Shown here: positions 1-64,000 of the stretch, piece by piece
Position numbering within the stretch: the stretch's first letter is position 1
How the letters are laid out: every line of letters begins with the position of its first letter
Assembly: GCF_900100335.1 (NCBI RefSeq)
Contig: NZ_FNFE01000003.1
Coordinates: forward strand, 310,001 to 374,000
DNA: 64,000 bases
Origin: Natronorubrum texcoconense
Lineage (GTDB): Archaea; Halobacteriota; Halobacteria; Halobacteriales; Natrialbaceae
Reading direction: 5' to 3'
The notes under the pieces: generated by a model
Database searches by the model: none
What the model saw: the letters and a program-made list of their open reading frames with translations, nothing else
Told to the model about the DNA's origin: nothing
Position numbers and translations under genes: made by a program

Positions 1-26
1 ATCGCCGGTCGAGATCAGTCACGGAT

Positions 27-1094
27 ATGGATGCTCGCGATTCCGAACCCGAACCGTTCAGATACGACGGCGAGGTCGCACCCGGTGAGACGCGCCACAT
101 TCGGTACGAAGTGGGCGAGACGTACCTCGGCGACCCCGTCGAAATTCCGGTGACGATCATCAACGGCCACCACGGCGGTCCGACGGTCTTCCTGACGGCT
201 GCGATCCACGGCGACGAACTCAACGGCGTCAAGGTCGTCCAGGAGGTCGCGGACCGATACGACCCGTCGGACATTCACGGCACGCTCGTCTGCCTGCACG
301 TCACCAACGTTCCTGCCTACCACGCCCAGCAGCGATACATCCCGATCTACGATCAGGACCTCAACCGCTCGTTCCCCGGAAAAGCTCGAAGCAACACGGC
401 CGAACGGATGGCCAACCGGATCTACCGGACGTTCATCAGTCAGTGTGACTACGGCATCGACTTCCACACCTCCACGCGCAACCGGACGACGATGTATCAC
501 GTCCGGGCGGATCTCGAGGATCCCGAGGTAACCCGACTGGCCCGAGCCTTCGGGGCGAACGTCCGCCTCTACGGCGGCGGCGACGGCGGCTCGCTTCGGT
601 CGACGGCCACCGCGGACGGGATTCCGACGATCACCGTCGAGATGGGACGCGCCCAGCGACTCCAGCCGGCGCTGATCGAGAAGGCCGTCGCCGGCACCGA
701 GAGCGTCCTCGCCGAGTACGACCTGCTCCCGGAACTCGAGCCGACCGAACCGAGCTGGATCACCGAGACCGCGGCCGACAGCACGAAGCAGTGGATCCGG
801 GCCGATACCGGCGGGCTCGTCGAGATGCAGTGGGGTCCCTACCCGCTGGTCCACGAAGGCGAGACCATCTGCACCGTCTCGGATCACTTCAAAACCGAAG
901 AGCACGTCGTCACCGCCCCGTTCACCGGCCTGATCGTCGGCAGCCTCGAGAACCCCGTCGCCCTCCCGGGCCATCCGCTCTGTCACCTCCTCAAGATCGA
1001 CGCGGAGACGCGAGACGAGATCGAAGCGGAGATCGACGCCGGCGAATTCGACGGCTACCGGGTCTGGAACCAGGACTTCTCGAGCGACGACTGA
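27..1094 (+). CDS. Succinylglutamate desuccinylase/aspartoacylase family protein
   Basis: A 355-residue zinc hydrolase of the M14-like succinylglutamate desuccinylase/aspartoacylase family, which removes acyl groups from amino-acid derivatives. HGDE at residues 61-64 gives the zinc ligands His61 and Glu64, and DFHTS near 145-149 gives the third ligand, His147. DLNRSFPG at 111-118 carries the substrate-binding Asn-Arg pair. The C-terminal third (about 255-355) is the beta-rich domain found in longer family members. It has no signal peptide, so it is cytoplasmic. Only 26 bases precede the start in this window, so its promoter and any operon partner cannot be judged. Family membership is firm; the acyl substrate is unknown. 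Confidence 0.9.
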   Translation: MDARDSEPEPFRYDGEVAPGETRHIRYEVGETYLGDPVEIPVTIINGHHGGPTVFLTAAIHGDELNGVKVVQEVADRYDPSDIHGTLVCLHVTNVPAYHAQQRYIPIYDQDLNRSFPGKARSNTAERMANRIYRTFISQCDYGIDFHTSTRNRTTMYHVRADLEDPEVTRLARAFGANVRLYGGGDGGSLRSTATADGIPTITVEMGRAQRLQPALIEKAVAGTESVLAEYDLLPELEPTEPSWITETAADSTKQWIRADTGGLVEMQWGPYPLVHEGETICTVSDHFKTEEHVVTAPFTGLIVGSLENPVALPGHPLCHLLKIDAETRDEIEAEIDAGEFDGYRVWNQDFSSDD

Positions 1095-1151
1095 TCGATA
1101 CGCGCCGAAATCCGGATCGGAGTCGCCGCGCCGAGACGCTCGGCGAGTCGA

Positions 1152-2843
1152 TTACTGCTCGACGACGACCATAACCGCGTCTGAATCCGCGCCGGTATCG
1201 ACTTCGACCGGGAACTCCTCGGTGTCGCCCGCCGGGTGGCCCGCCTGGAACGTCAGCGTGAGGTTCGCCGATTCGCCGGCCTCGAGCGTCAGCATCTGGC
1301 TGTCCTCGACCGCCGGATCGTGGCCGACGATGAGCACTACGTCGGTGGTCCCGGTTTCGTCGCCGACGTTCTGGATCGTTGTGTTCACCTCGAGCGTCTC
1401 GCCGCCGCCGACGGGCGAGTTGGTGCTGATACTCGCTACGTGGAACGTCGCCGGCGTCGGTTCTGCTTCGGATTCGACGACGACCATCTCCGACGCCGAG
1501 TCCGCGCCGGTGTCGACGACAACCGGGAACTCCTCGACATCGCCCGCCGGCTGTCCGGCCTGGAACGTGAGCGTGAGGTTGGCGGACTCGCCAGCATCGA
1601 GCGTCAGCATCTCGCTGTCCTCGACTACTGGATCGTGGCCAACGACGAGTTCGATATCGGTGGTTCCAGTTTCGTCTCCGACGTTCTCGATCGTGGTATC
1701 GACCTCGAGAAGTTCCCCGCCGCCGACCGGCGAGTTCGTCGACATCTCCGCCACCTCGAACGTCGCGGGCGTCGGCTCCCTGGACTCGACGGCGACCGTC
1801 TCGGAGGCCGTGTCCGCGCCGGTGTCGACCACCACCGGGAACTCCTCGACATCACCCGCCGGTTCGCCGGCTTCGAACAGCAGCGTGATCTCGGTCGATT
1901 CGCCGGGATCGAGGGTCAGCATCCGGCTGTCTTCGATCACGGGGTCGTGGCCGACGACGAGGTCGACGTCGGTGGTCCCGGTTTCGTCGCCGATATTGTG
2001 AATCGTCGCGGTGACCTCGAGCGTCTCCCCGCCGCCGATCGGGGAGTTCGTCGCCATCTCAGCTACGTTGAACGTCGCCGGGACGTCTTCGGCTTCGTGG
2101 TCGAGCACCCACGAATCCGGTCGCAACAGCAGGTTGTCCTCGGTGACCACCCAGCAGGTGATCGCGCAGGTGTGACAGCCCACGCCGTCGTCGACCGACA
2201 GCGTCGCCGTTCCGGAGCCGTCCGCATCACCGAACTCGAGGACGACGTCCGCCTGACTGAGCCACCAGACGGTCCGCGCGGGATCGCTGTCGGGCGAGGA
2301 GACGTCGACGTCGATCTCGAACGGCTCGTTGCGGCCGACCGCGAGCGTCTCGCCGGGGTCCGGATCCGAACTCGCGACGGACGGCGGCGCCGCGCCGTCG
2401 GACGTGACGTGGACGGTCCACCGTATTTCGTCCGCCCCCTCGTAGTCCGGATCGTCCCGGTTCCCCGTTTCGGGGTCGTAGAAGACGAAAGCGGTGACCT
2501 CGTAGGTGCCACTCGAGTCGAACGTTTCGGTGAAGTACGCCGCGCCGTACTGCTCGACGTACTGCAGGTAGTCCTGGGTTCGCATGTCGTAGTGCGCGTC
2601 GTACCGGGCACGCTCGCCGTCGATCTGCCACTCTACGTCCCAGTTCGCATCCGGATTCTCGATGTCGGCTTCGAACAGGAGTTCGGCCCCCGGTTGGACG
2701 GTGCGTTCGCGATCGACGTCCTGTACGCTGCCACGGAGCGTGTTCCCACCGACGGCACTCGCGCCTAGAACGCCACTGCCGACGGCGCCACCTGCTGCGA
2801 CTCCCTTGAGAAGCGTTCGCCGTTTCATCTGGTCCCCACTCAT
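1152..2843 (-). CDS. Secreted CARDB-repeat protein with twin-arginine-like signal
   Basis: A 563-residue extracytoplasmic protein. The N-terminus has MKRRTLLKG followed by a small-residue hydrophobic stretch to about residue 33, which reads as a Tat-type signal. Residues 45-255 hold two beta-sandwich-like regions and a cysteine cluster (Cys223, Cys226, Cys230). Residues about 256-563 are three tandem CARDB-type adhesion modules of about 104 residues, each with a TNSP-GGGE start, a GDETGTTD turn and an EEFPVVVDTGAD end. The copies are so alike that the DNA itself repeats with a period near 314 bases, which points to recent internal duplication. The function is probably cell-surface binding; no enzymatic motif is visible. 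Confidence 0.8.
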   Translation of the reverse strand: MSGDQMKRRTLLKGVAAGGAVGSGVLGASAVGGNTLRGSVQDVDRERTVQPGAELLFEADIENPDANWDVEWQIDGERARYDAHYDMRTQDYLQYVEQYGAAYFTETFDSSGTYEVTAFVFYDPETGNRDDPDYEGADEIRWTVHVTSDGAAPPSVASSDPDPGETLAVGRNEPFEIDVDVSSPDSDPARTVWWLSQADVVLEFGDADGSGTATLSVDDGVGCHTCAITCWVVTEDNLLLRPDSWVLDHEAEDVPATFNVAEMATNSPIGGGETLEVTATIHNIGDETGTTDVDLVVGHDPVIEDSRMLTLDPGESTEITLLFEAGEPAGDVEEFPVVVDTGADTASETVAVESREPTPATFEVAEMSTNSPVGGGELLEVDTTIENVGDETGTTDIELVVGHDPVVEDSEMLTLDAGESANLTLTFQAGQPAGDVEEFPVVVDTGADSASEMVVVESEAEPTPATFHVASISTNSPVGGGETLEVNTTIQNVGDETGTTDVVLIVGHDPAVEDSQMLTLEAGESANLTLTFQAGHPAGDTEEFPVEVDTGADSDAVMVVVEQ

Positions 2844-3100
2844 ACGTGACCCTGCGTCCGTCCAGTTTGAGAAAGGCGGAGATTCTTGCAGCCGACAATC
2901 TATTGTTACAGCAGAATACCAGTTCTGAGCGGAGAGTCAGCATACGTAGTCGCTCCTGTCGCCGTCGGATCGCGAAATCCCCAATCAGACCGGTTTCTCC
3001 AGCCGTCGTGATCGTTCTCACTCGAGTGAGAAGCGATCTACAGCGATGGGAGTGGGCTTGGAGTGGACGTTTGGTCGTGGACACGACGGAAACGCGGGGG

Positions 3101-3171
3101 GATGGGATTGTGAACTACGCCCGAGAACCTGCGACTGCGGCGCAGAACCTCGGTCTAGTTCAAATCCCATC
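3101..3171. repeat. Long hairpin with tRNA T-arm-like arms
   Basis: This is the main feature in the gene-free stretch 2844-3210. The left arm (3101-3117) and right arm (3156-3171) form a 16-bp stem with one bulged G. The interior continues with CCGAG/CTCGG and TGCG/CGCA stems separated by internal loops. The right arm contains GTTCAAATCCCATC (3158-3171), identical but inverted to the 3' T-arm region of the adjacent tRNA-Ser gene (GATGGGATTTGAAC at 3218-3231). It could be a tRNA-derived fragment, a small palindromic element or a structured RNA. No protein was found in this gap. Confidence 0.6.
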
Positions 3172-3210
3172 GTATCCGCTCTGCTCCTCACGTGTTGTTC
3201 GTCGCAGAAG

Positions 3211-3294
3211 CGGTGGGGATGGGATTTGAACCCATGAGGCTTGAAGGCCACCTGCTCTCAAGGCAGGCGCGTTAGGCCGCTCTGCCACCCCACC
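3211..3294 (-). tRNA. tRNA-Ser (anticodon UGA)
   Basis: An 84-nt tRNA on the minus strand. The acceptor arms GGTGGGG (3288-3294) and CCCCACC (3212-3218) pair fully, with discriminator G at 3211. The anticodon arm is CCTGC-CTTGAGA-GCAGG, so the anticodon is TGA, reading serine UCA codons. A long variable arm (TGGCCTTCAAGCC region) is the class II signature of tRNA-Ser. The T-arm is ATGGG-TTCAAAT-CCCAT. The 3' CCA is not encoded, as is common in archaea. Confidence 0.96.
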
Positions 3295-3334
3295 TCACCT
3301 TCGCCTTTTCCGTCCGTTCAAAAAGGGTTGTCGG

Positions 3335-4099
3335 TTACGCTCGCTCGAGCGATCCGCCCGCTCCGATCCGAAGTCCCAGTTCGTCCACCACAGCGGCCGT
3401 CGCCTCGGCGCCCGGCTTTTCGGCGAGTCGCTGCGCCTCGAGCAACGCGATCGTCGACCGAAGCCCCGCAGGGGTCGCGACGGTCGGCCGTATCGGCGCG
3501 AAACCGACGTCGAGTCCGGCCTCGCGGGCACGTTCGGCCAGCGTCGCCACCTCGGGCGCGGCGTACGCGTCGCCGAAGTCGATCGGCTCGCCGAAGGCTG
3601 CGAGATAGGTTCGTCCCTCCGAAGACGGTCCGAGGACGACGTCGTGGCGACGGGTCGACATCGCGGCGCCGTCGATGTGCGTGCGGCCGACGAGGGGCAC
3701 TGTCGGCTCGAGCACGCCGACGCTTCCGGCCTCCTCGCGCTCTAGAAGATGCGTGACCGTGTTGCCGACTCTGGCCGTTCGACTCGAGCCGACCTGGCGT
3801 TCGAATCGGACGTCCCCGTCCGTGCCGTCGGTGTCCTCGGTAAACTCACCCAACGCGCTGGCGGTCAGCCCGCGGACCTCGTTCTCCGGGTCGCCGCCGT
3901 CGAACTCGTCGGGAAGCGTCTCCGCGTCGCGGTAGTTGACTAGCAGTTCGCCCCCGCTCGAGGCGACCGCCCGGAGCACGTCGACGACGGCGGCCTCGTA
4001 GAGGCCGCACGCCTCGGCGTCCGAGAGCGGCGTTCGATCGACGAGCGACGACAGGACGAGCCCCTCGCGGGGCGGATCGACCGGAACGACGACCTTCAT
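3335..4099 (-). CDS. DUF2064-like nucleotide-diphospho-sugar transferase-fold protein
   Basis: A 254-residue cytoplasmic protein. The start reads MKVVVPVDPPREGLVLSSL, with LVDRTPLSDAEACGLYEAAVVDVLRA following. This layout resembles the DUF2064/TIGR04282 group of GT-A-fold proteins: an N-terminal phosphosugar-binding strand and the helix after PLS. The classic acidic metal motif is not clearly conserved, so activity is uncertain. It lies 40 bases downstream (on the same strand) of nothing obvious and upstream of the tRNA-Ser gene, and it faces away from the small membrane protein at 4245. The family assignment is by pattern only and is moderate. Confidence 0.6.
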   Translation of the reverse strand: MKVVVPVDPPREGLVLSSLVDRTPLSDAEACGLYEAAVVDVLRAVASSGGELLVNYRDAETLPDEFDGGDPENEVRGLTASALGEFTEDTDGTDGDVRFERQVGSSRTARVGNTVTHLLEREEAGSVGVLEPTVPLVGRTHIDGAAMSTRRHDVVLGPSSEGRTYLAAFGEPIDFGDAYAAPEVATLAERAREAGLDVGFAPIRPTVATPAGLRSTIALLEAQRLAEKPGAEATAAVVDELGLRIGAGGSLERA

Positions 4100-4212
4100 G
4101 CCCAGTTCTCGGTGATGGCCGGCCTTGAACGCGGCGCTTCCGGCGGCGGTCTCGCCGTGGGATACGCCCCCCGAGTCACGAGGTCCGCCCGAGCATCCAC
4201 CTGACGTCGGAC

Positions 4213-4222
4213 GAATTATAAT
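4213..4222 (+). promoter_or_regulatory. TATA-like box for the 4245 gene
   Basis: GAATTATAAT is centred about 27 bases before the ATG at 4245, the spacing expected for a leaderless archaeal transcript. It decides between three in-frame ATGs (4125, 4221, 4245) in favour of 4245. Confidence 0.6.
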
Positions 4223-4244
4223 GATGGACCGTCAGGAGTTCCGT

Positions 4245-4481
4245 ATGGACGATCAAACCGTAACCCGATCGGTTCCGCGCTCGGTCGGACTGCTCGGAAC
4301 GCTCTCTATCGCCGCGCTCGTCGCGCTCGGACTCTGGGGATTCGCGGACAGCTACCTGATCGAATCCGGCGACTACTTCGCGCCGACGGTCGCCGTGTTC
4401 ATCGCGACCGTCGTCTTCATCGGCGCGCTGGTCGTCCTCGGCGCGCGCTCGAAGCAGTGGCTCGAGGGCCCGTACTGGTAG
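4245..4481 (+). CDS. Small two-helix membrane protein
   Basis: A 78-residue protein starting MDDQTVTRSVPRSV. Two hydrophobic helices (about 14-34 and 43-64) are separated by a short acidic loop (ESGDY). The tail is short, ending KQWLEGPYW. The start at 4245 is chosen because a TATA-like box lies at the leaderless distance; longer in-frame starts at 4125 and 4221 lie upstream of or on that box. It is convergent with the UDG-like gene, with 12 bases between the stops. I recognise the shape from other haloarchaea but know no function. Confidence 0.75.
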   Translation: MDDQTVTRSVPRSVGLLGTLSIAALVALGLWGFADSYLIESGDYFAPTVAVFIATVVFIGALVVLGARSKQWLEGPYW

Positions 4482-4493
4482 TCTCGCGGTCGA

Positions 4494-5126
4494 TCACCGA
4501 TCTCGCTGCCCCTTCGTCTGGCGATAATCCGACGCCATCAGATCGACGAACGCCTCGAGCCACGCCTGGGTCTGTGCATCGGTCTGGTTGCGCGGGTCCA
4601 CCATCGGGACGAGTTCGAACCCGCGACCCCGAATTCGCGTCGCGTGATCGGCCGGAAGCGAGAGGTCGTCGGCCGGCGTCGTCGTGTACTCGACGCCGAT
4701 CTCCGTCAGGGCTCGCTCGCCGACCGGAATGAGGATCTCGGGGTTGATCATCCGAATCTCGGCGGTGAGGTAGGGGTCGCAGTTGCCGATCTCTTCGTCA
4801 GTCGGCGGGCGTTCCGGATCGCGACACCGCGTCAGATTCGTCAGGTAGACGTTCTCGAGGACGGGGTCGTCCGCTGGCGAGGTCGAATCGCAGAGGCCGA
4901 GTCGCTCGAGCAGCCGACGGAGGCTGGTTCCCGATTCCGATTCCGCGTCCGGGGCGTCGTCGGTCGCCGAGGGCTCGGGGCTCGCAAAGGGCACGCCCAG
5001 TTCGTCGGCGCTCGCGGTCGGTCGCTCGCCGACGAACAGGAAGTCCGCCGCGACGTCGCCGTAGCCGTGGACGACCTGCGTCCGCGTCTCACAGAGCGCC
5101 GGACAGTTTCGGCACTCCTCGTCCAT
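4494..5126 (-). CDS. Uracil-DNA glycosylase superfamily protein, Fe-S type, divergent active site
   Basis: A 210-residue protein. Cys5, Cys8, Cys101 and Cys116 sit where family 4/5 uracil-DNA glycosylases bind a 4Fe-4S cluster. The first active-site motif is GERPTASADELGVPF (33-47), related to the family's GEAPG..E..G.PF. NVYLTNLTRC (92-101) and PEILIPVGERALTEIG follow the usual fold. The C-terminal His-Pro-Ser motif that contacts uracil is not apparent; VPMVDPRN stands there instead. The start at 5126 (MDEECRNCP) removes an unconserved 50-residue extension. Superfamily membership is good, but base-excision activity is uncertain. Confidence 0.78.
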   Translation of the reverse strand: MDEECRNCPALCETRTQVVHGYGDVAADFLFVGERPTASADELGVPFASPEPSATDDAPDAESESGTSLRRLLERLGLCDSTSPADDPVLENVYLTNLTRCRDPERPPTDEEIGNCDPYLTAEIRMINPEILIPVGERALTEIGVEYTTTPADDLSLPADHATRIRGRGFELVPMVDPRNQTDAQTQAWLEAFVDLMASDYRQTKGQRDR

Positions 5127-5335
5127 CCCGTACGGGTTCGCTCGAGATCGTTGATTCGCGTCCACACTCGCGTTTCGAAGGGGGAAACTAAAAGCGACGC
5201 GCCTGGTGAGTGCGTGCCCCACGTCGATCGAGAGCGAGGGGGAGCTCTCTCGGGAGTCCTGATACACCGAAAACACGCGACAAAAAACCGGACTGCGACG
5301 GGGGCTGCGTTACCCGGGGAACCGCTCGAGGTCGA

Positions 5336-6343
5336 TTACGACTGGGACTGTGCGGCCTGAATCCAGTCGGTCGCACGGACCTGCGAGATCTCAGCGGCCT
5401 CAGCGACGGCGTTCGCTTGCGCCCGGGAGAGGTCAGCGAGGGTCTCGATGCCCGCTTCGGCGAGACGGTCGGCGTACGTCTGCCCGACGCCTTCGAGCGT
5501 CTGCAGGTTCTGGACCGCAGCGTCGGCGCCCTGCTCGGTCGCGGTCTCGATCGCGTCGGTCGTCTCGACGGCGAGCTCTTCTGTCGCGTCGGCGGCTTCG
5601 TCGACGACCTCTTGAGTGCTCTCTTGGGTCGTCTCGGCAACCGATTCGGCCTGCTGCTGGGTCGTCTGCATAGTCGCTTCGGTCCCCTGCTGGATGGTGT
5701 CGGCGACCTCCTCGGTTTGCTGTTGGACGGTCTCGGCGGTCTCCTCGGCTCGTCGAACGCCGTCGACGGTCTGCTGTTCGGTCTCCTGGTGGGCCTCGAG
5801 GAGCGATTCGACCGACTCCGTCAGCACCTGCTGTTGCTGGTCGGTGAGCTCCGACATCGCGTCGACGAACTCCATCTCGAACTCGTCCCAGACTTCGTCC
5901 TGGCGCTGTTCGAACTCCTCGAACTGCCGATCGACGGTCGACCGCACGTCAGAGCCGCTTCCGTCGAACGCCGTCTCCATCGCGTCGAACTGTGCGTGAA
6001 GCAGCTGCTGGAACAGCTCGGCGCTCTGCTCGAATCCGTCGTTTAGCAGCCGTTGGGTCTGTTTCGTTCCCTCCTCGAACTGTCGATCGATCGTCGAACG
6101 AACGTCGCGCCCGCTCTCGTCGAGGGAAGACTCGAGGGCTTCGAACTGTGCGTCGAAGAGTTGACGGACGAGTTCGGTTCCCTGTCGCTGAGCGCTTCGT
6201 TGGGCAGCGAAGCCGTTGCGCAGGAACGACTCGACGGCGTTCTCCTGAAACTCGAGTCCCTGCTGGACGAACTGTTGGCTCTGTTTGATCGACTGGCGCT
6301 GTAGTTCGAACGTGGCTTCGATTGGTGTGGTTGCGTTGGTCAT
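5336..6343 (-). CDS. Phasin-like coiled-coil protein with C-terminal helix-hairpin-helix
   Basis: A 335-residue Gln/Glu/Thr-rich, almost wholly helical protein. An internal duplication is visible: LFDAQFEALESSLDESGRDV (about 62-81) recurs as LLHAQFDAMETAFDGSGSDV (about 114-133), each followed by RST(I/V)DRQFEE. Residues 165-280 are a long Gln/Thr/Glu coiled coil. Residues 278-330 form a helix-hairpin-helix (TLEGVGQTYADRLAEAGIET) like those that bind DNA or protein. The N-terminal half resembles phasins of polyhydroxyalkanoate granules, but no PHA genes are nearby, so that is only a guess. It is a single-gene unit with its own upstream region. Confidence 0.65.
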   Translation of the reverse strand: MTNATTPIEATFELQRQSIKQSQQFVQQGLEFQENAVESFLRNGFAAQRSAQRQGTELVRQLFDAQFEALESSLDESGRDVRSTIDRQFEEGTKQTQRLLNDGFEQSAELFQQLLHAQFDAMETAFDGSGSDVRSTVDRQFEEFEQRQDEVWDEFEMEFVDAMSELTDQQQQVLTESVESLLEAHQETEQQTVDGVRRAEETAETVQQQTEEVADTIQQGTEATMQTTQQQAESVAETTQESTQEVVDEAADATEELAVETTDAIETATEQGADAAVQNLQTLEGVGQTYADRLAEAGIETLADLSRAQANAVAEAAEISQVRATDWIQAAQSQS

Positions 6344-6435
6344 AGTTGGTGACGGGACGAGCGACGAGGCACGGATGCTTCGCCCCTATTTCCTAGCTAA
6401 CCGAACGGGCCAGAGACGGATAACGGCTGCCCCTG

Positions 6436-6454
6436 AATGGTTTTAGAGACCATT
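6436..6454. promoter_or_regulatory. Inverted repeat upstream of the coiled-coil gene
   Basis: AATGGT and ACCATT flank a 7-base spacer about 95-110 bases upstream of the minus-strand start at 6343. It lies in the 317-base gap 6344-6660, in which I see no gene. It is a possible operator; no matching copy was noticed nearby. Confidence 0.35.
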
Positions 6455-6660
6455 TGATACCACAGGTTGGTGTAGACTCTCGGCTCACTGCAGGCAGCGG
6501 GTTTCAGTCTCGACTGTCAGTCCGTCGCAATTACAGCCGTGAAATCGATCGTATACACCGAAGTCGACGTCGGCGTACCGCCTGAGACTGCTGGTAGCGT
6601 TACCGGACGGCCGTTGAGTCAGCTAAGCGGGTTCTGCGGGCATGCTCGTAATCCGGCTTC

Positions 6661-6936
6661 TCAGCGCTCGAGTCCGCCTCGTTCGGTGACCTCGAGAATG
6701 AACTTGACGTTGCGGACGATCTCTTCGGGCGTCGTCTCCTCGTCCGCGTCGTAGAGGTCGCTCGTTCGGTAGAGAATGTTCGCGAGTTGTTTGCTCTCGC
6801 TGGAGTCGCTTCGGATCTCGTCGGCGACCTCGCGGAGGAACGCGACCCGTTCGGGGTCTGAATCGAACGCCGTCTCCGTATCGGGATCGCTGCCGTCGTC
6901 TCCGCCGGCACTCCCGTCTTTGCCGTCAGTGGTCAT
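6661..6936 (-). CDS. Small acidic protein translationally coupled to Mrp
   Basis: A 91-residue acidic cytoplasmic protein starting MTTDGKDGSAGG. The first 27 residues are disordered. The rest is helical, including ERVAFLREVADEIRSDSSES and TPEEIVRNVKFILEVTERGG. The ATG at 6936 overlaps the stop of mrp by four bases (ATGA), so the two are very likely translated together, suggesting a role with the Fe-S carrier. I do not recognise a named family. A longer reading of the frame runs through mrp in another frame and is rejected. Confidence 0.75.
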   Translation of the reverse strand: MTTDGKDGSAGGDDGSDPDTETAFDSDPERVAFLREVADEIRSDSSESKQLANILYRTSDLYDADEETTPEEIVRNVKFILEVTERGGLER

Positions 6937-8009
6937 CGGTCCGGAGAGGCGGCCTCGCTGCGTCTGGTCTGGGAGACGCCGCGTCGGTGGACGATCCCGG
7001 TGTTGTTCGCGACGTTCTCGGTGATCGTTCGGAACGCGTCGCCGGTGGCCGACTCGTCGGAGAGGACGGTCGGCTGACCCCCGTCGCCGCTCTCGCGGAC
7101 GGCGGGGTCGAGGGGGATCGAACCTAAAAACGGCATCTCGTGTTCGTCGGCGAACTCCCGGCCGCCGCCGGAGCCGAAGATGTCGTGTTCGCCGCCGCAG
7201 TCGGGGCAGGCGAACGTCGACATGTTCTCGGCGATGCCCAGCACGACGGTGTCGTGTTTGGCGAACATCTCGAGGCCCTTGCGGGCGTCGTCGAGCGCGA
7301 CGTCCTGCGGGGTCGTGACGATGACAGCGCCAGTGACTGGCATCGTCTGAAGCATCGTCAGCTGCGTGTCGCCGGTCCCCGGCGGCAGGTCGATGACGAG
7401 GTAATCGAGGTGACCCCACTCGACGTCCTCCGTCAGCTGGGTGATAACCTTGTGGACCATCGGACCGCGCCAGATGACCGGATCGTCCTCGCCCGTGAGG
7501 AAGGCCATGCTCATCAGCTTCACGCCGTACTTTTCGGGCGGCACGAGCGTCTCTTCCTCGGTCGCCATCGGCGGCTCGTCGGCGTCGACCATCCGGGGCA
7601 CGTTCGGCCCGTAGACGTCGGCGTCGAAGAGGCCGACCTGCGCACCCAGTTGCGAGAGCCCGGCGGCGAGGTTGACCGCGACCGTCGATTTGCCGACCCC
7701 ACCCTTCCCGGAGGAGACGGCGATGACGTTCTTGACGTTCGGGAGGACCTGCTCCTCGGTGACGAAATCGTCGCGGTCGGGAATGCTCGCCGAGAGATCC
7801 GGCTCGAGCCCGTCATCGAGAAGCAGTTCGCGGATCTCGGCTGCCACGTCGCTCTCGGTCGGCGAGTACGGTGCACCCAGCGCGAGATCGATATCGACCC
7901 GGTCGCCGTCGACGCTGATGTCGTTGACGAGTCCGAGCGAGACGATATCGTCGCCGAGTTCCGGATCCTCGACCGTCCGGAGGCGGTCGCGAACGGCGTC
8001 TTCGTCCAT
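6933..8009 (-). CDS. mrp: Mrp/ApbC-family iron-sulfur cluster carrier ATPase
   Basis: A 358-residue P-loop ATPase that binds and delivers Fe-S clusters. Residues 1-85 are a MIP18 (DUF59) domain (VRDRLRTVEDPELGDDIVSL). The deviant Walker A GKGGVGKS follows near residue 100, with DADVYGPNVPRM after it and a switch/Walker B region DYLVIDLPPGTGD. ACPDCGG carries the C-X-X-C pair that bridges a cluster at the dimer interface. The start at 8009 (MDEDAVRDRL) is chosen because DUF59 begins there; upstream codons run into palindromic non-coding DNA. It overlaps the 91-residue downstream gene by four bases. Confidence 0.93.
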   Translation of the reverse strand: MDEDAVRDRLRTVEDPELGDDIVSLGLVNDISVDGDRVDIDLALGAPYSPTESDVAAEIRELLLDDGLEPDLSASIPDRDDFVTEEQVLPNVKNVIAVSSGKGGVGKSTVAVNLAAGLSQLGAQVGLFDADVYGPNVPRMVDADEPPMATEEETLVPPEKYGVKLMSMAFLTGEDDPVIWRGPMVHKVITQLTEDVEWGHLDYLVIDLPPGTGDTQLTMLQTMPVTGAVIVTTPQDVALDDARKGLEMFAKHDTVVLGIAENMSTFACPDCGGEHDIFGSGGGREFADEHEMPFLGSIPLDPAVRESGDGGQPTVLSDESATGDAFRTITENVANNTGIVHRRGVSQTRRSEAASPDR

Positions 8010-8070
8010 GTCCGAAGGTGGAACCGGCCGTCGAAAAGGGTTGTGTTCCCACCTTTTTTCTTCGAGATGC

Positions 8071-8117
8071 CGAGAAACCGACGGTTTCTCGCAGCACGAA
8101 ACGGCGGAGCCGTTTCG
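8071..8117. repeat. Two adjacent near-perfect palindromes
   Basis: CGAGAAACCG and CGGTTTCTCG (8071-8091) are arms around one base. CGAAACGGC and GCCGTTTCG (8097-8117) surround three bases. They lie between the 3' end of the 107-residue gene (8228) and the mrp start (8009), both on the minus strand. A T-tract (minus-strand ATTTTTTCG near 8151-8159) before them could end the upstream transcript. Confidence 0.6.
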
Positions 8118-8227
8118 AACGACCTCCCTCGCTACGCTCGGTCGAACCACTCGAAAAAATGTAGACTACAAAAGCCGCTCGCTCCCGTCGGTCGCTCGCG
8201 GGTGCGACGGTCCCAGATTACACCTAC

Positions 8228-8551
8228 TCACGCGTTGAAGTCGAACCGCGGCCCGCCGTAGGTCGGCGGATCGGGATCGAGTTCGACCCCTTGCTCGTAG
8301 CGCACGAAGTTGAGGTAAAAGGGCCGGCCACAGCCCTCGACCGATTCGCCCTCGAGGTCGGTGACGGGACCGTCTTCGCCGCAGAGAAATTCGATCCCGT
8401 CGGCGGATTCGCGGTCCGAGTCGTCGGGATCCGCGTACTCCCAGCCCGGTTGCGGGATCGTGGTTACCGACCGATCCGCGAGATCCGGCGGGCGCTCGAG
8501 GCTCACGACGGCGTTACAGTAGGGACAGGTGTAGCGGACGGTGACGGTCAT
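8228..8551 (-). CDS. Small zinc-binding protein
   Basis: A 107-residue cytoplasmic protein starting MTVTVRYTCPYCNAVV. CPYC at 9-12 and later cysteines in FLCGEDG and EGCGRPFYL can form a zinc ribbon. The C-terminus ends PPTYGGPRFDFNA. The ATG at 8551 is used because the N-terminal CPYC follows directly; the longer upstream reading overlaps the divergent DUF5783 gene. It has no membrane segment. Function unknown, and no enzyme motif is visible. Confidence 0.75.
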   Translation of the reverse strand: MTVTVRYTCPYCNAVVSLERPPDLADRSVTTIPQPGWEYADPDDSDRESADGIEFLCGEDGPVTDLEGESVEGCGRPFYLNFVRYEQGVELDPDPPTYGGPRFDFNA

Positions 8552-8656
8552 CGGCTGGATATAGGCGACTCGAGGACGTAAGCCTGCGGGACGCTGCATC
8601 CGTACCGTCGCTGCCGTGTCCGAACCGTTTACCCACCCGCCGTCCCACGACCTACT

Positions 8657-8980
8657 ATGACCGAGTTCGACCCCGAGAAGTTCGAGGAGAAGTACGTCTA
8701 CTATTTCGAGGAACTCGAGGAGGCTTACTCCAACGCCTACAACCAGCTTCACGGCCGGTACGACTCCACGGTGCTCAAAGCGATCGACCGGAAGGTGCTG
8801 AGCGAGAGCGAGCCGTTCTATGAGGGAAGCGGTGAGTTCCGGGTCGAGATACCGGACGATGTCGAGGAACGCGTCGGCGCGGTCGCCGACCACGAGCAGT
8901 TCGACGTCGTCCTCGAGGAACTCGTCGAGCGAATAGAGCGCGAACTCGAGCGGATCTTCGGCGTCGAATCGGGCGACTGA
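8657..8980 (+). CDS. DUF5783-like conserved haloarchaeal protein
   Basis: A 107-residue acidic, largely helical protein beginning MTEFDPEKFEEKYVYYFEEL, a start I associate with the haloarchaeal DUF5783 family. It has a second conserved segment, FYEGSGEFRVEIPDDVEERV, and ends in a helix rich in Glu/Arg. It has no cysteines and no membrane span. It is divergent from the zinc protein (105 bases apart) and upstream of the eIF-2B-family gene on the same strand. Function unknown. Confidence 0.8.
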   Translation: MTEFDPEKFEEKYVYYFEELEEAYSNAYNQLHGRYDSTVLKAIDRKVLSESEPFYEGSGEFRVEIPDDVEERVGAVADHEQFDVVLEELVERIERELERIFGVESGD

Positions 8981-9043
8981 GTCCGGTTTCGGTGGCTGGA
9001 TCCACCCGGAACACCTTTGCCGCTGACGGGAATCTGTGCAGGT

Positions 9044-9895
9044 ATGATCGACGAGACGGTCGAGGAGATTCAGGAGATGCAGAGTCACAGCTCCTCGGTG
9101 GTTGCCGTGCGCGCGACGCGGGCCCTCGAAGAGTTGATCGACCGGGAGTTCGCCACCGTCGAGGAGTACGTGCGATCGCTCGAGCGCAACGGCTCCGTGC
9201 TCCGGCGAGCCAACCACTCACACGCCTCGCTGCAGAACGCGGTTCGGGCCGTCGTCGACGACGTCACCGACGCCGATCCCGAGAGCGTCGAGGAGGCGAA
9301 GCGACTCACCCAGGAGCGGATCGACGCGGTCGTCTCGCGGGTCGAGTCCGGTAAACGGCTGGCGGCCGAAAACGCCGCCGAGATTCTCGACGACGGCGCG
9401 ACGCTGCTGACGCACGACTACTCCTCGACGGTGCTCGAGGCCCTCGAGCGGGCGACCGAGGCGGGCAAGCGCTTCGACGTCTACATCACGGAGGCGCGGC
9501 CCCGCTACATCGGCCGCAAGACGGCCCGGACGCTCGCCGAGATGGACGGCGTCGACGCCACGCTGATCACGGACAGCGCACACGGCGTCTACCTCGAGGA
9601 CTGCGACCGCGTCGTCGTCGGCATGGACTGTATCGTCGACGACACGCTGTACAACCGCGTGGGGACGTTCCCGATCGCCGCCACGGCCGCCCAACTCGAC
9701 GTGCCGGTGACCGTGCTCGGATCGGCGTCGAAGATCGTCAGCGAGGGGTTCGTCTTCGAAAACGAGTTCCGAACCGGCAGCGAGGTGATGCCGGAACCCG
9801 CCGAGGGCTTCGCCGTCGAGAATCCGAACTACGACGCAACGCCGGTCGAGTTACTCGAGAGCGTCGTCACGGACGAGGGCCCCCGGGAGTTCTGA
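9044..9895 (+). CDS. eIF-2B alpha/delta-family protein (archaeal aIF-2B-like)
   Basis: A 283-residue member of the eIF-2B/methylthioribose-1-phosphate isomerase/ribose-1,5-bisphosphate isomerase superfamily. The N-terminal helical domain (1-105) includes SHSSSVVAVRATRALEELI. The Rossmann-like C-terminal domain has TLLTHDYSSTVLEAL, YITEARPRYIGRKTAR and GMDCIVDDTLYNRVGTFPIA, the conserved GxD and N-R-x-G-T signatures. The ATG at 9044 is preferred over an upstream one at 9017 because family similarity starts at MIDETVEEI. Whether it acts in translation or in AMP/ribose-1,5-bisphosphate metabolism cannot be settled here. Confidence 0.85.
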   Translation: MIDETVEEIQEMQSHSSSVVAVRATRALEELIDREFATVEEYVRSLERNGSVLRRANHSHASLQNAVRAVVDDVTDADPESVEEAKRLTQERIDAVVSRVESGKRLAAENAAEILDDGATLLTHDYSSTVLEALERATEAGKRFDVYITEARPRYIGRKTARTLAEMDGVDATLITDSAHGVYLEDCDRVVVGMDCIVDDTLYNRVGTFPIAATAAQLDVPVTVLGSASKIVSEGFVFENEFRTGSEVMPEPAEGFAVENPNYDATPVELLESVVTDEGPREF

Positions 9896-9940
9896 CGCCC
9901 TTCGATTCCGATCGCTGCCCGTTGAGCCGTCGGCGAGAAC

Positions 9941-10048
9941 GGGTCGTTGGGTACTGGTGACGAGAGCGGGTCGCTCAGCGCTACCGGTGGACCGAGGTTG
10001 CTCAGTGTTGACGGTGGGCGCGGTCTGCTCAGTACTACCAGCGAGGTT
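9941..10048. repeat. Degenerate 27-bp tandem repeat, four copies
   Basis: Four copies with a constant 27-base step are anchored on GTTGGG (9946), GCTCAG (9973), GCTCAG (10000) and GCTCAG (10027). Copies share GG-T-GCTCAG and a downstream GGTGG-like block but differ elsewhere. It sits between the eIF-2B-family stop and the DUF389 start, on no gene. Confidence 0.55.
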
Positions 10049-10130
10049 GATACGTCCAGCAGTATCACCGTAATCGGACAGTCACATCCCTGTGGCGACA
10101 GCCTATCCCTGTTTCCGTCGTATCACTCGT

Positions 10131-11417
10131 ATGCGTCTCGTTCAGGTGTTCGTTCCACACGGCGATCTGGATCTCGTCCTCGAAACAGCGGAGGCGACGG
10201 GCGTCGATTACGCCGTCTCCGAACAATCGTGTCGTGGCGAGTTCGAGGCACTCGTTTCGGTTCCCGTTCCGCCAGCCGCAGTCGAACCGTTTCTCTCGGA
10301 TCTTCGTGCTGCTGGGCTCGACGAAGAGTCGTACACGGTCGTCACGGCCGCTGAGACGATCGTCTCGGACCGGACGGATGAACTGAACCGCGAGTTCGCC
10401 GGGACCAGGATTTCCCGGGAGGAGCTTCAGGCGCGGGCGGCCGATCTCGCGCCCGCCGCATCGACCTATTTCATCCTGCTCGTGGTGAGCACCGCCATCG
10501 CGACGGCCGGACTGTTACTCGACTCCGCGGCGACTATCATCGGGGCGATGGTCGTCGCACCGCTGATGGGGCCCGCGCTGTCCGCGAGCGTCGGGGTCGT
10601 CGTCGACGACGATACGCTCGCGGGGCGTGGCGTTATCCTGCAGGTTACCGGCATCTGCGTCGCCGTCGCGACGGCGGCAGTGATCGGGTGGCTCCTGCGG
10701 GGAACCGTGTTGCTCCCGCCGGGGTTCGAGATCACGACCGTTCCCGAGATCAGAGAGCGAACCACACCGAGCGTCCTCGCACTGTTTCTCGCGCTCGGCT
10801 CTGGCATCGCCGGCGTCGTCAGCCTCGTTCGTAACGTCGGCTCGGTACTCGTCGGTGTTGCCATCGCCGTTGCACTCGTGCCGCCGGCTGCGACCGCCGG
10901 ACTCGGCATCGCCTGGGGACACCCGACCGTCGTCGTCACCGCCGGCACGCTCGTGCTCATCAATGTGCTTTCGATCAACCTCACCGCGCTGATCCTGCTG
11001 TGGCTCTCCGGCTACCGTCCACACCGAACGGACCGGATCGATCACGCCTACGGCCAGTTGCGCTCGCGAGTCACCGTGCTCATCGTCGCGATCGCCGTCC
11101 TCTCGCTCGTCCTCGGCGGCGTCACCTACGGAAGCTATCAGACCGCCGCGGTCGAACACGATATCCAGACGGAGCTCGAGGCGATGACTGACGACCCGGC
11201 GTTCGACGAGTTCGCCTTCCACGAACGCACCGTCGACTACGAACTCGTGGATGTCTACACCGGTGGCCAGCCGTCGGTCACCGTGCTCGTCGAACGACCG
11301 CCCGGCGAGCAGGAACCATCCGACTTCGCCGAGACCGTTCGGGAACGGCTGGAAGCGGCAACCGGAACTGACCTCGAGGTCGCCGTCGAACTGGTCGACA
11401 CGCAGCGAAGCGGGTGA
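10131..11417 (+). CDS. DUF389 (TIGR00341) family membrane protein
   Basis: A 428-residue integral membrane protein. Residues 1-85 form a soluble alpha/beta domain (MRLVQVFVPHGDLDLVLETA). From about 115 there are roughly eight membrane helices with the family signatures DSAATIIGAMVVAPLMGP and VGVAIAVALVPPAATAGLG. The C-terminal 90 residues are a soluble domain outside the last helix (HDIQTELEAMTDDPAF). The ATG at 10131 matches the family N-terminus; an upstream in-frame ATG at 10092 is less likely. The family's transport or sensing role is not established. Confidence 0.9.
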   Translation: MRLVQVFVPHGDLDLVLETAEATGVDYAVSEQSCRGEFEALVSVPVPPAAVEPFLSDLRAAGLDEESYTVVTAAETIVSDRTDELNREFAGTRISREELQARAADLAPAASTYFILLVVSTAIATAGLLLDSAATIIGAMVVAPLMGPALSASVGVVVDDDTLAGRGVILQVTGICVAVATAAVIGWLLRGTVLLPPGFEITTVPEIRERTTPSVLALFLALGSGIAGVVSLVRNVGSVLVGVAIAVALVPPAATAGLGIAWGHPTVVVTAGTLVLINVLSINLTALILLWLSGYRPHRTDRIDHAYGQLRSRVTVLIVAIAVLSLVLGGVTYGSYQTAAVEHDIQTELEAMTDDPAFDEFAFHERTVDYELVDVYTGGQPSVTVLVERPPGEQEPSDFAETVRERLEAATGTDLEVAVELVDTQRSG

Positions 11418-11445
11418 CAGTCACGTTCCGGAGTCGTCGACCGCT

Positions 11446-12162
11446 TCAGTCCCGCTCGCCGAAAGTCCGCGGCGCGCCCTCGGTGGGCGTAGCCCAGTCG
11501 ACGGCGTTCCGAAGCACCCGCCGAACGTCGTCGTTCTCGTAGATCGGGTACGTCTCGTGGCCCGGCCGGAAGTAGAAGATTCGGCCGCTCCCGCGCCGAT
11601 AACAACAGCCGCTGCGGAACACCTCGCCGCCCTCGAACCAGCTGTTGAACACCAGTCGGTCCGGTTCGGGGACGTCGAACGGTTCGCCGTACATCTCGGT
11701 TCGGGGCAGGTCGATACACTCCTCGAGCCCGTCCGCGATCGGGTGACCGGGATCGACGACCCAGAGCCGCTCTTTCGCGCCGTCCTCGCGGTACTGCAGG
11801 CTACACGTGGTCCCCATGAGCCGCTTGAACGGCTTCGAGTAGTGGCCGGAGTGGAGGACGATCAGCCCCATTCCCTCGAGCACCCGCTCCTGGACGCGCT
11901 GGGCGACCGCATCCGAGACCTCGTCGTGGGCCTCGTGACCCCACCAGAGCAGGACGTCCGTGCGCTCGAGGACGTCCTCGGAGAGTCCGTGTTCGGGTTC
12001 GTCGAGCGTCGCGGTTCGGACGTCGTGGTCGGACTCGCCGTCGTGGCCGTGGTCGCTGAGTGCGTCGGCAATCGTTTCGTGCATGCCGTCCGGGTAGACG
12101 GCTGCGACCTCGTCGTCTTCGCGTTCGTGTCGAAACTCGTTCCAGATCGTAACTGCAGCCAT
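11446..12162 (-). CDS. ThuA-domain protein
   Basis: A 238-residue protein of the ThuA (trehalose-utilisation-like) family, with a class I glutamine-amidotransferase-like fold. Seen in order are [59 protein letters not shown] and [21 protein letters not shown]. It is divergent from a Gfo/Idh/MocA oxidoreductase; ThuA proteins often sit beside such dehydrogenases in sugar or polyol catabolism, so the pair probably works on one carbohydrate. It is cytoplasmic. The substrate is unknown. Confidence 0.88.
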
Positions 12163-12352
12163 CGACTACTCCTCATCGGCCAGGCGCTTAGGACGGCCGG
12201 TGCGGAGACGTGACTGTCACACAAAAATATAAAATTATTTCTACTGTTTCCACAAGTACTCGGAGTAATACTGTTATTCATCGAGAAAGACACACATAGT
12301 ACGCAAATTAATCGGTCACAACCCTTATTTTGGTCGCCGCCTCCTTCTCTCT

Positions 12353-12445
12353 ATGGACTGGAATCGCACACAAACGAGATCGAAATGGGTTGTTTCTCAG
12401 CGTCCTTCCTTCTCGACGATTCAACAATCGAGGGTTTCGCGATGA
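12353..12445 (+). CDS. Possible 30-codon leader peptide upstream of oxidoreductase
   Basis: An ATG at 12353 opens 30 codons (MDWNRTQTRSKWVVSQRPSF...) whose TGA overlaps the oxidoreductase ATG as ATGA. A TTATTTT box at about 12325-12331 is at the leaderless distance from this ATG. It could be a translated leader that couples initiation, or a chance frame. The peptide is basic and unlike the acidic proteome. Confidence 0.3.
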   Translation: MDWNRTQTRSKWVVSQRPSFSTIQQSRVSR

Positions 12446-13557
12446 TCGGCGCCGGAATCGGCGTCGGAATCGTTGGACTCGGCGGGATGGGGCACCTCCA
12501 CGCACGAAGTATCTCCGAACTCGGTGCGGACGTCGTCGCCGGCGCCGACCTCGTCGAGGCACAGCGCCAGCGCTTCGCCACAGAGTTCGGCGCGGCGACG
12601 TACGAAACTCACGAGGGACTGGTCGAAGACGACGCCGTCGACGCCGTCATCGTGACGACTCCCAACCGATTCCACGAACCGATCACCGTCGACGCCCTCG
12701 AGGCCGGCTGTCACGTCCTCGTCGAGAAACCGCTCGCGCACACCTTAGAGAGCGCAGAGCGGGTCGCACGGGCCGCGGCGAGAGCGGACGGCATCTGTAT
12801 GGTGGGCTTTCACAACCGTCACGCCGCGTCGATGGCCATGTTCAGCGAGCACCACGCTCGCGGCCGGTTCGGCGATCTCACGCACGTCGAGGCGAACTAC
12901 GTTCGGCGGCGGGGCGTCCCCGGTCCCGGCTCCTGGTTCACCGACCCCGAACTCGCCGGCGGCGGCGCCTTGCTCGACATCGGCGTCCACGCACTCGATC
13001 TCGCCCTCTTCGCGCTCGACTTCCCGGAGATCACGGAGGTCTCGGGCGTCACCAGAACGACGTTCGGAACGACCGAAGAGTACGCGGATCCCGACGGCTT
13101 CGGCGACAACTGGGACGCCGAGAGCGAGACCTACGAGGTCGACGACTCCGTCAGCGCCTTCATCCGCTGTGCGGGCGGTGAAACCATCTCGCTCGAGGCC
13201 GCGTGGGCGACCAACCGCGAGGAGAGCATGGACTTCCGCGTGCGCGGGACGGACGCCGGCGCACAGTTCGAGATCGGCGACACGAGCCTCGACATCCTCG
13301 AGACGGGAACAGTCGGCGGCGATCACTACGCCGACGTGGCGCTCACGGGCGATTCGTCGCTCACCGGCTACACGGCGCAGGACGAGCAGTTCCTCGCGGC
13401 CGTCGCCGCCGGCACCCCGCCCGAGACGAACACCGTCGAGGAGGCCCTCACCGTCCAGCGCGTGATCGAGGCGATCTACCGCTCGAGCGAGACCGGGCGC
13501 GCGACGCAACTGACGGAGCCGGAACTCGAGGCCGAGCAGCGCGCACGGCTCAACTGA
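12442..13557 (+). CDS. Gfo/Idh/MocA family NAD(P)-dependent oxidoreductase
   Basis: A 371-residue two-domain oxidoreductase acting on sugars or polyols. The Rossmann motif GIVGLGGMG is near residues 8-16 and EKPLAHT (about 95-101) carries the conserved catalytic Lys. GGGALLDIGVHALDLALFAL is the family's GG-LxDxGxH signature in the C-terminal domain. The start at 12442 places the dinucleotide fold at the N-terminus; an in-frame ATG at 12385 would add 19 residues. It is divergent from ThuA, with a 279-base AT-rich gap that holds the promoters and a possible leader peptide. Confidence 0.9.
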   Translation: MIGAGIGVGIVGLGGMGHLHARSISELGADVVAGADLVEAQRQRFATEFGAATYETHEGLVEDDAVDAVIVTTPNRFHEPITVDALEAGCHVLVEKPLAHTLESAERVARAAARADGICMVGFHNRHAASMAMFSEHHARGRFGDLTHVEANYVRRRGVPGPGSWFTDPELAGGGALLDIGVHALDLALFALDFPEITEVSGVTRTTFGTTEEYADPDGFGDNWDAESETYEVDDSVSAFIRCAGGETISLEAAWATNREESMDFRVRGTDAGAQFEIGDTSLDILETGTVGGDHYADVALTGDSSLTGYTAQDEQFLAAVAAGTPPETNTVEEALTVQRVIEAIYRSSETGRATQLTEPELEAEQRARLN

Positions 13558-13710
13558 CGGCTCTCGGAGCGTCCAGTCTTCGCTGAGTTTGTTGTATTCG
13601 CCCGTCCTAACCGATTCTGAGCGACGGTGACCGACGATCGAAGCGCACGAAGTCGTCGCTGTCGAATCGAACGAGCGGGTCGAAAAACGAAATCGGTCGT
13701 GGGAGTCGCC

Positions 13711-14442
13711 TTAGATGACTTCGTCGAAGTCGTGGTGTCCGTGGATGTCGACGCCTTCGTCGGTGATCTCACAGAGGAAGACACCGTTCCCGGAGCCGGT
13801 GTCGCGCTCGGCGGCGGACTTGATGCTGCGGGCCGCGATGGTCTTCGCCTCGTCGTTCGAGAGCCCGTCTTCATAGGCCTGCTCTAAGTGACCGTAGGCG
13901 AGTTGCATCCCGGAGCCGGTGACCGTGTAGTCGTCTTTCATGACGCCGCCGGCGGGGTCGATGCTGTAGACGTGGGAGCCCTCGTCGTCGACGCCGCCCA
14001 GGATCGGGTGGATGGCGAAGAACGGACCGCCGCGGGCGAAGTTCCCCGCGAGCGTGGCGAGGGCGTCGATGCTCATTCCCTCGCCGCGTCGGGCCTCGTA
14101 GAGGTTGACCTCGGCTCGGAGGGTCGAGATGAACGACTGTGCGCCGCCGACGCTGCCGACGAGGGTTAACGCGGCGGTCGGGTGGATCTGTTCGACCTTC
14201 TGGACGTTCTTGTTCGAGACGAAGCGGCCGCCGAGGCTGGCACGCATGTCGGTCGCGATGACGACGCCGTCGGTCGTCGTGATGCCGATCGTCGTCGTGC
14301 CGGTCTTGTTGACGTTGTCGAGGTCGGCACGCGAGAGGTCGTTCTGGGGCATCGAACCGATCTCCGGCCCGTACGGGTCCGGATCGTCGGCCAGTTGGTC
14401 GACGGTACGGGAGAAGTCCGAGTTATGTTGGGGCGCTCGCAT
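13711..14442 (-). CDS. psmB: 20S proteasome subunit beta
   Basis: A 243-residue catalytic beta subunit of the archaeal 20S proteasome. The propeptide (1-48) ends KTG before Thr49, the nucleophile exposed by self-cleavage (TTTIGI). Asp65 and Lys82 fit the remaining catalytic positions. Further signatures are ATDMRASLGGRFVSNKNVQK and YTVTGSGMQLAYGHLEQ. The length and 48-residue propeptide match haloarchaeal beta subunits. The ATG at 14442 is 28 bases from a TATA box, a leaderless arrangement. No alpha subunit is in the window. Confidence 0.97.
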   Translation of the reverse strand: MRAPQHNSDFSRTVDQLADDPDPYGPEIGSMPQNDLSRADLDNVNKTGTTTIGITTTDGVVIATDMRASLGGRFVSNKNVQKVEQIHPTAALTLVGSVGGAQSFISTLRAEVNLYEARRGEGMSIDALATLAGNFARGGPFFAIHPILGGVDDEGSHVYSIDPAGGVMKDDYTVTGSGMQLAYGHLEQAYEDGLSNDEAKTIAARSIKSAAERDTGSGNGVFLCEITDEGVDIHGHHDFDEVI

Positions 14443-14465
14443 TGACCGAAGGGTAGGGCTGGCAC

Positions 14466-14492
14466 GATATAAAACCCCGGCGGTCACCGCCG
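14466..14492 (-). promoter_or_regulatory. psmB promoter with overlapping palindrome
   Basis: Read on the minus strand, TTTTATATCG (about 14466-14475) is the TATA box for the ATG at 14442. The palindrome CGGCGGTCACCGCCG (14478-14492) lies at the upstream (BRE) edge, positioned to affect transcription factor B binding. Confidence 0.6.
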
Positions 14493-14677
14493 AGGTTTCC
14501 GGTTTCATCGGCCCCGCCGAACGTCACTGCACACGCCGTCTACGGCGGCCGTGCGATCGGTGTGTGAATCGTTTCAGCGGAGACGACGGTAGCAGCGGCT
14601 CTCGAGTCGATTTATGTGAGAAACAGTGGTCGGTCGGGAGGGATCGGTCAGGGACGACTCTGTCGGGGACGGGTCAA

Positions 14678-14857
14678 TCAGTCGTCAGTTGGTTGCGTGG
14701 TTTCGTAAACTGCCTCGACAGTTTCGAGCATGCGGTGGACCGGGATGGTAACTCCAGCTTGGCGGGCGGCCATTGCGAGTGGCATCGCGGCGATACCGAT
14801 CACAATGCACAACTGGTACAGTGCGAACAGCGTCGCGCGGAAGACGCGGGATATCAT
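14678..14857 (-). CDS. 59-residue membrane protein (small ORF)
   Basis: Read directly from the gap: MISRVFRATLFALYQLCIVI followed by GIAAMPLAMAARQAGVTIPV, ending YETTQPTDD, 59 residues. One amphipathic N-terminal segment and one membrane helix (about 10-32) precede an alanine/valine-rich tail. A minus-strand TTATATAC box (about 14885-14893) is about 30 bases before the ATG, so the transcript is probably leaderless. The AxRQAGVTxPVxR pattern matches small proteins I associate with other haloarchaea. Function unknown. The adjoining gap 14868-15188 holds this promoter and nothing else I can identify. Confidence 0.7.
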   Translation of the reverse strand: MISRVFRATLFALYQLCIVIGIAAMPLAMAARQAGVTIPVHRMLETVEAVYETTQPTDD

Positions 14858-15188
14858 CGACGTTCAACCGGGCACAGTTCAGGGGTGTATATAAGCTTTC
14901 CTGACGAGCGGAATCCGTAACGATCGTTGATCGCTCAGGAGGTCGACGCAGTCTTGCGGTTCAACTCAGGTTTCAGTAGTCCCAACTCGAGACGGACTCG
15001 AGGCGATGTACAGCTAAGTGGGCGGCAATCGATCCGGGCATTTCTCGTAACTTATGAGCATTATCCGGCTCACGTGCGCACCTCGAGCGCACGGTTGACG
15101 AACGGTATCGTCTCTCACGCGCTGGAACAACCCTCGTCCGCCGCCGACGAACCGCAAGAGAGGAAACCCCCCGGACCGACCACGACGT

Positions 15189-15542
15189 ATGGCCAACTAT
15201 CTCGTCGCGATGGAAGCCGCGTGGCTCGTTCGTGACGTCGAGGAGATCGACGACGCGATCGGCGTCGCCGTCAGCGAAGCGGGGAAACGACTCAACAGTG
15301 AAAACATGGACTACGTCGAGGTCGAGGTCGGCGCGACGGGCTGTCCCGCCTGCGGCGAGCCCTTCGACTCCGCGTTCATCGCGGCCGACACCGCGCTCGT
15401 CGGCCTCGGACTCGAGATGGAGGTCTTCAACGCGGAGGGCGAGGAACACGCCTCCCGGATCGCAAAGAGCGAGGTCGGCGGTGCACTGCGAGACGTCCCC
15501 CTCTCCGTCGTCGAAATCTTCGAAACGGAAGAGGACGAATAG
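15189..15542 (+). CDS. DUF555 (UPF0212) family protein
   Basis: A 117-residue archaeal protein of the DUF555/UPF0212 family. The start is MANYLVAMEAAWLVRDVEEI, then DDAIGVAVSEAGKRLN, then DYVEVEVGATGCPACGEPFD with the conserved C-P-x-C pair, then FIAADTALVGLGLEMEVFNA. The length is typical. The cysteine pair suggests metal binding; no enzymatic role is known. It is followed by the HTH-CBS gene 86 bases downstream on the same strand, which has its own promoter. Confidence 0.9.
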   Translation: MANYLVAMEAAWLVRDVEEIDDAIGVAVSEAGKRLNSENMDYVEVEVGATGCPACGEPFDSAFIAADTALVGLGLEMEVFNAEGEEHASRIAKSEVGGALRDVPLSVVEIFETEEDE

Positions 15543-15628
15543 CGTTCACCGATAGCGTAACGGCGCTCTGTCACCGCGACAGAAACTCAACCCAAAACAT
15601 TTTCTATAACCCGCAGTTATTGTGGCGT

Positions 15629-16168
15629 ATGGAACTCCCGACGCCCGCGGACTTGCGCCAGCGCCGAACCGAACTCGGGCTGACCCAGAGCGAACTCGCG
15701 GACACGGCAGACGTCTCCCAGCCGCTGATCGCCCGGATCGAAGGCGGCGACGTCGACCCGCGACTGTCGACACTGCGACGAATCGTCAACGCCCTCGAGA
15801 AAGCGGAGGGCGACGTCGTCCGCGCGAAGGATCTGATGAACGAGGCCGTCGTCAACGTCACACCGGACGACGCCGTCAAGGCGGCCGCCCGGAAGATGGA
15901 GGAGGAGGCCTACTCCCAGCTGGCGGTCATCCAGGACGGGATCCCTGTCGGCTCGATCAGCCAGAGCGACCTCGTTCACCTCGACTCCGAGGCGCGAGAC
16001 GAACCCGTCGAGGAACACATGAGCGAGAGCTTTCCCACGGTGTCGAAAGACGCCACGCTAGACGAGATTAGCAACCTGCTCGAGCACTACAAGGCCGTGA
16101 TGATCACCGAGGCCGGCGAGACGGTCGGGATCATCACCGAAGCGGACATCGCCTCGCGGTTCTCCTGA
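15629..16168 (+). CDS. HTH (XRE) plus CBS-pair transcriptional regulator
   Basis: A 179-residue regulator. Residues about 7-60 are a cro/C1-type helix-turn-helix (LRQRRTELGLTQSELADTAD, QPLIARIEGGDVDPRLSTLRR). Residues 65-179 are two CBS modules (AKDLMNEAVVNVTPDDAVKA and VEEHMSESFPTVSKDATLDE), which in this family sense adenine nucleotides or SAM. The archaeal XRE-CBS arrangement is well known, but its targets are not. The ATG at 15629 is favoured by a TTCTATAAC box about 25 bases upstream (leaderless). The small membrane protein at 16251 follows. Confidence 0.88.
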   Translation: MELPTPADLRQRRTELGLTQSELADTADVSQPLIARIEGGDVDPRLSTLRRIVNALEKAEGDVVRAKDLMNEAVVNVTPDDAVKAAARKMEEEAYSQLAVIQDGIPVGSISQSDLVHLDSEARDEPVEEHMSESFPTVSKDATLDEISNLLEHYKAVMITEAGETVGIITEADIASRFS

Positions 16169-16250
16169 GTCGACGTTCGGCGAGTCGGCTCCCGTCGGCA
16201 CCTCGAAAGCGGTAGATTGAGGGTCGTGAACCGCGAACGTCGCGCTATAC

Positions 16251-16409
16251 ATGATGGAAACGCTACTCCACGCCGGAACGGAACATCCAAGCCTGCTGTG
16301 GGTTCTCATCCCAAGCCTCCTCACGTTCTTCGCGGGACTGGGTATCGGAACCTTCTCCGAGCGGGTCCGAAACTGGATTCACGCACAGACCGAGCCGTCG
16401 CCAGAGTAG
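16251..16409 (+). CDS. 52-residue membrane protein (small ORF)
   Basis: Read directly from the gap: MMETLLHAGTEHPSLLWVLI then PSLLTFFAGLGIGTFSERVR and a tail NWIHAQTEPSPE. One membrane helix (about 14-35) has the Arg-rich side inside. The second Met (16254) is an equally possible start. The LLWVLIPSLL...GLGIG...SER pattern matches small membrane proteins I associate with other haloarchaea. No function is known. It lies between the HTH-CBS gene and a convergent winged-helix regulator. Confidence 0.7.
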   Translation: MMETLLHAGTEHPSLLWVLIPSLLTFFAGLGIGTFSERVRNWIHAQTEPSPE

Positions 16410-16452
16410 GCCGCTCGAGCGGGCGAGCGGGTTCGTCGCGGCTTCGCACGTG

Positions 16453-16872
16453 CTACTCGCGTTCGGCGTCGGGGCGCGGCGCGTTCTCGTACTTGACCAT
16501 CTTTTCGGGTTTGTCGGAAATCGTCTCGTAGATTCGCTGGAGCGTCTCCTCGGCTGCGAGCACGTCGTGCGTCTCGAGAAACGCCCGACCCTCGTCGGTC
16601 AGGCCGTAGAACTTCCAGGGATAGCCCTGCCGTCGCTCGCCGTCGGGGAGGGCACGCTCCTCGACGACGCCGGCGTCGATCAGTTTCTGGACGTGCTTGT
16701 AAACCGTCGCCTCGCTCACGCTCGGGTTCAGTTCCTCGAGTTCGTACATCGAGGGCAGTTGCTCGGGGTGTTGCAGAATGTTGGTGAGCAGGGCGAATCG
16801 GGTCTTTTGCGTGACGAAGTGGAGGAGTTCGCGCGTCTCCGTTCCCGCCACCGGTCCCACGTCGGTACTCAT
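16453..16872 (-). CDS. Winged-helix transcriptional regulator
   Basis: A 139-residue DNA-binding protein. Residues about 18-95 are a winged helix: RFALLTNILQHPEQLPSMYE, then the recognition segment NPSVSEATVYKHVQKLIDAG, then the wing with KFYGLTDEGRAFLE. The C-terminal helices (YETISDKPEKMVKYENAP) may dimerise. The start at 16872 (MSTDVGPV) is chosen because longer readings cross the palindromic operator at 16904-16933. Those palindromes 32-61 bases upstream suggest autoregulation. It resembles PadR/TrmB-like haloarchaeal regulators; the ligand is unknown. Confidence 0.82.
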   Translation of the reverse strand: MSTDVGPVAGTETRELLHFVTQKTRFALLTNILQHPEQLPSMYELEELNPSVSEATVYKHVQKLIDAGVVEERALPDGERRQGYPWKFYGLTDEGRAFLETHDVLAAEETLQRIYETISDKPEKMVKYENAPRPDAERE

Positions 16873-16903
16873 GCGCCCATCTACGCGGTCACCCGCCAAG
16901 TAG

Positions 16904-16933
16904 TTTACCCTGGGGTAAATCACCCTGCGGTGA
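16904..16933. promoter_or_regulatory. Two tandem palindromic operators
   Basis: TTTACCCTGGGGTAAA (16904-16919) is a perfect palindrome with 7-base arms and a 2-base centre. It is followed at once by TCACCCTGCGGTGA (16920-16933), 5-base arms and a 4-base centre. The two share T-ACCCTG-GGT-AAT as a direct repeat at about 16-base spacing. They lie between the divergent regulator (start 16872) and the unknown gene (start 17015), so both could be controlled. Confidence 0.65.
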
Positions 16934-17014
16934 ATCGTGGGCCGATAACGGACCAGTTTCGGAAACGGAAACGGTGTAGTAAATCCTATTGTCGTCTCCT
17001 GTGAAACGCCGGGT

Positions 17015-17569
17015 ATGACCGACGAGTCGCCGCCAGTCCCCGACGAGGTGCTCACGAGCGCGACGGAGCGACTCGAGGCCGATGACCTCACGCTCGCGGA
17101 GAACGAGGACCTCCTCCACGCGCTGAGCGAGCTAACGCCGATCTACGAGCGCGATCGGTCCTACTTCGTCCTCGGGAACTACGATCCCGCGCAGATGCGC
17201 CGGCTCGATCTCGTCGTCGACCGACTCGACCGTCGAGCGGACGCCTACGCCTTCCGAATGAGCGACGTTCGCGGGAACTGGGACAACGGTATCCAGAAGT
17301 TCTGTCTGATCGCGGATCTCGTCACCCACATCGTCGGCGTCGCCGAGCGCGAGCCCAGCGGCTTCCTCGTCGAACAGGGGCTGCTCGTGGGCAGCGAAGA
17401 GTACTACGAGAAGAGCCACGTCCTCAAGCGGGAGTACCCCGACGCCGAGGAAGACCACCCCTACGGCTGGATGGAAGACGGCGTCTTCGAACTGCTCGAG
17501 TCCGACGGGCGACTCCACCGGTGGGAGACAGAAGACGACCTGCTCGAGGCCGTCGAAGCCCTTCCGTAG
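17015..17569 (+). CDS. Conserved hypothetical haloarchaeal protein
   Basis: A 184-residue acidic, soluble protein starting MTDESPPVPDEVLTSATERL. It has no signal peptide or membrane helix. Aromatic-rich conserved-looking stretches include YFVLGNYDPAQMRRLDLVVD, FRMSDVRGNWDNGIQKFCLI and DHPYGWMEDGVFELLES. I do not recognise the family. It shares a 142-base divergent control region with the winged-helix regulator, which makes it a likely target of the palindromic operators. It is convergent with the aldo/keto reductase. Confidence 0.72.
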   Translation: MTDESPPVPDEVLTSATERLEADDLTLAENEDLLHALSELTPIYERDRSYFVLGNYDPAQMRRLDLVVDRLDRRADAYAFRMSDVRGNWDNGIQKFCLIADLVTHIVGVAEREPSGFLVEQGLLVGSEEYYEKSHVLKREYPDAEEDHPYGWMEDGVFELLESDGRLHRWETEDDLLEAVEALP

Positions 17570-17594
17570 TCCCCTGTCGCCGCTGTCCGCGGAA

Positions 17595-18572
17595 TCAGGT
17601 ATGTCCTGAGACGGGAACCGGCTCGTACGGCTCCTCGAGGTACGCCATATCCGACTCCGACAGCGAGATCTCGAGCGCCTCGACGGCCTGCTCTAAGTGT
17701 TCGACGCTGGTCGTGCCGACGATCGGCGCGTCGACCCACTCTTTGTGCAACAGCCACGCGAGCGAGATCTGGGCCATCGTGCCCCCTTTCTCGGCGGCGA
17801 TCTCCGCCACGCGCTCGTTGATCTTCTGGCCGCCGCCCTCCCGATACGGATGTTCGTACATGTGCTCCTCCGTCTCACCGCGTTTCGTGGCGTCGATCTC
17901 TTCGTGCGGACGCGCGAGGTAGCCGCGAGCCAGCGGGGACCACGGCATCACGCCGACGTCTTCTTTCTCGCAAAGGGGCAGCATCTCCCGTTCCTCCTCG
18001 CGGTAGACGAGGTTGTAGTGGTTCTGCATCGTCTGGAATCGCTCGAGTCCCAGCGACTCGCTCGTGTGTAACGACTCGGCGAACTGGTGGGCCCACATCG
18101 AGGAAGCGCCGACGTAACGGACGTGACCGCGACGGACGGCGTCGTCGAGCGCCCGCAGCGTCTGGTCGATCGGCGTCTTGGAATCCCAGCGGTGTGGCTG
18201 GTAGAGATCGATCGTCTCCACCCCCAGTCGCTTGCGGCTGGCCGCGAGTTCCTGGTCGATCGCCTTTCGGGAGAGCCCACCCGAGTTCGGGTCGTCCTCG
18301 CGCATCCGGAAGAACCCCTTCGTCGCGATGACCTGTGCGTCTCGGTCGTAGCCCTCGAGCGCCTCCCCCAGCACGCGCTCGGACTCGCCCCGCGAGTACA
18401 TGTTCGCCGTATCGAAGAAGTTGATCCCGAGGTCGATCGCGCGCTCGATGATCTCCGCGCTCTCCTCGTCCTCTAAGACCCACTCGCGCCAGTCGCTCGA
18501 GCCGAAGCTCATACAGCCCAGACAGAGGCGGCTGACTTCCATCCCGGTCGAACCGAGCGTCGTGTACTCCAT
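17595..18572 (-). CDS. Aldo/keto reductase
   Basis: A 325-residue NADPH-dependent aldo/keto reductase, a (beta/alpha)8 barrel reducing aldehydes or ketones. The start MEYTTLGSTGMEVSRLCLGC is typical. The catalytic tetrad is visible as Asp and Tyr in FFDTANMYSRGESERVLG, Lys in VIATKGFF and His in YQPHRWD. The cofactor end has SPLARGYL and IVGTTSVEHLEQA. The ATG at 18572 trims an unconserved 23-residue extension. The size and the TKG/TSV motifs fit the YghZ/PdxI-like branch. Its substrate is unknown. Confidence 0.92.
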   Translation of the reverse strand: MEYTTLGSTGMEVSRLCLGCMSFGSSDWREWVLEDEESAEIIERAIDLGINFFDTANMYSRGESERVLGEALEGYDRDAQVIATKGFFRMREDDPNSGGLSRKAIDQELAASRKRLGVETIDLYQPHRWDSKTPIDQTLRALDDAVRRGHVRYVGASSMWAHQFAESLHTSESLGLERFQTMQNHYNLVYREEEREMLPLCEKEDVGVMPWSPLARGYLARPHEEIDATKRGETEEHMYEHPYREGGGQKINERVAEIAAEKGGTMAQISLAWLLHKEWVDAPIVGTTSVEHLEQAVEALEISLSESDMAYLEEPYEPVPVSGHT

Positions 18573-18882
18573 ACCCGCGAGACGCTCCCCGAGCAAAAAA
18601 TAGTACGTGGTACGGCAACGTGGAACGTGGCAATCCCGCACGACGACGGTGGTATCGTCTCGCGAATCAAGGGCGTGTTCAGTCGCGGCGACTGACCAGC
18701 GCTATCGTCGCTCGATTCCCCACAGTATCGCCGTTTTTCTGTGCCAGTGGTCGTGCGTGGACTCGAGTAGTCCCCGGTAGCGAAAGCGGAGGCCGCCACC
18801 GACCAGTTCGCCTGCCGGACGAGTTCGACCGGGAACGAATTGTCAGAGTTACGTTCAAACCGATCGCATGCGAAAAGGTGCC

Positions 18883-19938
18883 ATGGACACCGCCGAGAAA
18901 TTCAGCCGATACGCGGAGTGGGTCGCGGACGAGTCGCCGCTGTACGCCTCGCTAGCGAGGGCGGCGGCCGACGACGATCTCCTGCTCGACATTGCGTCGG
19001 AAGCCCGGTCGGCACAGCCCGAACCGGAACTCCTGCTTGCGGCGGTCCACTCGCTCCTCTTAGACGGCCGAGAGCATCCGCTGTCCCAATTCTATCCCTC
19101 CTGTGGTGGCGCGGATCCGGACGCAGACCCGGTACCGCAGTTCCGTGACTTCTGCAGGGCGAACGAGGCGCAGTTGCGGTCAATAGTCGCGAGGCGGCGC
19201 TGTCAGACGAACGACGTCGGGCGGTCCGCAGTGATCCGGCCAGCGTTCGAACACGTCGCCAGAACGGCCGGCACCGGGACCGTAGCGCAGGTCGAGATCG
19301 GAGCGAGCGCGGGGCTCAACCTCAATTGGGATCGGTATCAGTACGAGTTCGCGGGTGCCGGCACCGTCGGGCCGAGCGACGCACCCGTAACGATCGAATC
19401 GGAGGTTCGGGGCGACCGTCGTCCGCCGGTCTCTCGAGCCGTCCCGACGGTTGCGTATCGGCGCGGCATCGACCTGAATACCCTCGACGCGTCACTCGAG
19501 GCGGACGCCCGGTGGCTACACGCACTGATTCATCCGAATCGCGTTCGGCGACACGACCGACTCGAGGCCGCGCTCGAGGTCGCCCGCGAGCATCGACCGC
19601 CACTCACCGAGGGCGACGCCGTCGACGCCCTCCCGTCTCACCTCTCGGCGGCCCCGGACGACGCCGCCCTCGTCGTCTACAGCACACACGTCCTCTACCA
19701 ACTCGACGAGGAGACGATCGCGAACCTCCGGTCGGTCCTCTCGCGGCACAGCAGGGAACGACGCGTCTACTGGCTGTCGATCGATCCCGGCGAGGAACTC
19801 GGAACGCCGACGTACCGGCTGGTGACATTCGACGACGAAACCGCGAGGGAAACGCAACTCGCACGATTCGAATCCTACGGAAAGTGGATCCGGTGGCTCG
19901 CTAGCGAGGACGGGCCTCCCTCACAGGAGCCCTCGTAG
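18883..19938 (+). CDS. DUF2332 family protein
   Basis: A 351-residue soluble protein of the DUF2332 family. The start is MDTAEKFSRYAEWVADESPL, with LLLAAVHSLLLDGREHPLSQ and FYPSC following. VAQVEIGASAGLNLNWDRYQ is the family hallmark and looks like a SAM-binding-type glycine loop. VVYSTHVLYQLDEETIANLR comes later. An in-frame ATG at 18868 is an alternative start five codons upstream. It is convergent with the membrane protein and their 3' ends overlap by 18 bases (19921-19938). Function unknown; a methyltransferase-like fold is an inference. Confidence 0.86.
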   Translation: MDTAEKFSRYAEWVADESPLYASLARAAADDDLLLDIASEARSAQPEPELLLAAVHSLLLDGREHPLSQFYPSCGGADPDADPVPQFRDFCRANEAQLRSIVARRRCQTNDVGRSAVIRPAFEHVARTAGTGTVAQVEIGASAGLNLNWDRYQYEFAGAGTVGPSDAPVTIESEVRGDRRPPVSRAVPTVAYRRGIDLNTLDASLEADARWLHALIHPNRVRRHDRLEAALEVAREHRPPLTEGDAVDALPSHLSAAPDDAALVVYSTHVLYQLDEETIANLRSVLSRHSRERRVYWLSIDPGEELGTPTYRLVTFDDETARETQLARFESYGKWIRWLASEDGPPSQEPS

Positions 19939-20376
19939 CAGCGACCCGAGCACCGGCAGGCCGAACGCGCTGGCGATGACCAAATAGACGACGGGCGTCA
20001 TCTCGAGGACGGTCCACGCCGATCCCCCGAGCGTGAGCGCGAAGACGACGAGGACGACGAGACCGAAGCCGACCGCGCCGACGATGCCTCGGCGAAGGGA
20101 CGGCGAGACGAACGCGACGAACGCCCCGCCGAGAACGAGACCGAACCAGTGGAGCCAGGACGCCAACAGTCCGAGGACGACCGCTCCTGCGACGGCGACG
20201 GCGTGTAACCCTGGCTCGGTTCTGACGCGCTCGAGGACGGTTCGGCTGCGCTCCAGACTGGTCTTGCGGCGTTCGACGGCCCTGTTTTCGGAACCACAGT
20301 TCTCGAGCGCTCCCTCGGACGCCTCCGACCCGGTCGTCTCGCGCGTCCCGTTCTCGTCCGATCCGCTGGCGCTCAC
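19921..20376 (-). CDS. Membrane protein coupled to penicillin-acylase-like gene
   Basis: A 151-residue protein from a GTG at 20376, which overlaps the upstream gene's TGA by four bases (GTGA), so it is almost certainly co-translated. Residues 1-50 are a soluble, charged N-terminus. Then come about four hydrophobic helices: LHAVAVAGAVVLGLLASWLH, FGLVLGGAFVAFV, IVGAVGFGLVVLVVFALTL and VVYLVIASAFGLPVLGSLL. The longer in-frame reading upstream is antisense-free but runs inside the acylase gene and is rejected. No family is recognised. Confidence 0.78.
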   Translation of the reverse strand: MSASGSDENGTRETTGSEASEGALENCGSENRAVERRKTSLERSRTVLERVRTEPGLHAVAVAGAVVLGLLASWLHWFGLVLGGAFVAFVSPSLRRGIVGAVGFGLVVLVVFALTLGGSAWTVLEMTPVVYLVIASAFGLPVLGSLLRGLL

Positions 20377-22814
20377 GAGGATCCCTCCGTGAACGAAACG
20401 GTGACGTCGGCCTCCGTCGATAGCGCCATCGGTTTCTGGTCGTTGTCGATCCAGCGCTCGAACTGATCGCCGTAGTGGGCGGAGAAGTAGTCGCCCGAGT
20501 TCCCGCCGGGAAGGATCGCCGTCGCCTCGCCGCCGGGTTCGACGACCATCCGCCAACTCGAGCCGACGGCGCTCCCGGCGCGATAGTTGTTGACGGTCGC
20601 CCGCGAGCCGTCGAGGGGCAGGTCGTCGTAGTCGAGGAACGGGGCCTCCACGCCGAAGGGATGTTCGATCGGCTTCGTCGTGTTCCAGTCGCCGTAGCGC
20701 TCCCACCCTTCGTCGTCGATCTCGTCCAGCGCGGCCTCGAGCGCCTCGAGCATCGTCTCCTCGCGCGACCGGTCCGCGTAGAGGTCGCTGTCCGCCGAGA
20801 GCGTCGCGACCGCCCAGTCGCCCGGATAGTACGACTCGTCGAGATCACCCGCTTCGAACTGGGGCTCGACCGTCAGCCGTCGGAACTGCTCCATCCACCG
20901 GGCGAACAGGAGCGCCCCCTCCTCGTCGCGATCCATCCGTCGGTTCCAGTCCTCGAGCGTCGCCGTGGCGTCCGCAAGTCGGTCGGTGACGTCACGGCTC
21001 TCGACGACGTCGAATAGGTCGGGGAGGAGTTGGTCCGCCCGACCGTCGTGGGTGTCGGACTGGAGGTCACGGTGGAACTCGAGGTCCGTCCCTTCGCCGT
21101 TCTCGACGGCCTCGTCCAACCGATCGTAGATGCGCGCACCGCGGTAGGGCGAGGCGTACGCGACGCCGACGTAGTGTTCGGGATCGTCGACGACGCGCTG
21201 GTTGGCCGTCGCGAGCACGTCGGGATCGATGGCGTGCGGTTTTGCCTCGAACGGGACGAAGCCGTCCCACGACGACTCGCCGAAGGGGGTGAACCCCTCC
21301 CACTCGCCCTCGCCCGCGGAGCCGTCGAAGATCCGGTTGCCGGGCACTTCCTCGCCGCCGATCGTTCGGATCGGGAGCTGTCCCGTCGCGTAGTACAGCG
21401 TCCGCCCGTCGACGTCCGCGTAGACGAGGTTCTGCGTCGGGAGGTCGAACTTGCGGGTCGCCTCGAGCAAGTCCTCGAGCCCGTCGCTACGGCCGAACTC
21501 GTAGATCGCCTCGGTCGTCCGCGTGGCGGTGTGGCCGGTCCAAGCGACGCCGACGGTCCGCTCCTCTCGCTCGAGGACCGGCCCGTGAACGGTCTTTCTG
21601 ACCGTGATCGTTCGATTTTCCCCGTCGGCGACGACGAGTTCGCGCTCCTCGCGGTCGAACTCGCGCCACTCGTCGTCGTATCGATACCGTTCACCATTTT
21701 CGTCGATCTCGTACCGGTAGCAGTCGAGGACGTCGGCGCCGACGTTGGTGAACGACCAGGTCCCCGAGTCGTTGGCGCCGGCAATGACGAACGGCACGCC
21801 CGGGAACGTCGCGCCCCGAACCGAGCGCTCGGGCGTTTCGACGCGTTGCTCGTACCACAGCGGCGGCGTCATCAGCGTGAGGTGGGGATCGTAGGCGACG
21901 ATCGGGTTACCGCTTTCCGTGTGTGCCCCCGAGACGACCCAGCTGTTCGAGCCGACGCCGGTCGGCGACTCGTACCTCGAGAGCCAGTTCGTCAATTCGT
22001 CGCCCACGTTCCCGGCCGCGTCGGCTCCGTTCGTCCCACCGGTTCCGTCGCTATCGTCGTCGCCACCGTTGTCGTTTTCGCTGTCTCCATCGTCAGTCTC
22101 GAGCCGATCCGCGTCGACGGCGTCGCGGAGGATCGGTGTATCGTGGTCCATCCGCTCGGGAAACAGCTCGTCGGCGACGGTCTCGCCGAGTCGATCGGCG
22201 ACCAGCGCCCGCCGGAGTTCATCGAAGTTCCCCGTCAGATCCCACGAGATCTGTTTCTCCATCAGCATCGAGTCCGCCGGCGTCCACTCGCGGGGCTCGT
22301 AGTCGAGGAGTTCGAACTCGAGGGGGAGCAACCCGGCCTCGATGACGGTGTTGACGCCGTCGGCGTAGGCCTCGACGAGTTCGCCCGCGGGCGTCTCGGC
22401 GATCGACTCCCAGGTTGCCTCGGCAGCGCCCGCGAAGTCCATCCGGACGTGGAACTCGTCGTCATCGAGGGTGGCCTCGCCGACGAGTTCGGAGAGCTGG
22501 CCCCGCATGACCCGCCGCTGGAGATCGAGCTGAAACAGTCGGTCGTACGCCTGCACGTAGCCGACGGCGAAGTACGCCGCGGCCTCGTCGTCGGCCTCGA
22601 CGTGCGGAACGCCGTGGTCGTCGACCCGGAGGCTGGCCTCGCCGTAGGGGTTCTCGACGGAGTCCGGAAGCGACCGGCTGGCCGTGTTCCAGGCCCGCCC
22701 CGACAGCGGCGCGAACTGCGACAGGAGCTCTCGAGCCCCGGTCAGCGTCAGTCCGCCGATCCCTGCGGCAAGCGCGCCCGCGAGCACGCCCCGGCGTGTG
22801 GTGTCTGCTGGCAC
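20373..22814 (-). CDS. Penicillin acylase family Ntn hydrolase, exported
   Basis: An 813-residue secreted Ntn hydrolase of the penicillin/acyl-homoserine-lactone acylase family, which cleaves amide-linked acyl groups. The N-terminus TTRRGVLAGALAAGIGGLTL is a Tat-type signal. The alpha region spans 60-285, with an acidic low-complexity spacer at 240-270 as processed linker. Ser289 in GSNSWVVSG is the nucleophile expected at the start of the beta chain, followed by the family's AYDPHL. The start codon is GTG. Length and order match the family. The natural substrate (N-acyl amino acid, AHL or lipid amide) cannot be told. Confidence 0.9.
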   Translation of the reverse strand: MPADTTRRGVLAGALAAGIGGLTLTGARELLSQFAPLSGRAWNTASRSLPDSVENPYGEASLRVDDHGVPHVEADDEAAAYFAVGYVQAYDRLFQLDLQRRVMRGQLSELVGEATLDDDEFHVRMDFAGAAEATWESIAETPAGELVEAYADGVNTVIEAGLLPLEFELLDYEPREWTPADSMLMEKQISWDLTGNFDELRRALVADRLGETVADELFPERMDHDTPILRDAVDADRLETDDGDSENDNGGDDDSDGTGGTNGADAAGNVGDELTNWLSRYESPTGVGSNSWVVSGAHTESGNPIVAYDPHLTLMTPPLWYEQRVETPERSVRGATFPGVPFVIAGANDSGTWSFTNVGADVLDCYRYEIDENGERYRYDDEWREFDREERELVVADGENRTITVRKTVHGPVLEREERTVGVAWTGHTATRTTEAIYEFGRSDGLEDLLEATRKFDLPTQNLVYADVDGRTLYYATGQLPIRTIGGEEVPGNRIFDGSAGEGEWEGFTPFGESSWDGFVPFEAKPHAIDPDVLATANQRVVDDPEHYVGVAYASPYRGARIYDRLDEAVENGEGTDLEFHRDLQSDTHDGRADQLLPDLFDVVESRDVTDRLADATATLEDWNRRMDRDEEGALLFARWMEQFRRLTVEPQFEAGDLDESYYPGDWAVATLSADSDLYADRSREETMLEALEAALDEIDDEGWERYGDWNTTKPIEHPFGVEAPFLDYDDLPLDGSRATVNNYRAGSAVGSSWRMVVEPGGEATAILPGGNSGDYFSAHYGDQFERWIDNDQKPMALSTEADVTVSFTEGSS

Positions 22815-22973
22815 AGTTCAGACGATTCGCTGCCGCCGACTTAACTATCACGCTGTGTGAAGTTTAGACGTGAAAGTCGGTTCGATCGGAGAACACCGGC
22901 GAGGGGCGACTCGAGGACGGTGACGACGTTTGAACGACGGCCCGCCACTCGATGGCCCGTGACGGCCCGTCGG

Positions 22974-24209
22974 TCAGAGCGAATCGGTGTCGAGCCGAGT
23001 GATCGCCGACCGAATCCCGAGAAAGACGACGACCGCCACCAGACAGTAGCCGGCGAGCGAGAGCCAGGTCGTCGCCGTCGGACTCCCGATCGCGAGCTTC
23101 GCGACGGTGTTCGCGGGATGTTCGGGCAGCAGGGTCGCGATCACCAGCGCGGCGACGATGCCGACGGAGTACCCGATCTGGGCCTGCCGCCGGTCAGGCG
23201 CGACGAGCGCGATGGCGGTTCCGACCCCCGTAACCAGCAACGCGAGCGCGGAGACGAACACGACGAGCGCCGCCGGCAACGCGATTCCGGTCCCGTTGAC
23301 CGCGAGGAGAACGAGCCACGCGGCAGCCTGTAGCGGCGCCAGCGCGGCGATCGTGAGAAGCTTCACGTCGGCGATGTCGACGAGCGACAGCGGACTGACC
23401 CGGAGCAACTCGAGGGTCCCTCGCGAGCGCTCTTCGATCAGCGAGTCGACGACGATCGAGCCGCTGATGAACACCGGCAGGAACAGGAGCAACGGCACCA
23501 GTACGGTGTAGGTGAACTCGACGTACGGACTCGCGTCGCCCTCCGTCGGGACGGTCAGAGGCGGTTCCTCGAGGGCGTCCGCGTTGGCGACGCGCTCCTC
23601 GTGTTCGAGCGACTCGAGGAGCTCCTGCAACTGGACGACGAGCAGCGTCGTCTCGAGGCCGTCGTCGGCCGCGGTCACCCCGACGACGAGCCGGTCCTCG
23701 GCGTCTCTGGTCACCTCGAGAACGGCCTCGAACTGCCCGTCGTCGAACGCCTGTATCGCCTCGTCGCGGTCCCCGGCGACGGTCGGTTCGAGACCGTCGC
23801 GTTCGTCCGCGAGCGCCCGAAGCTGCTGGACGTCCTCGGCGTCTTGGCCGGCGATGACGATCTCGGCACCGTAGCCCTCCGCGGAGCCGGGATCGTACAG
23901 CGAGACCAGCCCGACGACGAGAAACGAGGAGAAGCCGGCGATAACGAGCTGGATCGCCAGCGCGAGGACGATCGTCTTCTCGGAGCGAAGCGAGCCGAGT
24001 TCGCGGCGGGCGACGGCCCAGCGGGGACCGAAGAGCGAGTCGATCGGTCCGAACAGCGAGCCGAGACGGGAGTCTGCGCTCGACGTGTTGTCGGCCGGTC
24101 GCGGCGGATTCGGGCCGCGTTGGACGGGGACCTGCTCGTCGCGGGGCCGCTCGTCGCTCGAGTCGCGTACTCCGTTTCGCCCGCTTCGCCGGTCGCGATC
24201 ACGCGACAA
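22974..24209 (-). CDS. ABC-2 type transporter permease (second permease)
   Basis: A 411-residue ABC-2-type membrane subunit. A disordered 50-residue N-terminus precedes a first helix (SEKTIVLALAIQLVIAGFSS). A large extracytoplasmic loop (105-225) follows. Then five to six helices begin at about 228 (YTVLVPLLLFLPVFISGSIV), with the SLIEERSRGTLELLRVSPLS coupling segment typical of NatB/YhaP-like permeases. The only in-frame start near the family N-terminus is TTG at 24209, overlapping the upstream gene by 11 bases, so coupling is likely. It is the last gene of a three-gene exporter operon. Confidence 0.85.
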   Translation of the reverse strand: MSRDRDRRSGRNGVRDSSDERPRDEQVPVQRGPNPPRPADNTSSADSRLGSLFGPIDSLFGPRWAVARRELGSLRSEKTIVLALAIQLVIAGFSSFLVVGLVSLYDPGSAEGYGAEIVIAGQDAEDVQQLRALADERDGLEPTVAGDRDEAIQAFDDGQFEAVLEVTRDAEDRLVVGVTAADDGLETTLLVVQLQELLESLEHEERVANADALEEPPLTVPTEGDASPYVEFTYTVLVPLLLFLPVFISGSIVVDSLIEERSRGTLELLRVSPLSLVDIADVKLLTIAALAPLQAAAWLVLLAVNGTGIALPAALVVFVSALALLVTGVGTAIALVAPDRRQAQIGYSVGIVAALVIATLLPEHPANTVAKLAIGSPTATTWLSLAGYCLVAVVVFLGIRSAITRLDTDSL

Positions 24210-26091
24210 GCGCGATCACCCCGAGGTTGTAGGCCGCGTGAACGAGCGTTGCGATCACGAACGCGACCGCGTACGCGTTCTGTCCGCGACTCGCGCCGAG
24301 CGCGGAGATCACGGCGGTCACGACGTGCAACACCAGCGGCGCGAAAAAGAGCGCGAGGAGGAGCAGCGGATCGCTCGACAGCGCGGGGCCGAAGGCGGCG
24401 ACGCCGACCGTCAGTTCTGGGAGGCCCACGAACTGGGCGACGTGGGTGAGCTTCTCGCCGACGAAGAAGCCGACCCCGGAGAGGACGCCGAGGAGGACGG
24501 CGATCCGGAGGGAGGACTCGAATTTCGAGCGGGCGAAGCCGGCGTAGACGTGGATGCTCTTGGCGAACTCCTCGATGGCCGCCGCGAGGACGAAGATCAT
24601 GGGGAGAGCGAACGTCTCCGGAACGGCGAACAAGAGGGCGACGGCGAGCAACTGAGCCGTAAAGACGAACGGGATAAAGAGCATCGACAGAATCGGGACG
24701 CTTCGGTAGCCGTGGAGTCGACTCGCGAGGGCGTCGATCACCTTCACCGGGATCGCCTTCTGGGCGAACATGTCCTCCTCGCGGTAGACGCCGAGACCGA
24801 GCAGGAAGCAGATGCCCGCGCTGGCGAGGAACGGGCCCGTCGAGAAGAGATACTCGCCCAGTCGGACCGTCTCGCCCTGTAGGTCCATCACGATCAGCGT
24901 CAGTGGCGAGATCAGCGCGATCGGTGTCACGTCGGTGAAGACTGCCGGGATGAACGTATAGGTGGTCAGGAAGACGCTGATCGTGACCGTCACGAACGTG
25001 AGCTCCTTGTACGACCGCGCGAGCATCGCGCCGACGAACGTAGCCGCCAGAAAGAGCAGCGCGATCGGGATCGCCGCGGCGACCGAGAGGGGGCCGCCAC
25101 CGACGGCGACCGTGATCGCGACGGCGATGGCAACGAGAGCCGCCAAATACGGCAGCGTCTTGCCGGCGACGATCTCTCGGCTCGAGGCCGGCGACACGAG
25201 CAACAGTTCGCCGCGCCGTTTGATTCGCTCGTCCATGATCGTGCTTCCGTAGGCCTGGATAACGAAGTTCATCGGGACGACGAACAGGAAGGCGAGCAGC
25301 AGTGACTGGAAGGGAAACGGCGGCGAGATCGATCCCGGCGTCCCCGAGGCGTCCTCGACGGCGCCGCTGCCGACATCGGGGACCTGGAGACTGCCGTCGC
25401 CCGTGCCACTAGTTCCGTCAGTGGTACCCCCGTCGTCGTCGCTCGAGTCCTCAGTACCGGTTCCGGAATCATCGCCGGTGCCATCCGTCGTCTCACTCCC
25501 GCCGTTCCCGTCGGTGGTCGAGTCATCGCCAGTCTCGCTCTCGTCAGTGTCAGTTCCGCTACCGTCAGCCGTCGCCCCGCCGAGGTCGCGGTCCCGGTAC
25601 TCGAGGTCGACCAACACGGGATAGGCGGCCGTCTGGTTTGCCTCCTGACTCAACCGTCGTTCGTTGTACTCCTTGACTGCGTCTCGGAACGCGTCGTAGG
25701 CGACAGCCCCGTTCGGCCCGACGTGGCCGATCTGTCCCCGTTGTGTGACCACCACGTCGGCGTTCGCGTCCTCCCCGTCGTCGGTGATCTCGAGGTCCTC
25801 GAGTCCGATCACCCGAAAGGAGTCACTCTCGACGGCGACGTCGTGGTACTGGCTGTCCTCGTCGACGGCCATCACGTAGAGTTCGTCCTCGAGACCGAGC
25901 CCCTCGTCGGCGACGGAGATCCCGACGATGCCGACGGTCAGGAGCAATCCCACGAGCACGAGCGCCGTCTTTCGGTCGACCGTGCCGGTGCTTCGGAAGA
26001 CCTCCCAGCGGGCGATCCGAGTCGTCCGCGCCAGCACGCCGCGGAGGCGAGCAGCGCCGGAGCGCGTGTCCCGTTCGCGCTCGTCGCTCAC
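24199..26091 (-). CDS. ABC-2 permease fused to PrsW-type intramembrane protease
   Basis: A 630-residue membrane protein. Residues 1-60 contain the first helix. Residues 65-170 form an outer domain, and 173-256 are a Ser/Thr/Gly/Asp linker. Residues 262-435 are an ABC-2 permease core, with MDERIKRRGELLLVSPASSR as coupling segment. Residues 465-630 are a PrsW-like protease: Glu507-Glu508-x-x-Lys511 (EEFAK), His589, and His618-x-x-x-Asn622. The GTG start at 26091 overlaps the ATPase gene by four bases. PrsW proteases cut membrane-anchored regulators; a covalent link to an exporter suggests coupled sensing or processing. Confidence 0.85.
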   Translation of the reverse strand: MSDERERDTRSGAARLRGVLARTTRIARWEVFRSTGTVDRKTALVLVGLLLTVGIVGISVADEGLGLEDELYVMAVDEDSQYHDVAVESDSFRVIGLEDLEITDDGEDANADVVVTQRGQIGHVGPNGAVAYDAFRDAVKEYNERRLSQEANQTAAYPVLVDLEYRDRDLGGATADGSGTDTDESETGDDSTTDGNGGSETTDGTGDDSGTGTEDSSDDDGGTTDGTSGTGDGSLQVPDVGSGAVEDASGTPGSISPPFPFQSLLLAFLFVVPMNFVIQAYGSTIMDERIKRRGELLLVSPASSREIVAGKTLPYLAALVAIAVAITVAVGGGPLSVAAAIPIALLFLAATFVGAMLARSYKELTFVTVTISVFLTTYTFIPAVFTDVTPIALISPLTLIVMDLQGETVRLGEYLFSTGPFLASAGICFLLGLGVYREEDMFAQKAIPVKVIDALASRLHGYRSVPILSMLFIPFVFTAQLLAVALLFAVPETFALPMIFVLAAAIEEFAKSIHVYAGFARSKFESSLRIAVLLGVLSGVGFFVGEKLTHVAQFVGLPELTVGVAAFGPALSSDPLLLLALFFAPLVLHVVTAVISALGASRGQNAYAVAFVIATLVHAAYNLGVIALVA

Positions 26092-27080
26092 GTCCGCGCC
26101 TCCGCCGTATCCTCGTCGGAATCCGATCTACCGGATTCGTCGCCGTCTCGGCCGTCGCGTTCGGCACCGTTTCGCCCCTCGTTGTTCTTGCGGCTTTCGC
26201 TGTTTTCGCGGCTCTCGCTCGCGACCTCGAGGAAGATGTCCTCGAGCGTCGGCGTCTCCGTCTGGATGTCCGTGATCCGACCGCCGTCCCGTTCGACGGT
26301 TTCGCGGACGCTCTCCACGCCGGCCATATCCGCGACGACGTGACGGAACTCGTCGTCGATCGGGGCTCCGTTTCCGGCGTCGACCGTCGCGTAGACGTGG
26401 TACTCGGTGCCGCCGTGGGCCTTCCGAATCGCGTCGATGGTCCCGCGGGCGACGATCCGCCCGTCGTTCATGATGATGATCCGATCGCAGACGCTCTCGA
26501 CGTGAAAGAGATTGTGCGCGCTGAAGACGATCGTCTTCCCCTCGTCGCTCAACTCCTGGGTGAACTCGATGATGTAGTTGGTCGTCAGCGGGTCCAGCCC
26601 GGAGGCAGGTTCGTCGAAGATCAGCACGTCGGGGTCGTTCACCAGCGCCCGCGCGATGGCCACCTTGCGTTTCATCCCCTTCGACATGTTGCCGAGTCGG
26701 CGGTCGCGGTGTTCGAGATCGAGGCGCTCGAGCGTGCGGTCGATCCGGTCGCGAGCGACGGTTCGGGGGACGTCGTAGAGATCCGCGAAGAACTCGAGGT
26801 AGTCGGTCGCGGTCATCTCCTCGTACAGGGGAGATTCCTCGGGGAGAAAGCCGAGTCGGCGGGCCATCTCGGGGTCGCCGGGGGTGTGGCCGGCGACCAC
26901 GGCGGTGCCGGCGGTCGGCTCGATGAGTCCGGCGAGCATCTTCAGCGTCGTCGTCTTCCCCGCACCGTTGGGACCGACGACGCCGAAGACTTCGCCGCGC
27001 TCGATCGCAAACGAACTGCCGTCGACGGCGGTAAAGCCGCCGTACTCCTTGCGGAGGTCGTCCACTTCGAGTATCGCCAT
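26088..27080 (-). CDS. ABC transporter ATP-binding protein
   Basis: A 330-residue NatA/CcmA-type ATPase. Walker A is GPNGAGKT at 36-43, the Q-loop region is LGFLPEESPLYEEMTATDYL, the signature is NMSKGMKRKVAIARAL and Walker B is DVLIFDEPASGLDP. A C-terminal domain (about 225-290) is typical of ABC-2 exporters. Residues 290-330 are a highly charged Glu/Arg/Asn tail. It is the first gene of the exporter operon, overlapping the permease-PrsW gene by four bases (GTGA). The exported substrate is unknown; Na+ (Nat-like) or a lipid/peptide are options. Confidence 0.94.
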   Translation of the reverse strand: MAILEVDDLRKEYGGFTAVDGSSFAIERGEVFGVVGPNGAGKTTTLKMLAGLIEPTAGTAVVAGHTPGDPEMARRLGFLPEESPLYEEMTATDYLEFFADLYDVPRTVARDRIDRTLERLDLEHRDRRLGNMSKGMKRKVAIARALVNDPDVLIFDEPASGLDPLTTNYIIEFTQELSDEGKTIVFSAHNLFHVESVCDRIIIMNDGRIVARGTIDAIRKAHGGTEYHVYATVDAGNGAPIDDEFRHVVADMAGVESVRETVERDGGRITDIQTETPTLEDIFLEVASESRENSESRKNNEGRNGAERDGRDGDESGRSDSDEDTAEART

Positions 27081-27288
27081 TCGTTACTCGAGCGTCGAAG
27101 AGGCGTCAGTAAAGTGTAGCGGCTAGTGACGGTCTCCGGTATCGGTAGGTGGGGAACGGTTCCGGCGGTTGGATCGACTCCCGCCAGTTATCGACGCCGA
27201 TCGCCGCCGAACGGAGCCCCAAGACGTCTCGGGCACTCGAGTCGCCTGCCAAACCTCCATACCCCGTGACACCGTACCCTCTGGATAC

Positions 27289-27693
27289 ATGACCCGCCTC
27301 CGGACTGCACACACCCCGGACGGTCGCCGCCTCGAGGCCTCGCACGTCCTCGAGGCCCCCGCAGCGGACGCCTGGGAGCTACTGGTCGACACCACACGGT
27401 GGCCCGAGTGGTCGCCGCTCGTCAACGGCGTCGAGTCGACCGACCGGCGGCTTCGTTCGGGGACCACCGGTCGCGTACGGGTCTCGGGTGTCTGGCTCTC
27501 GTTCCGAATCACCGACTGTTCGGATCGACGGTGGGCGTGGCGGATCTCCGGGCTTCCGATCGCGGCCCACCGGGTCGACGACCTCGAGGGCAGCCGGTGT
27601 CGAATCGTCTTCGAGCTTCCGCTACACGCCGTCGGCTCAGTCCCGGTCTGTCTGCGCGCGCTCGAGCGACTCGAAGCGTTGCTCGTCGAGTAG
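27289..27693 (+). CDS. SRPBCC (polyketide cyclase-like) family protein
   Basis: A 134-residue START/Bet v 1-fold protein. ASHVLEAPAADAWELLVDTT followed by RWPEWSPLVNGV is the family opening (strand, helix, the W-P-E-W motif). It continues with strands GTTGRVRVSG and CRIVFELPL and a final helix RALERLEALL. The ATG at 27289 is used because the fold begins right after it; an upstream frame extension is unconserved. Such proteins bind small hydrophobic ligands. No partner gene is apparent. Confidence 0.8.
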   Translation: MTRLRTAHTPDGRRLEASHVLEAPAADAWELLVDTTRWPEWSPLVNGVESTDRRLRSGTTGRVRVSGVWLSFRITDCSDRRWAWRISGLPIAAHRVDDLEGSRCRIVFELPLHAVGSVPVCLRALERLEALLVE

Positions 27694-27789
27694 GACGCGT
27701 CTCGGTCGTCGCTGTATTTCGATGTTCGATTCGGTAGGTCCCTGGTCCCTATGCGAGTACAACAACTGTTCAAGTTCGCGCGTGGTAGT

Positions 27790-27960
27790 TCACGTGAGGC
27801 CCCACACCACACCGAGAAAGATACCGAGAACCATACCGAATGTAATACCTATCGTAATATCACCCAGTGCAAGTCCAAGAGCGGCTCCTAGTAGCGGTCC
27901 GAACGCAATCCCCAAGGCCATCTTATTCAAATCTATTTGGTCGTCTTCTTCGTCAGACAC
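27790..27960 (-). CDS. 56-residue glycine-rich membrane protein (small ORF)
   Basis: Read directly from the gap: a GTG start, VSDEEDDQIDLNKMALGIAF, then GPLLGAALGLALGDITIGIT and FGMVLGIFLGVVWGLT. The N-terminus is acidic; two short glycine-zipper-like hydrophobic helices follow. A TTTATTTC box about 30 bases before the GTG supports a leaderless transcript. The local DNA is less GC-rich than its neighbours. Glycine-zipper small proteins can be transporter accessory or toxin-like; nothing here decides. Confidence 0.6.
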   Translation of the reverse strand: MSDEEDDQIDLNKMALGIAFGPLLGAALGLALGDITIGITFGMVLGIFLGVVWGLT

Positions 27961-28085
27961 GTGCTGTCTTTGGACTTCCGGTGAAATAAACCCAGAGATC
28001 TAGTGGCACGTGAGTTCCCACACTGGCCGCAAGGATTCAGATTGCTCCGAATCGAGTGCGATTCGCTACCGCTATCCGGCATCCA

Positions 28086-28754
28086 TTACGGCGGCCGCTC
28101 GAGCCCGAACCGGTCGTCGGTTCGCGTGTACAAACTCCCCGCCAGCCGACCGACCGCGTCGACGTCGTTCACGTCGATCTTCCCATCAGTAGTCACCGAC
28201 TCGTCCAGATGGACGTACCGGACGTCGCCCAGCACGAGCGTCGAGCCGCCGACATCGAGCAGCTCTCGGAGGGTGCACTCGAAGGCGATCTTCGCGTCAG
28301 CGACTCGAGGAACGTCGACCACGGACGAGGCGGCGCGGTCGATGTCCGCGTGGTCGAACTCGCTCTCGCCCGCCGGCAAACTCGCGCTGGTCTCGTTCAT
28401 CGCCTCCTCGAGGCCGTCGGTGACGATATTGACGACGAACTCGCCCGATTCGCGGGCGTTTCGCGGGGTATCCTTGAGGCCCTCCGGACCGTCGACCGGC
28501 GCAAAGAGCAAGACCGGCGGGTCGACCGATGCCACGGTGAAGAAACTGTACGGTGCGAGGTTGTCAACGCCGTCGGCGCTGCGGGTGCTCACCCACGCGA
28601 TGGGACGCGGGACGACCGCACTCGAGAGCACGCGATAGAGCGATCCCGGGTGCGTGTCGGGATCGATCTCGAGGGAGTTCGTGCGGTCGTTCGGTTCGGT
28701 CCCGCCGTCGGTAGCGTCCGGTTCGATCTCGTCTGTCGGAGGTGAGTCTGTCAT
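28086..28754 (-). CDS. Flavin reductase family protein (FMN-binding)
   Basis: A 222-residue flavin-reductase-like split-barrel protein. After an acidic 28-residue N-terminus it has SLYRVLSSAVVPRPIAWVST, then NLAPYSFFTVASVDPPVLLF, the FMN-binding face, then KDTPRNARESGEFVVNIV and a late FECTLRELLDVG. It is divergent from an HxlR regulator, with a palindrome-rich gap of 108 bases, so redox-responsive control is likely. It could reduce free FMN or act with FMN bound; both occur in this family. Confidence 0.86.
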   Translation of the reverse strand: MTDSPPTDEIEPDATDGGTEPNDRTNSLEIDPDTHPGSLYRVLSSAVVPRPIAWVSTRSADGVDNLAPYSFFTVASVDPPVLLFAPVDGPEGLKDTPRNARESGEFVVNIVTDGLEEAMNETSASLPAGESEFDHADIDRAASSVVDVPRVADAKIAFECTLRELLDVGGSTLVLGDVRYVHLDESVTTDGKIDVNDVDAVGRLAGSLYTRTDDRFGLERPP

Positions 28755-28770
28755 GTGTGTGAGCGCGCGT

Positions 28771-28842
28771 TCGGTCCGTACCGAGGCCACTAACGCCGTG
28801 TTAGCTGGTTCGGACCCGAACTGCTAAAACGGTTCGTACCGT
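28771..28842. promoter_or_regulatory. Palindrome-rich divergent control region
   Basis: Four palindromes lie within 72 bases: TCGGTCCGTACCGA (28771-28784), CTAACGCCGTGTTAG (28790-28804), GTTCGGACCCGAAC (28808-28821) and ACGGTTCGTACCGT (28829-28842). The first and last share CGGT-YCGT-ACCG and look like two copies of one operator, one beside each divergent start. Confidence 0.6.
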
Positions 28843-28862
28843 AGCCAGCGTAGATTCAATCG

Positions 28863-29252
28863 ATGTCTTCCCAACAGCCCCACACACAGGAGGAACAATC
28901 CCCGTCCCGCGACGACCAGTCGCCTTCCAACGACGGTCAGCCCAACGCCTGCCCCGTCATCGAATCGCTCGAGCAGATCGGCTCCCAGTGGCGACTGGCC
29001 GTCCTCCACGAACTCCTCGAGGGCGAACAGCGGTTCAACGAACTCAAGCGCTCGACCGAGGCGAACGCGCGCACCCTCTCGCGCGTGCTCGACGACCTCG
29101 GCGAGATGGGCTTTGTCGAACGCCGAATCGAGGAGGACGCCCCCATCGCAACCTACTACAGTTTGACGGACAAGGGACGGTCCCTCGAACCCGTCTTCGA
29201 CGAAATCGAGTGCTGGGCTGGCTCGTGGCTCGACGAGGAATTCGAGGGCTGA
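28863..29252 (+). CDS. HxlR family winged-helix regulator
   Basis: A 129-residue regulator. The first 27 residues are Gln/Ser/Asp-rich. The HxlR domain begins at ACPVIESLEQIGSQWRLAVL with its conserved Cys, followed by HELLEGEQRFNELKR, the recognition region EANARTLSRVLDDLGEMGFV and the wing TYYSLTDKGRSLEPVF. HxlR proteins commonly respond to aldehydes, quinones or oxidants through the N-terminal Cys. Its divergent partner is a flavin reductase, and the palindromes between them are likely its operators. Confidence 0.9.
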   Translation: MSSQQPHTQEEQSPSRDDQSPSNDGQPNACPVIESLEQIGSQWRLAVLHELLEGEQRFNELKRSTEANARTLSRVLDDLGEMGFVERRIEEDAPIATYYSLTDKGRSLEPVFDEIECWAGSWLDEEFEG

Positions 29253-29833
29253 ATCGGTACTGTGGGCGACTCGAGTCCGAACTGTCGCTCTGATACGTCT
29301 CAGTCGAAGACTGGTTGACACACTCTGGGGTTCGTACAGATACGCTTCGAATCGCGCCGAAAGTGCAAACCACGTGCGGTGGCGCGCGCTGTGCTGTGGT
29401 GAACCGACGGTGAACCGCAGCACAACACCGTGCGAGGTCTTCGCGAGTAACACGAGCGAACGGCTCGGAAGGCGCGTTGCGTCTTCCGTTGGATGAGCGA
29501 GTGAAGTGAGCGAATCGGCTGGGGAGGACGTGGGAATCCTTGGATCCACGAATCGTGAGTCGAGGGTAGCAGCCGGTGTCGAATAGTGCGAACAGGCAGC
29601 ATGTCTTGCACTCCTGGCGGCTAGGAGCGCCACGTCCTCCCCAACCGACTCGTTCGTTCCCTCCGGTCACTCACTCATCCCTCGCACGATCCGTCGGCAC
29701 GCTCTCACCATCGCTCGAGCGCGTCTCCAGCGCGCGCCACCGCGCGTGATCCGCCCCACGAGCGGACGGACGAACGATACACGAACGTGCACATAGAAAC
29801 CCCTTTACTACCCGACTTCCATCACCGACATGA
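29253..29833. other. Gene-free gap containing a palindrome-rich segment
   Basis: There is no credible protein in these 581 bases. The core is a 23-bp inverted repeat, arms 29511-29533 and 29630-29652, with two transitions, enclosing smaller hairpins (CTCCT/AGGAG, AGTGC/GCACT, CACGA/TCGTG). Upstream are two further stems: TGTGCTGTGGT (29390-29400) with ACCGCAGCACA (29414-29424), and CGGAAGGCGC (29466-29475) with GCGTCTTCCG (29479-29488). It may be a structured RNA or the remnant of a small mobile element. The purL promoter lies at the right end. Confidence 0.55.
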
Positions 29834-32017
29834 ATGAGTCTTGCCGATTCGGACCGCGAACTCGTCGTCGAAGAGTTGGAGCGAGAGCCGACTCCAGCCG
29901 AGGCGGCGCTGTTCGAGAACCTCTGGAGCGAACACTGCGCGTACCGCTCCTCGAGACCGCTGCTCTCGGCCTTCGACAGCGAGGGCGAGCAGGTCGTCAT
30001 CGGGCCGGGTGACGACGCGGCGGTCGTCGCGCTGCCCGGAAGCGAGGACGGCGGCGACGAGGAGGGGTCGACCTACATCACGATGGGGATCGAGAGCCAC
30101 AACCACCCCTCCTACGTCGATCCGTTCGACGGGGCCGCCACGGGCGTCGGCGGCATCGTCCGCGACACCCTCTCGATGGGTGCCTACCCCATCGCGCTGG
30201 CGGACTCGCTGTACTTCGGCGAGTTCGACGACGAGCACTCGAAGTACCTCTTCGAAGGCGTCGTCGAGGGGATCAGCCACTACGGCAACTGTATCGGCGT
30301 CCCGACGGTCGCCGGCAGCGTCGACTTCCACCCCGACTACGAGGGCAACCCCCTCGTGAACGTCGCCTGCGTCGGCCTGACGAACGAGGAGCGACTCGTC
30401 ACCGCCGTCGCACAGGAGCCCGGAAACAAGCTCGTCCTCGTCGGCAACGGCACCGGCCGCGACGGGCTGGGCGGCGCCTCCTTCGCCAGCGAAGACCTCG
30501 CGGAGGATGCCGAAACCGAGGACCGACCCGCGGTCCAGGTCGGCGACCCCTACGCCGAAAAGCTGCTCATCGAGGCCAACGAGCAACTCGTCGACGAGGG
30601 CCTGATCGAGTCCGCTCGAGACCTCGGCGCCGCCGGCCTCGGCGGTGCCTCGAGCGAACTCGTCGCCAAGGGCGGTCTCGGCGCCCACATCGAACTCGAG
30701 CGCGTCCACCAGCGCGAGCCGAGCATGAACGCCTTGGAGATCCTGCTCGCCGAATCGCAGGAGCGGATGTGTTACGAGGTCGAACCCGAGAACGTCGATC
30801 GCGTCGCGGAAATCGCCGAGCGATTCGATCTCGGCTGTTCGGTCATCGGCGAGGTCACCGAGCAGAACTACACCTGCACGTTCGAGGGCGAGACGGTCGT
30901 CGACGTCGACGCCTACTTCCTCGGCGAGGGCGCTCCGATGAACGACCTCGAGAGCGAGGAGCCGGCCCAACCCGAGACCGACCTCCCCGACGCAGATCTC
31001 GAGAACGCCTTCGAGACCGTCGTCTCGAGTCCGAACACCGCTTCGAAGCGGTGGGTCTACCGGCAGTACGACCACGAGGTCGGCGTCCGAACGAGCGTCG
31101 GGCCGGGCGACGACGCGGCGATTATCGCCATTAGGGAGGCCGAGCAAGGGCTCGCGATTTCGTCGGGTGCGGCGCCGAACTGGACTACCGTCGCGCCCTA
31201 CGAGGGGGCGAAAGCGATCGCCCTCGAGAACGCGACGAACGTCGCGGCCAAGGGCGCGACGCCGCTCGCGGCGGTCGACTGCCTCAACGGCGGCAACCCC
31301 GAAAAGCCGGACGTCTACGGCGGCTTCAAGGGAATCGTCGACGGTCTCGCCGACATGTGCGAGACGCTCTCGGCCCCGGTCGTCGGCGGCAACGTCTCGC
31401 TGTACAACGACTCCGTTACCGGGCCGATCCCGCCGACGCCGACGCTCGCGATGGTCGGCACCAAGGCGGGGTACGACGCCCCGCCGCTGTCGGTCGCCCC
31501 CGACTCCGACAGCGCGCTCTTGCTCGTTGGCGATCTCGGCCTCGAGAGCGGTGAGGCCCGTCTCGGCGGCTCCGAGTACCTCGCTCGCCACGGTGGCAGC
31601 GACGTATTCCCCGAACTCCCCGCCGATCCCGCGGCCGTCGTCGAGACGCTCGCCGACGTGGCGACCGACGACACCACGCTCGCGGTCCACGACGTCAGCC
31701 ACGGCGGTCTCGCCGTCTCGCTGGCCGAGATGGTCACCGAAAACGCTGGACTCGACGTCTCGCTCCCGGTCGCAGACGACGCGGACGACGAGGCAGTCGC
31801 TGCAGCCCTCTTCCACGAACAGCCCGGTCGCGCGTTGATCCAGACCGACGCTCCCGATGCCGTCAGCGCGGCGTTCGACGGCGTCGCACCGGTCGTCGAA
31901 CTCGGCTCGGCGACCGGCGACGGCACGCTCGCGCTTACCGTCGGCAATCGAACGATCGTAACGGATGCAGGCGAGATTCGAGCGCATCGAGCGACGATCG
32001 AACGAGAACTCGAGTAG
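29834..32017 (+). CDS. purL: Phosphoribosylformylglycinamidine synthase subunit PurL
   Basis: A 727-residue purine biosynthesis enzyme. It uses ATP and ammonia (from PurQ) to turn FGAR into [24 protein letters not shown] is the N-terminal signature with the catalytic His. [16 protein letters not shown] is the ATP-binding AIRS-type strand, and [20 protein letters not shown] with [16 protein letters not shown] is the metal/substrate loop. A second AIRS-like half begins near 400 ([14 protein letters not shown]). Length and order are those of small PurL. PurS and PurQ are not in the window. Confidence 0.97.
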
Positions 32018-32132
32018 TCGACAGCTTCTCGGACGATCATCCATCGAATCGGCACTTATCTGACGCCCGATATCTTGATATACCCGTGGTACGATTCCTC
32101 CAACGAACTGAGAGACCGGAGGACACTGTTCG

Positions 32133-32726
32133 ATGGCCACTACCACCCCGTCCGTCCTAATCGTCGAAGACGAACCGGACCTCGCGGATCTCTACGCCGC
32201 CTGGCTCGGGGAGTCGTGCGACATCGAGACGGCCTACGACGGCGAGACGGCACTGAACGCCATCGACGACAGTATCGACATCGTCCTGCTCGATCGACGC
32301 ATGCCCGGGCTCTCCGGAGATCGTATTCTCACGACCATTCGTGACCGCGGTCTCGACTGTCGGGTCGCGATGGTAACGGCCGTCGAACCGGACTTCGACA
32401 TCATCGGCATGGGGTTCGACGACTACCTCGTCAAGCCCGTCTCGAAGGAGGAACTGGTCCGAATCGTCGAGCAGTTACAGCTTCGATCGAGCTACGACGA
32501 ACAGCTCCAGGAGTTCTTCGCGCTCGCCTCGAAGAAGGCGCTGCTCGACGCCGAGAAAACCGATGCCGAACTGAAGTCGAGCCAGGAGTACGCCCGACTG
32601 CAAGACCGGATCGCGGTGCTCCGCGTCGAGGTCGACGAGACGATGTCGGAACTGCTCCAGCAGGACGGCTACCGACAGCTCTGTCGGGACCTCACCCGGG
32701 ACTCGATTCTACAGGAGTCGGGCTGA
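32133..32726 (+). CDS. HalX-type response regulator
   Basis: A 197-residue two-component response regulator. Residues 5-120 are a receiver domain with the acidic pair Glu12/Asp13, phospho-acceptor Asp54 (IDIVLLDRRMPG) and the Lys in DDYLVKPVS. Residues 125-190 are a helical HalX-type output domain (LDAEKTDAELKSSQEYARLQ). It has no DNA-binding helix of a known class, as usual for HalX. Its 3' end is itself copy one of the 39-bp repeat, and it converges with a degenerate sensor kinase gene. Confidence 0.9.
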   Translation: MATTTPSVLIVEDEPDLADLYAAWLGESCDIETAYDGETALNAIDDSIDIVLLDRRMPGLSGDRILTTIRDRGLDCRVAMVTAVEPDFDIIGMGFDDYLVKPVSKEELVRIVEQLQLRSSYDEQLQEFFALASKKALLDAEKTDAELKSSQEYARLQDRIAVLRVEVDETMSELLQQDGYRQLCRDLTRDSILQESG

Positions 32727-32844
32727 TCTGTCACCCGGGACTCGATTCTACAGGAGTCGGGCTGATCTGTCACCCGGGACTCGATTCTACAGGAGTCGGG
32801 CTGATCTGTCAGCCGGAACTCGACTCTACAGGAGTCGAACTGAC
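32701..32844 (+). repeat. Four 39-bp tandem terminator-like hairpins
   Basis: Repeats with a constant 39-base step start ACTCGATTCT at 32701, 32740 and 32779, and ACTCGACTCT at 32818. The first overlaps the last codons and stop of the response regulator. Each forms a hairpin: CTCGATTC, loop TACAG, GAGTCGGG in copies 1-3, and TCGACTC/GAGTCGA in copy 4. Copy 4's differences turn G-U pairs into Watson-Crick pairs. The array fills the space between convergent genes. Confidence 0.85.
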
Positions 32845-32847
32845 GCG

Positions 32848-34773
32848 TTAGCTGGAACCCGTTGACTCGCGCTCGAGCGTCGTTACGTCGCGGACCTCGA
32901 GTCGCGTGCCGCCGTTGGTTCCGTTGTCGACCGTCAACGACCAGTCGTGGGCTTCGGCGATCGCTCTGACGAGCGCCAGCCCTAGCCCGTCGATGTTCGT
33001 CTCGACGCCGGCACTCGCGTCGCCGTCGTCGGTCGTGATGTCGAGCACTCGGTCGTGAGCGGTCGGCGGGATTTCGGTCGCGTCGTCCAACAGGAAAAAG
33101 CCCCGCGAGCGGTCGCTCGTGCCGAAGCCGACGAGGCCAACCTGAATCGTCACCTCGCCGTCGGCGCGGGCCGCGGCGTCGTCGAACGCCGTCTCGAGGA
33201 GGTGGACGAACCGATCGGCGTCGGCTCTGAGCGTCGCCGACTGCTCGACCACGACGCGTTCGCTGTCCAGTCGCGATCGATCGAGGGCGTCCTCGATCGC
33301 CGACTCGAGATCGATCCGGCTCCGAGGACCGACGGCCGACGCGTTCCGGGCGAACTCACGGATATCGTCGACGAGCCGTTCGGTGCGGTCCAGCGTCGCT
33401 TCGACCGAGTCCTCCGCGAGCGGGAACTCCCAGTTCTCCGCCGTCTCTCCGCGAGCGGCCGACGTCTCGCCGCCCTCGGCCTCGAGCGCGTCCGCGAGCG
33501 ACGACAGCTGCGCTTTCAGATCGCTCGAGAGGACGTCGGCGACGGACTCGAGTCGCTCGGTCTGGCGCTCGAGTTCGGCGGTCCGCTCCCGGAGCACCTG
33601 CTCGCGGTCGGCCCGGTCGAGCGCCGCCCGGGTGTTCTCGACCAGCGTCGAGATGAGGTCGACGTCGGTCTCGTCGAACTGGTGGGCGTCGAACGAGCCG
33701 GTCATGAGGACGCCGTGGGTGCCGATCGGGGCGATGATCTCCGACCGGATCGGCGTCTCGGGGTTGTAGATGTCGTCGACCGTCTCGAGGTCGTCGAACC
33801 GCGCGACGTCACCCGACTCGAACGTATCCCAGACGAGGCCCTCGCCGGGGTAGAATCGCGGGAGGCCGCCGAACTCGTCGTGTGCGCCGGCGGTTCCGGC
33901 GACCGGCTCGAGGTAGCCCTGTTCTTCCTCGAGCAGCCAGACCCCGCTGATCGGGAGATCGAGCAGGTCGCTGCCGGCGTGGACGGCGATCGCACAGATC
34001 TCTTCGGGGTCGTCGGACTCGAGCAACCACCGGGTAATCTCGTGGAGTGAGGTGACGACCCGTTCGTGCTCGCGCTGGTCGGTCACGTCGCGGACGACGG
34101 CGGCGACGGTCGCGAGGTCGTCCTCGATCGGGACGAACCGGAACTCGCCGATTCGGTCGGTTCCGTTGGCGTCGGTGAACGGTAACTCGAGCTGTCGCTC
34201 GGCGGCGTTGCCGACGTCGACGTCGGTGATCGCTCGCCCGATCTCGACGGCGTGCTCGTCGGAAATCCCGGCCCGACTGGTGAGCACTTCGACGTGCTCG
34301 CCGACGAACTCCCGTCGGTCGGCGTCGAGTACGTCCTCGAGAGCGCCGTTGACGGTGACGATCTCCCGGTTGCGATCGAGCGTGATTACGGCGTCTTGAA
34401 CGGCTTCGACGACCGCCGCGTGCTGGGCGAGCGTCGTCTCCTGGGATTTTCGCTCGGTGACGTCGCGCATGTACACCGAGAGACCGCTTTCGGAGGGGTA
34501 GGCGCGGGCTTCGAACCAGGTCTCGAGGTGGGCGTGGTACACCTCGAAGGAGACGGAGACCTGTTCGTCCATGGCGCGGTGGAACCGGTCGGGAAACTGG
34601 GTTTCGACGGTTTGGGGGAACTCGTCCCACATGACGCGACCGATCAGCTCCGCCCGAGAGCGCTTCAGCAGGGTCTCTGCGCGCTCGTTGAGGTAGGTAA
34701 ACCGGAAGTCCGTATCGAGCGCGAAGAAGGCGTCGGTGACCCGATCGGCGATCGGGACGGATCGCAGCGTCAC
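32848..34773 (-). CDS. PAS-PAS-GAF sensor with degenerate histidine-kinase core
   Basis: About 641 residues from a GTG at 34773 (a TTG at 34788 is also open). The order is PAS (10-107, VTDAFFALDTDFRFTYLNER), PAS (115-235), GAF (240-390), kinase-like region (400-641). The H-box position reads ESVADVLSSDLKAQLSSL with Ser where His is required. The N-box reads LLETAFDDAAARA without Asn, and the G1 box is DDATEIP instead of D-N-G-P-G-I. The G2-like GLGLALVRAIAEAHDW is kept. It is cytoplasmic. It probably senses and binds but does not autophosphorylate. Confidence 0.82.
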   Translation of the reverse strand: MTLRSVPIADRVTDAFFALDTDFRFTYLNERAETLLKRSRAELIGRVMWDEFPQTVETQFPDRFHRAMDEQVSVSFEVYHAHLETWFEARAYPSESGLSVYMRDVTERKSQETTLAQHAAVVEAVQDAVITLDRNREIVTVNGALEDVLDADRREFVGEHVEVLTSRAGISDEHAVEIGRAITDVDVGNAAERQLELPFTDANGTDRIGEFRFVPIEDDLATVAAVVRDVTDQREHERVVTSLHEITRWLLESDDPEEICAIAVHAGSDLLDLPISGVWLLEEEQGYLEPVAGTAGAHDEFGGLPRFYPGEGLVWDTFESGDVARFDDLETVDDIYNPETPIRSEIIAPIGTHGVLMTGSFDAHQFDETDVDLISTLVENTRAALDRADREQVLRERTAELERQTERLESVADVLSSDLKAQLSSLADALEAEGGETSAARGETAENWEFPLAEDSVEATLDRTERLVDDIREFARNASAVGPRSRIDLESAIEDALDRSRLDSERVVVEQSATLRADADRFVHLLETAFDDAAARADGEVTIQVGLVGFGTSDRSRGFFLLDDATEIPPTAHDRVLDITTDDGDASAGVETNIDGLGLALVRAIAEAHDWSLTVDNGTNGGTRLEVRDVTTLERESTGSS

Positions 34774-34940
34774 GGCTCCACACCCCAATCGTCGCTCGAG
34801 ATCGCGGTCGCGAGCGGATCCCCCCGGAGCCGACCGACTCGCACTGTCGCTGTGTTCATCGAGAGCTAGCTACGACGTACTTTGCAGGGCGGCTATTTCA
34901 GTGTCGTGGCTGATCGGCCGACAGAGCCGGCCGTCGCCGA

Positions 34941-35930
34941 CTACAGCGAGGTCGTCGTCCCACGCTCCCGCTCGACGGCTCGATCGAAGACGAACTCGGC
35001 CGCCGCAGCGTCGAGCACTGCCGTCCCGACGCTCTCGAGAACGACGATCTCGTCGGCGGACTCGCGGCCGTAGTTGCCGGCCAACACCTCGCCCAGCGAG
35101 CGCAACTCGAGGTCGTCGTGTCCTCGAAGATCGCCCGTTTCGGCGGCCTCGTTCGGGACGTCGGCGACCACGCGGGCCGCGCGCTCGATCGTCGTGTCGT
35201 CCAGTTCGCGCATCTCGGGCGTGTACGCGCCGACGGCGATCACGAGCGTACCCGCCGCGAGCGCCTCGCCCGGAAACACCGGCTCGGTGCTCGTCGTCGT
35301 CGTGACGACGACCGACGCATCCTCGACTGCCTCTCGCGAACTCGAGACCGGCGTCGCGTCGACGCCGAGTTCGGACTCCAACTCCTGTGCGCAGCCGATC
35401 CGGGAGTCGCTCGGCGAGTAGACTCGAATCGACTCGAGTCGGTCGACGCCGACGGCGGCGGCGATGGCTCGGGTCTGCCAGCGGGCCTGTGTCCCCGCGC
35501 CAATCACCGCCAACTCGATCGGACCGTCCGCCGCGAGTTCGCGAGCGGCGAGGCCGCCGATGCAGCCCGTCCGCGCGTTGGTGATCCGGTTGCCGGCGAG
35601 GTAGCCGACCGGCTGGCCGGTCTCGGCGTTCGCGAGCGAAATCTGGGCCGTGACGGTCGGCAGTCCGCGCTCGGGGTTGTCCTCGACGACGGCGACGAGC
35701 TTCGTCGCCGCGTAGTCCGCGCCGTGGACGTACGCGGGCATACAGAGTCCGGTCCCAGTCGGCTCGGTGGGTGCGTCGGGATCGAGCCCCCTCCCGATCG
35801 GGTAGTGTGGCCGCTCGGGTCGTTCGACCGCCCCTGTCCGTTGCTTCTCGAAGGCGTCGGCGACGACGGGCAACAGCGCCTCGAGGTCGAGCACCGACGC
35901 GATATCCTCGTCGGAGAGCACGCGAACCAT
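34941..35930 (-). CDS. Ornithine cyclodeaminase/mu-crystallin family protein
   Basis: A 329-residue NAD(P)-dependent enzyme of the ornithine cyclodeaminase, alanine dehydrogenase and ketimine reductase family. The N-terminal segment is LSDEDIASVLDLEALLPVVA. The catalytic region is YAATKLVAVVEDNPERGLPT, with the substrate-binding Lys, then YLAGNRITNARTGCIGGLAA. The Rossmann motif is AVIGAGTQARWQTRAI. The Asp in SSRE..VTTTTSTEPVF is near the C-terminal half. The ATG at 35930 (MVRVLSDED) fits the family. It is divergent from a DAO-family oxidase, suggesting one amino-acid/imine pathway. Confidence 0.88.
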   Translation of the reverse strand: MVRVLSDEDIASVLDLEALLPVVADAFEKQRTGAVERPERPHYPIGRGLDPDAPTEPTGTGLCMPAYVHGADYAATKLVAVVEDNPERGLPTVTAQISLANAETGQPVGYLAGNRITNARTGCIGGLAARELAADGPIELAVIGAGTQARWQTRAIAAAVGVDRLESIRVYSPSDSRIGCAQELESELGVDATPVSSSREAVEDASVVVTTTTSTEPVFPGEALAAGTLVIAVGAYTPEMRELDDTTIERAARVVADVPNEAAETGDLRGHDDLELRSLGEVLAGNYGRESADEIVVLESVGTAVLDAAAAEFVFDRAVERERGTTTSL

Positions 35931-36040
35931 ACGCGAAACTCGTCGCAGGCCCACTTCAGTGGTGCCGTCGTTCCGACAGCCAGATGGGTCACAGTAGCCT
36001 CGCCGGAGCGTGTTTGTAGCTGGTCGTGGTACGTGTGCGC

Positions 36041-37141
36041 ATGAAAATCGTCATCGTCGGCGGGGGAATCGTCGGAACCGCGATCGCGGCGCGACTCGGC
36101 GAGACCGACCACGACGTCACGCTCCTCGAGCGTTCGCAGATCGGTAGCGAGACGACGGCGGCTTCCGCAGGCATCCTGATGGAGACCGTGATCGATCCGA
36201 CGCCGTTCGACCTTCGATTCCGAGCGCGCGCCCGCTCGGTCTACGACGAACTGTTCGATCGCGGTCCGCTCGAATCGACGCGAATCGGCGTCTGCTATCT
36301 CGCCGAAACGGACCAGTTCGCGGAGCGACTCGAGAAATCCGCGGCGACGCTCGGCGAACACGGCGTCGACGCGTCGTACCTGCGGGCGGAGGAACTCTCC
36401 CGACTCGGCGTCGAGCCCGACGGCTTCGTCGGCGGACTGCACACGCCGAACGACCGGCTCTGCGATCCGGTCGCCGTCGCGAACTGGTTCGCCGACTGCG
36501 CCCGACAGACGGGCGTGGACGTTCGGACGGGCGAGACCGTCACCGACGTGCGGACGCGCGACGGGGCCGTCTCGAGCGTCGAAACCGAAACGGGCAGTTT
36601 CGACGCCGACTGCGTGATCAACGCGACCGGTCCGTGGGCTTCGGAACTACACGAGATGGTCGACGTCTCGCTCCCACTCAGACAGACGCTCGGACCGATG
36701 GCGGCCCTCGAGACCGACCACCCTCTCGAGAGTCCGGTGACGATCCTCGAGTCCAAACGCTACGTTCGCCCGACGGGCGGCGACGACGGACCGGGGGCGT
36801 GGGTCGGCGAGTACCGGACGGCGTACGACGACGGCCAGCAGTACGATCCTGACGACTGTAGCGTCCCGGACGGATACGCGGACTCCGCCTCGGAACTCGC
36901 GGCCGTCGTCCCCGGGCTCGAGGGCGCGACGGTCGTCGACGAGTGGATCGGCCGTCGAACCGTCACGCCGGACGGCAGACCCATCGTCGGCGAGACGAGC
37001 GTCGACGGGTTCGTCGTCGCCTGCGGACTGACCGGGCAGGGGATCACGCTCTCCCCGGCCGTCGCGGACGTGGTTCACGACGCGCTCGAGGGGGAGTTCG
37101 AGGACGAGTGTCGGGACCACCTCTCGCCGGACCGGTTCTGA
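36041..37141 (+). CDS. DAO-family FAD-dependent oxidoreductase (first)
   Basis: A 366-residue flavoprotein of the D-amino-acid oxidase/glycine oxidase family. The FAD motif VGGGIVGTAIAARLG is at the very N-terminus and LLERSQIGSETTAASAG is the second FAD contact. NATGPWASELHEM is the NAxGxW signature. A C-terminal GRRTVTPDGRPIVGETSVDG and GLTGQGITLSPAVAD close the fold. It oxidises amines or amino acids; the substrate is unknown. It is divergent from the ornithine-cyclodeaminase-family gene (110-base gap) and followed at 58 bases by a second, related flavoprotein. Confidence 0.88.
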   Translation: MKIVIVGGGIVGTAIAARLGETDHDVTLLERSQIGSETTAASAGILMETVIDPTPFDLRFRARARSVYDELFDRGPLESTRIGVCYLAETDQFAERLEKSAATLGEHGVDASYLRAEELSRLGVEPDGFVGGLHTPNDRLCDPVAVANWFADCARQTGVDVRTGETVTDVRTRDGAVSSVETETGSFDADCVINATGPWASELHEMVDVSLPLRQTLGPMAALETDHPLESPVTILESKRYVRPTGGDDGPGAWVGEYRTAYDDGQQYDPDDCSVPDGYADSASELAAVVPGLEGATVVDEWIGRRTVTPDGRPIVGETSVDGFVVACGLTGQGITLSPAVADVVHDALEGEFEDECRDHLSPDRF

Positions 37142-37199
37142 GTATCAGTCCGCCCCATTCGAACGAATCCTTATCCCGGACAGTGCCGTTCGATACCGT

Positions 37200-38375
37200 A
37201 TGACAGTCGTCGTGATCGGCGGTGGAATCGTTGGCCTCTCGAGCGCGTACGAACTCGCCACTCGCGGCGTCGACGTCGTCGTCTGCGAACAGGGATCGAT
37301 CGGCTCGGGGAGCACCGAACGATCCGCGGGCGGCATCCGCGCGCAGTTCTCGACGCCGGTCAACGTCGACCTCTCGCTCGAGAGCATGCGCGTCTGGAAC
37401 GCCTTCGAGGAACGGTTCGGGACCGATATCGACTACCGGCGGCCGGGATACCTCTTTCTCGCCCGGAGCGAGGAGACCGCGGCGGGGTTCGACGAGGCCG
37501 TCGCCATGCAGAACGACCGCGGCGTTCCGAGCGAACGTCTCACACCCGACGAGGCGAGCGAGCACTGCCCGGGAATCGACCCCGAACAGTTCGTCGCGGC
37601 GACGCACTCCCCGACGGACGGCTTCGCGGACCCGCACCTCGCCCTGCAGGGGTACGCGCGAGCGGCGGCCGACGCGGGGGTCGACGTGCGAACGAAGACG
37701 CCCGTCGTGGACGTGATCCGGGAGGGGGGAAGCGCTCGAGACGACGAGGAATCGCGGCGGGTGGTCGGCGTCGAGACGTCCGAGGGCCGACTCGAGGCCG
37801 ACTACGTCGTCAACGCCGCGGGCCCGTGGGCCGGCGAGGTCGCGGCGATGGCCGACGTGTCGCTCCCCATCACCCCGAAGCGCCGCCAGATCGCCGTCGC
37901 CCAACCCGAAACTCCCGTCCCCGACTCGGATCCGCTGACGATCGACCTCGAGAGCGGGTCGTACTTTCGACCCGAGCGGGACGGCGACGCGCTGGTCGGC
38001 GGGCACTTTTCGGCGGTCGATCCGGCCTGTGATCCGGATCTGTACACCAAATCGATGGACTTCGAGTGGAGTATCGACGCCCTCGAGACCGTCTCGGAGT
38101 GGACGACCTACTTCGGCCCCGAGTCGGCGGTCAAACGCGGCTGGGCGGGGCTGTACGCCGTGACGCCGGACGACACCGCCATCGTCGAGGAGACGGTTCC
38201 GGGGTTCGTCACCGCGGCGGGCTTCTCGGGCCACGGCTTCCAGCACGCGCCCGCGACGGGGAAACTGGTAGCCGAACTCGTCGCAGACGGCGAGGCGTCG
38301 CTGGTCGATGTCGAGGCGCTCTCGAGCGATCGGTTCGAGGAGGAGTCGGCTCGAGTGGAACGGAACGTCGTCTGA
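37200..38375 (+). CDS. DAO-family FAD-dependent oxidoreductase (second)
   Basis: A 391-residue flavoprotein closer to the sarcosine oxidase/dimethylglycine-type branch. The FAD motif is VIGGGIVGLSSAYELATRG, then CEQGSIGSGSTERSAGGIRA with the R-x-x-F region QFSTPVNVDLSLES. NAAGPWAGEVAAMADVSLPI and TPDDTAIVEETVPGFVTAAG, GFSGHGFQHAPATGKL follow. The ATG at 37200 is about 28 bases after a CTTATCC box (leaderless). It is not a close duplicate of the preceding gene, so two different oxidations are likely. Confidence 0.88.
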   Translation: MTVVVIGGGIVGLSSAYELATRGVDVVVCEQGSIGSGSTERSAGGIRAQFSTPVNVDLSLESMRVWNAFEERFGTDIDYRRPGYLFLARSEETAAGFDEAVAMQNDRGVPSERLTPDEASEHCPGIDPEQFVAATHSPTDGFADPHLALQGYARAAADAGVDVRTKTPVVDVIREGGSARDDEESRRVVGVETSEGRLEADYVVNAAGPWAGEVAAMADVSLPITPKRRQIAVAQPETPVPDSDPLTIDLESGSYFRPERDGDALVGGHFSAVDPACDPDLYTKSMDFEWSIDALETVSEWTTYFGPESAVKRGWAGLYAVTPDDTAIVEETVPGFVTAAGFSGHGFQHAPATGKLVAELVADGEASLVDVEALSSDRFEEESARVERNVV

Positions 38376-38381
38376 GATCGG

Positions 38382-38615
38382 TTAGTCGGTCTCTGTAGCG
38401 GACGTTTCGTCACGGTCTGTCTTTGCGAGGTCCTTCCGCCGCGAAACGTACACCGGAACCACCAGCACGCCGCCGAGCGGGACGTAAACCCCCATCGAGT
38501 AGTGTGCCGGGTTCTCGATCCCGAGCCGTTTCGCGTCGAAATGGATCACGATAGCACCGAGATACTGCGCGATCAGCACCAGTACCAGTCCGATCATGAC
38601 GACCGTCGCTGCCAT
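38382..38615 (-). CDS. Small two-helix membrane protein
   Basis: A 77-residue protein starting MAATVVMIGLVLVLIAQYLG. Two membrane helices (3-25 and about 43-57) are separated by HFDAKRLGIENPAHYSMG. The charged C-terminus is RRKDLAKTDRDETSATETD. The ATG at 38615 lies about 28 bases downstream of a TTAGTGTATTG-type box on the plus strand (TATA-like on the minus strand), so it is probably leaderless. It is convergent with the flavoprotein, with six bases between. Function unknown. Confidence 0.72.
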   Translation of the reverse strand: MAATVVMIGLVLVLIAQYLGAIVIHFDAKRLGIENPAHYSMGVYVPLGGVLVVPVYVSRRKDLAKTDRDETSATETD

Positions 38616-38684
38616 GCTCAATCGTTGACACCACCGCCGTATTAGTGTATTGTCCGATTGACCGCTTCGGTCCCGAAGCGAGTG

Positions 38685-39917
38685 TCAGTACCGATCGCCG
38701 TGATAGGTCTCGGTCCCGGGGAAGAGCGTCGAGAGCGTCGCGATAGCCGACGAATCCGTCGCCTCGAGTCGCCCCGTTCGCTCGAGCGTCCGCGCGGATC
38801 GGAATCCGACGACGAGTTGCGAGAGCGCGCCGATCCCGAGGCGGACGTCCGGATCGTCGGCGACGGCGGTGACCGAGTCACCCTCGCCTCGACCGTTCGC
38901 GACCTCGAGTCGGAACGCGCCGTCGTTCCAGTCGGTCAGCGGGTCCTCGACGGCGATCGCCAGATCAGCCTCGCAATCGGGATAGGAGAGTTCGGACAGC
39001 GTCTCGGCGACGTCGACGATTCGGACCATCGGCCCGTCCGTGACTTCGGTGTCGATCTCGTCGGGGTCGCGAGCGACGTCGCGGATCGGAACATCCGCGG
39101 GCGCTCGAAGTCGAACGCGCTGGACCTGCGAATCGTGATCGTGGCAGAACGAAAGGAGGGCCAGCAGAGCGTCGTGATCGGTGGCGACGAGTTCGGAGAC
39201 CGATAACGTCCGGTCGCCCATCTCGCCGTCGATCGTATAGACGAGGTATCCCGCTACCCGGTCGTCGCGCTCGTATGCGTAGACGAACGGATCGCGGTCG
39301 TGGCCGCCGAAGACGCGATGTCGCCACCAGGACTCGTCGCGTTCGAGGGCGAGGCCGTAGCGCTCGCGGTGGGTCTCGTAGGCCGACTCGAGTCGATCGC
39401 AGTCGTCGGCCTCGAGTCGGCGAAAGATTGTGCTATCGGCGTCGGCACCGTCGGTCGCATCCGTCGCGAACGAGAGGACCGACGGCTCGCACTCGTGGGT
39501 CACGACTCGATTGCTGGTGTCCCAGCCGTACTTCCGGTAGAACCGATACTGGAACGGCCACAGCACCGAGAATCGGACGTCGTGCTCGCGATACTCCGCC
39601 AGGGAGTGAGCGAGCAACTGCCGGACGTGGCCCTGCCGGCGGTACTCCGGCGGCGTCGCGACGGACGCCAATCCGGCGGTTCGGTGGGTGTCGCCGCGCA
39701 CGCGGGCCTCGAGCCAGTAGTGTCGACAGACACAGCGCGGATTCGCGTCGTCGGCTGCCTCGGTCGCGTAGAGGCCGCGGCGGGAGCCGAGCGTGTCTCG
39801 CGGCTCCTCGTGTTCGTCGGGATCGTACGCTGGCACCCCTAACTCCGGTCGAAAGGCGTAGCTCCGGTAGTCGTGAAACACGTCCCGCTCGTCCGGAATG
39901 GGGCGGTAGTCGGCCAT
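38685..39917 (-). CDS. Eis-type GNAT N-acetyltransferase
   Basis: A 410-residue acetyltransferase of the Eis family: two GNAT domains plus a sterol-carrier-like C-terminal domain. The acetyl-CoA motif is LASVATPPEYRRQGHVRQLL, with SVLWPFQYRFYRKYGWDTSN following in the first domain. The second domain has RERYGLALERDESWWRHRVF. The C-terminal third (about 300-410) ends GTETYHGDRY, a C-terminal carboxylate typical of the active site. The ATG at 39917 gives the family length. Targets may be amines or aminoglycoside-like compounds. Confidence 0.86.
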   Translation of the reverse strand: MADYRPIPDERDVFHDYRSYAFRPELGVPAYDPDEHEEPRDTLGSRRGLYATEAADDANPRCVCRHYWLEARVRGDTHRTAGLASVATPPEYRRQGHVRQLLAHSLAEYREHDVRFSVLWPFQYRFYRKYGWDTSNRVVTHECEPSVLSFATDATDGADADSTIFRRLEADDCDRLESAYETHRERYGLALERDESWWRHRVFGGHDRDPFVYAYERDDRVAGYLVYTIDGEMGDRTLSVSELVATDHDALLALLSFCHDHDSQVQRVRLRAPADVPIRDVARDPDEIDTEVTDGPMVRIVDVAETLSELSYPDCEADLAIAVEDPLTDWNDGAFRLEVANGRGEGDSVTAVADDPDVRLGIGALSQLVVGFRSARTLERTGRLEATDSSAIATLSTLFPGTETYHGDRY

Positions 39918-40044
39918 GAGACGGACAGCGTGGGCGACCGAGAAAACTGTTAATATCGCGGGCCGTTCGCTGTACTGCCTCGAGAACGGCGTCGCGTTCG
40001 AACTGGTACAAAGGCTAAACAGATACGTCCAGTAATCATTGCGT

Positions 40045-40668
40045 ATGATCGACAGGAATACGGTTCGTCGAGGGTACGACGAACTGATGGGGGCGTACGA
40101 TGCGGAACGTGCAGAAGACGTCCGCGGAAACGCGATTCTCGACGAATTCCTCGATTCGATTGCGACTCCGGCACGAATCCTCGATGTCGGCTGCGGTCCG
40201 GGCATCCCAGTCCTTCGAAAACTGAGTGCGGAAGCGACCGCCCTCGGAGTCGATCTCTCCCGCGAGCAACTCGATTTGGCCGCGGCGAACGTTCCCGAAG
40301 CGGCGCGCGTACAGGGAGAGATGACGAGGTTGCCCGTCCGTGACGACGCGTGCGATGCCGCTACCGCCTTTCACTCGCTGATTCACGTCCCGCTCGAGGA
40401 TCACGGGACGGCTATCGACGAGTTCGCACGCGTCTTGCGTCCCGGCGGTCGCGTGCTCCTGTCCGAAGGCTCGGAGGAGTGGTGCGGGACGAATCCGGAC
40501 TGGCTCGAGCGAGGCGTCGAAATGCAGTGGAACGTTGCCGGCGTGGACGCCACGCGGGACCAACTGCGGGCCGCCGGGTTTACGATTACCGACGAGTGGG
40601 GCACCGCCGGTACGTTCGCCGACAACGACGAGCGATGGCTATTCGTCGCCGCCACGCTCGAGGCCTGA
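40045..40668 (+). CDS. Class I SAM-dependent methyltransferase
   Basis: A 207-residue methyltransferase of the UbiE/Methyltransf_11 type. Motif I is RILDVGCGPGIPVLRKLS, then ALGVDLSREQLDLAAANVPE, then the acidic-Leu-Pro motif MTRLPVRDDACDAATAF and a late VLRPGGRVLLSEGS. The ATG at 40045 is preferred to a TTG two codons upstream. It is divergent from the Eis-type gene with a 127-base gap. The acceptor substrate is unknown. Confidence 0.88.
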   Translation: MIDRNTVRRGYDELMGAYDAERAEDVRGNAILDEFLDSIATPARILDVGCGPGIPVLRKLSAEATALGVDLSREQLDLAAANVPEAARVQGEMTRLPVRDDACDAATAFHSLIHVPLEDHGTAIDEFARVLRPGGRVLLSEGSEEWCGTNPDWLERGVEMQWNVAGVDATRDQLRAAGFTITDEWGTAGTFADNDERWLFVAATLEA

Positions 40669-40763
40669 TGTCCCGTTACACTGATCCCTCACGTTCTCTT
40701 CAGGATTCGTAGCACTACGGGCCCTGAATTTTCACCGGAGCCGAACGACGTTCCGTCCCAGCC

Positions 40764-41924
40764 TCAGGCGTGCTCGTCGACGAACGCTTCGATCCTCGCG
40801 AGCGCCTGCCGGAGGTCGTCGAGTCCGGTCGCGTACGAGATCCGCAGGTGTCCCTCACCGCCCTCGCCGAAGACGTCACCGGGGACGACCGCGACACCTT
40901 CCTCGCGCAGAACTCCTTCGGCGAACTCCTCGGCGGTGAATCCCTCGGGCACCTCGGGGAAGCAGTAGAACGCCCCCTTGGCCTCGAAGACGTCCATCCC
41001 GATCTCGCGGAACCGCGAGAGGACGAACTGCCGACGGCGATCGTACTGGTTCACCATCTCCCGCACGTCGTTCTCGCAGGACTCGAGCGCTTCGAGGGCC
41101 GCGTGCTGGGCCGTCGTCGGCGCCGAGAGCATCGTGTACTGGTGGATTTTGTTCATCGCGCCGATAGCTTCGGCGGGACCCAGCGCGTAGCCGAGTCGAA
41201 GCCCCGTCATCGCGTGGGCCTTCGAGAAGCCGTTGAAGACGATGGTGCGCTCGCGCATGCCCTCGAGGCTCGCGATGGAGGTGTGCTCGTTTCCATCGTA
41301 CGTCAACTCGGCGTAGATCTCGTCCGAGAGAACCATCAGGTCGTGCTCGCGGGCGAAGTCGGCGATCGGCTCGAGATCCGCTTTCGTCATGATCGCCCCC
41401 GTCGGGTTATTGGGATAGCAGAGTACGAGCATGTCGGCCTCGTCGGCACCGGCGTCCTCGAGTGCATCGACGGTGAGTCGGAAATCGTCTTCCTGTTTCG
41501 TCGGCACCGAGAGCACCTCGCCGCCGGCGAAGATGACGCCGGGTTCGTAGGAGATGTACGACGGCTGGGCGATGGCGACCGTGTCGCCGGGATCGACGAA
41601 CGCTCTGAAGGCGAGATCGACCGCTTCGCTCGCGCCCGCGGTGACGATGATCTCCTCGTCGGGGTCGTAGCCCAGTTCGAACCGGTCGGCGACATAGTCC
41701 GCGATGGCCTCTCGAAGTTCGCGCTTCCCACGGTTCGCCGTGTAGGATGTCTTCCCCTGTTCTAAGGACGCAATCGCGGCGTCGCGGGCCGCCCACGGCG
41801 TCGCGAAGTCCGGTTCGCCGACACCCAGCGAGATGACGTCGTCGCGCTCCTCGGCGATCTCGAAAAACCGCCGGATACCCGACGGCGGCACCGTCTGGAC
41901 GCGATCGGCAAGTTCGAACGTCAT
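40764..41924 (-). CDS. Class I/II PLP-dependent aminotransferase
   Basis: A 386-residue fold-type I aminotransferase. YTANRGKRELREAIADYV is the N-terminal binding loop. NNPTG at 172-176, Asp201 and Tyr204 contact the cofactor. Lys235 in NGFSKAHAMTGLRLGY is the PLP lysine. The C-terminal Arg is in LRISYATGLDDLRQ. The length is typical of aspartate- or aromatic-type enzymes. It lies two bases downstream of an Lrp/AsnC regulator on the same strand, which very likely regulates it by amino-acid binding. Confidence 0.94.
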   Translation of the reverse strand: MTFELADRVQTVPPSGIRRFFEIAEERDDVISLGVGEPDFATPWAARDAAIASLEQGKTSYTANRGKRELREAIADYVADRFELGYDPDEEIIVTAGASEAVDLAFRAFVDPGDTVAIAQPSYISYEPGVIFAGGEVLSVPTKQEDDFRLTVDALEDAGADEADMLVLCYPNNPTGAIMTKADLEPIADFAREHDLMVLSDEIYAELTYDGNEHTSIASLEGMRERTIVFNGFSKAHAMTGLRLGYALGPAEAIGAMNKIHQYTMLSAPTTAQHAALEALESCENDVREMVNQYDRRRQFVLSRFREIGMDVFEAKGAFYCFPEVPEGFTAEEFAEGVLREEGVAVVPGDVFGEGGEGHLRISYATGLDDLRQALARIEAFVDEHA

Positions 41925-41926
41925 GG

Positions 41927-42412
41927 TCAGGGTGAGAACGAGAGCCGTTCGTCGTCTTCGCCGTCGCCGAGTTCGATCCCGTTCTCTTTGTAGGAGGTCA
42001 TCACGTAGTGGGTGACCGTCTGGGTGATCTCGGGGACGGGCGCGACCTTCTCGCTAATAAACTGCGAGACCTCGCGGATGGAGTCGCCCTCGACTTCCAT
42101 GTCGAAGTCGTAGTCGCCGCTGACCAGTCTGAGTGCGGTGACCTGCGGGAACCGTGCGAGGCGCTCTGCGATGTCGCCGTAACCCGTCTCGCGGTCGAGG
42201 TGGACGTTCAGCTCGACTTCGGCACGGACGCGTTCGTCTTCCAGTTTGTCCCAGTCGACGACCGCCTGATAGCCGCGGACGACGCCTGTTGCCTCGAGTT
42301 CCTCGATCGCCGCCTCGACTTCCTGCTCGTCGAGACCGGTCATTCGCGCGATATCGTCGGTCGAGTATCGGGCGTTCTCACGAAGCAACTCGAGCACCTC
42401 GCGTTCGCTCAT
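41927..42412 (-). CDS. Lrp/AsnC family regulator
   Basis: A 161-residue regulator. Residues 1-58 are an HTH (VLELLRENARYSTDDIARMT, EVEAAIEELEATGVVRGY). Residues about 70-140 are the RAM ligand-binding domain (VRAEVELNVHLDRETGYGDI, TALRLVSGDYDFDMEVEG). The HTH has no N-terminal extension. It precedes the aminotransferase by two bases, and the pair is a common archaeal amino-acid-metabolism unit. Confidence 0.93.
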   Translation of the reverse strand: MSEREVLELLRENARYSTDDIARMTGLDEQEVEAAIEELEATGVVRGYQAVVDWDKLEDERVRAEVELNVHLDRETGYGDIAERLARFPQVTALRLVSGDYDFDMEVEGDSIREVSQFISEKVAPVPEITQTVTHYVMTSYKENGIELGDGEDDERLSFSP

Positions 42413-42492
42413 ACAAACGCGAAGCGCGAGCGCGAGTAAAGGTCTACCGTTGTTCGGTCGGCAACACGTGGCGCGCGGATCCCCAGCAGCTC

Positions 42493-42606
42493 CTAATGAA
42501 GCGACGATTCACACCGAGGACAGATACGCGATTGCATCGGAACGCTCCGCTGACAATCCGGACAGGTGATATCCTCCTCCTGCTGAAATGGGTAGGCTCG
42601 ACTCAT
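42493..42606 (-). CDS. 37-residue zinc-finger microprotein (small ORF)
   Basis: Read directly from the gap: MSRAYPFQQEEDITCPDCQR then SVPMQSRICPRCESSLH, 37 residues. Two C-P-x-C knuckles (Cys15/18, Cys29/32) form one zinc site. It resembles the small CPxC zinc proteins known from haloarchaea. A minus-strand GTAAATTTC box lies about 25-30 bases before the ATG, so it is probably leaderless. It sits between the Lrp gene and the acidic protein at 42833, in a 420-base gap with nothing else identified. Confidence 0.7.
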   Translation of the reverse strand: MSRAYPFQQEEDITCPDCQRSVPMQSRICPRCESSLH

Positions 42607-42832
42607 TTTTTGGCTTCGTCTAGAAATTTACCGACTACTACCATAAAGTGCATCGAAACATGACCGTACTGTCACGATAGCTGTTCGTTCTCGAATACCG
42701 TGGTATGCGATGACGGATGTTCGATCGATTTGGTCAGCCGATGCCGTCTCGAGTGTGGGTCGTGGATCGAACGACTGCAACCACGAGCAGGATCGATCCG
42801 TGGTCGATCGCTCACGGACCACGCGGTCGACG

Positions 42833-43462
42833 TTATCGATAGTTCTTGAACAACAGCGCTCGAACGTCGTCTTTCGTCTGGACGTCCTCCGTCGTCCCGT
42901 CCGGGAGTTCGACGCTGTAGCGGTAGTCCGCGGAACTCGATTCCGACCACTTGTCGTCGTGGGTCTCGAGCAGGCTCATCATCTCGTCTAACATATCGTC
43001 GTCGTCGGCCGAACCATCACCACCGCTGTCGTCGTCGGCTGTCGTGTCCGCATCGGTTGCCGACTCGTCGTCTCCGGTAGCGTCCTCACTCGAGTCTTCG
43101 GCATCGCCGTCGATCTCGTCGTCCTCACCGTCGGTGCCGTCGGTATTTGCGTCCGACCCCGAATCGTCGTCTTCGTCGACCGAGTCGTCTTCGATATAGG
43201 AGACCTCCTCGAGATCCTCCGGGGTCGACTCGCCGCCGATCGCGGCGCCGACAGAGGCGGCGACGTCATCGGTCGCCGAGGAGTCGAGGTCCGCGTCGAG
43301 TTCGATCTCGAGTTCGGTCTCGCCGTCGAGGTTGTCGATCAGGTACTGGACGGCGTCGCGTTCGCGGACGAAGCCGTACTTGCCGACGACCTGTTCGGAG
43401 ATCTCTTCGCGGAGTTGCTGGATGACTGCGTACTGTTCGTCAGTGACCTCGAGCGTCTTCAT
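42833..43462 (-). CDS. Acidic low-complexity conserved protein
   Basis: A 209-residue protein in three parts. Residues 1-45 are an ordered start (MKTLEVTDEQYAVIQQLREE, YGFVRERDAVQYLIDNL). Residues 60-150 are an extremely acidic Asp/Ser/Gly/Thr disordered tract. The C-terminal 55 residues (DMLDEMMSLLETHDDKWSES, YRYSVELPDGTTEDVQTKDD) look ordered. The ATG at 43462 is used because the frame above it is unconserved. No cysteines or membrane helix. I do not recognise a named family. Confidence 0.7.
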   Translation of the reverse strand: MKTLEVTDEQYAVIQQLREEISEQVVGKYGFVRERDAVQYLIDNLDGETELEIELDADLDSSATDDVAASVGAAIGGESTPEDLEEVSYIEDDSVDEDDDSGSDANTDGTDGEDDEIDGDAEDSSEDATGDDESATDADTTADDDSGGDGSADDDDMLDEMMSLLETHDDKWSESSSADYRYSVELPDGTTEDVQTKDDVRALLFKNYR

Positions 43463-43691
43463 ACCACATCGATGTTGCGGGGGGTACAAATAGGTGGGTC
43501 GTGTTTCGGGCCTTCGTCCGGATCGGGATCTCCCTCGTTGAGCGACGGGTTTTATAGACTGATTGAGAACCGCGAACGGCTCAAATAGCGCATCTGGTTG
43601 TTCAGTACAGATGGAACAGTTACCGAATCAACCACAGATCTGATCTCTAAGATGTTAATTAGTTTTTCGTTCACGAGAGAGAAAGATCGTA

Positions 43692-45485
43692 ATGAGTACC
43701 AGAAAATGGGCGGACGAGACAATACTGGTAGCGACAATACATAATATAAGAGTGAGAACCACACTTATAGATGAGAGCTGTCTGTTTGATACAGAACACC
43801 CAATACCCCTCAGTGCTAACAATTACCTCGTGGATACGTGGAAGTCGATTGCGTCCGATTTCGGTGGTAGGCGAGCTATCATCAGCCTCGGAGTTCTGTA
43901 TATCCTGTTCGCAATCGGACTGGCCTATGTGGAAATCTTGCGCGGAGATCCGGTGGTGGACTCCCTCTTCATTTCCGGTTTTATCGGCATCCCGGGCGTC
44001 GTCCTCCTTCTGGGTGGCTACTGGCTGCCACGGACTGACGTAACTCCCCAATTCTATCCGACCATTACAAAGTGGTGTCTCGGTGCCATCGGTATTCTGG
44101 GCGGCACCCTCACTCTCTACCACTTCGCGCCCGGTACAGCTCTCAGTAATCCTGCTCGAGCACTCCTCGCTATCACGGCGTTCGTACTCGTCCCCGCTTT
44201 TGCCGGAGGGATCAACGATGCACGGTCGGAAACCCGTGCATTGGAACTCAAGCGTCGATCTAGACAGCAACAGGTCGTCGCCGATCTCGGGCAATTCGCA
44301 CTCGAAACTGATGACCTCGACGAAATCATGCACGAAGCCTCCCGCCAATTGGCGGACGTTCTCGACAACAGGTATTGTAAGGTACTCGATCTCGACGAGG
44401 AACGCCAAGAACTACTGCTTCGCCAAGGTGTTGGGTGGAAGGACGGATTCGTCGGCGAAGCGACGATCTCTGCCGTTGAAGACGATTCTCAAGCCATGTA
44501 CACGCTGGAGAACGACCACCCGATTGTCGTTGAAGACCTCGAAACGGAGTCGCGATTTAGCGGCCCGGAACTGCTGACGAGTCATAACGTCCGTAGCGGC
44601 ATCAGTACGATTATCGGGCCAATTGACGAGCCGTGGGGCATTTTGGGCACCCACGACGTGGCCCCAAAATCGTTTACCGACGAGGACGTTGCCTTCGTCC
44701 AGAGCGTTGCAAACGTTCTCGCCGAAGCAATCGCGGATAAAACCTACCAGCACGAACTTGAACAGTTAGTGAACGACCTCGCGGAGTCGAACGAGCGCTT
44801 GGAACAATTCGCCCACGCTGCCTCGCACGATCTCCAAGAGCCACTGCGAATGGTTTCATCGTATCTGCAACTCATCGAGCGCCGCTATGAAGACGAACTT
44901 GACAACGATGGGCAGGAATTTCTCGAATTTGCCGTCGACGGAGCCGACCGAATGAGTGCAATGATCGATGGCCTGCTTCAGTATTCGCGGGTAGATTCTC
45001 GGGGAGAACCGCTCGAACCGATCGATCTCAACGACGTGGTTGCAGACGTACGCAGAGACCTCGACCCCCGAATTGCAGAGAGTAACGCCGAGGTGCAGAT
45101 TGAGGAGTTACCTTGCGTCCGCGGCGATGAAAGCCAACTTCGGCAGGTGTTCCAGAACCTGTTGAAAAACGCGATTGACTATTGCGGAGATAGTCAGCCA
45201 CGAGTGTACGTTTCTGCCGAGAAAAACGGTACAGACTGGGTCGTATCGGTTCGAGACGAAGGAGTAGGGATCGACCCCGCCGAGCAAGATCGTATCTTCG
45301 ACGTATTCCACAGCCATGCTCCCCACGACGATCACCCCGGCTCCGGAATTGGATTAGCGCTCTGTGAACGAATTGTCGAACGGCACGGCGGTGATATCTG
45401 GGTCGAGTCCGAACCCGGCGAGGGAGCAATCTTTTCGTTTACGCTGCCAGAGCCAATAGAACAGGAACTCTATAGTAACAACTGA
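43692..45485 (+). CDS. Membrane GAF-domain sensor histidine kinase
   Basis: A 597-residue sensor. Four membrane helices lie between 62 and 172. A GAF domain is at 195-350, then a short coiled coil. The HisKA box is FAHAASHDLQEPLRM with phospho-acceptor His379. The HATPase has QNLLKNAIDYCGD, RDEGVGIDPAEQ and GSGIGLALCERIV. All catalytic motifs are intact. No response regulator is adjacent. The first 60 residues precede the helices and may be over-extended; a GTG at 43830 just before the first helix is an alternative start. The DNA here is less GC-rich than the surroundings. Confidence 0.88.
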   Translation: MSTRKWADETILVATIHNIRVRTTLIDESCLFDTEHPIPLSANNYLVDTWKSIASDFGGRRAIISLGVLYILFAIGLAYVEILRGDPVVDSLFISGFIGIPGVVLLLGGYWLPRTDVTPQFYPTITKWCLGAIGILGGTLTLYHFAPGTALSNPARALLAITAFVLVPAFAGGINDARSETRALELKRRSRQQQVVADLGQFALETDDLDEIMHEASRQLADVLDNRYCKVLDLDEERQELLLRQGVGWKDGFVGEATISAVEDDSQAMYTLENDHPIVVEDLETESRFSGPELLTSHNVRSGISTIIGPIDEPWGILGTHDVAPKSFTDEDVAFVQSVANVLAEAIADKTYQHELEQLVNDLAESNERLEQFAHAASHDLQEPLRMVSSYLQLIERRYEDELDNDGQEFLEFAVDGADRMSAMIDGLLQYSRVDSRGEPLEPIDLNDVVADVRRDLDPRIAESNAEVQIEELPCVRGDESQLRQVFQNLLKNAIDYCGDSQPRVYVSAEKNGTDWVVSVRDEGVGIDPAEQDRIFDVFHSHAPHDDHPGSGIGLALCERIVERHGGDIWVESEPGEGAIFSFTLPEPIEQELYSNN

Positions 45486-45637
45486 AACAATTTACGCACC
45501 GATCGAAACGCAGTCCTGCAATCGGGTATGCATTGAACTTCAGTGGCTACTATAGAGGTAGTAGACTGAGCAGTGACTTGTTTTCACCCGAATAATCACA
45601 TATCGACCACCACCACTACTTGCCAAGAAGTATCACA

Positions 45638-45829
45638 ATGCCTGCCGGAGGGAGCGAAAGAACACTTGCCCACTGCGTTGCCTGTGGTTCTGCCTATGCC
45701 GCTGAAATTCGGGATGATGAGACTATTCAGCCAATTGGAATGAGAACTGGCTGTGATTGTGGCTCCAATGAGTTCCAAACCCTCGATGATTCCGCCGGTA
45801 CCGATCGTCAAGATGATCAATACGATTGA
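45638..45829 (+). CDS. Small zinc-finger protein
   Basis: A 63-residue protein starting MPAGGSERTLAHCVACGSAY. Cys-x-x-Cys (HCVACG) and a later GCDCGSNEF pair can bind zinc. The tail is acidic. The ATG at 45638 is used; an upstream TTG is less likely. It lies in the same low-GC patch as the histidine kinase, 152 bases downstream, and may have travelled with it. Function unknown. Confidence 0.6.
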   Translation: MPAGGSERTLAHCVACGSAYAAEIRDDETIQPIGMRTGCDCGSNEFQTLDDSAGTDRQDDQYD

Positions 45830-46071
45830 CGATTGATCAGTTCGCAGAACTACTGGACGGCTGGCATATCGGCTTCGGCGTGAAACTACCGAAGACGTCG
45901 TGCTGAACCTATCCGCGAAATTCAATACGCAGTTAGTGACAGTTGTCGAAGGGATTATACTCCCTTGAGAAACGCCTCGGCCCCTACTGATCGGTAGCGG
46001 GGGCGGAAACCAGTCGTCCGAACGATTAGGCGAACACGACGCTTAAGGGATCTCGTCGGGAATCCGCCAAT

Positions 46072-46641
46072 ATGGTACTGAAAGAGTCCGACACCGAACT
46101 GGACGCGGGCGACCCCGCCCCCGACTTCGAACTCGAGGGCGCGGACGGCGAGACGTACACGCTCGAGTCGTTCGCGGACAACGAGGCGCTTCTGCTCGTC
46201 TTCACGTGCAACCACTGTCCGTACGCGAAGGCGAAGTTCGACCTACTGAACGAGCTGGCCGCCGAGTACGACGACGTCGCGGTCGTCGGCATCAACCCCA
46301 ACGACGCCGAGGAATATCCCGACGACTCGCTCGAGGCGATGCGAGAGTACGTCGACGACGGCCACGTTCAGTACGACGCCTACCTGCGCGACGAGAGTCA
46401 GGCGGTCGCGAGGGAGTACGGCGCGGTCTGTACGCCGGATCCGTTCCTGTTCGCCTGGTCCGAGGCCGACGAGGCGTTCCAGTTGGTCTACCAGGGTCGT
46501 CTCGACGATGCTCTCAACCCCGACGACGAACCCACGCGGTTCCACGTTCGGGAGGCCATCGACTCGGTGCTCGAGGGCGAGTCGGTGGACCTCGAGTGGC
46601 AGCCCTCGCAGGGCTGTTCGATCAAGTGGGTCGACGAGTGA
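46072..46641 (+). CDS. Thioredoxin-fold (AhpC/TSA-like) protein
   Basis: A 189-residue thioredoxin-fold protein. DAGDPAPDFELEGADGETYT is the peroxiredoxin-like start. LLVFTCNHCPYAKAKFDLLN carries the C-x-x-C active site. GINPNDAEEYPDDSLEAMRE and the conserved cis-Pro region VCTPDPFLF follow. This CNHCPYA type is common as a stand-alone redoxin. A CTTAAGGG box about 27 bases upstream suggests leaderless transcription. A thiol peroxidase or disulfide oxidoreductase role is inferred. Confidence 0.88.
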   Translation: MVLKESDTELDAGDPAPDFELEGADGETYTLESFADNEALLLVFTCNHCPYAKAKFDLLNELAAEYDDVAVVGINPNDAEEYPDDSLEAMREYVDDGHVQYDAYLRDESQAVAREYGAVCTPDPFLFAWSEADEAFQLVYQGRLDDALNPDDEPTRFHVREAIDSVLEGESVDLEWQPSQGCSIKWVDE

Positions 46642-46934
46642 CGAGTCTGTCAGTAGTGTGACTGCTTACTCATGGCTCATGCCTCTCTGAGTGACCACCG
46701 CAGCGATTGGAACCAACTCATGTTCGCACTTCTGCAGACCATATACTACAGTGACGAGACTCAGGAAGTATCTCATGACCTGATGACAGTGTTAGAAGAC
46801 GAGGGTGGATCGCCGTTCTCGGCTCACGTTCACCAGCGGGAAACGCAGTCTTTTCCGGATAGGCAGTGACGTTCGGATCGGCGCGTGTACGGACCGCTCG
46901 GTCCCGCCGACGTGGTCCCGTAGTGGTGAATTAG

Positions 46935-47069
46935 GGTCACCAGCCGGATGTCCTCGAGGCCATAGCCCAGATCCGAGAGGTGGACCTCGAGGGCGTCGGC
47001 AATACCCTCGGGGCCGACGTCGATCAGAACGAGGCCACGTTCCGTCTCGACGGTGACGGCGGGGCGTGA
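46935..47069 (+). pseudogene. Open fragment without a start, possible gene remnant
   Basis: Between a TAG (46932-46934) and a TGA (47067-47069) the plus frame reads GHQPDVLEAIAQIREVDLEG and continues to FRLDGDGGA, with normal acidic composition and helix-strand pattern but no start codon. It may be the 3' end of a decayed gene. The rest of the 562-base gap 46642-47203 holds only a weak 65-codon frame (46672-46869) that I do not accept. Confidence 0.3.
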
Positions 47070-47203
47070 ACGTATCCGGATTCACCCATGTCGGGTGGTT
47101 CGCTCGGAAAGCCCAACGCGTTCGATACCGAGGCTCGGAACTGCATCGACCTACGCCTGCAAGTGGTTGCACTATTACCGATATCTCCGTTAATGACACT
47201 TGT

Positions 47204-48058
47204 ATGACTGAAAATTGCGTGAGCCGACGGCGGATTATACAGGTCGGCGGCGGCCTCGTGGTGGTCAGTGGCGTCGGAGGTACTACGGCCGCCTCGAGTG
47301 ACCACGAAACGAACGACCAGCTAACCGATACCGGCTTCCAGACTCGAGTTGCACACCTCTCACCCGACGCACCCAACATCGACATCTACGTCGACGGAGA
47401 GCGGGTCCGCGAGGGCATCTCGTACGGGACGGTCACCGACTACCGCGACCTCGAGCCCGGCACGTACACGATCCAAGTCGTTCCCGCCGGTGAAGACCCA
47501 GCCGAAGCAGTGCTCGAGGAGACCGTCGAGGTCGACGACGAGGACCCCACCATCGACGGTCTCCTCGCAGTGATCGGTGAAGTGGCCGCCCAAAACCAGC
47601 CCCTCGAGGCGCTGTTTCTCGACGACGACAACAGCCCGGTCGATCCGGGTGCCGCTCGCGTTCGCGTCCTCCACGCCGCACCCGATGCGCCTGCGGTGGA
47701 CGTCGTTGTCGGTGAAACTGGGGATGCACTGTTCGAGAACGTCGCGTTCGGCGAATCCGGCTACGTCGAAGTCCCGGAAGGCGAGTATACGCTCGTCATC
47801 TATCCTGCGGGTGACCGAGAAACTAGCGTCTTCGAAATCGACGTTTCCCTCGCCGGAGGAACCGTCTACTCCGCGTTCGCGATTGGCTACCTCGAGCCCG
47901 AGGAAGCACCCGCCGATGAGCCGTTCGAGATACTCCTCACGGAGGACTCCCTCCCGGATGAAGAGGGTGTCGAGCCGGACGAAGAGGAGCCGAAAAAAGA
48001 CGAACCCGAGAACGAGTCTGAAAAGGAAGAGAAGTACGAGGACAAGCAAGCTACGTGA
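47204..48058 (+). CDS. Exported DUF4397-domain protein
   Basis: A 284-residue extracytoplasmic protein. MTENCVSRRRIIQVGGGLVV is an Arg-rich, Tat-like signal. Two DUF4397 modules follow: ARVRVLHAAPDAPAVDVVVG is the diagnostic strand of the second (about 145-235), and TRVAHLSPDAPNIDIYVDGE that of the first (about 40-130). The C-terminal 40 residues are a Glu/Lys/Pro tail. The ATG at 47204 is used because the signal begins there; a longer frame upstream is unconserved. Surface attachment or adhesion is inferred. Confidence 0.82.
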   Translation: MTENCVSRRRIIQVGGGLVVVSGVGGTTAASSDHETNDQLTDTGFQTRVAHLSPDAPNIDIYVDGERVREGISYGTVTDYRDLEPGTYTIQVVPAGEDPAEAVLEETVEVDDEDPTIDGLLAVIGEVAAQNQPLEALFLDDDNSPVDPGAARVRVLHAAPDAPAVDVVVGETGDALFENVAFGESGYVEVPEGEYTLVIYPAGDRETSVFEIDVSLAGGTVYSAFAIGYLEPEEAPADEPFEILLTEDSLPDEEGVEPDEEEPKKDEPENESEKEEKYEDKQAT

Positions 48059-48069
48059 TACTGCCGGCT

Positions 48070-48378
48070 CCCCGTCGTGGAAGGACGTAACTCGAGTTGC
48101 TCGTCGAGGATGAGCCGCGTCTTCGTGCTCACGACCCCCTCTTGCCCGCGCGCTTGCGTGATGAGTTCGTTGACGCCACAGGTGTCGGCGGCGTCGATGA
48201 CGACGACGATGTCCTGTTCGCCCGAGACCTGCCAGACGAAGTCGACGTCCTCCCACTCGGCCATCCGTTTTGTAACCTCGCGGGTGCCGACATCGACCGC
48301 GACGCCGACCTCGATTATCGCCTGTGACGTTCTACGCACGCGTCGAGATGGCAAATCGGGCCAGATCTCGTGCGACAT
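48070..48378 (-). pseudogene. Decayed Lrp/AsnC ligand-binding (RAM) domain
   Basis: The minus frame encodes TSQAIIEVGVAVDVGTREVT, then RMAEWEDVDFVWQVSGEQDI and GQEGVVSTKTRLILDEQLEL, a near-complete AsnC_trans_reg domain. There is no HTH upstream, and the frame runs without a stop into the antisense of the DUF4397 gene. A stand-alone RAM protein starting at the Met near 48378 is possible, but the missing normal end argues for decay. The gap 48379-48563 holds nothing else seen. Confidence 0.6.
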
Positions 48379-48563
48379 TCGCGCTGTGTATCTCGCACGA
48401 CTCGCCGAAACTCTATGACATCTGACTAACACTCCGAACTTCAGGTCACCCACGAAGCGAGCGGAGTCGAGATTCATACTCCCCCTCGAGATCAGTGCGT
48501 CCGTGATGGTTGCGTCTGCCGGCTTTTCGCTGAAATGGACAGGTACGCTATCGGTACTGTCGA

Positions 48564-49721
48564 ATGAGTTGGTTCGTTTCGAGCGTTCCGCTGCAGTCGT
48601 CCTCACTCCGACCGGACCCGATCCCGTGGATTCAGGAGACGTATCTCGCCTCGCTCGAGATGCAACTCCTCGCGACGGTCGTCCTCGTCGTCGTCGCTCT
48701 CTTCGGCTTCGGTGTAGCGTCTCGGTTTCAGGACGTCGTTCGCCGTCGGTCCGGCACCCAGCTCGCCGAGGCCAGCTCCGTTCTCCTCCTCGGTGCCGTC
48801 GTCGTCGGTGGCGTCTACGCGTTCAGCGTGATCTGGCACGTCACGTTCGTGCTCGAGCACACGCTGCGGACGATGGCGATCGATCGGTGGCTCGCCGCCC
48901 AGCAGCTGGTGACCGGCGCGATCGTCCTGACCGCCTACCTCGCGATCCGGTTCGTCAACCGGTCGATCGACAAGCTCTCCCAGACGAGAGCGATCACGAG
49001 ACACCAGAGCGAGGTCGCCTACCACGTCTCGGACGTCGCGATCGTCGCCCTCGCCGCGGCGATGATCCTGACGCTGTGGGGGATCGACCTGACGAATATC
49101 TTCATCGGCGCGGGAGCGATCACCGCGATCGTCGCGCTGACGGCTCGCGAGACCCTGACGGCGATGCTCGCCGGCTTCATCCTGCTGTTCTCGCGGCCGT
49201 TTCACGTCGGCGACTGGATCGAGATCAACGAGACCACCGGTATCGTCACCGACGTCACCATCTTCACCACCAAGATACAGACGTTCGACGACAAACACGT
49301 CCTGGTCCCCAACGACGAGGTGACGAACAGCCAACTGACGAACTACTCCCAGAACGATCAGCTTCGCATCGCGGTCGACGTCGGCATCGATTACGACGAC
49401 GATCCCGAACACGCCCGCTCGGTTATCGTCGACGCAGTCAGCGACCTCGAGTCGATCAAGAACGCCCCGAACCCGCAGGTGGTCGGCAAACGCTTCGACG
49501 ATTCCGCGATCGTGCTCGAGTGTCGCGCCTGGATCGCCGATCCGACGATGCGTCGGAAACACGACGCACAGACGGACGTGATGGACGCGATCGTGGCCGC
49601 GTTCGACCGCGAGGAGATCGAGATCCCCTACCCCCAGCGGATGCACGCGGCTCGAAACGACGGCTTCCGAATAGAAGATCGTCGAGCACGAAAGGGTGCC
49701 GTGTCGTCGCTCGAGGATTAA
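48564..49721 (+). CDS. MscS-family mechanosensitive channel
   Basis: A 385-residue small-conductance mechanosensitive channel, opening under membrane tension to release osmolytes. About five membrane helices lie between 33 and 205. The pore helix region is FIGAGAITAIVALTARETLT. The MscS beta domain follows: FSRPFHVGDWIEINETTGIV, then VLVPNDEVTNSQLTNYSQND. A C-terminal alpha/beta domain (260-350) is present, ending in a short charged tail. Its length is slightly above the E. coli MscS core because of extra N-terminal helices. Confidence 0.93.
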   Translation: MSWFVSSVPLQSSSLRPDPIPWIQETYLASLEMQLLATVVLVVVALFGFGVASRFQDVVRRRSGTQLAEASSVLLLGAVVVGGVYAFSVIWHVTFVLEHTLRTMAIDRWLAAQQLVTGAIVLTAYLAIRFVNRSIDKLSQTRAITRHQSEVAYHVSDVAIVALAAAMILTLWGIDLTNIFIGAGAITAIVALTARETLTAMLAGFILLFSRPFHVGDWIEINETTGIVTDVTIFTTKIQTFDDKHVLVPNDEVTNSQLTNYSQNDQLRIAVDVGIDYDDDPEHARSVIVDAVSDLESIKNAPNPQVVGKRFDDSAIVLECRAWIADPTMRRKHDAQTDVMDAIVAAFDREEIEIPYPQRMHAARNDGFRIEDRRARKGAVSSLED

Positions 49722-49775
49722 AGCTCAGAGCGGGCGGGTAAACGATCCCCGTCGAGTGACCGTCCGGCGGGCCGA

Positions 49776-50237
49776 TCACTCGACGACGAGGTCGGCGTAC
49801 TGCGAGCCGGAGTGAAGGCTACAGACGTACGCTGCCATCTCGGCGCTCGCCGTGAAATCGAGGGTGGCGCTGTCGCCCTCGGCAGCGATCTCGTCGGTCG
49901 CCAACTCGTCGACGACGTCGCCGCCGTCGTCCCAGATCTGGAGGTCGTGTGCCATGTTGTCGGCGTTGACCCACTCAATCGTGTACTCCTCGCCTTCCTC
50001 GAGGACGAGCGTCGGGTTCTCGACGCCGTCGATCGCGCTGGGTTCGACGCCTTCCCAGTGGGAGTTGTAGCCGTCGACGACGATCTCGGTGCCGGCGTCG
50101 ATGTCGAACGTGTCGTCGTCGCCGTTGCCGTTGTCGTCGCCGTCGTCATCGTCGCCACCGAGACAGCCTGCGGCGACGGCCGCGATCGTCGTTGCCCCTG
50201 CGGCTTTCAGCACCGTTCGTCGGGTGTGTTCGGTCAT
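49776..50237 (-). CDS. Halocyanin-like blue copper lipoprotein
   Basis: A 153-residue cupredoxin. TRRTVLKAAGATTIAAVAAG and Cys25 (AAGC) form a Tat-type lipobox signal, anchoring it outside the membrane. An acidic linker precedes the copper domain. His97 (NMAHDLQIW), Cys139 and His142 (YVCSLHSGSQYADL) are the three equatorial ligands. The usual axial Met is absent; Gln or Tyr stands there. It probably shuttles electrons. An in-frame ATG at 50249 four codons upstream is an equal start candidate. Confidence 0.85.
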   Translation of the reverse strand: MTEHTRRTVLKAAGATTIAAVAAGCLGGDDDDGDDNGNGDDDTFDIDAGTEIVVDGYNSHWEGVEPSAIDGVENPTLVLEEGEEYTIEWVNADNMAHDLQIWDDGGDVVDELATDEIAAEGDSATLDFTASAEMAAYVCSLHSGSQYADLVVE

Positions 50238-50389
50238 GATAGTCGTCATCGAACAGTTGCGTCCCTCTCCCATTGAAGAAGACACCTAATTCCCACGTAG
50301 TGGGAGGTCTGTCGACTATGTTCGGCCACAATTCGATATTCCCCGATAATTGGCGGTGAAAATAGAAATCGGCCGGAATCGATCGCCCG

Positions 50390-51478
50390 CTAGCGAACGC
50401 TGCGACGATACTGGACCGGCCAGCGAGACGCTGCGTCGTCCGTGAGCGCCCCGGCAGCGCGCAGGCCGAAGTAGGGATCGCGGAGGAACTCCCGCCCGAC
50501 GAGGACGAGGTCGGCCCGTCCGTTGCGAATCACGGCGTCGGCCTGCTCGGGTTCGGTGATTCCGCCGACGGCACCGGCGGCGATATCCGCTCCCTCGCTG
50601 ACCGCCTGGGCCAGGGGCACCTGGAAGTTCGGTCCGCCGGGCACGTCCTGCTCGGGGTGGAGCCCGCCGGAACTGACGTCGATCAGATCGACGCCGCGGT
50701 CGGCGAGGTCGTCGGCTAGCCGGACGGACTGAGCGATATCCCACGACTCGCGGTCCTCGAGCCAGTCGGTGCCGGAGATCCGAACGAACACCGGTTTTTC
50801 GTCCGGCCAGACGTCTCGAACGGCGTCGACGACCTCCCGAACGATTCGGGATCGGTTCTCGAAGCTTCCGCCGTACTCGTCCTCGCGATGGTTCGTCACC
50901 GGTGAGAGGAACTCGTGTAGCAGGTAGCCGTGGGCCGCGTGGACTTCGGCGATGTCGAAGCCGGCGTCGAGCGATCGCTCGGCCGCGGCGCGGTAGGCCT
51001 CGATCACACCCCGGATGTCGTCCTGCGTCGCCTTCGTCATCGCCGGTCGATCGCCGTCGAACGGCGGGTAGGCGTCGGGCGACGGCGAGAGTACCTCCCA
51101 GCCGCCGTCCGCGGGTGCGATCGGGGTGTTGCCGTCCCACGGCCGTTTCTTGCTGGCCTTGTGGCCCGCGTGGGCGAGTTGGATCGCCGGCACCCCACCT
51201 TGGTCGCGGATGAACTGCGTGGTAGGCGCGAGTTCGTTCGCGTGCTCGTCGCTCCAGATCCCCAGATCGTGGGGCGTGATCCGTCCTCGCGGGGTCACTG
51301 CGGTGGCTTCGGTCATGACGATTCCGGCGCCACCGACGGCGCGACTCCCGAGGTGGACGCGGTGCCACTCGGTCGGCAGTCCGTCGGGTTCACACGAGTA
51401 CTGGCACATCGGCGAGACGGCGAGCCGATTGGGTATCTCGAGGTCGCGAATCGATAACGAATCGAAGAGATCGGGCAT
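50390..51478 (-). CDS. Old Yellow Enzyme family NADH:flavin oxidoreductase
   Basis: A 362-residue FMN enzyme of the YqjM-type OYE branch, which reduces activated alkenes or acts as an NADH oxidase. IPNRLAVSPMCQYSC carries the Cys typical of YqjM. HLGSRAVGGAGIVMTEATAV binds FMN. QLAHAGHK and the HAAHGYLLHEFLSP motif give the catalytic His pair. DEYGGSFENRSR and LVLVGREFLRDPYF complete the fold. The ATG at 51478 matches the family start (MPDLFDSLSI). Confidence 0.94.
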   Translation of the reverse strand: MPDLFDSLSIRDLEIPNRLAVSPMCQYSCEPDGLPTEWHRVHLGSRAVGGAGIVMTEATAVTPRGRITPHDLGIWSDEHANELAPTTQFIRDQGGVPAIQLAHAGHKASKKRPWDGNTPIAPADGGWEVLSPSPDAYPPFDGDRPAMTKATQDDIRGVIEAYRAAAERSLDAGFDIAEVHAAHGYLLHEFLSPVTNHREDEYGGSFENRSRIVREVVDAVRDVWPDEKPVFVRISGTDWLEDRESWDIAQSVRLADDLADRGVDLIDVSSGGLHPEQDVPGGPNFQVPLAQAVSEGADIAAGAVGGITEPEQADAVIRNGRADLVLVGREFLRDPYFGLRAAGALTDDAASRWPVQYRRSVR

Positions 51479-51640
51479 CGCTCGAGTGTTACCGGAGGCA
51501 CGGGAAAACCACCGCGGACGAGGGTGGCCTTGCCGGCACGGAAGTCGACCCGCTCCCAGCGGTTCCGCACGCGCTGAGCGGATGTGGCCCCGCGGCAGTC
51601 GTTCGGGGTGACTTATTGCATTCGAGCCCACAGCACCGCT

Positions 51641-52477
51641 ATGTCACCGCCGACACCGCTGCTGGATCGGTTCGACGCGCCCCATCCCGTCGTTGGGATG
51701 GTCCACCTTCCGCCACTGCCGGGCGCACCGAGCTACGACGGCGACCGGACCGGGCTCTCCGACCGCGCGCTCGAGGACGCACGCCGACTCGAGGCCGGCG
51801 GCGTCGACGGCATCATCGTCGAGAACTTCGGCGACGCGCCGTTCTATCCCGACGACGTGCCGAAACACGTCGTCGCGGAGATGGTGGCCCTCGTGACGGA
51901 CCTCACGAGAACCGTCGACGTCCCGATCGGCGTCAACGTCCTCAGAAACGACGCCGACGCCGCGCTCTCGATCGCTGCCGCCGCGGACGCGGAGTTCGTC
52001 CGCATCAACGTCCACGTCGGGGCCGCGTCGACCGATCAGGGTGTCCTCGAGGGCCAAGCCCACGAAACTCTCAGGCTCCGGGACCGGATCGACGCCGACG
52101 TCGCCATCCTCGCGGACGTCCACGTCAAGCACGCGACGCCCGTCGGCGAGACGGCTATCGAACGGGCCGCCCTCGAGACGGCCGAACGCGGGCGGGCCGA
52201 CGGCGTCGTCGTCTCGGGAACCGGAACCGGCTCCGAGACCGCGCTCGAGGACGTCGAACGCGTCTCGAGCGCGCTGCGAGAAACCGCCGCCAACGGTGCC
52301 ACCCCCGTCTTCGTCGGCAGCGGCGTCACGAGCGAGACGATCGGCGAGACGCTCGAGGCGGGAGCCGACGGCGTTATCGTCGGCACGGCGACGAAGGAGG
52401 GCGGCGAGACGACGAACCCGGTCTCGCTCGAGCGCGTCGAGACCGTCGTCGCGGCGCGGGACTCGAGTCAGTCGTAG
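51641..52477 (+). CDS. BtpA/SgcQ family protein
   Basis: A 278-residue (beta/alpha)8-barrel of the BtpA family. VVGMVHLPPLPGAPSYDGD is the start signature. DGIIVENFGDAPFYP and VPIGVNVLRNDADAALSIAA, then FVRINVHVGAASTDQGVLEG, AILADVHVKHATPVGE and GVVVSGTGTGSET cover the barrel strands. BtpA stabilises photosystem I in cyanobacteria; in archaea the role is unknown and probably metabolic. It is convergent with the iron alcohol dehydrogenase, 10 bases apart. Confidence 0.9.
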   Translation: MSPPTPLLDRFDAPHPVVGMVHLPPLPGAPSYDGDRTGLSDRALEDARRLEAGGVDGIIVENFGDAPFYPDDVPKHVVAEMVALVTDLTRTVDVPIGVNVLRNDADAALSIAAAADAEFVRINVHVGAASTDQGVLEGQAHETLRLRDRIDADVAILADVHVKHATPVGETAIERAALETAERGRADGVVVSGTGTGSETALEDVERVSSALRETAANGATPVFVGSGVTSETIGETLEAGADGVIVGTATKEGGETTNPVSLERVETVVAARDSSQS

Positions 52478-52487
52478 TCCCGACGAA

Positions 52488-53807
52488 CTAGTCCCAGTTG
52501 TGCAGCGCGTCCCGGAAGATGTCTTCGGCGTCGTCTTTCGTCACCGGCCGCGGATTACAGCGCAGCAGGCGCTGCTGGGTCTCGACGGTCTGGGTCGCCA
52601 GCCAGTCGATGTCTTCCTCGGTGACTCCGGCGAGTTCCTCGAGTCCGCTCGGGATCACGTTCAGATCCTGCTGGAGTCGAACGAACTCCTGTCTGGCCTG
52701 ATCGGCGGCCTCTCGGGTCCCCATTCCGTCGGTGTCGGCTCCGAGCATGTTCGCGACCTCGACGAACCGTTCGGGGTCGCTGGCGACGTTGTAGCCGAGC
52801 GTACTCGCCGGCGTCAAGACGGCGATGGTCTCGCCGTGGTAGGTGTGATACCGGTTGCCGACGGGGTAGGCCATCGCGTGGGCGAGGCTCGCCCCGGCCG
52901 TCAGCCCGGCGATTGCACCGAACAACGCTCCCTTGAGCATCCCCGCGCGCGCCTCGAGGTTGTCCCCGTTGTGGACCGCCGTCCGGACGTTTCCGGACAG
53001 CAGTTCGATCGCTTTCACCGAGAACATCTCGGTGAGTTCGGTTCGGCCGGCGTAGACGGGTCGGGACTCCGGGTTCGAGGCCCGCAGGAGTCCGTCGAAG
53101 GGGTGAGTCGTGTAGCCCTCGATGGCGTGACCCAGCGCGTCCATCGCCGACTTGGCGGTGATCTCGGGCGGCAGCGTCGTCGTGAACGTCGGATCGAGGA
53201 CGGCCGCGTCGGCCCGGATGTGATTGCTCGAGATCCCCTCCTTGATCTCCTTCTCCTCGACGGAGAGGATGGCGACGGGCGAGATTTCGGCCCCCGTGCC
53301 CGCCGTCGTCGGCATGAGCACCAGCGGCGGCCCGGAGTCGGTCAGCGCCTCGCCTTCGCCCGTCGGTTCGGCGATGTAGTCGAGCACCTGCCCGCCGTTG
53401 GCGATCACCGCGCGGGTCGTCTTCGCCACGTCGATACAGCTTCCGCCGCCGAAGCCGACGTAGAAGTCGTAGCCGTCCTCGCCTTCGTTCTCGCGAACGA
53501 ACTCGATGCAGCCGTCGACGTTCTCGATCGTCGGCTCGCGTTCCGCGCCGTCCCAGACCGTGACGTCGTAGCCCGCGTCCTCGAGGTGGTCCGTCACCCG
53601 ACCGACGTGGCCGATGTCGACCAGTTCCTCGTCGGTGACGACGAGCCCGTGTGGATCGTCGTCGGCGCTGACGCCGAGGTCGGCGAGCTGGAACGCCAAC
53701 TCCTCGACGGCGTCCCGTCCACACCTGATCTGGGGCATCTGCAGGTGCCAGACCGTCTCCGGCTGGAGTTCGTGTTCGGGCGCGGAGACGGAGCGTTCGT
53801 AGCTCAT
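52488..53807 (-). CDS. Iron-containing alcohol dehydrogenase
   Basis: A 439-residue group III dehydrogenase, closest in layout to hydroxyacid-oxoacid transhydrogenase. FYVGFGGGSCIDVAKTTRAV is the NAD-binding glycine motif. MPTTAGTGAEISPVAIL and SAMDALGHAIEGYTTH carry metal ligands, with SLAHAMAYPVGNRYHTYHGE supplying the remaining His ligands. A central insert (240-275) is longer than usual. It lies one base upstream of nothing but follows the lactonase-like gene by one base, so both are co-transcribed. An alcohol or 2-hydroxyacid is the likely substrate. Confidence 0.91.
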   Translation of the reverse strand: MSYERSVSAPEHELQPETVWHLQMPQIRCGRDAVEELAFQLADLGVSADDDPHGLVVTDEELVDIGHVGRVTDHLEDAGYDVTVWDGAEREPTIENVDGCIEFVRENEGEDGYDFYVGFGGGSCIDVAKTTRAVIANGGQVLDYIAEPTGEGEALTDSGPPLVLMPTTAGTGAEISPVAILSVEEKEIKEGISSNHIRADAAVLDPTFTTTLPPEITAKSAMDALGHAIEGYTTHPFDGLLRASNPESRPVYAGRTELTEMFSVKAIELLSGNVRTAVHNGDNLEARAGMLKGALFGAIAGLTAGASLAHAMAYPVGNRYHTYHGETIAVLTPASTLGYNVASDPERFVEVANMLGADTDGMGTREAADQARQEFVRLQQDLNVIPSGLEELAGVTEEDIDWLATQTVETQQRLLRCNPRPVTKDDAEDIFRDALHNWD

Positions 53808-53808
53808 C

Positions 53809-54615
53809 TCACTGCCCCCAGCCGTCTCGGATCTCCTCGAACTGGTCGCTGTCGTGGCCGTAGACGACCTGGGCGTCGTGGCGACGCTCGAGTTCCTTGA
53901 TTCGCTGGAGGCTCTCGAACCACTCCGTCTTCCCCCAGAGGAGCTGGGCACCGAGGGGGATCTCGTCCTCGAAGTTCTCCGCTCGATAGAGTTGGTCGCC
54001 GGTGATAACGACGGTTCCGTCGCCATCGAGGTGCATCACGGTCCCAGTCAGTCCCGGCGTGTGGCCGGGGAATCGGACGAATTCGATGTCTTCGAAGTGT
54101 TCCTCCCGGTTCTGGTGGAGGACCTGCCAGTTGAGGTCGTGGTCGAAGTCGTCCAGGATGTACGCGCCGCTTCCCTTGTCGGTCTTCGCGCTGTAGTAGG
54201 CGTACTTGAGCTCCTTCTCGTGGACGAAAATCGGCACGTCGGTGCCGTCGAAGAACTCCAGCCCGCCGGCGTGATCGAGGTGGAGGTGGGACTGGAACAC
54301 GTAGTCGATGTCGTCGATACTGTAGCCCGCCTTCTCGAGGTCGTCGTCGAGCCGGTGTTCGTCGGCGTCGTACGGGTAGAACGCCTGCAACAGCCCTTCC
54401 GGCCAGTGGCCCTCGAGCGCCTCGTGGTGGTTTCCGGTGTCCCAGAGGATCGTTCCCTCCGGGTGATCGATGACGAGGCTCCAGACGGGGATCTCGTCGT
54501 AGTCTACGTCCGGATTCGGTTCGTCGTGCGTGCCGAGGGTGTGGCCCTCGAGCATGTAGTTCTGGTCGCACTCGAGTCCCCCGCGATAGAGGACGTCGAC
54601 CGTCGCGTTTACCAT
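53809..54615 (-). CDS. AHL-lactonase-like metallo-beta-lactamase-fold hydrolase
   Basis: A 268-residue metallo-hydrolase. SHLHLDHAGG is the H-x-H-x-D-H metal site, HTPGLTGTVMHLDG and VVITGDQLYR give the later ligands, and VVYGHDSDQFEEI the last His. The WDTGNHHE and FQSHLHLDHAGGL context fits the N-acyl-homoserine lactonase-like group. The ATG at 54615 (MVNATVDVLYRGG) is preferred over 54675. It lies one base upstream of the iron alcohol dehydrogenase; a lactone opened here would give a hydroxyacid for that enzyme, which is an inference. Confidence 0.87.
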   Translation of the reverse strand: MVNATVDVLYRGGLECDQNYMLEGHTLGTHDEPNPDVDYDEIPVWSLVIDHPEGTILWDTGNHHEALEGHWPEGLLQAFYPYDADEHRLDDDLEKAGYSIDDIDYVFQSHLHLDHAGGLEFFDGTDVPIFVHEKELKYAYYSAKTDKGSGAYILDDFDHDLNWQVLHQNREEHFEDIEFVRFPGHTPGLTGTVMHLDGDGTVVITGDQLYRAENFEDEIPLGAQLLWGKTEWFESLQRIKELERRHDAQVVYGHDSDQFEEIRDGWGQ

Positions 54616-54729
54616 TGTATTGACACCTCGAGTCCCTACACCAGTTTCGATCAAAAGGGTTTGTGCCTCGTTCACACACAGTCACGACGGCGAAGACGTT
54701 CGGAGACCGATCGAAGAGCACCCCACGGC

Positions 54730-55971
54730 TCACTGCATCAACAGCAGCGGGCCGATGAGGACGCCCATCAGGTGCACGCGTCGCGCCCGAAACCGGATCG
54801 GGACCATCCCGACCGCAGCGGCGACGGCGAAGACGAGAATCCCAACGGGGCCGGTAAAGAGATACGAGAGGACACAGAGGAGGCCGAGGACGCCCACCGA
54901 AATCTTCCAGTACGCCATCGTCCCGACGATTTCGAGGTAGGCGTCCCCGACGACGATCACGAGCGCGAACCCGAACAGGCCGGCGAGGACGACGCCCGCG
55001 AGCAGAATCGGTAACTCGAGGGGCGCGTTCACGTTTTCGAAGGCGACCATCACGCCGGTTCGGGGCTGGCCGATGGCGACCAGCGCGAAGAGCGCGAAGA
55101 TCGTATTCGCCGTATCCACGCCGCTGGTCGCCACGATATAGCCTCGATCGCCGGACTGCCCGGGAACGAGGACGAGAACCGCGACGGCGGCGATCGCGGC
55201 CGAGATACCCGGGATGTACCCCACCACGGCACCCGCGAGCGCGCCGGCGAGCGCCGTCGCACCGACGAGCCACCGGGGCATCGCGATCGGTTCGTCGTAC
55301 TGCGGCGGCACGCCACCGCCGCGAATCGCGTCGATCAACACCGGCGCGCCGAAGAGTCCCGCGAAGAGCGGCGCGAGCATCCCGCCGGCCTCGAGCGGCG
55401 CGTCCGGCGAGAGATCGAGCGTGAGCAGTCCCAGCGCGGCCGCGAGGAGAAAGGAGACGACGCCGCCGACTCGAGCGCGCCAGGTGTACTCCGAGGCGAC
55501 CAGTGCGACGACGACCATCGCTAACAGGAGCGCCAAGTTGTCCCGAATCGTCGGATAGGCGGCCGTCACGCCCCACGTGATCGGCAGAGCCAGTGGGACC
55601 GCCAGCAGGACGGCGAGGACGCTCCCGAGCGCGGAGAGTCGGATCGCCTCGTAGCCGCGGCCCTCGAGCACCATCCGATGGCCCGGCAGCGCGGTCACGG
55701 CCATCTCGGCGTCGGGCACCCCGAGCGCCATCGCGGGGACCGCGTTGAGGAAGGTGTGAACGACGCCTGCGGCGAGCATCGCACAGCCGACGAACAGCGG
55801 CTCGCCGGGGATCGACGGCGCGAAGCCCGCGAGCAAGAGCGCGAAGTTGTTCGCGTGAAGTCCAGGTACGAGCCCGCTGCAACTCCCCAGTAGCGCCCCG
55901 GCCAGCACCCAGCCGAGCAACTGGAGCGTCAGCGTCGGATCCGCGACGAACTCGACCGGGGTGATGGCCAT
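54730..55971 (-). CDS. TctA-like (DUF112) membrane transporter
   Basis: A 413-residue polytopic protein with about eleven helices, related to the large permease of tripartite tricarboxylate transporters. GALLGSCSGLVPGLHANNFA and AGAVVGYIPGISAAIAAVAV are two copies of the G-x-x-x-G-x-x-P-G-[IL] signature, reflecting the duplicated fold. SGVDTANTIFALFALVAIGQ is the conserved later motif. No small TctB or binding TctC gene is next to it, as in the archaeal stand-alone type. It is upstream of the lactonase-like gene on the same strand. Confidence 0.88.
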   Translation of the reverse strand: MAITPVEFVADPTLTLQLLGWVLAGALLGSCSGLVPGLHANNFALLLAGFAPSIPGEPLFVGCAMLAAGVVHTFLNAVPAMALGVPDAEMAVTALPGHRMVLEGRGYEAIRLSALGSVLAVLLAVPLALPITWGVTAAYPTIRDNLALLLAMVVVALVASEYTWRARVGGVVSFLLAAALGLLTLDLSPDAPLEAGGMLAPLFAGLFGAPVLIDAIRGGGVPPQYDEPIAMPRWLVGATALAGALAGAVVGYIPGISAAIAAVAVLVLVPGQSGDRGYIVATSGVDTANTIFALFALVAIGQPRTGVMVAFENVNAPLELPILLAGVVLAGLFGFALVIVVGDAYLEIVGTMAYWKISVGVLGLLCVLSYLFTGPVGILVFAVAAAVGMVPIRFRARRVHLMGVLIGPLLLMQ

Positions 55972-56051
55972 CGGACTGTCTGGCCGCGGCTTCACTGAAA
56001 AAGTCTCAGTTCCAACCGTCGGAACGCCTCGGTCCCGACCGTTCGAACACC

Positions 56052-56780
56052 CTACGCGGACGCGACGAACGGTCGCTCGTCCGCGAGGTCGAACAGCGGA
56101 ACGACGTCGGTCACCGCGTAGTGCTCGAGCATCGAGTGGAGTTCCGCGAACGTCTTCGTCTCGGTCGCGCCGGCCTCGAGCAAGTCGAGATAGCGCTCGC
56201 CGACGACCGGTACGTCGGCCCCGACGAAGTACGGCTTCATCGCGTCCAGCGTGTCGCGGTGGGCGGCGTAGGCGTCCGTATCGATCTCGTACGCCTCGAG
56301 CATCGTTCGGGGGACCTCGATCCCGCAGTGCTCGCAGGCCTCTTCGAACGACGTGTACTCGCCGAAGCAGTCCCAGGCGTCGATCCGGAGGTCGTCGCTT
56401 TCGGTCGACTCGAGGAACGACGCGACCCGGTCGGAGAGATCGTGTCGGAACTCGAGCGCCTCGCTTGCGATGCGGGCACGGCCCTCGAACTGGACGAAAT
56501 CGAAGTACTCGCCGTTGTAGGTAAGTATCGACTCGCCGCCTCGCGCGTCGAGCCAGTCTACCGTCCGTTCGACGAGATCGAGTTCGGCCGCGGGACCCCG
56601 GCCCTCGCGGACGAACACCTCGTGTTCGATCGGCGCGTCCGGATCGGGTTGGTAGGCACAGCACAGCGAGAACAGTTCGAACTGGTCCGGGTTCTGGAAG
56701 TCCGGCTTCCGGTCCGCCTCGAGTTGTGGATTGATCGTCTCGATATCGAATGCGAATCTGCCGGTCGTCACGATACTCAC
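56052..56780 (-). CDS. DEDD-type 3'-5' exonuclease-like protein
   Basis: A 242-residue RNase H-fold protein from a GTG start. Exo I is FAFDIETINPQLEAD (Asp and Glu metal ligands). Exo II is SILTYNGEYFDFVQFEGR. Exo III is LEHYAVTDVVPLFDLADE with the Y-x-x-x-D spacing of DEDDy enzymes. An internal CFGEYTSFEEACEHCGIEVP segment is a family-specific insert. A role in DNA or RNA proofreading or repair is inferred; no polymerase domain is attached. Confidence 0.82.
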   Translation of the reverse strand: MSIVTTGRFAFDIETINPQLEADRKPDFQNPDQFELFSLCCAYQPDPDAPIEHEVFVREGRGPAAELDLVERTVDWLDARGGESILTYNGEYFDFVQFEGRARIASEALEFRHDLSDRVASFLESTESDDLRIDAWDCFGEYTSFEEACEHCGIEVPRTMLEAYEIDTDAYAAHRDTLDAMKPYFVGADVPVVGERYLDLLEAGATETKTFAELHSMLEHYAVTDVVPLFDLADERPFVASA

Positions 56781-56913
56781 CCTATCGAACCGGTTCGTGA
56801 AAAAATACGCCGGTCACACCCGCAGCCGGATCGCTCCCGATAACCGAACGACTCGAGTACGAGTTACGGACGGCTCACTGCCGTTTCGCGGCCTTCGACG
56901 GGCGCTTTCGCGG

Positions 56914-56956
56914 GCGACAGCTGTCGCTGTCGCGTACGGCGTCGAAGAAAAATTGG
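56914..56956 (-). terminator. Ribosomal operon terminator region
   Basis: On the minus strand, about 30 bases after the L12 stop, CCCAATTTTTCTTCG provides a T-tract for archaeal termination. A perfect palindrome GCGACAGCTGTCGC (56914-56927) follows about 20 bases further on. Confidence 0.55.
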
Positions 56957-56983
56957 GATCGTGCGAAGTCGTCGCGTCGCGAC

Positions 56984-57331
56984 TTAGCCGAAGAGTTCGC
57001 CGAGGCCCTCGCCGCCGGCGTCGTCGTCCTCGTCCTCGTCGTCGTCCGTCGTGTCCGGGACGTCGCTGGTCTCTTCGACCTCTTCGTCGTCGCCATCGTC
57101 GCCTGCGGCCGCACCGGCCGCGGCGCCGCCTGCGGCGGCTCCGGCAGCGGGTGCGACGGCGGCCTCCGAAACTGCCTCGTCGATGTCGACGTCCTCGAGT
57201 GCGGCGACGAGCGCCTTGACTCGGGATTCTTCGACGTCGACGCCGGCAGCGTCGAGTACGTTCGTCAGGTTGTCTTCGTTGAGCTCTTCGTCCGCTTCGT
57301 TCAGGATGAGTGCAGCGTAAACGTATTCCAT
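56984..57331 (-). CDS. rpl12: 50S ribosomal protein L12 (P1)
   Basis: A 115-residue archaeal P1/L12 stalk protein that recruits translation factors. The N-terminal dimer domain is [41 protein letters not shown] mobile Ala/Gly hinge follows, then an acidic tail, ending [11 protein letters not shown] strong Shine-Dalgarno-like GGAGGA lies just before the start, unlike the leaderless genes around it. It is the third gene of L1-L10-L12, 21 bases after L10. Confidence 0.97.
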
Positions 57332-57352
57332 TGTTGTATCCTCCAGTTGTGA

Positions 57353-58405
57353 TTAGCCGAACATTGCGCCGAGTCCTTCGCCACCGCCAGCGTCGTCGTC
57401 GTCATCGTCGTCTTCGTCGTCGGCGGCGTCGGCGGCGTCGGCCTCAGCATCGGTGTCTTCGTCTGCCGATTCGTCGTCGGTCTCAGCGTCCGCTGCCGGT
57501 TCGGCGGCGGGCGCTTCGACACCCTGCAGCTCCTCGGGCAGGGCCTCCTCGTCGTCGATCTGAGCCGCGAGCGCACGCAGCTGTGCGTCGGCTTTGGAGA
57601 CGAGGTCGGGCATCAGGTCTTCGTCCTCGATCGCGGCGTGCAGGCCGAGGCTCTTGGCCTCGCCCGTCGCCTTCGAGATGAGCGTCGGCGCGGTCGCCGC
57701 GGTCGGGTAGCTCGCGTTGATCGAGAGGTTGCGAGCGCGAGCGGCGGCCGTCGCCACGTCGCTCTCGTAGGCCTCGACGTCGATGTCGAGGTCCTCGGGG
57801 TCGAACAGCACGCCGTCGGCGATGACGGCGCGAAGGTCGAGACCGACCTCCTTGGGCTCGATCCCGAGCTCGTTGAGGACGTTCGAGAGGTCTGCGGAGA
57901 CCTCTTCGCCGGCCTCGAGGACCGTCGAGTCCTCCATGACCTGAATCGAACCGTCCTCGATGCGCGCGTTCGCGCCGATACCCTGCAGTTCGCCGACGAA
58001 CGGACCCGGATCGACACCGGTGTCACCCTCGGGAACGACGATGTCGTTCGGGGCGACCTCTCCCTCGTTGATCGGTGCCGGCGTCTTCGACGCCTCGAGC
58101 TCCTTGTAGAGGGTAAATGGGTTGTCGTTCGTGCCGACGAGACCGACCTGTCCCTCGATGTGAGAGACGAGTTCGTCGAGCCCGGCGTCTTCCAGCGCGT
58201 GGACCTGCAGCGTGTTGCGGCTGACGCGCAACTCGGCGGTGCCGTGCAGGTCGCGACGCATGTCCTGGAGCTGTTTGCTCGGAATGCCGGTGATACCGAC
58301 GATGCCGACGCTCTCGTAGCTCTCGATGAGCTCCGCGAGTTCGTCGACCTCCTCTTTCTTCCACTGTGGAAGGTTCTCGGTCTTGCGTTCAGCCTGTGCG
58401 CTCAT
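57353..58405 (-). CDS. rpl10: 50S ribosomal protein L10 (P0)
   Basis: A 350-residue archaeal L10/P0 that anchors L12 dimers to the GTPase centre. The rRNA-binding part includes [40 protein letters not shown] and [20 protein letters not shown]. The P0 insertion domain with [20 protein letters not shown] follows. The long acidic C-terminus repeats the EGLGAMFG end seen in L12. It begins one base after the L1 stop and has a GGAGGT Shine-Dalgarno sequence. Confidence 0.97.
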
Positions 58406-58406
58406 G

Positions 58407-59039
58407 TTAGACTACCTCCTGAGACGGTCCCATCGTCGTCTTTACGTAGACGCCATCGATGTTCTGTGGACCTTTCTCGAGGTCGGCGTGCAGGCGTCGC
58501 AGGATGACGTCGATGTTGGCGGCGACGTCTTCGGCGTCCATCTCCTCGGATCCGACGAGCGTGTGGAACGTTCGTCGGTCCCGGGAGCGAAGCTGCACAG
58601 TGTTCTTGAGTCTGTTGACGGTCTCGACGACGTCGTCGTCGGGGCCGAGCGGGTCCGGCATCTTCCCCCGGGGACCGAGAATGGTACCCAGGTGCCGGGC
58701 GATATCTTGCATCATCGCCTCTTCGGCGATGAAGAAGTCCGTCTCGTCCGCCATATCTTTGGCTTCGTCGTCGTCCAGATCGGCCACGTCGTCCTCCGAG
58801 AGAACCTCGTCCGCTGCCTCTTCGGCGCGGACGGCGGTTTCACCCTCGGCGATAACGACGATACGGGTTTCCTGGCCGGTTCCGGACGGCAGGACGATAG
58901 ACTCGTCAACTCGATTCGACGGTTCGTTGAGGTCGAGATCGCGCAGATTGATCGCGAGGTCGACCGTCTCGGTAAAGTTCCGATCGGGTGCCTCGTCGAG
59001 TGCGCGCGCGACTGCTGTTTCTATATCCGAATCTGCCAT
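58407..59039 (-). CDS. rpl1: 50S ribosomal protein L1
   Basis: A 210-residue L1 protein of the ribosomal L1 stalk; in archaea it also represses its own operon. [20 protein letters not shown] and [20 protein letters not shown] are the RNA-binding N-terminus. [16 protein letters not shown] is the family hallmark. [20 protein letters not shown] and the closing [14 protein letters not shown] are present. A GGAGGTGA Shine-Dalgarno sequence precedes the ATG. L11 is not in front of it, the arrangement described for Halobacterium. Confidence 0.97.
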
Positions 59040-59132
59040 CGTTCACCTCCGTAGTACGCAGGAGTGCTCCTACGGGTCAGTGAAACAGGCAATGCCTGTC
59101 TCCCTTGAACGAAATGCCATGGCAAACTTAAA
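59040..59132 (-). promoter_or_regulatory. L1 operon promoter and structured leader
   Basis: Read on the minus strand, TTTAAGTTT (59124-59132) is a TATA box that puts the start near 59102, giving a leader of about 63 bases. The leader holds the palindrome ACAGGCATTGCCTGT (59085-59099), an AGGAG/CTCCT hairpin and the GGAGGTGA Shine-Dalgarno. Archaeal L1 operons are known to be repressed by L1 binding an RNA hairpin; which element is bound here is an inference. Confidence 0.65.
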
Positions 59133-59262
59133 CCCGTCGAACTGGCTTCCGTACGGTCCGCCGCGACCGTTGAACCGGGCGGAGCCTCGAGTTCTTTTCA
59201 CGGGAGACGTAGATTACCATTGACCGAAAATACTATTGGAGATGAGAGTATACCGTTCGTAT

Positions 59263-59868
59263 ATGGGGCCAGTAGATTTATATGGTGTCAATGGGGCGGT
59301 ACTTGAGTCAATCGGCCATTTCGCCACGACCGATATTGGACTCGAGACGTATCAGGCGTTGAGCGCACTGGAGCGAGCGGGAGTTCACGTCGCTGTAACG
59401 CTCGTCGTCGCGATGGTCGCCCTCGGATTGCTCCAGAACTTCGGCCCGCAAACGGTGACGAAGTGCCGTCGAAGTCCGGTGATCTCGATCTGTATCGGCG
59501 CGCCGAGCCTCCTGGTTATCGGCGCCGTCGTGAGCACGGGCTATCTGATCATCGGAACGAGTCTCGGGACGTTCTTCGGTATCGTGTTGGTCGCCGTCGG
59601 GCTGACGATTATCCCCGTCCTGACGATCGCCGGCTTCGTCGCGATCGGTCAGTCGATCGCTTCCCGATTCGGTCGCCACCAGCTGTGGATCGGCGTCGTC
59701 GTCGCGAGCCTGCTCAGCGGCCTCGTCGGCCTCTCCGTGCTCGCGACCGTCGTCGCAGTCCTGTTTGCCGGCTCGCTCGGCACCGGTAGCGCCATTCGCG
59801 TCATGCGAGGCGCCGGCGGCTCGACCCACCCCAGCGAGCGAACCGTCCCGCCCGCGAATAAAATCTAG
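59263..59868 (+). CDS. Polytopic membrane protein of unknown function
   Basis: A 201-residue protein starting MGPVDLYGVNGAVLESIGHF. Four membrane helices lie at about 41-61, 74-95, 103-130 and 144-170, with a Gly/Ala/Val-rich character. The tail is polar (HPSERTVPPANKI). The ATG at 59263 lies about 27 bases after an AATACTAT box; an ATG at 59242 in frame is the alternative. It is divergent from the ribosomal operon. It resembles haloarchaeal bactofilin-associated or generic membrane proteins only in general shape. Confidence 0.68.
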   Translation: MGPVDLYGVNGAVLESIGHFATTDIGLETYQALSALERAGVHVAVTLVVAMVALGLLQNFGPQTVTKCRRSPVISICIGAPSLLVIGAVVSTGYLIIGTSLGTFFGIVLVAVGLTIIPVLTIAGFVAIGQSIASRFGRHQLWIGVVVASLLSGLVGLSVLATVVAVLFAGSLGTGSAIRVMRGAGGSTHPSERTVPPANKI

Positions 59869-59946
59869 GCTCCCGCCTCGGTTAGGCACACGATACTCGA
59901 GCGATTCGGCGCAAAGCGTTTTTCGACGCGGATCGAGACCGAGCGT

Positions 59947-60312
59947 ATGGCACCCAGCAGCCGATCTCCTCTCGAGTCAGTCTCGACGGTCCACTGGGTG
60001 GCCATCGCGCTGGCGCTCGTGACCGCCGTCATCCACCTGATACTCGGGGTCGGCTTTCTCCCCCACTGGATGGGCGTCGCCTTCCTCGTCGCGACCGCCG
60101 GCTTCGCACTCGGAATCGCGCTCGTCCTCCTCGACTACCGCCGACGGCTCGTCTACCTCCTCGGAATCCCTTTTACCGCTGGACAGGTGATCCTCTGGTA
60201 CACGGTCAATCAGCCGACCGGACTCGGCGACCTCACGGCCGCCGGCGTCGTCGACAAAGTCGCACAGCTCCTCCTGATCGTCGTCCTGGTGGTGCTCTAC
60301 CGCCGTGAGTAA
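59947..60312 (+). CDS. Four-helix membrane protein
   Basis: A 121-residue hydrophobic protein starting MAPSSRSPLESVSTVHWVAI. The helices are at about 15-35, 38-60, 66-85 and 96-117. YRRRLVYLLGIPFTAGQVIL, then WYTVNQPTGLGDLTAAGVVD, looks conserved. The stop lies three bases before the CDP-alcohol phosphotransferase ATG, so the two are very probably an operon. Function unknown; a role with lipid headgroup metabolism is suggested only by context. Confidence 0.75.
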   Translation: MAPSSRSPLESVSTVHWVAIALALVTAVIHLILGVGFLPHWMGVAFLVATAGFALGIALVLLDYRRRLVYLLGIPFTAGQVILWYTVNQPTGLGDLTAAGVVDKVAQLLLIVVLVVLYRRE

Positions 60313-60315
60313 CCC

Positions 60316-61071
60316 ATGACCGACGACTCGACGCTGGCCGTTCGGCGACGAACGCTCCCGCAGTGGGGTCGTCTCACCGCCGGCAACGCGGCGACCATCG
60401 CCCTCGCGCTCGTCGTACTCGAGATCGGATGGACTGCCGGCCCGTCTGCCGGCTTTCTGACCGCCGTCGGGCTGGTGGCGGTCCTCGAGTCGACGCTCTT
60501 CCTCGTCGTTGGCGAGCGTAGACACCACCCCGTCACGCTCGCGACGTGGGTCACGGTGGTCCGCGGCGCGGCCGTCGCGGTGCTCGCCGGCTTCGTCGTC
60601 GCGGGACCGCCAGCCGGAACGGGAATCGTCTCGTGGGTGCCGGCCGCGCTGTTCGCCGTCGCGGCGGCGCTAGATGCGATCGACGGGGTGCTCGCGCGGG
60701 CGACCGACAGCGTCACCGATCTCGGGGCGCGACTGGACGTCGAGATCGACGCGCTCGTCGTACTCGTGGGGACGATCGTCGCCGTCGTCGACGGCGCACT
60801 CCCGTCCGTTTTCCTCGCCGTCGGCGCTGCGCGGTACCTCTTCGTCGCCGGCCAGTGGTGGCGAACTCACCGCGGCCGTCCCGTCTCCGCGCTCCCGCCG
60901 AATCGATTCCGTCGGCCCCTCGGGGCGCTCGCGATGCTTGCGATCTGGCTCGCGCTGGTTCCGGTTCTCGCCGAGACTGTTATGCGCGCGGTCGCGATCG
61001 CCGTGGCAGTCCCGTTCTTGGCGAACTTCTGTTGGGACTGGCTCGCCGTGTCCGAACGTATCGAGCCGTAA
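60316..61071 (+). CDS. CDP-alcohol phosphatidyltransferase family protein
   Basis: A 251-residue membrane enzyme that joins a CDP-activated alcohol to an acceptor alcohol. The family metal motif D-x2-D-G-x2-A-R-x8-G-x3-D-x3-D is fully present: Asp120, Asp123, Gly124, Ala127, Arg128, Gly137, Asp141, Asp145. About six membrane helices surround it. It is the second gene of the small operon from 59947 and is followed at 140 bases by the MDR dehydrogenase. The acceptor is unknown (inositol phosphate, glycerol phosphate or another). Confidence 0.88.
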   Translation: MTDDSTLAVRRRTLPQWGRLTAGNAATIALALVVLEIGWTAGPSAGFLTAVGLVAVLESTLFLVVGERRHHPVTLATWVTVVRGAAVAVLAGFVVAGPPAGTGIVSWVPAALFAVAAALDAIDGVLARATDSVTDLGARLDVEIDALVVLVGTIVAVVDGALPSVFLAVGAARYLFVAGQWWRTHRGRPVSALPPNRFRRPLGALAMLAIWLALVPVLAETVMRAVAIAVAVPFLANFCWDWLAVSERIEP

Positions 61072-61211
61072 CTGCTCGAGACGCACGTCGAAACGCCCAC
61101 CTACAGCAGTCGGTCGGCCGGACCGCGACGGTCCGTACCGGCTGTACGGACTCCATACCCCACGTCGTCGGTACAAACGACCAAGTGGCGGCCCGTGGAA
61201 GTCGCGCCAGC

Positions 61212-62267
61212 GTGACCGACCCCGACACACCCCGCGTGCAGCCGGAGACCGACTCGAGGGCTCGATCCCTCTACTTCACGGGCCCGAGAGCCGTCGATGT
61301 CAGGTCCCATCACCTCCCCGAGCCCGGTCCCGGCGAGGTTCGCGTTCGAACCACGGCGTCGGCGATAAGCGCCGGCACGGAGGGGCTGCTCTACCGCGGC
61401 GAGGCCCCGACTGAGCTGCCGGCCGACGAGGAACTCGAGGCGTTCGACGGCGACCTCTCCTTTCCCCTCCAGTACGGCTACGCCGCGGTCGGCGAAGTCA
61501 CCACCGTCGGCGCGGACGTCGACGATGAGTGGATCGGCCGGACCGTCTTCGCGTACAACGCTCACGAGAGCCGGTTTCTCGCCGATCCCGAGACGCTCCT
61601 TCCGGTCCCCGACGGCATCTCGCCGCGGGAAGCGACGCTCTTCGCGAACCTCGAGACGGCCGTCACCTTCCTGCTCGACGGCGATCCGCTCCTGGGCGAG
61701 CGCGTCGCCGTCTTCGGACAGGGAACCGTCGGCCTGTTGACGACGGCCCTGCTCGCTCGCACGCCGCTCGAGACGCTCGTCGCGTTCGAACCTGACGAGC
61801 AGCGACGACGGTGTGCCGAGCGCTTCGGCGCGGATCGGGCGCTCGATCCGGCGAACGCCGGGTTTCCCGATGCGTTTCGAGAGATCGCCGGCGATCGAGC
61901 GGACCTCACTTACGAGCTTTCGGGCGATCCCAACGCGCTGGACGACGCCATCGCGACGACGGGCTTCGACGGACGCGTGCTCGTCGGCTCGTGGTACGGA
62001 ACGAAGCCCGCGACGCTCGACCTCGGCGGCCGCTTTCACCGCGACCGCATCGAGATTCGGAGCACTCAGGTGAGCACGCTCGATCCGCGACTCTCCGGTC
62101 GCTGGTCCCGCGAGCGACGCCACGACCTCACCTGGGAGTGGCTGGAGCGACTCGAGGTCTCGCCGCTGCTCACACACGAACTGCCGCTCGAGGACGCCGG
62201 CGAGGCCTACGAACTGCTCGAGGAGCGTCCCGACGAGGCGATTCAGGTGCTGTTGACGTACGACTAG
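61212..62267 (+). CDS. Zinc-type MDR dehydrogenase lacking catalytic cysteines
   Basis: A 351-residue medium-chain dehydrogenase from a GTG start. PGPGEVRVRTTASAISAGTE, with LLYRGEAPTEL, is the N-terminal catalytic domain; the Cys that binds catalytic zinc in alcohol dehydrogenases is absent (SAISAGTE), as in the BchC/L-threonine-dehydrogenase-like group. YGYAAVGEVTTVGADVDDEW and VAVFGQGTVGLLTTALL give the Rossmann fold. TYELSGDPNALDDAIATTGF and FDGRVLVGSWYG complete it. It likely oxidises a small alcohol. Confidence 0.86.
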   Translation: MTDPDTPRVQPETDSRARSLYFTGPRAVDVRSHHLPEPGPGEVRVRTTASAISAGTEGLLYRGEAPTELPADEELEAFDGDLSFPLQYGYAAVGEVTTVGADVDDEWIGRTVFAYNAHESRFLADPETLLPVPDGISPREATLFANLETAVTFLLDGDPLLGERVAVFGQGTVGLLTTALLARTPLETLVAFEPDEQRRRCAERFGADRALDPANAGFPDAFREIAGDRADLTYELSGDPNALDDAIATTGFDGRVLVGSWYGTKPATLDLGGRFHRDRIEIRSTQVSTLDPRLSGRWSRERRHDLTWEWLERLEVSPLLTHELPLEDAGEAYELLEERPDEAIQVLLTYD

Positions 62268-62283
62268 CCGCGCGTGCGGGCTA

Positions 62284-62302
62284 AGTAACCCCTGTCGTTA
62301 CT
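62284..62302. promoter_or_regulatory. Inverted repeat before the Bat-type HTH gene
   Basis: AGTAAC and GTTACT flank a 7-base spacer 24-42 bases before the ATG at 62326, overlapping the expected promoter. A self-repression site is possible. Confidence 0.45.
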
Positions 62303-62325
62303 ACGCTGGGCCGCCTATTCGTCGT

Positions 62326-62991
62326 ATGGCTATCATCGCCGAGATTTCGATTCAGGGCGACGAATTTCTGCTGGGACAGATCATCGCCGAGTATCCCGGT
62401 CTGTCGGTCGAAATCGAGCGCGTCGTCCCAGCCGACAAGCGAGTGATGCCGTACATCTGGGGGTACGGAACCGACCTGAAGGAGTTCGAAGCCGCGATGG
62501 ACGAGAGCTCGAACGTCAGATCGATCACCGTACTCGACGAGTACGACGACCGAGCACTGTACAAGATCGAGTGGGAGGATCCGGCCGAGCAGCTGATCGC
62601 TGGGATCACGGAGACCGACGCGACGATTCTCGAGGCCCACAGCGACGACGAGTGGCTGTTCCGGATCCGGTTCGAAGATCACTCCGGGCTCGCCCAGTTC
62701 AACGAGTACTGCCGAACGCACGACATCAGCTACCAACTCACTCGCGTCTCCTCGATGGCAGACGCGAACGCCACCGAGACGGACTTCGGTCTCACCGACG
62801 CGCAGTACGAAGCGCTCTCGCTCGCCGTCGAACGCGGCTACTTCAAAGTCCCTCGAGACGTCGAGTACGACGAACTCGCCGCAGAGCTGGACGTCTCGGT
62901 GCAGGCGCTCTCCGAGCGAATCCGCCGCGGCGCGGACAAAGTGCTCCACGATGCGTTGACCCAATCCGGTCCGCGAAACGCGCAAAACTGA
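62326..62991 (+). CDS. Bat-type HTH transcriptional regulator
   Basis: A 221-residue haloarchaeal regulator. Residues 1-150 are a sensing domain of two similar halves (MAIIAEISIQGDEFLLGQII; later LFRIRFEDHSGLAQFNEYCR). Residues 155-212 are the bacterioopsin-activator HTH_10: LTDAQYEALSLAVERGYFKV, PRDVEYDELAAELDVSVQAL, SERIRRGADKVLHDAL. It has no PAS or GAF part, so the family is the short Bat-like type. It lies inside the dehydrogenase-PTPS block on the same strand and may control it. Confidence 0.9.
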   Translation: MAIIAEISIQGDEFLLGQIIAEYPGLSVEIERVVPADKRVMPYIWGYGTDLKEFEAAMDESSNVRSITVLDEYDDRALYKIEWEDPAEQLIAGITETDATILEAHSDDEWLFRIRFEDHSGLAQFNEYCRTHDISYQLTRVSSMADANATETDFGLTDAQYEALSLAVERGYFKVPRDVEYDELAAELDVSVQALSERIRRGADKVLHDALTQSGPRNAQN

Positions 62992-63073
62992 CAGTCAGGA
63001 ATCCCTGAGTACTACATAAAGGGCATGAGCAGCCATGAGTTCATGCTTTGGTAGTCATACTCTAGTCTCTGAT

Positions 63074-63466
63074 ATGGCCGAACAACTTCGTCTCGAACAG
63101 ATTGAAACGCCCGAATTCCTCGACACGTTCTACTCGGTACTGTCGAACGCGATCAGACGGAACGCCCTCCAGTATCTGCTGACCAACCCGAACCCGGTGT
63201 CGGTAGATCGATTAGCACTCGAGCTCGCCGCGATCGAACACGAGGTGCCCGCCGAAGCCGTGACGAGCGAGCACCAACACGATATCCAGATGCTTCTCAC
63301 GCACGTTCACCTCCCGTCGCTCTCCGATGCGGGCGTCGTCGACTGGGATCGAGAGTGTGAACAGGTCACGCTGACGCCGTTGCTGAACCAGCTTTCAGTG
63401 ACTGGTTCGGCGATGAACGGGCTTCCCGAACTGTCGGTTTCGCCCCGGTCGGAGCCGAGTCACTAG
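63074..63466 (+). CDS. Winged-helix protein (DUF7344-type)
   Basis: A 130-residue predicted DNA-binding protein. LDTFYSVLSNAIRRNALQYL, LTNPNPVSVDRLALELAAIE is the HTH opening typical of DUF7344. LTHVHLPSLSDAGVVDWDRE is the characteristic H-x-H-L-P-x-L segment. The C-terminal 35 residues are polar. The ATG at 63074 (MAEQLRL) is preferred, though an in-frame ATG at 63035 lies nearer a CATAAAG box. Targets unknown. Confidence 0.82.
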   Translation: MAEQLRLEQIETPEFLDTFYSVLSNAIRRNALQYLLTNPNPVSVDRLALELAAIEHEVPAEAVTSEHQHDIQMLLTHVHLPSLSDAGVVDWDRECEQVTLTPLLNQLSVTGSAMNGLPELSVSPRSEPSH

Positions 63467-63532
63467 AGTCGCTCGTTCACTGGCTGCAATGAACGGCGGG
63501 ACATTTAGCCCCCTGACGCCGTATCGGCGCCC

Positions 63533-63910
63533 ATGTACTCGGTCTCCGTCTCCCGATCCATTATCGCCCAGCATTACCTGACGGTGCCCGAACCGGGTCC
63601 CGAAGGCGACCGTCACTCCCACCAGTTTACGATCGAGGCGACACTCCGCGGTTCGGAACTGAACGAGTACGAATACCTCGTCGACATCGACGACCTCGTC
63701 GACGCGATGGACGCGCTGGCCGCGTTCTACGGCGACCGCACGCTTAACGATCTCCCCGCGTTCGAAGGGGCGAACCCGAGCGCGGAACGATTCGCCCGCG
63801 TCTTCGGCGATCGGCTGCTCGAGCGACTCGAGACCGACGGCGTCTCCGAACTCCGGATCGAGATCGAAGAAGACGACGTGGCCCGCGTGGCCCACGAGCG
63901 CTCGCTCTGA
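63533..63910 (+). CDS. 6-pyruvoyl-tetrahydropterin synthase-like protein without catalytic cysteine
   Basis: A 125-residue T-fold protein of the PTPS/QueD family. His14 (AQHYL) and the pair His28/His30 (DRHSHQFTIEATL) are the zinc ligands. NEYEYLVDIDDLVDAMDALA is the family's fold-defining strand-helix, and the Thr/Glu end ELRIEIEEDD matches the C-terminal strand. The Cys that acts as general base in PTPS and QueD is missing; the protein has no Cys at all. It is followed after two bases by a glycosyltransferase, so it belongs to that operon. Confidence 0.85.
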   Translation: MYSVSVSRSIIAQHYLTVPEPGPEGDRHSHQFTIEATLRGSELNEYEYLVDIDDLVDAMDALAAFYGDRTLNDLPAFEGANPSAERFARVFGDRLLERLETDGVSELRIEIEEDDVARVAHERSL

Positions 63911-63912
63911 CG

Positions 63913-64000
63913 ATGGAGGTCGGACTGGTCGTCGAAGGGGATCTCGAGCAAACGTCGGGCGGCTACCGATACGATCGGAAACTCGTCTCGTTTCTCGAGC
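63913..64000 (+). CDS. GT4-type glycosyltransferase, N-terminus only
   Basis: The ATG at 63913 opens MEVGLVVEGDLEQTSGGYRY, then DRKLVSFLE, and runs off the end of the window. LVVEGDLEQTSGGYRYDRK is a start I associate with family-4 glycosyltransferases, where the Gly-Gly loop binds the acceptor. It lies two bases after the PTPS-like gene. The call rests on only 29 residues. Confidence 0.6.
   Translation, partial: MEVGLVVEGDLEQTSGGYRYDRKLVSFLE

Follow-up and report, generated by a model that had tools for sequence, protein, structure and literature searches.

ABC transporters that carry a C39 peptidase, a soluble cysteine protease, unite protease and exporter on one chain. RasP and Eep, by comparison, are site-2 metalloproteases, a family other than PrsW. 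In Staphylococcus aureus, the production and export of linear peptides require Eep as well as EcsAB (PMC7157817), and in Bacillus EcsAB and RasP act in one pathway (PMC7478892). The PrsW proteases are defined by EExxK in TMH3, an additional His in TMH5 not found in CAAX proteases, and HxxxD in TMH6 (PMC4602095), and most members of the family have about eight membrane helices (PMC3482391).

The window analysed here is a stretch of 64,000 nucleotides from the haloarchaeon Natronorubrum texcoconense (contig NZ_FNFE01000003.1, positions 310,001 to 374,000). It contains an operon of three genes on the minus strand (Table 1), the middle one of which encodes a single chain of 630 codons that is almost certainly an ABC-2 permease fused to a PrsW-type intramembrane protease. 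Its GTG start, at 26091, sits within the overlap with the ATPase stop codon, and the reading frame ends at 24199. The ATPase translation shows Walker A (GPNGAGKTT) and Walker B (LIFDEP) motifs, and matches TIGR01188 at 2e-72, a score under that model's own cut-off. In a preliminary description of the sequence it was proposed that the fusion is embedded in an operon with its ATPase and a second permease, and this is upheld by the overlaps of 4 and 11 bases with the two neighbouring genes, which recur in relatives. The order ATPase, fusion, permease 2 is repeated among haloarchaea, with the ATPase gene overlapping the fusion by 4 bp at 64 of 77 loci and the fusion overlapping permease 2 by 8 or 11 bp at 70 of 79. 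As the second permease adjoins the fusion in nearly all loci, it is probably the partner of the latter in a transporter heterodimer, and the operon is best explained as encoding an ABC-2 exporter with a dimeric ATPase and two dissimilar permeases.

Table 1. Coordinates of the operon, of the parts of the fusion protein and of small open reading frames at related loci (window positions unless a locus is given)
Feature	Position	Strand	Evidence or conservation
ABC ATPase (DrrA/NatA-like), operon gene 1, 330 aa	26088..27080	-	Pfam ABC_tran 3.3e-31, DrrA1-3_C 2.2e-6
Fusion protein, ABC-2 permease + PrsW-type intramembrane protease, 630 aa	24199..26091	-	
Amphipathic N-terminal helix and TM1 of ABC-2 permease, residues 1-63	25903..26091	-	AlphaFold2 helices 6-34, 40-63
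Extracellular domain between TM1 and TM2, residues 64-260	25312..25902	-	AlphaFold2 model
Ser/Thr/Gly/Asp-rich disordered segment within extracellular domain, residues about 168-251	25339..25590	-	pLDDT <50
TM2-TM6 of ABC-2 permease, residues 261-435	24787..25311	-	ABC2_membrane_3 in orthologues, Foldseek
Permease-protease joint, cytoplasmic, residues 436-463, YREEDMF in haloarchaea	24703..24786	-	
PrsW-type protease core, five membrane helices, residues 464-630	24202..24702	-	hhalign, PF13367 matches of orthologues, domain pLDDT 89
Motif 1, E507-E508-x-x-K511	24559..24573	-	invariant 81/81
Motif 2, F542-F543-x-x-E546-K547	24451..24468	-	invariant 81/81
Motif 3, H589 (extra His of PrsW)	24325..24327	-	invariant 81/81
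Motif 4, H618-x-x-Y621-N622	24226..24240	-	H618, Y621 81/81; N622 79/81
Second ABC-2 permease, 411 aa as listed	22974..24209	-	ABC2_membrane_3 3e-18
Small-ORF examples	L103:4454-4591, L124:3917-4105, L135:3744-3938		

The ABC-2 core of the N-terminal half, also part of the preliminary description, is borne out by the orthologues, 10 of 19 of which match ABC2_membrane_3 (best 4e-9), although the window protein alone falls under threshold for the Pfam ABC2_membrane models in a single-sequence scan. The AlphaFold2 model of the fusion (mean pLDDT 80) has an N-terminal amphipathic helix, TM1, a large extracellular domain and TM2-TM6, which is the ABC-2 layout. In a Foldseek search, mycobacterial ABC efflux pumps ranked first (probability 0.97) and NosY was among the best matches (0.84), with no E-value <0.001. 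Counting charges in 81 orthologues shows a clear positive-inside distribution, which places the C-terminus outside. The extracellular domain is acidic, with 40 Asp and Glu against 11 Lys and Arg per orthologue, as is the Ser/Thr/Gly/Asp-rich segment, which varies from 59 to 143 residues across orthologues. This segment had initially been taken for the linker between the two halves. It is, however, a predicted disordered stretch placed inside the extracellular loop between TM1 and TM2, and thus does not link permease to protease; the joint is formed instead by the cytoplasmic residues 436-463, a stretch of 28 residues in most orthologues.

The identity of the C-terminal half was assessed by comparing a profile of 80 orthologues plus the window protein with profiles of 30 stand-alone haloarchaeal PrsW and 25 CPBP proteins using hhalign. 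Against PrsW, the C-terminal part of the fusion gave a probability of 94.9 and an E-value of 4.7e-8 over 148 columns, in a register that aligns all four motifs (EExxK, GFxxxxE, His and HxxYN), whereas against CPBP the values were 2.7 and 0.017. Control comparisons with PrsW, using reversed profiles, the permease half, the second permease and 20 column shuffles, gave probabilities of about 2 or less; E-values were 0.1-0.16 for the reversed profiles and no better than 0.022 for the shuffles. The PrsW-like assignment made at the outset is thus sustained, as is the contrast drawn then with CPBP-protease fusions. A CPBP or Rce1-like (PF02517) identity was rejected, both on this low probability and on the presence of EExxK and FxxxE instead of EExxxR and FxxxH. 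Weak matches to PMP22_Claudin and TafF were dismissed as low-complexity or membrane noise.

A search with the PrsW model PF13367, which had been suggested as a check, succeeds for the orthologues and not for the window protein. In related genomes about a dozen same-locus orthologues score above the curated cut-off of 23.5 bits (best 36.8), while the window protein gave no PrsW match in single-sequence Pfam or NCBIfam scans. Since the same model detects orthologues from the same locus above its curated cut-off, this miss probably reflects a sensitivity limit. A member-by-member default hmmscan of the orthologues likewise did not report PrsW, unlike the genome search with the same model, and further PrsW fusions may be concealed by such misses. 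A sequence search of the PDB with the fusion found nothing, and a Foldseek search of the PDB with only the protease domain had no significant match. The second and fifth places in the latter ranking (E-values 1.8 and 2.6) were taken by the APH-1 subunit of gamma-secretase, which is accepted as a distant relative of both CPBP and PrsW (PMC6588880); the ranking is compatible with a predicted PrsW fold, though not proof of it. The fused domain has five helices, a four-helix catalytic core plus one, as against the eight or so typical of the family, and for this reason is termed PrsW-type, a fused core of the family, and not a typical PrsW.

All of the residues named in the preliminary description (E507, E508, K511, H589, H618 and N622) were found at their positions and confirmed, but motif 2, which aligns with GFAxIEN of stand-alone PrsW, had been overlooked. 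The motifs correspond to the published definition of PrsW, with HxxxN in place of HxxxD. Among the 81 close orthologues, Asn at position 622 is replaced only by Asp, in two of them. In 35 distant fusions E507, E508, K511, F542, E546, K547, H589 and H618 are essentially invariant. Just 29 of the 630 positions are near-invariant in this distant set, roughly ten of them belonging to the motifs, a pattern which, on sequence grounds, means selection for the active site. In the model, the motifs lie in the predicted helices TM8, TM9, TM10 and TM11 at pLDDT >90, and the catalytic residues fall at 0.27-0.68 of the depth of these helices, so that all of them are predicted to be mid-membrane. The Glu and His residues could have been found on opposite faces of the membrane; instead, all are predicted at mid-depth in four consecutive high-confidence helices. 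The fused protease is very probably active, to judge from this conservation.

A survey of conservation among haloarchaea had also been proposed, and full-length orthologues were found in 213 of 292 near-complete haloarchaeal genomes (56 of 76 genera). Across the phylum (GTDB Halobacteriota) the fusion is present in 147 of 295 genomes and 62 of 108 genera, methanogens included. It is encoded by 32 of 61 near relatives, and most members of the genus to which the window belongs lack it, which indicates that its function is dispensable; the named proteins closest to the window protein in the tree belong to Haloterrigena and Natrinema. Haloarchaea and the larger families cluster in this tree as expected under mainly vertical descent. 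The fusion is therefore old and widely distributed, occurring across haloarchaea, in many methanogens and in further archaea of the phylum. As far as sequences can tell, the finding is real and reaches further than the preliminary description could have known. The orthologue in Haladaptatus bears the RefSeq name 'ABC transporter permease subunit', and present annotation thus conceals the fusion.

Of 20 fusion-bearing genomes sampled outside the haloarchaea, 13 have a match to the methanogenesis protein McrA, one in each listed family except f21 and f22. McrA was not found in the six genomes of family f21, which are presumably Archaeoglobi. One genome (G083, locus L177) carries the fusion together with four McrA-like genes, and these suggest an alkane-oxidising archaeon. 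Fusion and permease 2 are still adjacent in loci outside the haloarchaea (L176-L195), and the ATPase gene there is a neighbour, oriented head-to-head with the fusion in 17/17 loci where it was found. The additional copy of the fusion in Halorussus salinisoli (L094:5980-7914) is an orphan, lying near a TnpB-like gene with neither ATPase nor permease 2 beside it.

Genes flanking the operon were examined across loci. The substrate search found no conserved peptide gene, and none for a hydrophobic peptide, beside the operon. Its one weak candidate family is a small, soluble-looking ORF with the pattern MKDVSHTAPN..SA..VW.RG, present in 13 loci upstream of the ATPase (examples in Table 1). Divergent from the ATPase is a gene for an SRPBCC (polyketide cyclase-like) protein (27169-27693, plus strand), which is found near the operon in 37 of 80 haloarchaeal loci. 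An HxlR regulator gene (28863-29252, plus strand) is near in 33 of the 80, and a flavin reductase-like gene (28086-28790, minus strand) in 17. The proximity of SRPBCC and HxlR spans several haloarchaeal families, yet none of the three came up as a conserved neighbour in the loci from outside the haloarchaea, and they were rejected as functional partners, their association having the look of shared gene order. Downstream of the operon are a DUF2332 gene (18868-19938, plus strand) and a penicillin amidase-family gene (20373-22814, minus strand), the latter near the operon only in Natrialbaceae-like loci.

It is attractive to suppose that the two halves of the fusion act in succession. At mid-membrane, the PrsW-type core would cleave a small peptide embedded there, such as a propeptide or what is left of a signal peptide, and the adjoining pair of permeases, driven by ATP, would carry the product out of the cell. 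The fusion would then be a one-chain archaeal analogue of RasP/Eep together with EcsAB/PptAB. Both domains are present on a single chain, with conserved partners, a conserved active site and a mid-membrane placement of the latter in the model. By analogy with the Gram-positive systems, the protease would cut, the permease pair would export and both would act on the same peptide. The early idea, in which the exporter would process its own substrate or a signal, fits such a scheme. Counting against it are the negative search for a substrate gene beside the operon, the Foldseek result for the protease domain, the score of the window protein under the PF13367 threshold and the absence of the fusion from most of the genus, and we give coupled processing and export by one machine an even chance.

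An alternative is a sensor of flux or stress, in which the exporter would transport a drug, lipid or ion and its state would switch the PrsW domain to cut a membrane-tethered regulator. PrsW of Bacillus cuts RsiW, and in B. subtilis it is the site-1 protease of this anti-sigma factor (PMC4602095, PMC3482391). The recurrence of an HxlR gene near the operon could be read in the same way, but in the loci compared, none of the conserved genes adjoining the operon was recognised as encoding a membrane-anchored regulator. HxlR proteins are soluble and not membrane-tethered, and to our knowledge archaea are without sigma and anti-sigma factors; we consider a sensor unlikely. An equally unlikely role is housekeeping, in which the protease would cut residual signal peptides or damaged membrane segments, whose fragments the exporter would expel, with no part in signalling. 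Both the failure to find a dedicated substrate gene and the broad distribution over the phylum would suit such clearance. However, the fusion is missing from roughly one in four near-complete haloarchaeal genomes and from most of the window's genus, so clearance by this route is not a universal need.

Other readings deny the C-terminal half a catalytic role. Were it a structural module of an ordinary exporter, all of the catalytic residues would not be required, whereas eight catalytic-motif positions are invariant in 81/81 orthologues and nearly so in the 35 distant fusions, whose permease halves have strongly diverged; we regard this as very improbable. That membrane helices might resemble PrsW motifs by chance is suggested by the single-sequence Pfam search, which gave no PrsW match. 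Such a chance likeness is in practice refuted, as assessed from sequence comparison, by the profile alignment with its negative controls, by the orthologues over the curated cut-off and by the recurrence of full-length orthologues in so many haloarchaeal genomes.

Coupled processing and export stands as the preferred reading. A covalent link between protease and exporter that is kept phylum-wide, with the active site intact, implies that the two activities serve one task. Several Haloferax species carry the fusion, and it therefore provides a genetically tractable entry to the roles of PrsW in archaea, where sigma/anti-sigma targets are lacking, and lets one ask whether archaea export processed peptides. 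A broader and rather doubtful extension would be that Halobacteriota make and export small linear peptides from membrane-embedded precursors through this single-chain protease-exporter, a route for archaeal peptide signals or weapons that would be older than the split between haloarchaea and methanogens.

Among described proteins, the protease half is closest to the PrsW family (PF13367, MEROPS M82), of which the stand-alone haloarchaeal HVO_0408 is an example, sharing EExxK, F-x-x-x-E, the His in the next-to-last core helix and HxxxN in the last, in the same order across four consecutive helices. Unlike stand-alone PrsW, it is a five-helix core behind an ABC-2 permease and its motif 2 ends in Glu-Lys, not Glu-Asn. 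The architecture is likewise that of NCBIfam NF041647, an ABC permease subunit/CPBP fusion of about 630 residues that has an ABC-2 permease in front and an intramembrane protease from the same superfamily behind; there, however, the protease is CPBP. The window fusion does not match this model, and none of 61 relatives exceeds its cut-off of 435 bits. The permease part of NF041647 resembles the archaeal second permease and not the fused one, and so the PrsW and CPBP fusions seem, by sequence likeness, to have arisen independently, on different permeases. A Pfam scan found no C39 domain in the window fusion, in contrast to peptidase-containing ABC transporters. No paper describing a PrsW-permease fusion was found among open-access papers. 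In RasP/Eep with EcsAB/PptAB of Gram-positive bacteria, an intramembrane protease and then an ABC exporter act on small peptides (PMC7157817, PMC7478892), but from separate genes, whereas the archaeal fusion is one chain. The locus is of a known kind, the protease-coupled ABC exporter, in a PrsW version that differs from the known CPBP fusion.
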